From IMG/VR virus record IMGVR_UViG_3300010389_000076, positions 1 to 31,660 of that record: DNA of 31,660 bases; one strand, written 5' to 3'. The position numbers and the translations under genes are program-made. This document shows positions 1 to 31,660 of the stretch, piece by piece. Source of the stretch: a virus. A model generated the notes under the pieces. It did not search any database, was not told where the DNA came from, and saw nothing but the letters and a program-made list of their open reading frames with translations. The number at the start of each line of letters is the position of its first letter. Position 1 is the stretch's first letter.

Positions 1-1274
1 TTAGAATCATCATAATAAAGTTCAACTTTACCATCAACTAAAGCATCTCTATAAAATCTTGCTAATGTTTCAGTTCCCTTCTTGACGGAAAAAATGCTAT
101 TTGCATTTGATCCTAAGTTAATCTCTAGGTCGGCATTAGTTTGATTAGTAATTATATTTGTTGTTCCATCATGATAAATTCTTAAGTCATTGCCTGTTCC
201 AAAGTCAAGAGTGTCATTATCTTTAAATGAAGCGGATTGAGTAAAATTGACATTTCCTTCAAAAGTAGAAACACCAGAAACACTTAACTGTTCCGTAAAG
301 GTAGTTCCAGTGACAGTTGCAAGACCTGTTACTTCTAGATTGGCAGCAGTTGCAAATCCAGTTACTTCTAGATTGGCAGCAGTTGCAAATCCAGTTACAT
401 TCAGATATTGAACTGTTGTTTGTACTGTATTGATACCAGCTGGAAGTTTTGTTTCTCCTAAAATATAAATTGTATTACCCATCCCTGCTTGACTGGATGC
501 CTGATAATACAATTCACTTGGAGAATCAAATGGAACTCTGAATGTAATAATTCCTACCTGAGTACCATTGTTTTCTACACCACGATCAAATCTATCTCCT
601 ATGCCAGTTGTTTGGGATGTTTTGATATAAAATGGATATCCTACAGAATTTATATTGAATTTGTAATGCTTTCCTCTAGTCAAATAAAGTAAGGGATCAT
701 CTTTATTTACTGTGAATCCTATTCCAGTTGATTGAAACTGATAAGCAGCTGATCCATTATTGATAATATCAAATTCAGTATATATTTCTGAATCTTTTGA
801 AGTTAAAATTCCTGTAATATTGAGGTCAGTTGCTGTTAGTGTTCCTCCAACAGAAACTGTTCCATCAAATGAATTTCCAGATAAATTGCCAGTAACAATT
901 AGGTCCCCATACAAATAAGCTGCAGTTTGACCTATGGATGAACCAGCTCTAACTTCTAAAGGAACACCAGGAGATGCAGTATTAATTCCGATAGAAACTG
1001 ATGTTCCTACAACTACTTTTAGTGCAGTTCCACCAGTTCCTACATTAAATCCTGATACAACTGTACCAATTCCAGTAATATTAGAACTTTGTCCTCTTAA
1101 TTCGCCGCCATTTGCAGTAATATTTCCATAAGCAGTTACATCACCAATAACATCTAATTTTGATGCCGGAACCGTTGTTCCAAGACCAACCTTGTCAAGA
1201 TCATTAGTTGCATAGATCAAGTCTGTTGCGATCTCTATGCCGTTCTTGACAACAAAGTTCTTGTTAAGTGCCAT
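1..1274 (-). CDS. Tail fibre-like virion protein, C-terminal part outside window
   Basis: The reading frame is open from an ATG at 1272-1274 to the left edge with no stop, giving about 424 residues of a longer protein. The N-terminus starts MALNKNFVVKNG and soon shows the VGLGTTVPASKLDVIG motif, a repeat type common in cyanophage fibre shafts. Further on there are YDDS and LRIYHDGTTN motifs that recur in long fibre proteins. Residues of the type GFATAANLEVT occur twice in tandem. Function is inferred to be a structural fibre exposed on the virion and perhaps involved in adsorption; no receptor-binding end is visible because the 3' end is missing. A TATAAATA late promoter lies 36 bases upstream of the start. 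No strong Shine-Dalgarno sequence is near the ATG. Confidence 0.8.
   Translation of the reverse strand, partial: MALNKNFVVKNGIEIATDLIYATNDLDKVGLGTTVPASKLDVIGDVTAYGNITANGGELRGQSSNITGIGTVVSGFNVGTGGTALKVVVGTSVSIGINTASPGVPLEVRAGSSIGQTAAYLYGDLIVTGNLSGNSFDGTVSVGGTLTATDLNITGILTSKDSEIYTEFDIINNGSAAYQFQSTGIGFTVNKDDPLLYLTRGKHYKFNINSVGYPFYIKTSQTTGIGDRFDRGVENNGTQVGIITFRVPFDSPSELYYQASSQAGMGNTIYILGETKLPAGINTVQTTVQYLNVTGFATAANLEVTGFATAANLEVTGLATVTGTTFTEQLSVSGVSTFEGNVNFTQSASFKDNDTLDFGTGNDLRIYHDGTTNIITNQTNADLEINLGSNANSIFSVKKGTETLARFYRDALVDGKVELYYDDS
328..393 (-). repeat. Perfect 33-bp tandem duplication in fibre gene
   Basis: Two identical 33-bp units (328-360 and 361-393) lie head to tail, in frame, coding for an 11-residue unit (GFATAANLEVT). 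The next sequence to the right begins like a third, diverged copy. This looks like a recent in-frame duplication that lengthens the fibre. Confidence 0.9.
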
Positions 1275-1309
1275 ATTAGTAGAGGTTCACTATCCCCTCG
1301 TATTTTTTA

Positions 1310-1317
1310 TATTTATA
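1310..1317 (-). promoter_or_regulatory. T4-type late promoter TATAAATA
   Basis: The minus strand reads TATAAATA, the T4 late consensus, 36 bases before the ATG at 1274. It overlaps the TAA stop of the 533-aa gene to its right. Confidence 0.75.
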
Positions 1318-2914
1318 CTCTAAAGACTATGGAAGAAGAGGTTGATGTGTTTCCACCTAATGTAGAGCTGGTTACTGTGACAACTCCATTAGTATATCCA
1401 CTTCCACCTCCCCCTCCTGCTCCTGAAGTTCCACCAGATCCACCTGTTGCTCCATTTCCCCCATCTCCACCATTATTCACACCATCACCTGCAGTTGTTG
1501 TAATAGTATACCCTGCTTTAAGACCTCTGATAATTTCATCACTTGAAGATACTTCTGTCCCATTACCAATTCTAAATTTAATTGGTGATGTTGAGTTATT
1601 GGAACAAGCGGATACACCTTGATTTAACCAATATATTCCTTTTGTACAAGAAATAGTTCTACCTCCATCTGGAGCAGTTGCAACTGTATCCCCACTTTGT
1701 AATGTTATTGATGAACCTGCTAATATAGATCCAAAAATACCATTAAGTGTTAAGTTTCCTGAAGTTATTCTGGTTCCACCAGTTCCTGCATTAGTTCCTA
1801 CACCATTTGCACCAGCAAGATCTACTCCACCTCCAGCACCACCATTACCCGTAGTTCCTGCATTTCCACCTTGTCCAACCACAGCTAGTAGTTCTGAACC
1901 TTCATATAAAAATACTGCTGAATTATTAGATATTCCCAAAACTGTATATTCTGTGTCTTCTGCCAGAGTAAGACTGATTGTTGATGTTCCACCTTGTCCA
2001 CCAATTCTTGCACCATTATCTGAACCTTTAGATGCCTTGATATCCATAATCAAATTAACATTCTTCTCTTTTGCATAGAAGGTTATAATATTGTAATTGC
2101 TACCAAATGTTGATGAATTCAAAGTAAAGTTTCCGCTATCCAGATTGGTTTCTTGACTTGCATAAAGAGAAGAATCTGAATTGGAGAATCCTTCAAAGAC
2201 AACAATATTTCTGGGAGCAATATATCCAAATGATACTTCACTCGAAGATGCTGTAATTGTTGTACCTTCAAAGTTGGTTTCCGCAAAGAATTGAACTGTA
2301 TCTGTTCCTGTTCCAGATTTTGTGAGTTCTATACTAGTTTTATTGGAATTGGCAACTATAATGCCATTTACTTTCCAATAGTATGTTAATGTGTAAGATG
2401 TATTGCTGATACTTGCAGATGCACTAAATGTTGCAGTCTCTCCCTCAGTAGCACTGTTTGATACCGGTTGAGATGTAATTGATATTGATGGTCTTATTTT
2501 TAAAGATGCGATATCGGAATCTAAAGGACTATTAATAGCCTTTCCAGATGTTTTATAATTAATATATTTTCTGGTTGAGTTATAATTTCCTGGTATATAA
2601 GTTGCTCTTAAATAAATGCTTTGGTCTTGATTTGAACTAATGTTGCTGATAGTTAATTTTGTAGTATTTGCACCAGAAATGTTTGGTCCATTTAATAATG
2701 GACCATTTTGATTATACCATCTATATTCAATAATACCATCCACACTTCCATCTTGTAATTCATTGAATGATGCTGAAGCTGCTGCAGTGAATGATGCAGT
2801 ATCCCCTGCATTGGCCACCACATCACTAGGTTGACTATTAAAAATCAATCTGGGTCCATTCAAATATAATCCTGTGGATGGTATTCTAAAATTTCTAAAT
2901 CCAAATGGTATCAT
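1313..2914 (-). CDS. Virion protein with Ig-like and glycine-rich domains
   Basis: 533 residues. Residues about 25-130 and 140-230 look like two Ig-like beta domains: each begins with an (F/I)xSQPxxxxxxxGxTAxFxAxAS pattern and contains a YxW/YYW core tryptophan. From about residue 335 the sequence becomes rich in glycine (runs such as GNGGAGGGVD and GGAGGGGGSGYTNG), resembling the glycine-rich sandwich region found at the ends of phage adhesins. The protein is probably a fibre tip or capsid/tail decoration that binds carbohydrate; this is inference from composition. It lies between the two other fibre-like genes, starts 27 bases after the 2087-aa gene, and has its own late promoter at 2938-2945. 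There is no signal peptide and no transmembrane segment. Confidence 0.7.
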   Translation of the reverse strand: MIPFGFRNFRIPSTGLYLNGPRLIFNSQPSDVVANAGDTASFTAAASASFNELQDGSVDGIIEYRWYNQNGPLLNGPNISGANTTKLTISNISSNQDQSIYLRATYIPGNYNSTRKYINYKTSGKAINSPLDSDIASLKIRPSISITSQPVSNSATEGETATFSASASISNTSYTLTYYWKVNGIIVANSNKTSIELTKSGTGTDTVQFFAETNFEGTTITASSSEVSFGYIAPRNIVVFEGFSNSDSSLYASQETNLDSGNFTLNSSTFGSNYNIITFYAKEKNVNLIMDIKASKGSDNGARIGGQGGTSTISLTLAEDTEYTVLGISNNSAVFLYEGSELLAVVGQGGNAGTTGNGGAGGGVDLAGANGVGTNAGTGGTRITSGNLTLNGIFGSILAGSSITLQSGDTVATAPDGGRTISCTKGIYWLNQGVSACSNNSTSPIKFRIGNGTEVSSSDEIIRGLKAGYTITTTAGDGVNNGGDGGNGATGGSGGTSGAGGGGGSGYTNGVVTVTSSTLGGNTSTSSSIVFRV

Positions 2915-2937
2915 TAGATTTACTTTGCCTGTGGTAA

Positions 2938-2945
2938 TATTTATG
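2938..2945 (-). promoter_or_regulatory. Late promoter CATAAATA
   Basis: The minus strand reads CATAAATA, matching the NATAAATA pattern, 24 bases before the ATG at 2914. It covers the TAA stop codon of the 2087-aa gene (2941-2943). Confidence 0.65.
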
Positions 2946-5900
2946 AATTGGATTTCAATTCATCAATTTCTTTCTTCAATTCCTTCACTGCTTCAATAAG
3001 AACACCAATGAGTCCATTATAATTGACAGATTTGAATCCATCAGAATTTTCATGAATCAATTGAGGTAAAACCTCTTCTACATTTTGAGCTATGACACCT
3101 GATGATTTATTTCCATTCATTTTCCAATTGAAGTCTACACCATCAATTTTTACTATTTTATCAATAGGATTTTCAATTTTTTTAATATTATTTTTGAGAT
3201 TTATATCAGATGTTGAATTAAAATCTGTTGCATTTACAAAGGTGAAAGTAGAAACTCCAGCTGTCATATTTGATGTGACAGTAAGATTATCATGAATTGT
3301 GATAGTTCTAGTATTTGAATCATATGTCCATCCATCAAATGGAGTTGTTCCAGCAACTCCAACAGAGAAGTTTTGCCCACCTACTCCACCATATAATGTG
3401 TTTCCACCATCAAAGCTCATGAAAGAGTAAATGTCTTCAGCAGCTATAACATTTGTTACATCTGGTATTAATCCACCTGGCCAATATACTTGAACTGCAT
3501 TTCCAAGAGAGTCAATGAATGTATTGATTCCTACTCCTCTAGCTATTGCTCCTTGGTTTACTTTTAAAGTAAAACCAAAAGTAGAACCTGGTGCCGGATT
3601 AATAATTTGGAATTCATTTATTGTTTCCGAAACCGTCAACTCAAAGGAATTGCCAGAAGAAAGATCAATGACAGCAGTTCCAGAAGTTATTGGAACATTT
3701 TTAAAAGTTTCATAGTATGATGAAAACTTAGTTCTTCCTCCAATATCAAGATCTTCAGATGGAATTGTTGATCCAATTCCAACCCCACGTGATGTTGCTG
3801 ATAATATGGTGAGTCCTGTTCCAACTCTTAGTGTGGATGATACAGTAACTATACCAACTTTAATCTGTCCATCTGATGACTTAAGATTGGTTGCATTAAG
3901 AGTTCCTGCAACATTTACATTGCTATTAAATGATGCTGTAGAAATAAACCTAGACTGATTTCTGACATAGAGATCTGTCATTCCAGTTCCAGGAGATCCA
4001 AGTTCTAAAGTGTAAGTACCTGTTGGAATAGTGGTTCCAATTCCGACCCTTCTACTTAAAAGAGGATAAATGTCATCATTTCCAGAATCTGTTTTCCAAA
4101 GACTGTCTGTTTGGAGATTTGTAAGTGCAGATCCATCACCCTCATATCTGTTAGCGAAAACAGTTCCATCAACTCTCAGTTTTTTATTATTAGCTGTAGT
4201 TCCAATACCAACTCCATCTCCATCAACACAAACCATTGATGAACCAGATCCAACTTTAAGAGTACAATCTCCTACTGAAGTTGTTGCAATCCCAACTTTA
4301 TCAAATACAATATCACTTCCATTTTGACTGAGACTAATTGTTCCAAATGGATACCATCCTCTATCAAGAGTATATGTCCAACCAATTGTTCCTCCTTTAG
4401 TTGGGTTTGCGCTATAAACCACATCCCCAGGATTTCCTGCAATTGATGGTGTAGAAATTCCAACTGAATATCTTCTGGAAATAGTAGCATCTCCCTGAAG
4501 ATAGATTGAATTCGCTTCAATACCTTTATCAGATATCGAAGTTAATTTTTCACTAAAGACTACTGGACCATTGAACTCAGAAAGAATGTCTTTATTTGAT
4601 CCACCATCAACATTAATTGATCTGTTTACCCTTACTTCAAGAGGTTCAATGACATCTATACCATTACTTGCAATGGCACCCTCTGTAATATCTTGACCTG
4701 TTATAGATTGAATTGGAGTATCATATACTTCTTCTCTACCAGTAGTAGAAGAAATCTTTTTATTTCCAATGAAGAAGTCTCCATTATCATTCATACCAGT
4801 GTATACATTTACACCTGCATTTGTTACAAAAGACTGAGCTCTCAATTGTTGTGATAAATCAAGTTGTTGAGATTGTTTATCTGGGAATGCAGTGGAGTAG
4901 TTTCCTGGTCCATATCCAATATACTCAAATGTATGTCCAGATGCACGAATAATTGAGTTTCTTCTCAACTCAATAGATTTTTCACTAATTCTTCTAAGAA
5001 CACTTTCATCTTCATGGGTTGTTGCAGTTGTTCCAAATAAACCTCTAAAGACTTTGACAGGATTTCCAGTTACAGTTGATTTAATTCTCATAATTTCATC
5101 ATCAACTTTGATATAATCTCCAATGTCAAAGTTAAACTTGGTTGCATTCCTAATATTAATTTCATCAATTGTAGTACTTGTTACTGGAGATGAAATTACA
5201 GTACTAATTCCTGCATAAACATCTATTTGTCTTCCTGTAAGTTCAATACTACGATTGTCAAGATTTCCAAATTGTGCAGTAAATCCTGGAGAATATGCAA
5301 AGAAAGTTCCACCAATTCCAGGTGTTATAGTATTGACACCAACATTAAGTACAAATGTACTAAGTCCTACATTTCTAGAAACAATAAATTCTTTATTGTA
5401 GAAACTATTTGTTGCTCCCCCAATTTTAACTGCATTATTGACTCTGAATCCATGAGATTGTTCTGTTGTGACCGTTGCAAGACCACTTACTCTATCATAA
5501 GAGAAAGAAGAAATTTTTAATGCCTTTCCTGTAAGATAGAAATGGGAATTTTGTGTTACAGTTGCACCAAGACCAGTTATTGTATTGACTCCACTTATTG
5601 CATCTGCTGGAATAACTCTAATTGTTTTGCTAGAAGGTACTGCAGCAATTCTATACAGTTGATTGTATGGTCTATAAGTGCTTGAAGTTATTCCACTAAC
5701 TCTTATAGTATCAGAATCATTATCATAAATTTCTGATACTGTTACAGTACCTTGAACAAATCCAGCCCTGGTGGTCACACCAACAACATTTAGTGTTTCT
5801 CCTACAACATAGGAGCTTCCACCTTCCATAATCTTCACTGCAGTAATATTACCAGATGAATTGACTGTAATTCTTGCAGTGGCACTTTTTCCTAGAAGTG

Positions 5901-8900
5901 AACCAGAAAGAGATGCATTGTAAAGATTCTCAGTTCCTGCTCCACTACCATATCCAGCTCCAGGATTTGCAACTACGACATTTGTGATTCTGTTTAATCC
6001 ATGGTCCCTGTCAGTATGAATAGTCAGAGCTGTTCCTACAGAATTAGCAGACACAATATCGGTAATTCCTATACCAATTTCTCCATAAAATTTTTCAAGA
6101 GTTTCTTTTGTAACACTCTCTCTGGAATCATCGATTGCAACTTCTCCAAGTCTTTGTCCATTTGGAATAGCAAATGATATGGATGCATTTGGATCAGAAT
6201 TTGGATTGTCTTTATCATATTGAGGATAAAGATTTTTGATTGGTTGTGAGAATGAGTAAGATGGATCATTAAATGGAGCAACAGGGGGAATATTTGATGA
6301 ATTCAGAACTGTAAGATGGTAAACACCATCTTGTTCTCCATTTACATATTCTTGTATTTGCTGTACATTCTGAATGTAGTAGTTATTGCTGAAGTTTTTA
6401 CGCTTATAAGTTGGAAGACTTGTAGTTCTAATTGAAGTATTATTTGTAAATGTTCCTGGATCATCAGAAATTTCGGATACTGTAAATCCTCTAGAGCTAG
6501 TGATTCCAGTAACCTTAAATACCCCATTATATCCAGATTGTGCTATGCCAGTTGGATTATTTGTACTGGTTACTTTTTCAATTTCAACAGATGATCCAAT
6601 GGAAAGGCAATGTGCCTTTTCAGTAAAGAATGTTATTGTTCCAGCCAGATATTTTGCATCAGCAACAAAACTAAAGTTTCTGAGTTGCCCCTCATTACTC
6701 ATAGTTACTGAAGAGGGATTATAAAGTAATGCTACCTCAGCATTTGAACTACCAGTTACTGTAGAGGAGTCTTGAATGACAAAACTATCTTTTGGTGTTC
6801 TTGCAGTTGCTATTCCAGATGAAGAAGGAATAATATATCTAAACTTATAGATTCTATCATCCGAAGATCTTGAGTCAGGAATTCTGGTAATGTAAGTTCT
6901 TGGAGTTGCATCACCAAGAACACTTGATCCCAAACTTACCAAAGTAGAATATATGTTATTATCTGTAGAAGCAGTTCCTACAGTTACATACCATTGGCCA
7001 ACAGTAGAATCATACTGAATTGGGTGCCCAACATCTCCAGAAACCTTATCACTTACTCTACTCTCTACCGTAAGAGTTCCACCAATTTTATTAATTGTTA
7101 AAGCGTTTCCATTCAAAGCATCATTGAATGTCTTCGCTATTTTAATTTTATTTGCATCTAATCCATTAGTGATAGCATAATAAACTGTATTGTGCTCAAT
7201 TCCATCAGGTATTCTAGTATTATCGCTCTTAATTCTAATAGTTTCTCCATTCAGAAACTCATGATTCTGTGAAAATGTTAAGATATTATTAGAAATACTA
7301 TTTCCAGTACCGACATTTCTTCCTACTTTTGCAATTTTAACAGAAGTTACTTGACTAGAATCATGATGTGTATTTGGCATCACAATTCTAGCATTATAGG
7401 GAGTTAGAGTGCCTCCTCTACTAATTAATACATTCAATCTATCATCATATTTTGCACCAATTCTATAACCTTGAATTACTGAATCAGGTTTTACATCAGA
7501 ATTTGTTTGATTGTAGAGATAAAGTCTACTTGTAGATCCAACTCCAACAGTTCTTGTTACATCAATAGCATTATATTCTATATTGATTGAAGTTTCTTGA
7601 TTCTTTAAGGGTGGTATAATATTTGTGATATATCCTACATCATCCTTAGAAAAAGCAGTATCTCTGAATCCATCGGATCTTAGAGCTACTTGTCCAAAAT
7701 TAGAATTGGAATTGGTAACAGAAAAATCTCCACCACTCTCAACAACAAATTGATCGGAGAATCCAATAGCAAATATTGAAACTAACTGAATAAATGAATT
7801 ATTTGATGCTTTAATGTGATAGTTTCTATAAGATGGCTTATATTTTGCCAAAGGATCGCTGTGAATATTATCTATTGTCGTAGAATCTTCATAAGATCCA
7901 CTAACACTATTGTATTTTACAAATGCATTGTCATCAATTTGAAGACTAATTCCAGTGAATTGAGCAACAACCATAGACTTGAATCCAGAAGCTTTGGATC
8001 CATCTGCGTGCATACCACAGAGACCATAAACAGATCTCATAGAAACATTAAAAATATATGGAGATGCGCCAGAAACAGTATCTGTACTCAATACAACATT
8101 AGAACCTACTGAAGTTGGAGATGCATCTGATGGTACAGCAGGAACTTCATATTTAAATCCTGTGGGGTTTCCATCAGAATCAACTGAAGTAATCTCGGTT
8201 ACCTTGAATGTACCATTATATGCATTGTCTGATACATCATTAATTTGAACTACTGTATCTGCATTTAGTCCAGAAATTCCTTCAACTAAAGAAACAGTGA
8301 CTAAAGATGATGGTAATACACCATCTCCAGAAATAATTGTACTTATCCCAACACTTCCACTAACTGGTCCTACAATACGATATTCATCTACCTTTGCTTG
8401 AATATCTACACCAGATGCTGGATAGTCTGGAGATATTGGTCTACCAGATGATGGTCCGTATGCTATACCGATCTTTTCATAATACATATCAAGATCAGTT
8501 CTATTTGTAGAGTAATTTGAAATGAACTGATCATTGATCTTAACTTCATTTACTCCATCAGCATATTCGAATCCAGTAAGTTTATGGTGAGAGAATGTTG
8601 GAGCAAATTTTGTGGTGGTATAATCTTTATAGATGTTAGAGTTTTGATCTGCATCTAAAATAGTAAAACTATAGAAATATGTTCCACCAGTAATTTTGAA
8701 TATTGATGCTCTCTCAATATCATCATTGGCTGGATTTGGGACATAAAGTGGACGAATCTTACATTTGCGAAGATCTTGTCCTACAATAGAAACACCTCTA
8801 GGAACAATGACACCACCATGAATACTGTTTAATTTATAGAGAATATTGTTTGGGTTGGCAATATCAAAGTCAGTAAATGCAGTAAATTGAGAGAAATCAC

Positions 8901-9204
8901 CACTTGTAGTGCCATCTCTCAATTTAAATGATGATCCAGAAGGAATCCATCCAGGTCTGTTATCTACAAAGTGCTCACCAGGAGCAAGCATAATTGTAGT
9001 TTTTTCAAACCTATCATTATCAAAACCTCTCTGATAGGAAAATCTAGATGCTTCTACAAGTGCTCTTTGGATCGTCTTAAAGGGACGAGCCATTGAATTG
9101 CCCTGATTTGTAATATTATCAGTTGCATCTAAACTATTTGGATCAACATAAATGATATTTCCACGAACGTTCTTCAGGAAATTATCTAAGCGACTGAGTG
9201 GCAT
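2941..9204 (-). CDS. Giant fibre/structural protein with C-terminal S74 chaperone
   Basis: 2087 residues, the largest gene here. The N-terminus (MPLSRLDNFLKNVRGNIIYV, then PFKTIQRALVEAS) resembles the pectin-lyase-like or beta-helix start of cyanophage virion proteins. The middle is long and beta-rich. Residues about 1690-1890 carry several VGIGTT-type shaft repeats. The last about 95 residues form an intramolecular chaperone of endosialidase (peptidase S74): S1999-D-I-N-L-K, then GVIAQNVEEVLP, then a coiled-coil tail ending IEAVKELKKEIDELKSNS. In this family the chaperone trimerises the fibre and cuts itself off just before the Ser; the predicted cut is therefore before Ser1999 (codon 3208-3210). 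Domain presence is seen; cleavage is inferred from the family. A late promoter lies about 30 bases upstream. Confidence 0.9.
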   Translation of the reverse strand: MPLSRLDNFLKNVRGNIIYVDPNSLDATDNITNQGNSMARPFKTIQRALVEASRFSYQRGFDNDRFEKTTIMLAPGEHFVDNRPGWIPSGSSFKLRDGTTSGDFSQFTAFTDFDIANPNNILYKLNSIHGGVIVPRGVSIVGQDLRKCKIRPLYVPNPANDDIERASIFKITGGTYFYSFTILDADQNSNIYKDYTTTKFAPTFSHHKLTGFEYADGVNEVKINDQFISNYSTNRTDLDMYYEKIGIAYGPSSGRPISPDYPASGVDIQAKVDEYRIVGPVSGSVGISTIISGDGVLPSSLVTVSLVEGISGLNADTVVQINDVSDNAYNGTFKVTEITSVDSDGNPTGFKYEVPAVPSDASPTSVGSNVVLSTDTVSGASPYIFNVSMRSVYGLCGMHADGSKASGFKSMVVAQFTGISLQIDDNAFVKYNSVSGSYEDSTTIDNIHSDPLAKYKPSYRNYHIKASNNSFIQLVSIFAIGFSDQFVVESGGDFSVTNSNSNFGQVALRSDGFRDTAFSKDDVGYITNIIPPLKNQETSINIEYNAIDVTRTVGVGSTSRLYLYNQTNSDVKPDSVIQGYRIGAKYDDRLNVLISRGGTLTPYNARIVMPNTHHDSSQVTSVKIAKVGRNVGTGNSISNNILTFSQNHEFLNGETIRIKSDNTRIPDGIEHNTVYYAITNGLDANKIKIAKTFNDALNGNALTINKIGGTLTVESRVSDKVSGDVGHPIQYDSTVGQWYVTVGTASTDNNIYSTLVSLGSSVLGDATPRTYITRIPDSRSSDDRIYKFRYIIPSSSGIATARTPKDSFVIQDSSTVTGSSNAEVALLYNPSSVTMSNEGQLRNFSFVADAKYLAGTITFFTEKAHCLSIGSSVEIEKVTSTNNPTGIAQSGYNGVFKVTGITSSRGFTVSEISDDPGTFTNNTSIRTTSLPTYKRKNFSNNYYIQNVQQIQEYVNGEQDGVYHLTVLNSSNIPPVAPFNDPSYSFSQPIKNLYPQYDKDNPNSDPNASISFAIPNGQRLGEVAIDDSRESVTKETLEKFYGEIGIGITDIVSANSVGTALTIHTDRDHGLNRITNVVVANPGAGYGSGAGTENLYNASLSGSLLGKSATARITVNSSGNITAVKIMEGGSSYVVGETLNVVGVTTRAGFVQGTVTVSEIYDNDSDTIRVSGITSSTYRPYNQLYRIAAVPSSKTIRVIPADAISGVNTITGLGATVTQNSHFYLTGKALKISSFSYDRVSGLATVTTEQSHGFRVNNAVKIGGATNSFYNKEFIVSRNVGLSTFVLNVGVNTITPGIGGTFFAYSPGFTAQFGNLDNRSIELTGRQIDVYAGISTVISSPVTSTTIDEINIRNATKFNFDIGDYIKVDDEIMRIKSTVTGNPVKVFRGLFGTTATTHEDESVLRRISEKSIELRRNSIIRASGHTFEYIGYGPGNYSTAFPDKQSQQLDLSQQLRAQSFVTNAGVNVYTGMNDNGDFFIGNKKISSTTGREEVYDTPIQSITGQDITEGAIASNGIDVIEPLEVRVNRSINVDGGSNKDILSEFNGPVVFSEKLTSISDKGIEANSIYLQGDATISRRYSVGISTPSIAGNPGDVVYSANPTKGGTIGWTYTLDRGWYPFGTISLSQNGSDIVFDKVGIATTSVGDCTLKVGSGSSMVCVDGDGVGIGTTANNKKLRVDGTVFANRYEGDGSALTNLQTDSLWKTDSGNDDIYPLLSRRVGIGTTIPTGTYTLELGSPGTGMTDLYVRNQSRFISTASFNSNVNVAGTLNATNLKSSDGQIKVGIVTVSSTLRVGTGLTILSATSRGVGIGSTIPSEDLDIGGRTKFSSYYETFKNVPITSGTAVIDLSSGNSFELTVSETINEFQIINPAPGSTFGFTLKVNQGAIARGVGINTFIDSLGNAVQVYWPGGLIPDVTNVIAAEDIYSFMSFDGGNTLYGGVGGQNFSVGVAGTTPFDGWTYDSNTRTITIHDNLTVTSNMTAGVSTFTFVNATDFNSTSDINLKNNIKKIENPIDKIVKIDGVDFNWKMNGNKSSGVIAQNVEEVLPQLIHENSDGFKSVNYNGLIGVLIEAVKELKKEIDELKSNS

Positions 9205-9233
9205 CTTATTCGCACAGAGATTCTACTTGTCTT

Positions 9234-9241
9234 TATTTATC
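9234..9241 (-). promoter_or_regulatory. Late promoter GATAAATA
   Basis: The minus strand reads GATAAATA, 30 bases before the ATG of the 2087-aa gene. It lies only about 5 bases beyond the terminator of the upstream tRNA cassette, so the late operon restarts right after that unit ends. Confidence 0.7.
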
Positions 9242-9245
9242 TACT

Positions 9246-9271
9246 AAAAAACCCCTCAATTTCTTGAGAGG
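9246..9271 (-). terminator. Intrinsic terminator of small-gene/tRNA cassette
   Basis: On the minus strand an 8-bp stem (CCTCTCAA pairing with TTGAGGGG, one G-T pair) closes a GAAA tetraloop and is followed by six T. The stem arms are at 9264-9271 and 9252-9259, the T run at 9246-9251. It is well placed to end transcription of the unit that starts at the 10326-10354 promoter. Confidence 0.85.
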
Positions 9272-9316
9272 TCTTAAAGCACACGGAAGGGATTTGGTTC
9301 AGTATCACCTTTAATA

Positions 9317-9490
9317 TTATAACACATCTTTGTGATTCAGCAAGTATTCTACAGTATTTGCAATATCATTCATGGCATCTCTGAGATCTGGTCTTTGTCC
9401 AGATTCCTGTTTACAAACAGGTCTTGAGCAATCGGATAAGGTCCATCTCCATAAATTCATTTCTTGACAATACCATAAATTTATTTTCAT
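9317..9490 (-). CDS. Small protein of unknown function, 57 aa
   Basis: An ORF of 57 codons, ATG at 9488-9490 and TAA at 9317-9319. The protein starts MKINLWYCQEMNLWRW, is rich in Trp and Cys (Cys8, Cys21, Cys26) in its first half, and ends in an amphipathic helix (DLRDAMNDIANTVEYLL). I recall similar short W-rich proteins with a RDAMND-like segment in cyanomyoviruses, but cannot name a function. It starts 9 bases after the 89-aa gene, with a weak AGAG upstream, and is the last gene before the terminator at 9246-9271. Coding status is inferred from the tight spacing and the sensible composition. Confidence 0.6.
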   Translation of the reverse strand: MKINLWYCQEMNLWRWTLSDCSRPVCKQESGQRPDLRDAMNDIANTVEYLLNHKDVL

Positions 9491-9499
9491 ATCTCTATA

Positions 9500-9769
9500 T
9501 TAATCTGTAGGAAGCATTTCTGGATTTTCCAATTCCACATCAAATAGCATAGGATGACATTGTTCTTCTATTAAGTAAAAAGATGATCTATACAAATCAT
9601 CAGGATCAAATCTCCTTTCTTTATCTGCTAATCCAATTATTTCAAAATCATATTGATAACTATCTGGAACATCATCAAAAGTAAAGGGGACCTGGTTTAT
9701 GAAATACATAAGGACAATTTCAGATCCTTGATTGTACCAAACATACCTGGTATCAATACGGTATTTCAT
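9500..9769 (-). CDS. Small acidic protein of unknown function, 89 aa
   Basis: I place the start at the ATG at 9767-9769 (MKYRIDTRYVWYNQG). The frame stays open further upstream, but that extension translates the tRNA-Leu gene and is not real. The product is acidic, with many aromatic residues and a DDVPDSYQYDFEI stretch. No domain or motif is recognised, and there is no signal peptide or membrane helix. It lies between the tRNA and the 57-aa ORF within the small cassette. An early or accessory role is suggested only by the sigma-70-like promoter that serves the cassette. Confidence 0.65.
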   Translation of the reverse strand: MKYRIDTRYVWYNQGSEIVLMYFINQVPFTFDDVPDSYQYDFEIIGLADKERRFDPDDLYRSSFYLIEEQCHPMLFDVELENPEMLPTD

Positions 9770-9809
9770 AAATGTTCCGTACTTTTGGTTATTTAGAGGA
9801 TGAACCTCA

Positions 9810-9892
9810 TGGGCATAGTCGGACTTGAACCGACAAGGGAGACTCCCGACTGATTTTAAGTCAGTTGTGTTTACCAATTTCACCATACGCCC
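9810..9892 (-). tRNA. tRNA-Leu, anticodon UAA
   Basis: The minus strand folds as a class II tRNA. The acceptor stem is GGGCGTA with TATGCCC plus discriminator A. The D arm contains AAATTGGTAA. The anticodon stem ACTGA/TCAGT encloses the loop CTTAAAA with anticodon TAA. There is a long variable arm (GGGAG..CTCCC type) and a T arm GTCGG-TTCAAGT-CCGAC. Length is about 83 bases. CCA is not encoded. It reads UUA (and UUG) leucine codons, which are frequent in this AT-rich genome. It is transcribed with small protein genes on both sides, 8 bases from the end of the 59-aa ORF. Confidence 0.95.
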
Positions 9893-9900
9893 ATAAAAAC

Positions 9901-10080
9901 TCAGAGGAAACTGAGTTGGTTGCTAGATTCTACCACATAAGTGGGAGGATTGAGACGACAATATTCATTAAATGTAATCTTCATTTCCTTCCAAGTTAGA
10001 CCACAGTTTGCTGCTGCTTTAGGGACATTCCACTTTGCTGCAAACAGCATCTCCATTGATTGACGAGTTTCAGGTCTCAT
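9901..10080 (-). CDS. Small helix-turn-helix-like protein, 59 aa
   Basis: A 59-codon ORF, ATG at 10078-10080, TGA at 9901-9903. It starts MRPETRQSMEMLFAAKWNVP and continues with KAAANCGLTWKEMKITFNEY. The stretch of about residues 17-43 fits a helix-turn-helix (AAxxxGLTxxEMKxxFxEY), so DNA binding is possible but unproven. It starts 2 bases after the stop of the 72-aa gene, which suggests translational coupling, and ends 8 bases before the tRNA. No separate promoter is visible. Confidence 0.65.
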   Translation of the reverse strand: MRPETRQSMEMLFAAKWNVPKAAANCGLTWKEMKITFNEYCRLNPPTYVVESSNQLSFL

Positions 10081-10082
10081 AT

Positions 10083-10301
10083 TTAAAAGGGAGTAGAATA
10101 ATGTACAATATCTTCTGGCATAACTGCACGAATCACCTCTAGAACATTCATGAATTGTTCAATGGTATCACAATTTATAACCTTTTCATCCCCTTCATTT
10201 GAATAGAGATAAAACACTTTTCTCAAGGGATCAATGACACACCTTGTGATCCATTCTTCATCTTCATTGTCAACAATGAAGTCTTCTCTGCTATAACCCA
10301 T
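10083..10301 (-). CDS. Small protein of unknown function, 72 aa
   Basis: First gene of the tRNA cassette. It starts MGYSREDFIVDNEDEEW and is acidic, with a likely C-terminal helix (IEQFMNVLEVIRAVMPEDIV). It has no recognised domain. The ATG lies about 25 bases downstream of the -10 box TATAAT, so the leader is short (about 18 bases) and lacks a strong Shine-Dalgarno sequence. The stop is 2 bases before the start of the 59-aa gene. Confidence 0.65.
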   Translation of the reverse strand: MGYSREDFIVDNEDEEWITRCVIDPLRKVFYLYSNEGDEKVINCDTIEQFMNVLEVIRAVMPEDIVHYSTPF

Positions 10302-10325
10302 TAGTGTTGCATTGAATACCTTGTT

Positions 10326-10354
10326 ATTATAGGTCAGATTCTGAGCAGAGTCAA
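10326..10354 (-). promoter_or_regulatory. Sigma-70-type promoter of tRNA cassette
   Basis: The minus strand has TTGACT, exactly 17 bases, then TATAAT: five of six and six of six matches to the sigma-70 consensus with ideal spacing. The -35 is at 10349-10354 and the -10 at 10326-10331; transcription should start near 10319. It lies between the end of a late virion gene and the 72-aa gene. It is not of the NATAAATA late type, so host RNA polymerase could read it early in infection. Confidence 0.85.
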
Positions 10355-10368
10355 GGTGAATGTGCCAG

Positions 10369-10878
10369 TTAGAAAAGTGTCAGGGTTGTGGACCCAACTC
10401 CAGCAACAGTAAAAGTTAAATCAGTTCCAGACCATGTAATACTTACTGGTGTTATGGATGGAGTGCTAATAAATCCTCCTGTAGCTGTGACAATTCCAGT
10501 GGAATTTATATTTCCACTATCTATTGTTGATGAAGTAATAACACCAGTAACACTAGCATTGGCAAAAATAAATGTTTCTGTACTTGCTATTCCAACGGGT
10601 TTAATATTTGTTATTGCTGATCCATCCCCATGAAATTCAGAAGCAGTGGCAACACCAACAGTTATATTTGGACCACCTATAAGTCCCTGGGAAAAAGTGG
10701 AAACACCTGCTGTGGAAGCATATCCAACAGAAAGAACAGATGAGTCTAAAGTTGTACCATTTCCATACTCATTATAAATTTCTGTGAAGTTATCATTAGT
10801 CTTGGTGCTGGCTACTCTCAAAGTATCACCAGTTCCGTCATTTGGAATGGAACCAATATTAAGTGTTTGTTTTGACAT
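10369..10878 (-). CDS. Short fibre-like virion protein, 169 aa
   Basis: 169 residues. The N-terminus carries a common phage tail or fibre signature: NIGSIPNDGTGDTLRVAS followed by K-x-N-D-N-F-T-E-I-Y. The rest is small, beta-prone and rich in Gly, Ser and Thr, with shaft-like repeats (YASTAGVSTF, VGVATASEFHGDGSAITNI), ending VAGVGSTTLTLF. This is probably a structural fibre or fibre-attachment protein. It has a good Shine-Dalgarno sequence (AAGGAG, about 11 bases upstream) and a late promoter AATAAATA just before that. Confidence 0.75.
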   Translation of the reverse strand: MSKQTLNIGSIPNDGTGDTLRVASTKTNDNFTEIYNEYGNGTTLDSSVLSVGYASTAGVSTFSQGLIGGPNITVGVATASEFHGDGSAITNIKPVGIASTETFIFANASVTGVITSSTIDSGNINSTGIVTATGGFISTPSITPVSITWSGTDLTFTVAGVGSTTLTLF

Positions 10879-10899
10879 GATTATTAATCTCCTTCTTGA

Positions 10900-10907
10900 T
10901 ATTTATT
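10900..10907 (-). promoter_or_regulatory. Late promoter AATAAATA
   Basis: The minus strand reads AATAAATA, 22 bases before the ATG at 10878. It overlaps the TAA stop of the 401-aa gene (10906-10908). Confidence 0.65.
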
Positions 10908-12111
10908 AGTTGAGGTCAATTGTGATATCAGAACTATCAATAGTAATGTTAGTTGTATCAATAGTTTTTCCTGGATAATCAGGAAGTTGTGGATCAACAC
11001 TTTCAGTTGTTGGTACAGCAGTTGCAATATTTGAAATCTCTTGATTATTGTATGCTTCTACTCTTTCATAAGACCATATTCTCAACTGTTGATTATGTTT
11101 TCTTTCTTTTGTGGTATTTGCAGAAGTGAACCATGTACTGATACCTGCTCTTAAAGCAGCAATTTCATTTTCTAATACTGTTATTTGGTTTGCTATAGTA
11201 TTACATGCTTGTGATGCTGCAATAGTTAAAACACCTCTTCCTCCAGGAATTGTAAAAAATCCAATAGTTGGTTCCAATTGCCCTGTTTTTGGATTCCACT
11301 CCACATTTACTGGAGCAGCTGGTCCATCTACATCCCAACTTCCACTTTGTATTCCTACAAATGAGTTTAGATACTTAGAATATTCTGTATCTGGAGTAAA
11401 AATATTATTCCCACTATTTACTTCCCCATAAACAGTAATGTTGCCTGTTCCTGGACCTTCAATATGATAATATCTTCCTATTGTATCGCCACCAGACCAT
11501 TCATCTGAATCTACAGTCCAGTTTCCTTCATCATCAATAGCATAATAAGTGACAATACCACTAAACCACCTTCCATTGACAAACATTATGTTTTGCTTTC
11601 CTTGACCAGCATTTCCAGTAGTCAATACTGGAAACTTAAGGCCAGCTAAAGCATTATCATCTGGAGACTCTCTTCCCTCTAGTCTGGGATATCTTTCAAT
11701 TCTTATTCTATCAGGTCTAACTACACCATATGCAATAGCAGGAGTTGGAGTTCCTCCCACACCAGCATTTGCTGGGATCACTCCCTTTTCAGAATCAATG
11801 TTTGTATTCACATTAGATCTTACAGATGCAAATGTGCATCCAGGTTCTGATTTACCAGGAACAAATACACCTAAAGCCTGATTTGATAGTTCAACTATCT
11901 GTTGTTTCTTTGAATTAATCAGATCAATAGTTGATTGTGCTCCACCAAGAGCCCCCTCATCAAACTTTTTAGAAAGTATCTGTAAATTACTTACTGCAGT
12001 AGAGGCAATGCCTACTGGACTTTGAAGACCAACAGTATTTGATTGTCTATTCTGACTCTCAGAGGTTAATCCACTGACAACATAGTTTCCTATTGGAGAT
12101 AAAGCAGACAT
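10906..12111 (-). CDS. Virion structural protein of unknown role, 401 aa
   Basis: 401 residues starting MSALSPIGNYVVSGLTSES. Residues 1-90 look helical. The centre (about 100-300) is beta-rich with a run of aromatic and glycine residues (GRWFSGIVTYYAIDDEGNW). A second helical stretch at about 310-350 (ANQITVLENEIAALRAGIS) is followed by a beta C-terminus with repeated ITIDSSDITIDL. It resembles virion proteins of cyanomyoviruses annotated only as structural. Its place among fibre and baseplate genes, a degenerate late-promoter box upstream and a true late box downstream support expression late in infection. Confidence 0.65.
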   Translation of the reverse strand: MSALSPIGNYVVSGLTSESQNRQSNTVGLQSPVGIASTAVSNLQILSKKFDEGALGGAQSTIDLINSKKQQIVELSNQALGVFVPGKSEPGCTFASVRSNVNTNIDSEKGVIPANAGVGGTPTPAIAYGVVRPDRIRIERYPRLEGRESPDDNALAGLKFPVLTTGNAGQGKQNIMFVNGRWFSGIVTYYAIDDEGNWTVDSDEWSGGDTIGRYYHIEGPGTGNITVYGEVNSGNNIFTPDTEYSKYLNSFVGIQSGSWDVDGPAAPVNVEWNPKTGQLEPTIGFFTIPGGRGVLTIAASQACNTIANQITVLENEIAALRAGISTWFTSANTTKERKHNQQLRIWSYERVEAYNNQEISNIATAVPTTESVDPQLPDYPGKTIDTTNITIDSSDITIDLN

Positions 12112-12133
12112 AATTATGGATTTACTGATAAAT

Positions 12134-12141
12134 TATTTAGA
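12134..12141 (-). promoter_or_regulatory. Possible degenerate late promoter TCTAAATA
   Basis: The minus strand reads TCTAAATA, one mismatch from NATAAATA, 23 bases before the ATG at 12111 and overlapping the TAA stop of the oxygenase gene. Position and overlap are the same as for the clear late promoters, but the mismatch leaves it doubtful. Confidence 0.35.
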
Positions 12142-12814
12142 TTTGCTTCCATTGGGTAGGGTGTGTTGACCCTTGATGATGATTATAAAACTCTGGTTTG
12201 AGAGTAACTCTAACATCTCCAGCAATTACAATCCTCTCATCTTCTCTTTTATTTGTTTTCTTCGTGAAATGGACCACATTGCTTGGAAATATTAGAACTG
12301 TCCCTTCATAAGGAGTAATAGTATAAAAATTACAATTGTATCTATTGTAAGAAAGTATGACATTATTTTCATTTGCAACTTCAAACAATCCACCAACAGA
12401 TTCATTTCTATTTTTATATTGCTGGAGACAAAATTTATCAGAAGATGAATCTGTTTTCAGATAATAAACAAAACTAAGATTTGCTTCATTGTGAAAATGA
12501 GATGGAATTGATGGAGTTTCATCATCTTTATGATATCCAACCCATGATTTTGTTACATGATAATCTAATTTTGAATAATCTATTCCAATATTTTGATAAT
12601 AGTTATCAATTGATTTCTTTAGATTGCAGAAGAAGGAAGAATACTTTGGTTCAAGATGCATGAAAATTTTACCAGAGCATTCTGGACTTTCATTCTCATA
12701 TCCATTGAACCAATAGTTTCTTATATCATCTAGATATTCTTTTTTAAATTCTTGATGACATTCAATTGAATCCTGATAGACAATTAAAGGAAATAATTCA
12801 TGAACTTTATTCAT
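12137..12814 (-). CDS. 2-oxoglutarate/Fe(II)-dependent oxygenase
   Basis: 225 residues from the ATG at 12812-12814 (MNKVHELFPLIVYQ); a TTG one codon upstream is less likely. It has the layout of the phage 2OG-Fe(II) oxygenase family: a P-S-H106-F-H108-N stretch followed by LSFVYYL, then GTVLIFPSNVVH182F, then R194 in ERIVIAGDV. His106/His108 and His182 are the likely iron ligands and Arg194 the likely 2-oxoglutarate contact. The substrate is unknown. The start overlaps the stop of the fibre-like gene upstream by one base (TGATG), so it is made together with virion proteins, and hydroxylation of a tail or fibre protein is a reasonable guess. A second, different member lies at 29731-30306. Confidence 0.85.
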   Translation of the reverse strand: MNKVHELFPLIVYQDSIECHQEFKKEYLDDIRNYWFNGYENESPECSGKIFMHLEPKYSSFFCNLKKSIDNYYQNIGIDYSKLDYHVTKSWVGYHKDDETPSIPSHFHNEANLSFVYYLKTDSSSDKFCLQQYKNRNESVGGLFEVANENNVILSYNRYNCNFYTITPYEGTVLIFPSNVVHFTKKTNKREDERIVIAGDVRVTLKPEFYNHHQGSTHPTQWKQI

Positions 12815-13644
12815 CAATCAGCATTAATAATATATTCTTCATTATCTCCTGGATAGTCATTCTCTGTCAAGCCTTTATATTCAGAAATATTCTTACTTAC
12901 ATCCTTTCTTTCACCATAGACAACATAACTACAATTGATTGGTCCACCAGCATTGTTTTTTACAATAACCTTTGTTCCCCATTCAATTTTCTCTACAAAT
13001 AATTCTTGATATGATCCAATAGGTGTCAGAACAACATTAATGCTTTCTGGATCCACCAAATGACGCCAATACTCAGGAAGATCAATTACTGTATTGTCTT
13101 TAAGTTTTCCTCTGACATATACATCAGCTGATGGTCCTTCCACACAAACATATCTAAGTCTATGATCTTCCTTTGATGGGTGAGGAATATCAAAAGACTT
13201 CTTAGAGTTTGCAATTGCTCTGGTTGTTGTCATATATGTGGCAACATCACCAGAAATTCCTGATAATGTCATCACACTATTACATGCCACAACACCATTT
13301 GCAACAACTGCACCATTAACAATTACTGATCCATTTGCAATTATATTTCCATTGAAAACAGTATTCAATACATTTGCAATAAGAGATGGTAAATCTTGAT
13401 AATATCCTTTTTCTAAAGTAATTAAGTTTATATTATTTCCATACCCATGAAAATAAGCATATTCAGCAGGATTGTTAAAAAATAACATCCCAATATCATT
13501 AAATTTGTATGATGTGTCAATTGGCAAATCTGTATGCCAAAGTCCTTCTTGAGATGAAATGTCATAACTGTATGCAGCCTCATCATAACTCAGAGGACCA
13601 GTGAAAGTTGCGTAATTCCTGTTAATAAATGGTCCTGGTGACAT
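12814..13644 (-). CDS. Fibre-like virion protein with shared C-terminal domain (copy 2)
   Basis: 276 residues from the ATG at 13642-13644 (MSPGPFINRN). The N-terminal half is unique, with a short stretch of imperfect VxANG repeats (IIANGSVIVNGAVVANGVVA). From about residue 155 it carries a domain with FDIPHPSKEDHRLRYVCVEG, then VYVRGKL, LPEYWRHLVDPESI and LTPIGSYQELFV, ending near YGERKDV. The same domain occurs in the gene directly upstream (13644-14342). I have seen this kind of domain in many cyanophage fibre and baseplate proteins; a fold or cleavage role is not known to me. One-base overlaps (TGATG) link it to both neighbours. Confidence 0.75.
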   Translation of the reverse strand: MSPGPFINRNYATFTGPLSYDEAAYSYDISSQEGLWHTDLPIDTSYKFNDIGMLFFNNPAEYAYFHGYGNNINLITLEKGYYQDLPSLIANVLNTVFNGNIIANGSVIVNGAVVANGVVACNSVMTLSGISGDVATYMTTTRAIANSKKSFDIPHPSKEDHRLRYVCVEGPSADVYVRGKLKDNTVIDLPEYWRHLVDPESINVVLTPIGSYQELFVEKIEWGTKVIVKNNAGGPINCSYVVYGERKDVSKNISEYKGLTENDYPGDNEEYIINAD

Positions 13645-14342
13645 CAATCAATCTCCGTTACTAACTTTGGAACATCTTTTCTTTCTGCAAAAATATGATA
13701 ATAGCAATTGATAGGAAGTCCTGGCTTTGCTTGTATCACCACTTGATTATCTTGAACTCTTTTCACCATCAGATCTTGATGTGATCCAATAGGAGTAAGA
13801 GAAACAGTAATTGTAGTCTCATCTACAAGATTTCTCCATACATTTGGAAGTTCAATTGTATCTTTATTGTTCAATCTTCCTCTAATATAGACAGAATTCT
13901 CTGGACCCTCAAGACAAGCATAAACAAGTTTCATCCCACTTTTATCTGGATGAGGAATGGCAAAGTTTTTGGTCCTTGCCATGAGAACTTCAGTGTAGAT
14001 AATTTTAGACTTAATGAGTTCTACTGTCAGAAGTTTATCTACTTTTAGGAAACTCTTGATTCTTGCAAATGTCTTTACGAATAATGCATAGAAAGGAATT
14101 GGTTTCATTTCAATATTGAAATTCTGACCAATCATCACATTACCAAGTCCATTTGCAGGACTAGCAGGTAATCCATCTGCCACAGCAGTTGTAGGATCAA
14201 ACTGACCATTTGGGTCACCAGTGATTGTTGGTCCCTCCAAATAAGCAGAACCACGAACTTCTAGTGGTCCACGACCAAGAATCTCTGGATTTCCAAGTCC
14301 AAGAAAGAATCTCTTTCCTACAAATAAATCAGGTACTTTCAT
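13644..14342 (-). CDS. Fibre-like virion protein with shared C-terminal domain (copy 1)
   Basis: 232 residues starting MKVPDLFVGKRFFLG. The N-terminal part is Gly/Pro-rich (GPLEVRGSAYLEGP), typical of a fibre base. From about residue 120 it carries FAIPHPDKSGMKLVYACLEG, VYIRGRL, LPNVWRNLVDETTI and LTPIGSHQDL, ending FAERKDVPKLV. This matches the C-terminal domain of the gene downstream almost motif for motif, while the N-terminal parts are unrelated. The start overlaps the stop of the 193-aa gene by four bases (ATGA). It is probably a baseplate-attached structural protein. Confidence 0.75.
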   Translation of the reverse strand: MKVPDLFVGKRFFLGLGNPEILGRGPLEVRGSAYLEGPTITGDPNGQFDPTTAVADGLPASPANGLGNVMIGQNFNIEMKPIPFYALFVKTFARIKSFLKVDKLLTVELIKSKIIYTEVLMARTKNFAIPHPDKSGMKLVYACLEGPENSVYIRGRLNNKDTIELPNVWRNLVDETTITVSLTPIGSHQDLMVKRVQDNQVVIQAKPGLPINCYYHIFAERKDVPKLVTEID

Positions 14343-14920
14343 AGTATTGCCCTATTCTTAGCTTCATTTGATGATGGTATTTTGGATCCATTGACTTCTG
14401 TTGCACCATCTGCACAGTCAACTAGACCTCCGTATATATTTAATATAGCTCTGCCAATCATATCTACAGTTTTCTCTGAGAAAATTTTAGTGGATACTTT
14501 TGAGTTTACATCTATAGTTTGTGCCTTGATAAGAACTTTATCATTTGCTTCAATGATAACATTACCATTATTGTTATCTGAACCACTTGCTATTATATCT
14601 ACATTGATTCCTTCAATTCTTACTCTTCCTTTTGGTGCTCTTAATACAAGGTCTCCACTTACAGCATCAATGTAAACACCAGGTTTTCCATATGATACAT
14701 TATCACCCGCCTTTACTTGGAAGGATCCAAGAGATCTACAAATAGTTCCATGCTTACGATGATCCTCACCAGAAGCATCCATACTAATATAATGTAGTGG
14801 TTCTGATCCACTCCTAAGCAAGACAGAAGAGAGCACATTATCCTGGTGAATGTGCCCAAATTTTAATTCACCATTTCTATTACCATACCTAATAGTATAG
14901 TAATTTTTAGTTTGTGCCAT
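14339..14920 (-). CDS. Baseplate spike-like beta protein, 193 aa
   Basis: 193 residues, starting MAQTKNYYTIRYGNRNGELK. The middle and C-terminal parts are a series of short alternating beta strands (VYIDAVSGDLVLRAPKGRV, VNVIIEAND-type, VLIKAQTIDVNSKVSTKIF), similar in feel to the beta-helix end of T4 gp5 and other spike proteins. The gene overlaps the end of the gp5-like hub gene by 14 bases, which fits a spike made with its hub. It may replace the gp5 C-terminal beta-helix, which the neighbour seems to lack. Identification is by composition and position only. Confidence 0.6.
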   Translation of the reverse strand: MAQTKNYYTIRYGNRNGELKFGHIHQDNVLSSVLLRSGSEPLHYISMDASGEDHRKHGTICRSLGSFQVKAGDNVSYGKPGVYIDAVSGDLVLRAPKGRVRIEGINVDIIASGSDNNNGNVIIEANDKVLIKAQTIDVNSKVSTKIFSEKTVDMIGRAILNIYGGLVDCADGATEVNGSKIPSSNEAKNRAIL

Positions 14921-17297
14921 TAAACTTTCCTACACAATCAACTACTGTTACCAAATCTCCAGTTACTGGTTTATCCAGTTCATTCTCTCCAATTCTATCT
15001 ATGCACAATCTTGGAGAAAGAATTGCATTAAATCCTGTCTCACTCTCAATGTAGATTTCAGGAAGTTCAGTAAATCCTTCACCACCATCTGTTATCTTGA
15101 TACTTGTAACTGTTCCAAGATCATCAAATTCTGCAACTGCTTCTGCACCATTGCTAGGTTCAATAATAACCTTGTCACCTGGTGAATAATTAATTCCAGG
15201 TTGGTTAATAATAATCTCACAGATGTACATGATAACTGGATAAGATCCAAGACTTGTGATTGGATACTCATTTCTTAATGGTGTAATTGGCAGTCCTGGT
15301 GTTGTGAACTTTCCATTGTTGAGAATGACATGAGGTGTTTTGGCAGGAATTAATTCATCAGCATCTGTGATTACAGCATCTGGAACTGTCACAGTGTCTC
15401 CAGTTACAACTTCAACTACTTTTCCTGGTGGAATGGGAACTTCATAAGATACATCAGAGTGTTGAATGATTGTATCTTCTGGATTTGCCCAAGTTCTTCC
15501 TTCTCCACCAAGAGATCCATCAGGTGCTGGTAAGTAACCAACTCCACCTTCAACAACTTCTATACCAACAACGCCAGTGGTTACTGTTCCTGGGGGAAGT
15601 GTTCCTGTTGGATCAACTGTAGTTCCATTTCTTCCATCACCAACTACAACAGGACCTAAAATAGGCTTAATTACAGCACCAGATCCTTTACCACAATCAT
15701 CAACAACTTTTGCAGCACTTCTTCCTGCAATATAATTGATTCCTGCATTGGCAATATCAGCACCAATTACAGAACCTCCACCACTAATGATGAGATTAAC
15801 AGCAGCTCCTGTGCCACCACCAAAGAAGTTAGCAGTTGGAGGACCACATCTTCTAGGACCAGAGAAGCATGAATTTGCTCCTGCTGCAGCATCTTTGAAT
15901 ACTGAATCAAAGTCTATGCTAAATTTATAGTTTTCTGCATCTGTTACATTACTGATTGTATCAGTTACAGATCCAGAGAATGATGTAATTTTATCAATAA
16001 TTCCTGTCAAACTACCTAGTGGACTTGCATCTCCACCAGTCCAAAGATCCCATTCATCTACTTCTGGACATTCTGGTTTTTCCTCACAATTCAAGAATGA
16101 AAGAACATCTATAATAATGTCAAGTGCGCCACCTACAATGGATGCTATTCCACCAAGAGCAGAATTGATTGCACCAAATGCTTGACCAATAATACCATCA
16201 ACTAAATCTGCAATTCCTGCCAGAAGAGTTCCTAAGAAATTGTCAACAAGGCAATTAGCAGTGTTAATGACTTTATCTACTGCACCAAGAATAAAGTCTC
16301 TAACAATGTCTATCAGTGCTGCAATAATCTTCTTAAACAAACAAGCAATAAGATCATTTGCAGTTTCTACTGTTTCCTTTAATACTGCTTGTTCATTTGG
16401 GAACAGTGTATTATAAACTTTCTTTGCTGCACTATTTACTCTATTGGTTATTGCTTTTTGTATTCTTACAATGATCCATTTTATTCCATTAACAATAAAA
16501 TTGATACCATCCTCTATAAGTTTATTGATTTTTTCTTGTATTTCTGCAGTTTTCTTAGCAAGAGCATACTGATAACTATAAACTGACTTCTTTATTTTTT
16601 CTACTTCCTTAATAATATTCTGTATTTGTAATCTAATTCCTTCTATTTTAGATTTACAATCTTCAGATGACTGGAGAGGTTCCTTTATATTACCATCAGT
16701 TTTTTCTTCAGTTGAAGCATAATCTTTTGTCGAATTACTACCATTGGCACTTTCAGTTACTAAGGATGACCTATCAGTTCCTCCACCAGTATCATTAAGA
16801 GGTGCCTTTTGTCCACCAGGAACTGATTTTATCTGTTCAACTGCAATGCCATCTTTGGGTTCATATCCAGAAAATGGAATGAATCTGGTGGCAGGAACAT
16901 TAGACATAACTTGGTTATAGTCATTATAGCCAAGTGTTCCCATAATCACAGGTTGTTGGGCATCCTCCCCATCCATAAAGAAACCAAAGACAAAGGTTCC
17001 TTGTGTGAGGTTTGCTGATTGGAATGCACCACCAGGACCACCACCAGCAGTCACAGGATACATTACTGTTGCCCACTGGAGTGCAGCATCATCTAAAGTA
17101 TCTGGGTCAGCAGTGTGATACCCCATGATACGAACTTTGTATCTTTCACCAAATCCAGGACTATCTGCATTAGTTCCTACTGGATATCCAGGTATGTTAG
17201 TCTTCCAATCCTTTGCAGGCGCAATCTGACCTATCCACCAGATGAATCCATCCCTTCCTACAAAGTGTCTTTTAAATAATCCCTGCTGATCTAACAT
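14907..17297 (-). CDS. gp5-like baseplate hub protein, no lysozyme domain seen
   Basis: 796 residues. Residues 1-135 look like the gp5 N-terminal OB domain: FVGRDGFIWWIGQI, YKVRIMGYHT, ATVMYPVTAG, then GTFVFGFFMDGEDAQQPVIMGTLGY, the order seen in T4 gp5 (VGVV, RVRVVG, VYGHFLD, VLGTYGG). Residues about 210-400 are helical, with a coiled-coil part and alternating hydrophobic segments. The rest is Gly/Pro-rich with two GGxGY-like repeats near the end. I see no T4-type lysozyme motif and no octapeptide beta-helix, so it cannot be a full gp5. Peptidoglycan cutting may instead come from the two neighbours with M23 and RlpA-like domains. It starts 12 bases after the gp27-like gene. Confidence 0.7.
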   Translation of the reverse strand: MLDQQGLFKRHFVGRDGFIWWIGQIAPAKDWKTNIPGYPVGTNADSPGFGERYKVRIMGYHTADPDTLDDAALQWATVMYPVTAGGGPGGAFQSANLTQGTFVFGFFMDGEDAQQPVIMGTLGYNDYNQVMSNVPATRFIPFSGYEPKDGIAVEQIKSVPGGQKAPLNDTGGGTDRSSLVTESANGSNSTKDYASTEEKTDGNIKEPLQSSEDCKSKIEGIRLQIQNIIKEVEKIKKSVYSYQYALAKKTAEIQEKINKLIEDGINFIVNGIKWIIVRIQKAITNRVNSAAKKVYNTLFPNEQAVLKETVETANDLIACLFKKIIAALIDIVRDFILGAVDKVINTANCLVDNFLGTLLAGIADLVDGIIGQAFGAINSALGGIASIVGGALDIIIDVLSFLNCEEKPECPEVDEWDLWTGGDASPLGSLTGIIDKITSFSGSVTDTISNVTDAENYKFSIDFDSVFKDAAAGANSCFSGPRRCGPPTANFFGGGTGAAVNLIISGGGSVIGADIANAGINYIAGRSAAKVVDDCGKGSGAVIKPILGPVVVGDGRNGTTVDPTGTLPPGTVTTGVVGIEVVEGGVGYLPAPDGSLGGEGRTWANPEDTIIQHSDVSYEVPIPPGKVVEVVTGDTVTVPDAVITDADELIPAKTPHVILNNGKFTTPGLPITPLRNEYPITSLGSYPVIMYICEIIINQPGINYSPGDKVIIEPSNGAEAVAEFDDLGTVTSIKITDGGEGFTELPEIYIESETGFNAILSPRLCIDRIGENELDKPVTGDLVTVVDCVGKFNGTN

Positions 17298-17309
17298 AGA
17301 TATTTTTTC

Positions 17310-18782
17310 TTAATTTAAGAATGAGTCTCCAGCTAATCTTAATGCCACAGTTCCTCTAGTATCTGCAACCAAATCTAAACTGGTAAAGGTATCCTGAGAA
17401 TTAACTTTATGACAAACACTAGATACCATATATATCGACGAAATACTATTGTTTGTATCATCACTTTGAGTCAGATCAACAAACCTACAAACAATTCTAT
17501 CACCAGCAAAAATACTAAAATCACCAGGAATTGTAATATTCAACTGTACTGAAAATAGCTGATTATATCTCATAATGGATTGAACCATAATATCTTCAGC
17601 TTCATAATTTGTTTTTACAATATCTTCTTTCCATTTTGTTAATTGTTGGTTTGAATCAACTCCACTTGGCATTACACCAGTATCAAGAACATGACTCATC
17701 AATCTAGTTGGTGAATTGATTACATTTTCTACTCTAGGAATATTTCTCTCTCTTCCAAGATAATTTAATATCTGATCATCTGTGTTGAATAATGTCACTT
17801 TATAGGACATGGAAAAAGGATCAAAGAAAATGGATCTATTATTGAATGTACCCAAATTGAGTTCCTTTGCAACATCAATGGTTCTAGTAAAGGTATAATT
17901 CAAAATATTGAATGCCTCATCATCACCAGGTCTTTTACCAGTATTATTATAGATGAATTTTTTAAGAGACTCTCCAGTGGTAGAATCTTTTGGAGTTGGT
18001 GATAATAATCTGTCTATTGAACGAAATTGAAATGATTCTCTAGTTTGGTAGAATAAGTATCCTGCACCACCACCTTGAATAGGTTTTCCATTTGCATCTG
18101 TAGCTTGTGGAACAGATTTACTTGCCAACCAAGTACAAATATAGAAAGGTTTTCTATCATTACCAATAAAGTTATAACTATTTGCAGTTTTATTGGTAAT
18201 AACTGGCAATTGTGTTCCTAAGATAGATGCATCTCTAAGTATATCAGATACAGAATCAGATATTAGTCCATCATATCTTTTTACAACTCTAGATTTCTCA
18301 TTACTAATATACTCTTTAGGAACTAAATCCAAAGCAAACATGTCCTTTAGAGAATTATTGTTTAACTCTCTAATTCTATTGATATACATTCCATCTGGAA
18401 TTTCAAGAACTGAACCATTTCCCTGGACTCTAAGATTGGAATGTTTTATTCTAAAGTCTACTCTTTCTCCACCAGCTAATTGTAGATAATCAATAATTCC
18501 TCTAGTGCGTAAAGCATTTAAACTAGTATCATCTTTCTTATCTCCACCTGTTGACTTTTCATCTGATTGATATCCAGTATCAATCAATACTACAGTTGCA
18601 CTAATGGTATTAGATAAAACACTCTCATAAAAAAAGAACTCTGAGATTGCACCAGTAACTTCTAATCTCTTAGTGTTCTCAGCATTTGTAATGATAAATT
18701 TCTCAATGGTTGATGGACCAATTGATGCATTAGTATTAAATGGAATCTCATTTAATTCTTGTTCTAGTGCTGTTATTGTCAT
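17310..18782 (-). CDS. gp27-like baseplate hub protein
   Basis: 490 residues. It starts MTITALEQELNEIPFNTN, followed by a KRLEVTGAISEFFFYESVL stretch, which is the typical start of hub proteins of the gp27 type. Central segments (RVDFRIKHS, LVPKEYISNEKSRVVKRYDG, PFYICTWLASKSV) and the C-terminal FAGDRIVCRFVDL fit a beta-barrel hub that sits under the tail tube. It lies between the two wall-active tail proteins and the gp5-like gene, as expected for a hub operon. Its ATG overlaps the stop of the 641-aa gene by one base (TAATG). The match to T4 gp27 is by position and general pattern and is not strong in sequence. Confidence 0.65.
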   Translation of the reverse strand: MTITALEQELNEIPFNTNASIGPSTIEKFIITNAENTKRLEVTGAISEFFFYESVLSNTISATVVLIDTGYQSDEKSTGGDKKDDTSLNALRTRGIIDYLQLAGGERVDFRIKHSNLRVQGNGSVLEIPDGMYINRIRELNNNSLKDMFALDLVPKEYISNEKSRVVKRYDGLISDSVSDILRDASILGTQLPVITNKTANSYNFIGNDRKPFYICTWLASKSVPQATDANGKPIQGGGAGYLFYQTRESFQFRSIDRLLSPTPKDSTTGESLKKFIYNNTGKRPGDDEAFNILNYTFTRTIDVAKELNLGTFNNRSIFFDPFSMSYKVTLFNTDDQILNYLGRERNIPRVENVINSPTRLMSHVLDTGVMPSGVDSNQQLTKWKEDIVKTNYEAEDIMVQSIMRYNQLFSVQLNITIPGDFSIFAGDRIVCRFVDLTQSDDTNNSISSIYMVSSVCHKVNSQDTFTSLDLVADTRGTVALRLAGDSFLN

Positions 18783-20707
18783 TATCCTTGCTTATATAAG
18801 AACCCAAGAACTTGGAAATTGTAATAACTATTTAACGCTTGATATGGATCAACTGGATATGTCAATACAGGAGATCCACTACCAGATGCTTTCTGTTGTT
18901 GCTGTTGTCCTGATTGAGTTGGAATAGGAATCAGTGCAGCCTCTCTCTTAGGTTCTTCATAAGGTGCATATTGTGCTACTGCTGGTGCTGATTTTGCTGC
19001 TGGTTTTTGTGGTTGTGCTTTTGCTATTTGTGTGGTCTGCAAACCACTCAAGAATGCAATAGGATCTACAGTTCCAGTGAATCCATAAGTTGTTGCCCTC
19101 CCCTTTCTTATTTCATAGTGGAAAACGCCAGTAGTTTTTGTTCCTTTAGCGATGGGTGTTCCTGCAGAAATTGTTTGTCCCTTTTTAACTAAAATTGTAT
19201 CTCCTTCAGCAACTCTTTCTGTAACGTCCAAATCAGAATTGTAAATATCAACATAATTGAAGTATCCATTAGGATCATAATCCACATTAGTAACTTCTCC
19301 GCCTATTCTAGAGTAGAAAGTATCATTAGGTCCAGCATCAAAATCTTGTCCTGCATGTTTTCTTCCACCTCTCCTTGATGCTCCATACATTTGTGCCGCA
19401 CCATATCTTGGATCAATTCCTGTTGGTGGAAGGGCAGGAAGACTAGATTGAGATACTAAGGTGGTTTGAGGTTGAACAGTTGCAGCAGGTGATGGTCCAG
19501 GAATTTGCATAGAAACCTGCTGTATATTTGCTTGTTGCTTTTGATTATTTTTATCTATCAAATTGCCATTTACATCTATTAGTCCCCTTCTCATAGCCTC
19601 TCTTACATAACCTGCAGTTTCAACAACTAAAGTTTGGGACATGGATTCAAAAATCAATTCCTGGTCTTTATATTTTTCTTTTAGTCTTGCTATTTCTTTT
19701 TCATTGCTTTCAATAGAATCCAATAATTTGTTGTCATCCCAAGTTCTAATTCCAAATCCAAATCTTGCATATAGTCCAGAGAAAAAATCTTCTATTTGTG
19801 GGGAAAATAACTGTGCTCCCAATATAGCTATTGTGAGAAGACCACCTCTTCCTGGTTTCAATCCTCTCATCCTATTAAAGACACCTTTCTTTGGTGTTGG
19901 TGGTTTTGCTGTACCACTTCTACCCTTTGGAGTTGAACCTCTGCCCCTTACTGGTCCTCCCCCACGAGCCCTAAATGGTGCTTTAGCTAATCCAAGAGCA
20001 ATTTTTCCAACACCAATAGCAACACCACCTAAAACTTTAAGGACAGTGAAAATCATTCCCATTGGTCCAATTATTGGTGCAAGAATTGCAAGTGCTATAG
20101 CAGTCAATGATCCAATAATAATTGCTAGGAAATTATCTTCTAAAAATTTAAACAAAGAGTTCTTATTGTTTGGATCACTAATCCAATTCAAAAATTGCAT
20201 TATTGCTGTACCAATTGCAAATCTCTTTAAAAATTCAAAGACACCTGGAATTTTTGGACCTTTAATTTTCAATCCTCTCTTTTCTTCACTGACTTTACTT
20301 GCTGTTTCTGCCCTTTCCTCCCTTTCCCTTTTCTTCTCAAGTTGTTTTGATCTTCTTTCTGCATCTGCACTTTTTGTGCCTGAATCATATTCAGACTTAG
20401 AAATTTTTAAAAGAGTACTTGTATTTTTTACTAAGGTGTCTAGAATTTTATTTAAATAATCAAAACTAACTTTTCCTTGAGGTGCTTTAGTTTCTTTTGC
20501 AGGAGGCAAAGAAATTCTAGGAACTAATTTTACAGAGGGTTTTGCTACTATAGATGAAGTTCCTGCCTTTACTATTGAAGAACTCTTTTTTTCTTTTTCA
20601 CTTGACTTAGATACAAATTTACTCGCAGTAATTTTTTTGTTTACCTCTTTCTTACTCTCAGAGGGTTTTAACATTCTTGCTGCTGCACCCATTAACATTG
20701 GAACCAT
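18782..20707 (-). CDS. Tail protein with M23-type (LytM-like) peptidase domain
   Basis: 641 residues. Residues 115-150 are a charged KR/E-rich helix, 159-170 the segment FLKRFAIGTAIM, and 185-243 two long hydrophobic segments. Residues about 440-555 form an M23 domain: H451-A-G-Q-D455 (the HxxxD zinc motif), GGEVTNVDYDPNGYFNYVDI, then F-H530-Y-E-I. In active enzymes the second motif is H-x-H; here the first His is Val528, so the three zinc ligands are present but the catalytic base is missing. The last 50 residues start LIPIPTQSGQQQQQ and match the neighbour's end. The protein is probably a tape-measure or hub-associated protein that touches the cell wall on entry. Confidence 0.75.
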   Translation of the reverse strand: MVPMLMGAAARMLKPSESKKEVNKKITASKFVSKSSEKEKKSSSIVKAGTSSIVAKPSVKLVPRISLPPAKETKAPQGKVSFDYLNKILDTLVKNTSTLLKISKSEYDSGTKSADAERRSKQLEKKREREERAETASKVSEEKRGLKIKGPKIPGVFEFLKRFAIGTAIMQFLNWISDPNNKNSLFKFLEDNFLAIIIGSLTAIALAILAPIIGPMGMIFTVLKVLGGVAIGVGKIALGLAKAPFRARGGGPVRGRGSTPKGRSGTAKPPTPKKGVFNRMRGLKPGRGGLLTIAILGAQLFSPQIEDFFSGLYARFGFGIRTWDDNKLLDSIESNEKEIARLKEKYKDQELIFESMSQTLVVETAGYVREAMRRGLIDVNGNLIDKNNQKQQANIQQVSMQIPGPSPAATVQPQTTLVSQSSLPALPPTGIDPRYGAAQMYGASRRGGRKHAGQDFDAGPNDTFYSRIGGEVTNVDYDPNGYFNYVDIYNSDLDVTERVAEGDTILVKKGQTISAGTPIAKGTKTTGVFHYEIRKGRATTYGFTGTVDPIAFLSGLQTTQIAKAQPQKPAAKSAPAVAQYAPYEEPKREAALIPIPTQSGQQQQQKASGSGSPVLTYPVDPYQALNSYYNFQVLGFLYKQG

Positions 20708-20713
20708 TTTCTA

Positions 20714-22717
20714 TTACCCCACAATGTTATAGATGGACTTAATTACCAAGAAACTTGGATTTGTTTTATCATATGCAGAGAATGTTGGAGTCCCATACTG
20801 GTTTGCAGTGGATGTATTGGTTTGCTGTGCCTGTTGATTTCCTGATGCAACTGGTATTGGTATTGCAGTAACTCCTCCTGTTCCTGGTGCTGCTGGAGGT
20901 GGTACATTTGGTTTTGCTGCTGCAACCTTTGCTACTGATGGAGTGGGTGATTGCGACTTTGCACTTGCAGGAGCTGCAGATGGATGAGTCAATGTGCCAT
21001 CTGGTTTTTGATAGAATGTTTGACCTCCAAATGTAACCATTTTCCCTTGGTTTTGTGATGGAGAAGCAGGTGCAGAAACTGGAGATGCTGTAGGTGAAGA
21101 TCCTGGTGCAGATGCTGCAGGAGCAGAAGTTTTTGTTACTGGACCAAGTTTTGCTCCTGATGGTGCCATTTGAACAGTATACGGTCCACCACCAGCACCA
21201 AAGTAGTCTCTAGTAGCAACACTAAAGTCCATCATTCTTTTTGGATCTTGTCCAGCAACACCAGATCCAACATCATTGATTCTCACAACTGCTTGTTTCC
21301 CAGTTTTTGAATCAGTGACTACAACATTGAAAGCATTTCCTGGAGCTAAAGTTCTACCAATACCACCCCAATTTGGATCTTGAGATGGTGTAGTCATACT
21401 TCTTGGGAGTTTTGATATGAGAGATGGGAATGCTGCAGCTGTAAATTTATTTTTATCATATCTCTCACCAGTAGAAGTCCTAGCATTTGGATCTCTTCTA
21501 CCAGTTCCAGAGTTAATTCCACCCAATCCAGGATTATACCAAGATGCTTTTGCACCAGTTGCCAAAGTCTGTCCAGGAGGTCCAGAAAGTGGTGTTCCTG
21601 ATGCTGGTTGTGATGCTGCTGGTTGTGCAGGACTTCCCATTGGAGTACCAAAAATATTAGGTATTCTTGGAAGTATCTGTTGATCTGGATCAGGAGTAGG
21701 AATTAATGGAACAGAAGGTGATGGTATATCAGGAATATCTATTCCAATATTATTGAGTTTGTTAAACTCATTATTGATTTGATCAACTATTTCGACAACA
21801 CCATTATTAAATTCTTCTATCTTACGATTAATTGGAGAAACTATCTTATTGATAAGATCTTTTATACTATCTTCAAGTTTTTTGATGATACCATTCATCC
21901 AATCAAATATTGGTTGGAAATATGCAGCTGGTCCCATTTCAAGGAGTTTTATCAACTCCATAATGGCAGTTCCTATTAGGAACCTCTTAAGAAAATCACC
22001 AATTACATCAATAACTCCTTTGACAGGAGCAATTGCAGAAGATAAGGCATTTTTCATTCCGGATGCCATCTTCCCTCTTTCTGCCCTCTCCTCTCTTATG
22101 ACTTTTCTTGTTCTTTCTGCAGATACTCTGTCCTTTTCACCCTTCTTTCTCTCCAGATCATTCTTTTTCTTATCAGTATCAACTATTTTTTTAATATTAT
22201 TGTTTGCATCAGAAATCTTATCAGCCAACAATTTCATTGACTGATCAACTTTTTCTTCCTGTGGTTCAGCAACAGGTTTAATTTGTGCAGGTTTTGGTCC
22301 TACTGTTCCTGGAAGTGCCTTTAGTGGTTTCCTTGTAGTAGTTGGTTGTTTCTTCTTTGCAACAAAAGATTCTGCTTTAATCTTTTGTGCTTTTACTTTG
22401 AATCTGCCAGTTTTTCCCTTTACTCTCTTAAATTCATTAGTGAGTAACTCAATCTCTTCTGTTGGCATTTGACTGCCAGGCATTCTGCCAGCAGCCATTT
22501 TTTCTCTAAGAAGAGTTTTGTAAGTATCATAATCAATATCAAATACATCCCCAAGACCCAATAATCTAAGAATTAATGGATCTATATCTTCATCTACAAC
22601 ATCTGTTCCTTTCTTTTCTGCCTTAGGAATAACTGCAAGCGCAGAAGAAGATTGAGGTTTTCCTTCATCCCTGATTGATTTTAGTAGGTCATCCAAATCT
22701 GGGATTTTATCCGCCAT
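20714..22717 (-). CDS. Tail protein with RlpA-like double-psi beta-barrel domain
   Basis: 667 residues. Residues 185-217 are a charged coiled coil and 242-253 read FLKRFLIGTAIM, followed by more helices (KIVSPINRKIEEF). A Pro-rich linker leads to residues about 388-510, an RlpA-like domain: ASW393YNPGLGG, TSTGERYDKNKFTAAAF, VVVTDSKTGKQAVVRIND482VG, then MMD497FSVATRDYFG. RlpA proteins cut denuded glycan strands of peptidoglycan. The RIND aspartate is present; the His that often follows TAA is replaced by Ala. The last 50 residues (AIPIPVASGNQQAQQ...) resemble the neighbour's tail. It follows the gp26-like gene, the place of a tape measure in many phages. Both a tape-measure and a hub role remain possible. 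Confidence 0.75.
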   Translation of the reverse strand: MADKIPDLDDLLKSIRDEGKPQSSSALAVIPKAEKKGTDVVDEDIDPLILRLLGLGDVFDIDYDTYKTLLREKMAAGRMPGSQMPTEEIELLTNEFKRVKGKTGRFKVKAQKIKAESFVAKKKQPTTTRKPLKALPGTVGPKPAQIKPVAEPQEEKVDQSMKLLADKISDANNNIKKIVDTDKKKNDLERKKGEKDRVSAERTRKVIREERAERGKMASGMKNALSSAIAPVKGVIDVIGDFLKRFLIGTAIMELIKLLEMGPAAYFQPIFDWMNGIIKKLEDSIKDLINKIVSPINRKIEEFNNGVVEIVDQINNEFNKLNNIGIDIPDIPSPSVPLIPTPDPDQQILPRIPNIFGTPMGSPAQPAASQPASGTPLSGPPGQTLATGAKASWYNPGLGGINSGTGRRDPNARTSTGERYDKNKFTAAAFPSLISKLPRSMTTPSQDPNWGGIGRTLAPGNAFNVVVTDSKTGKQAVVRINDVGSGVAGQDPKRMMDFSVATRDYFGAGGGPYTVQMAPSGAKLGPVTKTSAPAASAPGSSPTASPVSAPASPSQNQGKMVTFGGQTFYQKPDGTLTHPSAAPASAKSQSPTPSVAKVAAAKPNVPPPAAPGTGGVTAIPIPVASGNQQAQQTNTSTANQYGTPTFSAYDKTNPSFLVIKSIYNIVG

Positions 22718-22886
22718 TTGCTTGCTTCTGCTTGAGTTCTTCTTCCTCTAAATGTTGCTTAAGGAGTGCAACATAAATGTCTCTCTCCCAAGGCATCATA
22801 TTTTCTATCTCAGTCAATGAGTATTTATGATACTGCATCAAGGCGAAATTGAGTCTGAAATAACTCTCAAGGTCCATATGGACCAT
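22707..22886 (-). CDS. 59-codon ORF, candidate -1 frameshift extension of gp26-like protein (gp51-like?)
   Basis: Reads MVHMDLESYFRLNFALMQYH, then KYSLTEIENMMPWERDIYVA, ending with an acidic then basic helix; TAA at 22707-22709. The EIENMMPWERDIYV segment is a pattern I know from tail-assembly chaperone C-terminal parts. The frame is -1 relative to the gp26-like gene and stays open up to its T TTT TTC stretch, with CGC ATA GGC before the ATG. No Shine-Dalgarno sequence is seen before the ATG (22884-22886) or the next ATG (22875-22877). It therefore may be translated by frameshift to a 300-residue fusion, as with lambda G/GT, or as a separate small protein in the place of T4 gene 51. It overlaps the next gene by 11 bases. 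Confidence 0.7.
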   Translation of the reverse strand: MVHMDLESYFRLNFALMQYHKYSLTEIENMMPWERDIYVALLKQHLEEEELKQKQANGG

Positions 22887-22888
22887 GC

Positions 22889-23608
22889 CTATGCGAAAAA
22901 ACTGGATAATCCCTCCAGAACTACAGTACTTTTGACTTTAGTTTTTGGATTGGTTACTTCAATTTCATAAGAAAGTTTTGGCATGGTCTCAAAGAACTTT
23001 TCAATTTCTTTGAACTGAATGGAATTCATCTGCTCAAGAAATTCTACTACTTCTTCCTTAGTAACATCAGCAGTGGACCAGACTTCTTCTTCGCTGTAGA
23101 TCTTATCAACACAGGATGCAATCAAATCAAATGATTGTTCCATATTTGAACTATCACTGAATTCAAAATTATTCTGAATGAATTGATTTAATGATGGATA
23201 TTTCATTTCCATCATCAGTTCATCAGAGAGTTTAATTCTCTTAGAGTGATCTTTGTTCTCTGTGACATTAATTTCATCAACAGAAATCTTAATGGGAATT
23301 TCTGTCACACCATCATCAGGAGCAATAATATTAACTTCTACTTCTTCACCAACTGACTTTCCTCTAATATTGAGAAAGAGATACTCAATGTCAAAGGTAG
23401 GGAGTTCTTCTACTTTAACTCCTCTGGTCTCTATGCAATTCTTTAGAACAGTTTTAATTGCTGTAGTGATTTGCTTGGTATCTTCACTCTCAAGTGCAAG
23501 AACTAACAGTTTTTCTTCCTTTACAAGGAAAGGTCTATACTTAATTGGTTTTTTTGTGGAAGGCAATACCAACTCATATGTTGGAGTAGCAATCTTTGGT
23601 AAAGGCAT
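22889..23608 (-). CDS. 26: gp26-like baseplate hub assembly protein / tail chaperone
   Basis: 239 residues. It starts MPLPKIATPTYELVLPSTKK, then FLVKEEKLLVLALESED; the next segment, IKTVLKNCIETRGVKVEELP, is followed by FDIEYLFLNIRGKSVGE. This is the typical pattern of the T4 baseplate protein family (gp26), which is found in front of tail tape-measure or hub genes. Residues 100-130 hold IPIKISVDEINV and the C-terminus has a negatively charged helix and a final strand ending EGLSSFFA. It acts in assembling the hub/tape-measure complex, not in the finished virion of T4, by analogy. Just before its TAG stop the coding strand reads T TTT TTC, a potential -1 slippery site. A late promoter lies 30 bases upstream. 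Confidence 0.85.
   Translation of the reverse strand: MPLPKIATPTYELVLPSTKKPIKYRPFLVKEEKLLVLALESEDTKQITTAIKTVLKNCIETRGVKVEELPTFDIEYLFLNIRGKSVGEEVEVNIIAPDDGVTEIPIKISVDEINVTENKDHSKRIKLSDELMMEMKYPSLNQFIQNNFEFSDSSNMEQSFDLIASCVDKIYSEEEVWSTADVTKEEVVEFLEQMNSIQFKEIEKFFETMPKLSYEIEVTNPKTKVKSTVVLEGLSSFFA
22895..22901 (-). promoter_or_regulatory. Candidate -1 frameshift slippery heptamer T TTT TTC
   Basis: In the gp26-like frame the codons read AGT TTT TTC GCA TAG, so the heptamer has the X XXY YYZ form. After a -1 slip the next codons are CGC ATA GGC ATG GTC and the frame stays open for 62 codons. I did not identify a clear downstream stimulatory hairpin; the sequence ATGGTCCATATGGACC just after it contains the perfect palindrome GGTCCATATGGACC (22871-22884), which could fold or mark the site. 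Confidence 0.6.
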
Positions 23609-23637
23609 AATAACCTAATAATAATTTCAGTTACTGA

Positions 23638-23645
23638 TATTTATC
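23638..23645 (-). promoter_or_regulatory. Late promoter GATAAATA
   Basis: The minus strand reads GATAAATA 30 bases before the gp26-like ATG, overlapping the TGA stop of the gp54-like gene. It sits in the imperfect palindrome CTGATAAATATCAG. Confidence 0.7.
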
Positions 23646-24396
23646 AGAGAACATTAACCTGTGAACCAGGTCTTCTTGGAGCAACACCCTGATTAGTTCC
23701 TCCAGCACCAGGTCTAAGATATGATTGACCAGGATTTCCATTAAACAATCCTTGGAAGTTTATATCTGGAACAGAATCCAAAGGAAATACTTCTGATGTT
23801 TCTCTAACATATCTAACATATGAAATACCAACATTACATCTCAGCAAATCACTACCTTCATATGATACTGGCATTGAAGTAATGTTTATTGGAAATGCAC
23901 CTATAAAAGTATACCCCAATGATGGACCATAAGTGTCCTTTTCAAATTTAGTAATGAATACATCAGATCTATATGTATTGGGAAATTGCATTCTATAGTT
24001 GGAAACCAATGATTTATATGCTCTAGGAGAATTCTGACCAACAATATAGTCAATCCATCCCTCAAAAAATTCTATGACTTTATATTTTCTATCAACATAG
24101 AATGTCATGTTTAAGGTTTCGTCATAATCACGTCTGTAAACCATCTTTTCAGTGACACCATGATAATCATTCTCTACAGTATGTGTTCTTAAGAATGTTC
24201 CTGGAAGTGTTGTTTCACTACACAACAGTTCCATATTTTCACCATCAATACCATAATTGAATCCTCTAGCAGATAAGAATGCACTTACTGCTGGGGGTGG
24301 TTGAAGTTTTACCTGATATACAGATGTCTGAGCAATGTTCAGAATTCTGCTCTTTATTTCAGATGTCTTAATGGCATTAGGACGTGGAGCAGGCAT
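23644..24396 (-). CDS. 54: gp54-like tail tube initiator (tube-fold protein)
   Basis: 250 residues. Residues about 15-215 show the tail-tube pattern: ILNIAQTSVYQVKLQPP, LLCSETTLPGTFLRTHTVEN, DYHGVTEKMVYRRDYDETLN, FFEGWIDYIVG, then FIGAFPINITSMPVSYEGSD and a strand with VGISYVRYV. In T4 the last part corresponds to gp54 (GCHPISVSAPELSYDGDNQ). The protein would cap the baseplate and start tube polymerisation. The C-terminal 40 residues are Gly/Pro-rich and disordered. gp19 (tube) is shorter and lacks this extension, so gp54 is preferred. It is transcribed away from gp4; a TATACATA box 28 bases upstream could be its late promoter. Confidence 0.7.
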   Translation of the reverse strand: MPAPRPNAIKTSEIKSRILNIAQTSVYQVKLQPPPAVSAFLSARGFNYGIDGENMELLCSETTLPGTFLRTHTVENDYHGVTEKMVYRRDYDETLNMTFYVDRKYKVIEFFEGWIDYIVGQNSPRAYKSLVSNYRMQFPNTYRSDVFITKFEKDTYGPSLGYTFIGAFPINITSMPVSYEGSDLLRCNVGISYVRYVRETSEVFPLDSVPDINFQGLFNGNPGQSYLRPGAGGTNQGVAPRRPGSQVNVL

Positions 24397-24397
24397 C

Positions 24398-24405
24398 TAT
24401 AAATA
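24398..24405 (+). promoter_or_regulatory. Late promoter TATAAATA for gp4 operon
   Basis: The plus strand reads a perfect TATAAATA, 31 bases before the gp4 ATG. It sits at the very start of the divergent gp54-like gene. Confidence 0.75.
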
Positions 24406-24423
24406 AATTTGGACTACTATTAC

Positions 24424-24431
24424 TATGTATA
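24424..24431 (-). promoter_or_regulatory. Possible late promoter TATACATA for gp54-like gene
   Basis: The minus strand reads TATACATA, one mismatch from the T4 late box, 28 bases before the ATG at 24396. It would form a divergent pair with the perfect box at 24398-24405. Confidence 0.4.
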
Positions 24432-24435
24432 AGAC

Positions 24436-24948
24436 ATGCCTCATGATTCCAAGTATCATCAGGGAAGGTTTCATCCCCAACACCCTGAAAAATATTTGGG
24501 TGATGCCAATAATATTGTTTATAGAAGTAGTTGGGAATTACATTTCTTGAGGTGGTGTGACAGAAATGATAATGTATTAGAGTATGCTTCTGAAGAATTC
24601 AGCATACCATATGTTTCACCTGTGGACAATAGAGTTCATAGATACTATCCTGATGGTTTTGTAAAGATCAGGCATCAAAATGGTGAAGTGAAAAAATATG
24701 TTGTTGAGATCAAACCCCTTAGACAAACTCTAGAACCAAAAAAACCAGATAGAGTTACTAAAACATATATTAATGAATGTAAGACTTATGCAGTAAATCA
24801 AGCAAAATGGAAATTTGCTAGAGAATTCTGCAAAGATAATATGATTGAATTCAAAATTCTAACAGAAGAGGACTTAGGCATTAAGTCATATGGAACAAGA
24901 AGACTACCTAATAAGCGATACAAACAGAATAGAAAACAAGGTAGATGA
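24436..24948 (+). CDS. 4: Head completion protein gp4 (TnsA-like nuclease fold)
   Basis: 170 residues. It has the gp4/gp50 head-completion pattern: GRFHPQHPEKYLGDANNIVY, then SSWELHFLRWCDRN, YYPDGFVKI, YVVEIKPLRQT and AKWKFAREFC. The Glu of SSWE, the Asp of YPDG and the ExK of VEIKP form a PD-(D/E)XK-like active site as in TnsA-type endonuclease domains. T4 gp4 is needed to finish heads before tail joining. The C-terminus is basic (RRLPNKRYKQNRKQGR). It is the first gene of the plus-strand late operon with a perfect late promoter. Confidence 0.85.
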   Translation: MPHDSKYHQGRFHPQHPEKYLGDANNIVYRSSWELHFLRWCDRNDNVLEYASEEFSIPYVSPVDNRVHRYYPDGFVKIRHQNGEVKKYVVEIKPLRQTLEPKKPDRVTKTYINECKTYAVNQAKWKFAREFCKDNMIEFKILTEEDLGIKSYGTRRLPNKRYKQNRKQGR

Positions 24949-25267
24949 TATCATTGGTCTCAGGGATCCTGATGATATGATGATAGAATTATTAGATACT
25001 TTGAAAACTACTGAGTTAGTTCCTACTGTTGGAAGATATTATACTTTTGTTTATTCTCCTAAGACACCAAGAATTGAATATGACCAACATCCTTTAATTG
25101 CATGTGTGGGTTTATTCAGATGGGGATTCAGAGGAATTAACTATCATTGGAGTGACTTTAGAAACTACACTTGGGAAGAAGTTTCTGGAAGTTTGCATCT
25201 TGTTTACCCACTAGAATTGAGTGATATGAGATCTATTCCATATCAACATTTCAGGATAAATAACTAA
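24890..25267 (+). CDS. Conserved-looking protein of unknown function, about 125 aa
   Basis: 125 residues if the ATG at 24890 is used, which overlaps gp4 by 59 bases. A second candidate start is the ATG at 24977 (MMIELLDTLKTTELV), after an AGGGA, giving 96 residues; the first 29 residues read the gp4 tail in another frame and may not be native. The body has VGRYYTFVYSPKTP, CVGLFRWGFRGINYHWSDF and YTWEEVSGSLHLVYPLEL, a pattern I associate with cyanomyovirus genes beside gp4, but no function can be given. The last codons overlap a late promoter for gp48. Confidence 0.65.
   Translation: MEQEDYLISDTNRIENKVDDIIGLRDPDDMMIELLDTLKTTELVPTVGRYYTFVYSPKTPRIEYDQHPLIACVGLFRWGFRGINYHWSDFRNYTWEEVSGSLHLVYPLELSDMRSIPYQHFRINN
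25255..25262 (+). promoter_or_regulatory. Late promoter GATAAATA for gp48 operon
   Basis: The plus strand reads GATAAATA, 28 bases before the ATG at 25290, inside the last codons of the preceding gene. Confidence 0.7.
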
Positions 25268-25289
25268 ACTAGATAAACAACCATATCTG

Positions 25290-26957
25290 ATGGAAGTCAA
25301 AACAAGAAAAAAGATAAAAGGAATACTGTTCACACAAAGAACCTATACTGAAGGTTCGAATGGAGGTATTACTCAGCTTTTTGACTCTCCTGTTGGATCT
25401 GTCGGAAATGTAGTTCCTGGTTATAGTATTCAATTAGCTTCTAGGGATAAGCAAGGTAAGTGGAAGGTAGATAATTTACAAAAACTAACAGAATTTTATA
25501 ATAATGCAAATGGAACAAGTTTATCCGAAAAAGAAGTAAATAGACAGTTCTATCTTTCAATTGCACCTGTAGCAAATAATGATTCTGCTAGCATTCTTAA
25601 TGCAAATAGCAATTACTCTAGTCAGCAAGTAGCAATAACAAATAGATCATCATATGCAAAAAATGGATTACCTGGAGTAACAGATCCTGTAACACAAAAA
25701 AAGACAAATTCTAAGGGTGATCCACAATCACAACCAACTGTTGCTGCACCTCCACAAACTCAAGATCCAAATAAACCAGCACCTCAACCACCATCTTCTG
25801 GAGGTGGAACAATAGTAGCTGGTGATAGTGTAGAATCTGGAGGATCTGGATCTTCTGGTGCCCTCCCAATTCCAGTAATACCTTACAGTGGAAAACCAGA
25901 AGCAGAATCAAAACCATTGTCACCAGAAACTAACCCAAACAATCAAAAAGCAGCACCTACCAATAAATTATTAAGATATCCACTGGCAAACTTAGATGTA
26001 GTTGGACAAGAACTTGGTATTGGATATGATTTTATTAAAATTTCAGTAGTAGATCATGTTAGAAGTCTTGGATCGTTACTACAACAGGATATTGGATCAG
26101 GAGAACAAACAGTATCAGGAACAACTCCTCAACAGCAGGGTGAGGCATTTGCAGAGCAAATAAGTCTTCTCACCGGAAATTCTGATGTATCAGATTTAAT
26201 ATTAAAAAATTCTACTAACATTTATTCTACTATAATTCTCCCCATGCAACCAAACCTGTCAACATCAAACAGTGTTGACTGGGCAACAGATAGTATGAAC
26301 ATTGCACAATTGGCAGGAGGACAATTAGCAGCTAATTATTTTGGAGGTCTAGCTGCAGGTCAAAGTGTAAAATCAGGTCTAGAATCTCTAGGAACACAAT
26401 TGATGCAGACATTATCAACATTTTCAAATACTGCTCAATTAAACAAGAATACAATTGCAACATTATTGGCAGGTTATCTTGTTGGTTCTGAAGGTATTTT
26501 TAAAAGAGCAAGTGGAACTGTCATTAATCCAAATATGGAAATGCTTTTTAATGGTCCAAGAATGAGAACATTTAATTTCCAATTTGATATGACTCCAAGA
26601 TTTAAAGAAGAGTCTGATCAAATAAAAGAGATTATAAGAACATTCAAAAAATACATGGCTCCCCAGAAAACACCAGGTAATGCATTCTTATTAGCACCAA
26701 AAATATTTCTTTTGGAATACATATATAATGGAAATGGTGGTGTTGCCAATGGTGATGGGCACCCATTTCTCAATAGATTTAAACCATGTGCTTTGACAGA
26801 GTTTAATGTCAATTATACTCCAGATGGTTCTTACATGACATATGGTGATGGTGGATCAATGACAAGATATACAATTTCTATGTCATTCTCTGAGATCTCA
26901 CCAATTTATCAAGATGACTATGATAAAAAACTAGGTAGCATAGGAATGGGTTACTAA
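25290..26957 (+). CDS. 48: Baseplate-tail tube cap gp48, with N-terminal extension
   Basis: 555 residues, against about 364 in T4. The C-terminal half is clearly gp48: NPNMEMLFNGPRMRTFNFQF, EIIRTFKKYMAP, FLLAPKIFLLEYIYNGNGG, then HPFLNRFKPCALTEFNVNYT, and SMTRYTISMSFSEI. Residues 1-115 form an extra domain of unknown role (GILFTQRTYTEGSNGGITQL). Residues about 135-225 are a Pro/Ser/Gly-rich linker. In T4 gp48 binds the centre of the baseplate and serves with gp54 as platform for the tail tube. It starts 22 bases after the 125-aa gene and ends 2 bases before gp53. Confidence 0.85.
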   Translation: MEVKTRKKIKGILFTQRTYTEGSNGGITQLFDSPVGSVGNVVPGYSIQLASRDKQGKWKVDNLQKLTEFYNNANGTSLSEKEVNRQFYLSIAPVANNDSASILNANSNYSSQQVAITNRSSYAKNGLPGVTDPVTQKKTNSKGDPQSQPTVAAPPQTQDPNKPAPQPPSSGGGTIVAGDSVESGGSGSSGALPIPVIPYSGKPEAESKPLSPETNPNNQKAAPTNKLLRYPLANLDVVGQELGIGYDFIKISVVDHVRSLGSLLQQDIGSGEQTVSGTTPQQQGEAFAEQISLLTGNSDVSDLILKNSTNIYSTIILPMQPNLSTSNSVDWATDSMNIAQLAGGQLAANYFGGLAAGQSVKSGLESLGTQLMQTLSTFSNTAQLNKNTIATLLAGYLVGSEGIFKRASGTVINPNMEMLFNGPRMRTFNFQFDMTPRFKEESDQIKEIIRTFKKYMAPQKTPGNAFLLAPKIFLLEYIYNGNGGVANGDGHPFLNRFKPCALTEFNVNYTPDGSYMTYGDGGSMTRYTISMSFSEISPIYQDDYDKKLGSIGMGY

Positions 26958-26959
26958 AA

Positions 26960-27631
26960 ATGTCAGCACCTTACTTTAGATATATTCCAAACTTCGAATA
27001 TGTCAACAGACTAAAGGAGAATAAAACTCTTTCTGAGTTCATCATAGTCAAAAATCTCTTTAAAAGAGCAAGTATTAATAGTAATGTAATAAGTAACTTA
27101 TCTTATTTTACCAAATATCAGATTATTGGTGATGAAAGACCTGACAACATTGCATTTAAAATCTATGGAGATCAGTATCTGGATTGGTTAGTTCTTATTT
27201 GCAATAATATCATCAACTTCCAAGATGAATGGCCAATGAGTCAGCAATCCTTTGACAATTATGTTTATTCCAAATACTTAAATGATGCAAATCTCAATGC
27301 TGCACATCATTATGAAAGTAGAGAAATTAGAAATAGTTTAGATGACATAGTATTTCCTGCAGGTTTAAAAGTTCCTGCAAATTATTCATTCACATACTAT
27401 GATATTGGATTAGGAACTGAAACAGTTGCATCGAATATTGCACAAGAAGTAACCAATCTTGATTATGAAATTAAGAAGGAAGATGAAAAGAGAAACATCT
27501 TCTTAATAAAACCAAAGTATATTGGTGTTATACTTGAAGAAGTAAATGGTGGTCTCTTCTATAAGAGAGGATCAACTCAGTATCGTAGTGACTACTTATC
27601 TAAGGGCGATAATATCAGATTGTATCAATAA
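26960..27631 (+). CDS. 53: Baseplate wedge protein gp53
   Basis: 223 residues. It starts MSAPYFRYIPNFEYVNRLKE, then FIIVKNLFKRA, and contains the gp53 core: IIGDERPDNIAFKIYGDQYL, DWLVLICNNIINFQDEWPMS, DNYVYSKYLND. The C-terminal part has ESREI, YDIGLGTE and a final KPKYIGVILEEV/YKRG region that fits the LysM-like end of T4 gp53. It joins wedges to the hub in the baseplate. The start follows the gp48 stop by 2 bases, and the gene ends 8 bases before a bidirectional terminator. Confidence 0.9.
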   Translation: MSAPYFRYIPNFEYVNRLKENKTLSEFIIVKNLFKRASINSNVISNLSYFTKYQIIGDERPDNIAFKIYGDQYLDWLVLICNNIINFQDEWPMSQQSFDNYVYSKYLNDANLNAAHHYESREIRNSLDDIVFPAGLKVPANYSFTYYDIGLGTETVASNIAQEVTNLDYEIKKEDEKRNIFLIKPKYIGVILEEVNGGLFYKRGSTQYRSDYLSKGDNIRLYQ

Positions 27632-27638
27632 AAAAAGT

Positions 27639-27681
27639 AAAGGGGGCAATTTTCACCAGGAAAATTTTTTGCCCCCTTTTT
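27639..27681. terminator. Bidirectional intrinsic terminator between gp53 and gp32 operons
   Basis: GGGGGCAA (27642-27649) pairs with TTGCCCCC (27669-27676), with a weaker inner TTTTC/GAAAA stem. A T run follows on the plus strand (27677-27681), and an A run before it gives a T run on the minus strand. It lies between two convergent operons, ending gp53 from the left and gp32 plus the small ORF from the right. Confidence 0.9.
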
Positions 27682-27689
27682 GGATTTAA

Positions 27690-27710
27690 AAGTGATTTTT
27701 GAAATCACTT
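27690..27710. terminator. Second short hairpin next to the terminator
   Basis: AAGTGATTT and AAATCACTT (27690-27698 and 27702-27710) are inverted repeats with a 3-base loop. It has no T tract, so it may protect the RNA 3' end or act together with the main terminator. It contains the stop codon of the 22-codon ORF. Confidence 0.45.
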
Positions 27711-27773
27711 AAAGATTAGATTGATATATGCTGCTACAACTAGAAGAGTAAGACAGATCTGATTATACTTCAT
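27705..27773 (-). CDS. 22-aa hydrophobic peptide ORF overlapping gp32 stop
   Basis: The ATG (27771-27773) shares its A with the TGA stop of gp32 (TGATG). The product reads MKYNQICLTLLVVAAYINLI then FK, a charged start followed by one membrane-length hydrophobic stretch. Its TGA lies in the 27690-27710 hairpin. Translational coupling to the abundant gp32 would allow strong expression. Nothing is known of its role, and chance cannot be excluded for so short an ORF. Confidence 0.4.
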   Translation of the reverse strand: MKYNQICLTLLVVAAYINLIFK

Positions 27774-28711
27774 CACATCTCAGCAAGTTTGCTGAAGTAA
27801 CTCAGTGCATCATCATCTTCTTCATCTGTGGACGAAGTCTCAGGAACAGACTGCGACTTAGTATAACTTTGCTCCAGTTTTTGGAACACTTCCTCTTCAC
27901 TTACACGCTTGCTTTCAGTAGAAGCATAGTTGTCATATTCAGTCTCCTCATCAACTGTAGTCATGCGAGTGGACTTGTTACCAAGAACATAGTCAAGACG
28001 CTTCTTCAGTTCATCATAAGACTTGAATTGATCAGGAGCAGTGATTGCAGTCAGAGAATACTGCTTCTTCCAGAGTGCTTCCAGAGCATCATCATCATCC
28101 AGCAGAGCACTGGGACGATCAAACTCAGACTTATCATAGTTCCAGTAACCATCTTTCTTAACCAACTTCAGTTTGAAGTTAGCACCTTGCCAGAAGTCAA
28201 AGGGATTGATAGGAGTTTCATCCTCAAACTCAGGTTGCATCACATCCATGATCTTATCAAAGATCTTCTTACCAAACTTGTAGAGGAATACCTTACCCTC
28301 ATTTTGAGGATTAGCAGGATCCTTTACAACATAGATGTTTGCATAGAAGGACAGTTTACGCTTTTGCTTACGAACAGTTTCTTTATCCTTATCACTACCA
28401 CTGTTCCACAGTTCACGATTCAGTTCACTGATAGGATCTTTTTGATTCAGTGTAGTGAGAGAGTTCTCAATATACCAACCACCAGGACCCTGGAAGGCAT
28501 GAGAGAACAGTTTGACCCAAGGCAAATCTTCTCCATCTGGAGCAGGCAGGAAGCGAATTACAGCATAACCATTACCAGATTTATCCATCTCAGGTTTCCA
28601 GAGACGATCATCAGTGCTGCTGCCAGTATTGTTCATCTTTTCTACTTCCTTCACCAGTTTGCTGGTGAGAGAACCCAGAGAAGATTGCTTCTTAAGATCG
28701 GAAAATCCCAT
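27773..28711 (-). CDS. 32: Single-stranded DNA-binding protein gp32
   Basis: 312 residues from the ATG at 28709-28711 (MGFSDLKKQSSLGSLTSKLV), which has a GAGGT Shine-Dalgarno sequence 5-6 bases upstream. An in-frame extension of 30 codons upstream runs across the promoter and is not used. It has the typical gp32 order: basic N-terminal cooperativity region, then GNGYAVIRFLPAPDGEDLPW, HAFQGPGGWYIENSLTTL, YANIYVVKDPANPQNEGKVF and FDFWQGANFKLKL, and an acidic C-terminal tail (TSSTDEEDDDALSYFSKLA) for partner binding. It coats ssDNA in replication, recombination and repair. It has its own sigma-70-type promoter with a palindrome in the spacer and a short 5' hairpin. Confidence 0.95.
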   Translation of the reverse strand: MGFSDLKKQSSLGSLTSKLVKEVEKMNNTGSSTDDRLWKPEMDKSGNGYAVIRFLPAPDGEDLPWVKLFSHAFQGPGGWYIENSLTTLNQKDPISELNRELWNSGSDKDKETVRKQKRKLSFYANIYVVKDPANPQNEGKVFLYKFGKKIFDKIMDVMQPEFEDETPINPFDFWQGANFKLKLVKKDGYWNYDKSEFDRPSALLDDDDALEALWKKQYSLTAITAPDQFKSYDELKKRLDYVLGNKSTRMTTVDEETEYDNYASTESKRVSEEEVFQKLEQSYTKSQSVPETSSTDEEDDDALSYFSKLAEM

Positions 28712-28753
28712 GTTTACCTCGTATTTGTACGTATTAAATGTGTGTTTTGTATT

Positions 28754-28766
28754 GTGTGTCCCACAC
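28754..28766 (-). promoter_or_regulatory. 5' leader hairpin of gp32 mRNA
   Basis: The minus strand has GTGTG-GGA-CACAC, a 5-bp stem, whose first base (28766) falls at the predicted transcription start. It could protect the mRNA 5' end. The start point is inferred, not mapped. Confidence 0.45.
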
Positions 28767-28772
28767 CCCAGT

Positions 28773-28801
28773 ATCATAGCACCCCTGTCAGGGGTTGTCA
28801 A
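28773..28801 (-). promoter_or_regulatory. Sigma-70-type promoter of gp32 with internal palindrome
   Basis: The minus strand has TTGACA, exactly 17 bases, then TATGAT. -35 is at 28796-28801, -10 at 28773-28778. The spacer contains ACCCCTG-A-CAGGGGT (28781-28795), a perfect 7-bp inverted repeat around one base, as expected for a dimeric regulator site. The -35 box and part of the palindrome overlap the last codons of the DUF1825-like gene. Confidence 0.8.
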
Positions 28802-29126
28802 TGATATTTTTCTTCATGGACTCCAGCACTTTTGACATGTTGGAAAAAATAAGATTCAAATTTGCATCAGCAGGGAATCCTAATTCCATAGCAGACTTAA
28901 GAATATTTTCCTTCATTGATACTGCATCAGGATCATCAGATAGACACAACCTGGTATAAAGAACACTCTGCTTTTCCAGAAGTTCACCAAGTTTTTCTAC
29001 ATGCTCAAGCTTCCTTTGCTTATCCATGCTAGGAAATTCAAATACACGAGAATAAATTTCTTCTTGCATTCTGGAGATATCGTCCATCTCCTCACGTACT
29101 AATTTTGAATCAAAGAAACTACTCAT
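28788..29126 (-). CDS. DUF1825-like protein, 112 aa
   Basis: 112 residues. It starts MSSFFDSKLVREEMDDISRM, has EHVEKLGELLEKQSVLYTRL in the middle and ends with MSKVLESMKKN. The pattern FFDS..V..E at the start, a central (M/L)E..L..... LYTRL helix with LSDDP, and a final helix ...M...LE.MK resembles the DUF1825 family known from cyanobacteria and their phages. The function is unknown; it is all-helical by composition. The ATG is preceded by a strong GGAGGAAC and overlaps the gp59 stop by four bases (ATGA). It lies between gp59 and gp32. T4 has gene 33 beside 59 and 32, but this protein does not look like gp33. Confidence 0.65.
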   Translation of the reverse strand: MSSFFDSKLVREEMDDISRMQEEIYSRVFEFPSMDKQRKLEHVEKLGELLEKQSVLYTRLCLSDDPDAVSMKENILKSAMELGFPADANLNLIFSNMSKVLESMKKNIIDNP

Positions 29127-29734
29127 GTTCCTCCACAGACTATTTCTTTTAGGATTTTTTTGTATTTGAACACATCAGTATGTATAAAAGAACTATACTT
29201 GTCCATCCTCATGGATAGAAATTCCCATACAGGATCTTTTAATTTTTTATCAAAGTTATTCTTGTACCCAAGAATTCTATCAAGGATAATCATTGTCTCC
29301 AAAGAAATATTTTTTTGGAGATGTTCCTTTACTAAGAGTGGATGTTTAGATCCTTCAATCATAAACATCTTATCAAAGTTTTTCTTATTAAAGAGTGTCT
29401 CAATCTCTTCTTTGAAGAGATAAGAAAGAGATTGAATTCTTTTTTTCCACTGAGTATAGTTTTCCTCTCCATTCTGCATGATCTCTCCAATCCATAGTGT
29501 CTGGGGATCATCACAAGTAACAAAGTTAGAAACAAAGAACTCAATTACTTCAGAGTCATCTTTCTTTCTACTCAATTTCTCAAAGAAAAATCTGTCCCTT
29601 CTTTTGTAGAAAGACTGGACAGAAGCTCGTGACTTACCACAATATTTGTGATAATCATATGTCTTTTTAGTAAAGTGATTTTTCAATCCAAGATAAGACT
29701 TGTAAGTATCAAAGGGAGTCACTTTAGGAATCAT
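29123..29734 (-). CDS. 59: Helicase loader gp59
   Basis: 203 residues (T4: 217). It shows the gp59 pattern: FDTYKSYLGLKNHFTKKTYD at the start, then KYCGKSRASVQSFYKRRDRF, FFEKLS, FFVSNFV, WIGEIM and a C-terminal half with LLVKEHLQKNISLETMIILD and VWEFLSMRMDKY. It loads the replicative helicase gp41 onto gp32-coated DNA at forks and recombination intermediates. The gene overlaps the upstream oxygenase and the downstream DUF1825-like gene by four bases each, so the three are probably translated in a coupled way. Confidence 0.9.
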   Translation of the reverse strand: MIPKVTPFDTYKSYLGLKNHFTKKTYDYHKYCGKSRASVQSFYKRRDRFFFEKLSRKKDDSEVIEFFVSNFVTCDDPQTLWIGEIMQNGEENYTQWKKRIQSLSYLFKEEIETLFNKKNFDKMFMIEGSKHPLLVKEHLQKNISLETMIILDRILGYKNNFDKKLKDPVWEFLSMRMDKYSSFIHTDVFKYKKILKEIVCGGT

Positions 29735-30306
29735 TGCTTAAGGTTTATATTGAATGCAAAAGTAATTCTTTCTCTCCAAGATTTTTGAGGTTCAACATAA
29801 TGCAAAACATTACTTGGAAATAGAATCATTGTTCCATTTTTTCCAGGATACATTGTACTATATTCAGGAAAAATAGTAGGATGATTGTGATTCTTATGGT
29901 AAATTACTCCAGATATAATTCCTGCATGATTATGTGTTGGATTTTGATCTCCTTTATAAGCAAAATTTGCCCAAATATCATATCCATCAAAATGACCATC
30001 CCATTTTCTCAGATAATATGATCTATGATCTGATCCAAAAAGTTTGGATGTAAGACGAAGAGTGTAGGATAACCAAAAAGAATTCTCAATTAATTGAATA
30101 GGTACACCACATTGGTAAGAATTAAATTTTTTAGAATTGGAACTATATCCAACATTTTCATGAGATTTTAATTCTGAAAGAGGATGATTTTTTATTTTTT
30201 TACACTCTCTTTCCCAAACAGAAATTTCTTTATTAATTTCTCTTGGCAATTTAGTAATAAAAATAGGTGCTGATTCTGTCAGCCTCTCAAATTGGTAGTT
30301 TAGCAT
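29731..30306 (-). CDS. 2-oxoglutarate/Fe(II)-dependent oxygenase (second copy)
   Basis: 191 residues. It shows the family's motifs clearly: P-T-H-N-H-A-G-I-I-S-G-V-I-Y for the first iron-binding part, then GTMILFPSNVLHYVEP with the distal His, then RERITFAFNI with the Arg expected to hold 2-oxoglutarate. It shares these motifs with the gene at 12137-12814 but little else, so the two are separate family members. Its neighbours are gp33 and gp59, which suggests expression during replication and perhaps a different substrate. It overlaps gp33 by 20 bases and gp59 by 4 bases. Confidence 0.9.
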   Translation of the reverse strand: MLNYQFERLTESAPIFITKLPREINKEISVWERECKKIKNHPLSELKSHENVGYSSNSKKFNSYQCGVPIQLIENSFWLSYTLRLTSKLFGSDHRSYYLRKWDGHFDGYDIWANFAYKGDQNPTHNHAGIISGVIYHKNHNHPTIFPEYSTMYPGKNGTMILFPSNVLHYVEPQKSWRERITFAFNINLKQ

Positions 30307-30550
30307 GAGATGTTTTTTTAAGAAAGTTCAATTGCATTGCCTCACATCTAAGTTTTTCTTTCAATGGTTTTGAAATCAACTTTGGGACAGTCTCTACATC
30401 CAAATTATTTTTTTCACAGAAGAATACAATCGCATCAATATACTTCATGCCCTTATTATCTTGGACAATGATTTCTATTTCTTCTGAGAACTTTCTAGAA
30501 CAATAAAATTTACTTTCTAGAAGTTTATTGATGTCATTTTCCTCTGTCAT
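30287..30550 (-). CDS. 33: Late-transcription coactivator gp33-like protein
   Basis: 87 residues from the ATG at 30548-30550 (MTEENDINKLLESKFYCSRK). The frame is open further upstream but that part overlaps the exonuclease and is not native. The pattern FSEEIEIIVQDNKGMKYIDA, VFFCEKNNLDVETVPKLISK, PLKEKLRCEAMQLNFLKK, ending AKLPI fits the phage late-transcription coactivator family (T4 gp33), which links RNA polymerase to the sliding clamp for late promoters. This fits the many NATAAATA boxes in the window. It overlaps the end of the exonuclease gene by 17 bases. Confidence 0.8.
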   Translation of the reverse strand: MTEENDINKLLESKFYCSRKFSEEIEIIVQDNKGMKYIDAIVFFCEKNNLDVETVPKLISKPLKEKLRCEAMQLNFLKKTSHAKLPI

Positions 30551-31217
30551 ATTGCTGCAGTTTGAATTCAACAAACTCTCTAATATATTTGGTGAGTAAC
30601 TTAATGTATTTGGTTTTGTCATATTCTTCATAAACAACACACTCTCCATTTTCGCAGGACATAATGATAACAAATTTTTTAACTATGATACCTGTCATTT
30701 CATACAACATACAGGCATATGCAGCACACTGAACAAAGTAATGTTCAATCCAGTCTTTGGGTTTTGGTTTCTTGGAAGTTTTAAAGTCAATAATTGCAAG
30801 TTCACCATTATACTCTGCAATACAGTCTACAGTGCCTGCTACACCCAATTTCTGACTGTACAGTGATGTTTCAAGAGCGTGAATATTATTTATGAGTTCT
30901 AGTTTGGGTTTAGCCAACTTAAAAAGAATCTCAGATAAAGGTTGAACTTTAGGAAGTTCTTCATTCTTAAGATGATGCTCAACCAATGTGTGCATATCAG
31001 TGCCACGACTTGTTGCAGCCTTTGTGATACGATCTGCCTCTTCAGTTCCTACCTTTTTCCTCCACTCAATAAAGATATTACGATTTACATGACTGATCAC
31101 AGATGTAATTGATACCAGTTTAGAAGTTCCATCATCAGAGGGAACTTCATAATATCTGACACCATCAATAGTATCTCTATCTAGTTTTGGAAAATCAATC
31201 TCTACATGTTGAAACAT
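30534..31217 (-). CDS. PD-(D/E)XK exonuclease (Cas4/MGME1-like)
   Basis: 227 residues. Conserved features include GVRYYEVP, LVSITSVIS, a helical part with SRGTDMHTLVEHHL, then GVAGTVDCIAEYNGELAIID and FKTSKKPKPKDWIEHYFVQC. The core D (TVD), the D-x-K of IIDFKT and the Q of the YFVQCAAYACML helix form the RecB/Cas4-type motif set, as in MGME1-like exonucleases of T4-like cyanophages. It most likely trims or degrades DNA with single-stranded ends. Its ATG overlaps the PhoH stop by one base (TAATG). Confidence 0.85.
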   Translation of the reverse strand: MFQHVEIDFPKLDRDTIDGVRYYEVPSDDGTSKLVSITSVISHVNRNIFIEWRKKVGTEEADRITKAATSRGTDMHTLVEHHLKNEELPKVQPLSEILFKLAKPKLELINNIHALETSLYSQKLGVAGTVDCIAEYNGELAIIDFKTSKKPKPKDWIEHYFVQCAAYACMLYEMTGIIVKKFVIIMSCENGECVVYEEYDKTKYIKLLTKYIREFVEFKLQQYDRGK

Positions 31218-31660
31218 TACATACCCAATTTATTTTTGGCAATGATGTACTCTTTAACGAGTCCACTTCTACAGATATCTTCTGCACTAAATTCAATTGT
31301 ATCAAAAGATGGCATATTTTGCAAGATGCGCATGAAGTCTACAATTCCATTCTTTTCTGCAGTCTTAATCAAGTCAGACTGAGTTGCATCACCACAGAAC
31401 ATAATTTTACTATTCTCACCAACCCTAGTGATCATAGAATCCAATTCATGGAAGTTAAGATTCTGGAATTCATCAACAATAATGATGGCATTATCAAATG
31501 TAGTTCCACGAATAAATGAAGTACTCCAGAAACTGATTGTGCCTTGTGCCTTTAGATTAGTGTAAAGCATATCAAATGCAGAATCATCTGGCATTTCAAA
31601 CATATACTTTACCATATTCTTATATGGAATCTGATAAAGGGAGGATTTATCCTCATGATC
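31217..31660 (-). CDS. phoH: PhoH-like ATPase, N-terminal part outside window
   Basis: The last 147 residues of a longer protein; the frame is open to the right edge with no start codon needed, so the internal Met at 31615 is not the real start. It has the PhoH C-terminal motifs: SFIRGTTFDNAIIIVDEFQN (Walker B DE), then TRVGENSKIMFCGDATQSDL (sensor region), and ends YIIAKNKLGM. The Walker A part lies outside. PhoH is widespread in marine phages; its role in infection is still unclear. It heads the visible replication operon and is coupled to the exonuclease gene. Confidence 0.9.
   Translation of the reverse strand, partial: DHEDKSSLYQIPYKNMVKYMFEMPDDSAFDMLYTNLKAQGTISFWSTSFIRGTTFDNAIIIVDEFQNLNFHELDSMITRVGENSKIMFCGDATQSDLIKTAEKNGIVDFMRILQNMPSFDTIEFSAEDICRSGLVKEYIIAKNKLGM

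Follow-up and report, generated by a model that had tools for sequence, protein, structure and literature searches.

Paired hub-region proteins of T4-like cyanophages as candidate carriers of exchangeable cell-wall modules

INTRODUCTION

How does the tail of a T4-like cyanophage breach the cell wall of its host? The question is raised by two neighbouring tail genes, here P1 and P2, in a virus fragment of 31,660 bases (31.7 kb), the whole of which we call the window. T4-like cyanophages are common marine viruses, and proteins of the P1/P2 type are mostly annotated as 'hypothetical'. We found no description of wall breach by the tails of these phages in the open-licence literature, and a prior account may exist elsewhere. 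Comparison of the window with related loci leads us to propose, with a probability of roughly 0.7, that P1 and P2 are anciently duplicated tail-hub proteins of T4-like cyanophages with exchangeable candidate wall-cutting modules for entry.

RESULTS

A gene pair between gp26 and gp27

The source virus is a T4-like cyanomyovirus, and among annotated records those of Synechococcus phages are closest to it. Its minus strand carries, in this order, tail tube, gp26, a 59-aa gp51-like ORF, P1, P2, gp27-like and gp5. The genes are tightly packed, with a gap of 6 bases between P1 and P2 and with the P2 stop overlapping the gp27-like start. Both proteins, and every motif cited in the preliminary description, were found at the positions given there. 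The features used below are as follows.

22889..23608, minus: gp26-like baseplate hub protein, flank (Pfam T4_baseplate, 1.1e-70)
22707..22886, minus: 59-aa gp51-like ORF, flank, overlapping the P1 start (gp51 position in annotated relatives)
20714..22717, minus: P1, 667-aa tail protein (ORF; two ORFs between gp26 and gp27 in 85/86 loci)
22388..22606, minus: P1 N-terminal small globular region, residues 38-110 (AlphaFold2 pLDDT mostly ~87-96)
21935..22249, minus: P1 long helix/coiled coil, residues 157-261, homologous to P2 (BLASTP, HMM, AlphaFold2)
21959..21994, minus: P1 FLKRFLIGTAIM helix, residues 242-253, matched to the P2 helix of the same phage
21134..21598, minus: P1 DPBB/RlpA-like module, residues 374-528 (Pfam DPBB_1 5e-4, below cut-off; 48% identity to the L096 P2-slot module; PA4485 motif likeness)
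20717..20866, minus: P1 C-terminal tail, residues 618-667, IPIP motif and terminal helix
18782..20707, minus: P2, 641-aa tail protein (ORF; adjoins gp27)
20282..20464, minus: P2 coiled coil, residues 82-142
20198..20233, minus: P2 FLKRFAIGTAIM helix, residues 159-170
20018..20137, minus: P2 hydrophobic, membrane-like segments, residues 191-230 (Kyte-Doolittle scan)
19058..19402, minus: P2 variant M23 module, residues 436-550 (Pfam 4.8e-8; Foldseek LytM 1.5e-7; residue survey)
18785..18934, minus: P2 C-terminal tail, residues 592-641, IPIP motif and terminal helix
17310..18782, minus: gp27-like tail protein, flank, overlapping the P2 stop (phrog_350, 1e-82; position and order in relatives)
14907..17297, minus: gp5-like hub/spike protein, no detectable lysozyme domain (phrog_1922, 6e-124; no lysozyme family)

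Related loci were gathered by scanning viral contigs with gp27 and with the modules, and slots were assigned from HMM matches to gp26 and gp27 plus distance; a tblastn search of viral contigs that used just the P2 protein gave no relative. Of the 86 related loci in which both flanks are present, 85 have exactly two ORFs of 300 aa or more between gp26 and gp27. The sole exception is S-CRM01, which has one gene at the site, and the module search also met a few loci resembling one-gene sites (7 unique). Named phages with two genes here include RN05-S, S-SCSM1, S-SM2, Bellamy, P-TIM68, P-SSM2 and S-PM2, and further Syn1, P-SSM7, Syn33, S-CAM9, S-SSM4, DSL-LC02 and S-CAM1. Across the survey set the lengths of P1 and P2 run from 368 to 1415 aa.

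A common N-terminal scaffold of old origin

P1 and P2 match each other by BLASTP (E = 4e-9) over the coiled coil and the stretch FLKRF(L/A)IGTAIM, so that the kinship of the two proteins seen in the preliminary description was borne out by pairwise comparison, and also by profiles built across the families. An HMM from P1 N-termini alone matched 57/65 P2 proteins at E < 1e-3 (best 8e-20), the reverse HMM from P2 N-termini matched 57 P1 proteins (65 non-redundant genomes), and neither matched any other gene among the 540 ORFs of the same loci. N-terminal homology of P1 and P2 is thus firm.

The C-termini behave otherwise. The stretch IPIPxxSGxQQ does start exactly 50 residues from the end in both proteins, as had been noticed, and its local score was reached in 2/5000 shuffles; within-phage likeness at this motif is modest (z = 3.8). 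The profiles of the two families fail to align in this region (HHalign probability 0.1%), for which reason homologous C-terminal domains were rejected and a short P/Q-rich motif was retained. Hence the likeness of the C-termini appears to be one of motif level, with no common domain.

In a tree of the N-terminal cores, P1 and P2 split from each other with 5 misplaced tips among 114, the best splitting node having low support (0.42), and P1 and P2 of the window each cluster with the same slot of their nearest relatives. The near-complete split and the same-slot grouping indicate an old duplication. A recent tandem event within the lineage of this phage, with a single module swap after it, is the literal version of the preliminary description and would account for the within-phage likeness of the helix and tails, but it is contradicted by the core tree and by the same-slot grouping of each protein, and the two genes agree at only 27/39 bases in the helix and 30/54 in the C-terminal motif; we consider it highly improbable. 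In some genomes (for example S-PM2, Syn1, P-SSM7, Syn33, S-CAM9) the P1/P2 HMMs detected no core in one or both proteins, the core there having presumably diverged beyond detection or been replaced.

Matching of P1 and P2 within one phage

The helix of P1 resembles the helix of its own partner more than that of other phages. Among 30 genomes whose cores are below 45% identity, same-phage P1 and P2 agree at 45% of helix positions compared with 27% for mismatched pairs (z = 10.4, 0/20,000 permutations, which treat genomes as independent despite their common ancestry). Agreement in the preceding coiled coil is 29% for same-phage and 21% for mismatched pairs (z = 8.0), and the 30 columns downstream of the helix have no same-phage excess. 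Since the matching ends after the helix, a genome-wide composition effect is not expected to be its cause. Recent gene conversion at the helix was considered and rejected, because the DNA identity in the window is only 27/39 and silent differences are present. The matching suggests that P1 and P2 may assemble jointly, or that both bind one common partner.

Modules of P1 and P2 in the window

Overall confidence of the P1 and P2 models is low (pTM 0.28 and 0.31), and we limited their structural use to the M23 domain and the helices; the predicted helices span only ~60-170 residues.

For P1, an RlpA-like barrel had been proposed, and the evidence for it is weaker than for the M23 domain of P2. 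DPBB_1 (PF03330) is matched below its curated cut-off (E = 5e-4, 20.6 bits against 28.8), a match to the DPBB-type protein PA4485 is confined to two short stretches (E 0.023), a sequence search of the PDB with P1 gave no match, and Foldseek with the P1 model against the PDB gave no match at E <= 0.001, barwin-like entries scoring no better than E 1.3 and 2.2. The module carries TSTGERYD and VVRINDxG (RINDVG), motifs that resemble those of the RlpA-like DPBB lytic transglycosylases. We take these motifs to be conserved around the RlpA active site and to have catalytic roles, and the module has Ala at a position where RlpA-like domains have His. Based on the sub-threshold Pfam match, the motifs and the weak PA4485 match, we name the module DPBB-like.

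The M23 domain proposed for P2 was upheld by both Pfam and structure prediction. PF01551 is matched above its curated cut-off (E = 4.8e-8, 33.5 bits against 28.7), and the model has a LytM-type fold (Foldseek 4zyb, E = 1.5e-7, TMt 0.67). Fold and zinc ligands are those of peptidase family M23 (LytM), and the ligands (HxxxD and the last His of HxH) are invariant in 67/67 unique members of the subfamily. The first His of HxH, however, is Val in 66/67, a count that is biased because one search pattern contained Val. Moreover, where the second catalytic His would be expected, nearly all 67 members have ER[IV]AEG, and no search pattern contained ERxAEG. By a cruder test, 58/67 members have no His near both sites. 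An invariant Glu adjoins the place of the lost His. The window M23 module is a variant that keeps the zinc ligands and lacks both canonical catalytic histidines, whose roles in M23 have been described (PMC9662197). With both of these residues absent the module can be called no more than a candidate enzyme, and the tight constraint on the variant speaks against decay.

Exchange of modules between phages and slots

The proposal that one enzymatic module had replaced another called for a survey of relatives for other modules at the same position, and such modules proved to be many. Among 65 P1 and 59 P2 proteins we counted ~13 Pfam wall-hydrolase families, some of the matches being below curated cut-offs and the per-protein tables having been read for ~40 proteins, with family counts for the remainder. 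The P1 set holds Phage_lysozyme2, Phage_lysozyme, Amidase_2, Amidase_3, CHAP, M23, Glucosaminidase, VanY and weak DPBB; the P2 set holds M23, Phage_lysozyme2, Hydrolase_2, Glucosaminidase, Phage_lysozyme, M15_3, Amidase_2, VanY, SLT, CHAP and Amidase_5. A GH19 module is present in the S-CREM2 group, and some proteins of either kind have two modules. Many members gave no Pfam module at all in the same search, and the modules in some slots may therefore be of an unknown kind or not be enzymes.

Likeness of modules crosses the slots: the DPBB-like module of the window P1 has 48% identity to one in the P2 of L096, and the amidase region of the L044 P1 is 57% identical to the P2 of Syn33. It also breaks along single proteins. 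The window P2 and the P2 of L004 share 50-75% identity across residues 41-200 and 60% in the last 40 residues, and identity drops to ~20% over residues 441-560, where the otherwise more distant P2 of L063 is 62% identical to that of the window. Similarly, the P1 of L003 is window-like downstream of the module, and its DPBB core is nearer to the L096 P2 (24/30 versus 15/29).

We also searched 2.9 million viral contigs using only the modules, the query being free of scaffold. The M23 variant was found at 78 loci, 50 beside gp27, 18 after gp26, 2 with a core whose neighbours were off the contig and 8 elsewhere. For the DPBB module the 40 loci comprised 31 beside gp27, 8 after gp26 and 1 with a core only. 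One scan of bacterial/archaeal genomes gave a single confirmed M23 variant, in a MAG of the cyanobacterium Nodosilinea. Parsimony on the module trees requires at least 5 slot changes for M23 and at least 4 for DPBB, fewer than with most shuffled labels, indicating that modules are mostly inherited and sometimes switch slot. Judged from these comparisons, modules have been exchanged repeatedly, both between phages and between the two slots. Duplication and module exchange, the two events of the preliminary description, are both retained and prove far more general than supposed; the duplication is old and the exchange recurrent instead of a single event.

gp5 and the presence of the pair in virions

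The contrast drawn earlier with T4, whose gp5 has a lysozyme, extends to the relatives. Pfam found no lysozyme domain at E <= 0.001 in any of 36 gp5 proteins, and Gp5_OB was found in 26 of them.

Pairs at the same site have been seen in virions by mass spectrometry. ORF208 and ORF209 of S-CREM2 gave 73 and 71 unique peptides (PMC10665884), and ORF213 and ORF214 of S-SCSM1 were detected, with possible carry-over mentioned by the authors (PMC9602691). As the core HMMs found no match in the S-CREM2 pair, it was assigned by gene position and modules. In the two papers we met no description of either pair as paralogues, of a common scaffold or of an exchange site.

DISCUSSION

Entry through the wall is, in our reading of the sequences, the best explanation of P1 and P2 and their best-supported predicted role. 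In each protein an N-terminal coiled coil and hydrophobic helix would form the scaffold, followed by flexible linkers, at least one enzyme module and, at the C-terminus, a short peptide resembling an anchor. By way of the scaffold P1 and P2 would be placed in the virion, probably together, and upon tail contraction the modules would reach the periplasm and open the wall, taking over the job of the gp5 lysozyme domain in T4. In this scheme the two proteins would lie inside the tail, assemble jointly and be released on contraction. Wall cutting at entry would be in the tail hub as it is in T4, within the same neighbourhood of gp26, gp51, gp27 and gp5, but not in gp5 itself: two paralogous proteins of their own would carry the enzymes, whose families are exchangeable.

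The same-phage matching of coiled coil and helix and the M23 variant without catalytic histidines appear to be new. A fixed scaffold with exchangeable enzymes would offer a ready-made comparative system, in which one could ask why wall enzymes change so fast within one phage group and through which surface they are held in the tail. With the M23 variant one could ask how the fold of a zinc peptidase works, or is used, when the two histidines are missing. As a tentative and rather doubtful extension, P1 and P2 might form an entry device with two slots, where paralogous scaffolds evolve together and take up wall hydrolases of nearly any fold; the M23 variant, which is widespread in marine viral contigs, would then have a zinc active site rebuilt around glutamate. 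A pre-ejectosome internal protein of cyanophage A4 (PDB 9k2v) has an M23 domain with 31% identity to the P2 module in a structure alignment; it is another virion component and, unlike P2, keeps the canonical HLH motif.

The suggestion that the tail would have two different activities against peptidoglycan goes further than the data, given an M23 variant without the two canonical catalytic histidines and a DPBB-like module below the Pfam cut-off. The window M23 module might instead serve in wall binding or regulation and have no catalysis of its own, in which case no more than one member of the pair would cut. The change of the first His to Val (66/67, with the bias given above) and the replacement of the upstream His stretch by ER[IV]AEG would fit such a role, and the degenerate M23 proteins EnvC and NlpD work through protein contacts (PMC9662197). 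However, zinc ligands kept in 67/67 members and an invariant Glu look like a changed active site and not like decay, and we hold a non-catalytic role to be possible but somewhat unlikely. Far less probable is that P1 and P2 are endolysins for release of progeny. Several records are annotated 'endolysin' or 'lysozyme', but the genes are in a tail-hub operon, they have a common non-enzymatic scaffold and come two per genome, and peptide counts in S-CREM2 virions are high (PMC10665884).

A more serious competitor, although still an unlikely one, is that P1, perhaps with P2, is a tape measure protein in the lumen of the tail tube carrying wall enzymes. The tape measure protein of mycobacteriophage TM4 has a wall-hydrolase motif (PMC1796659) and resembles P1 and P2 in being a tail protein of great length in which a wall enzyme, a candidate one in P1 and P2, is embedded. 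A module with VPAMLTPGEFVMSKGAV..GGGTN is present in 26 of 65 P1 proteins (33 by a looser motif) and in no P2, and the P1 module of this type is matched by several PHROG tape-measure profiles at ~1e-4 to 4e-7. Moreover, S-CREM2, whose tail is 418 nm long, has P1 and P2 of 1565 and 1456 aa, and shorter pairs are found in S-N03 (138 nm, 933/722 aa) and S-H34 (129 nm, 936/735 aa); the hydrophobic segments of P2 would also suit such a protein. Nevertheless, the added length in S-CREM2 consists of low-complexity sequence and domain-like stretches and not of long helix, the predicted helices of the window proteins (~60-170 residues) are far too short for a tail, lengths in the survey set vary from 368 to 1415 aa, P1 of the window lacks the VPAMLTPGEFVMSKGAV..GGGTN module and S-CRM01 has a single gene. 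Some P1 proteins resemble tape measure proteins in having a tape-measure-type module and differ from them in being one of two paralogues, and the S-CREM2 comparison is no more than suggestive of a setting of tail length. A tape measure role would oppose placement of the pair in the hub more than its function in entry.

Spread of the M23 variant

The M23 variant, i.e. the module of the 641-aa window protein P2 that lacks both canonical catalytic His residues, was widespread in marine viral contigs; it includes the window copy (19058-19402, minus strand) and L134-L211. In a residue survey of this subfamily the zinc ligands were invariant, and in nearly all members ER[IV]AEG occupied the stretch that elsewhere holds the upstream catalytic His. 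The variant was also observed within very long ORFs of about 2,100 to 3,100 aa, as listed below.

Very long ORFs with the M23 variant
L184, L185, L190, L208, L212: other viral contigs and a Nodosilinea MAG

P1 and P2 in related phages

The P1-slot protein of S-PM2 (L117:12886-16389), encoded at the site after gp26, has a predicted N-terminal ADP-ribosyltransferase domain at residues 66-218 (Pfam ART, E = 1.3e-5), and a phage tail lysozyme domain is present in the same protein. Another module, VPAMLTPGEFVMSKGAV..GGGTN, matches tape-measure PHROG profiles and was found in P1 of 26-33 of the 65 surveyed genomes, e.g. at residue 616 of P1 in L058, with none in any P2 of this set and none in the window.

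S-CREM2 (L127:6484-15555), a phage with a tail of 418 nm, encodes P1 and P2 of 1565 and 1456 aa, with long Ser/Thr/Asn-rich and QQSMGSVAP repeats. S-CRM01 (L119:12919-15513) has a single gene between gp51 and gp27, which bears a Phage_lysozyme domain. In S-B43 (L062:6716-14960), tail-fibre-like and structural genes are annotated on the strand opposite the P1 ORF (6716-8848), and its close relative RN05-S has P1 and P2 at the corresponding place; the annotation or assembly of S-B43 may be off here.

Other ORFs of the window

Two further pairs of similar ORFs were noted in the window:

12814-13647 and 13644-14342: neighbouring, both matching family phrog_17490
12137-12817 and 29731-30306: separate, 2OG-Fe(II) oxygenase-like (phrog_81)

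The phrog_17490 pair is possibly another tandem duplication.
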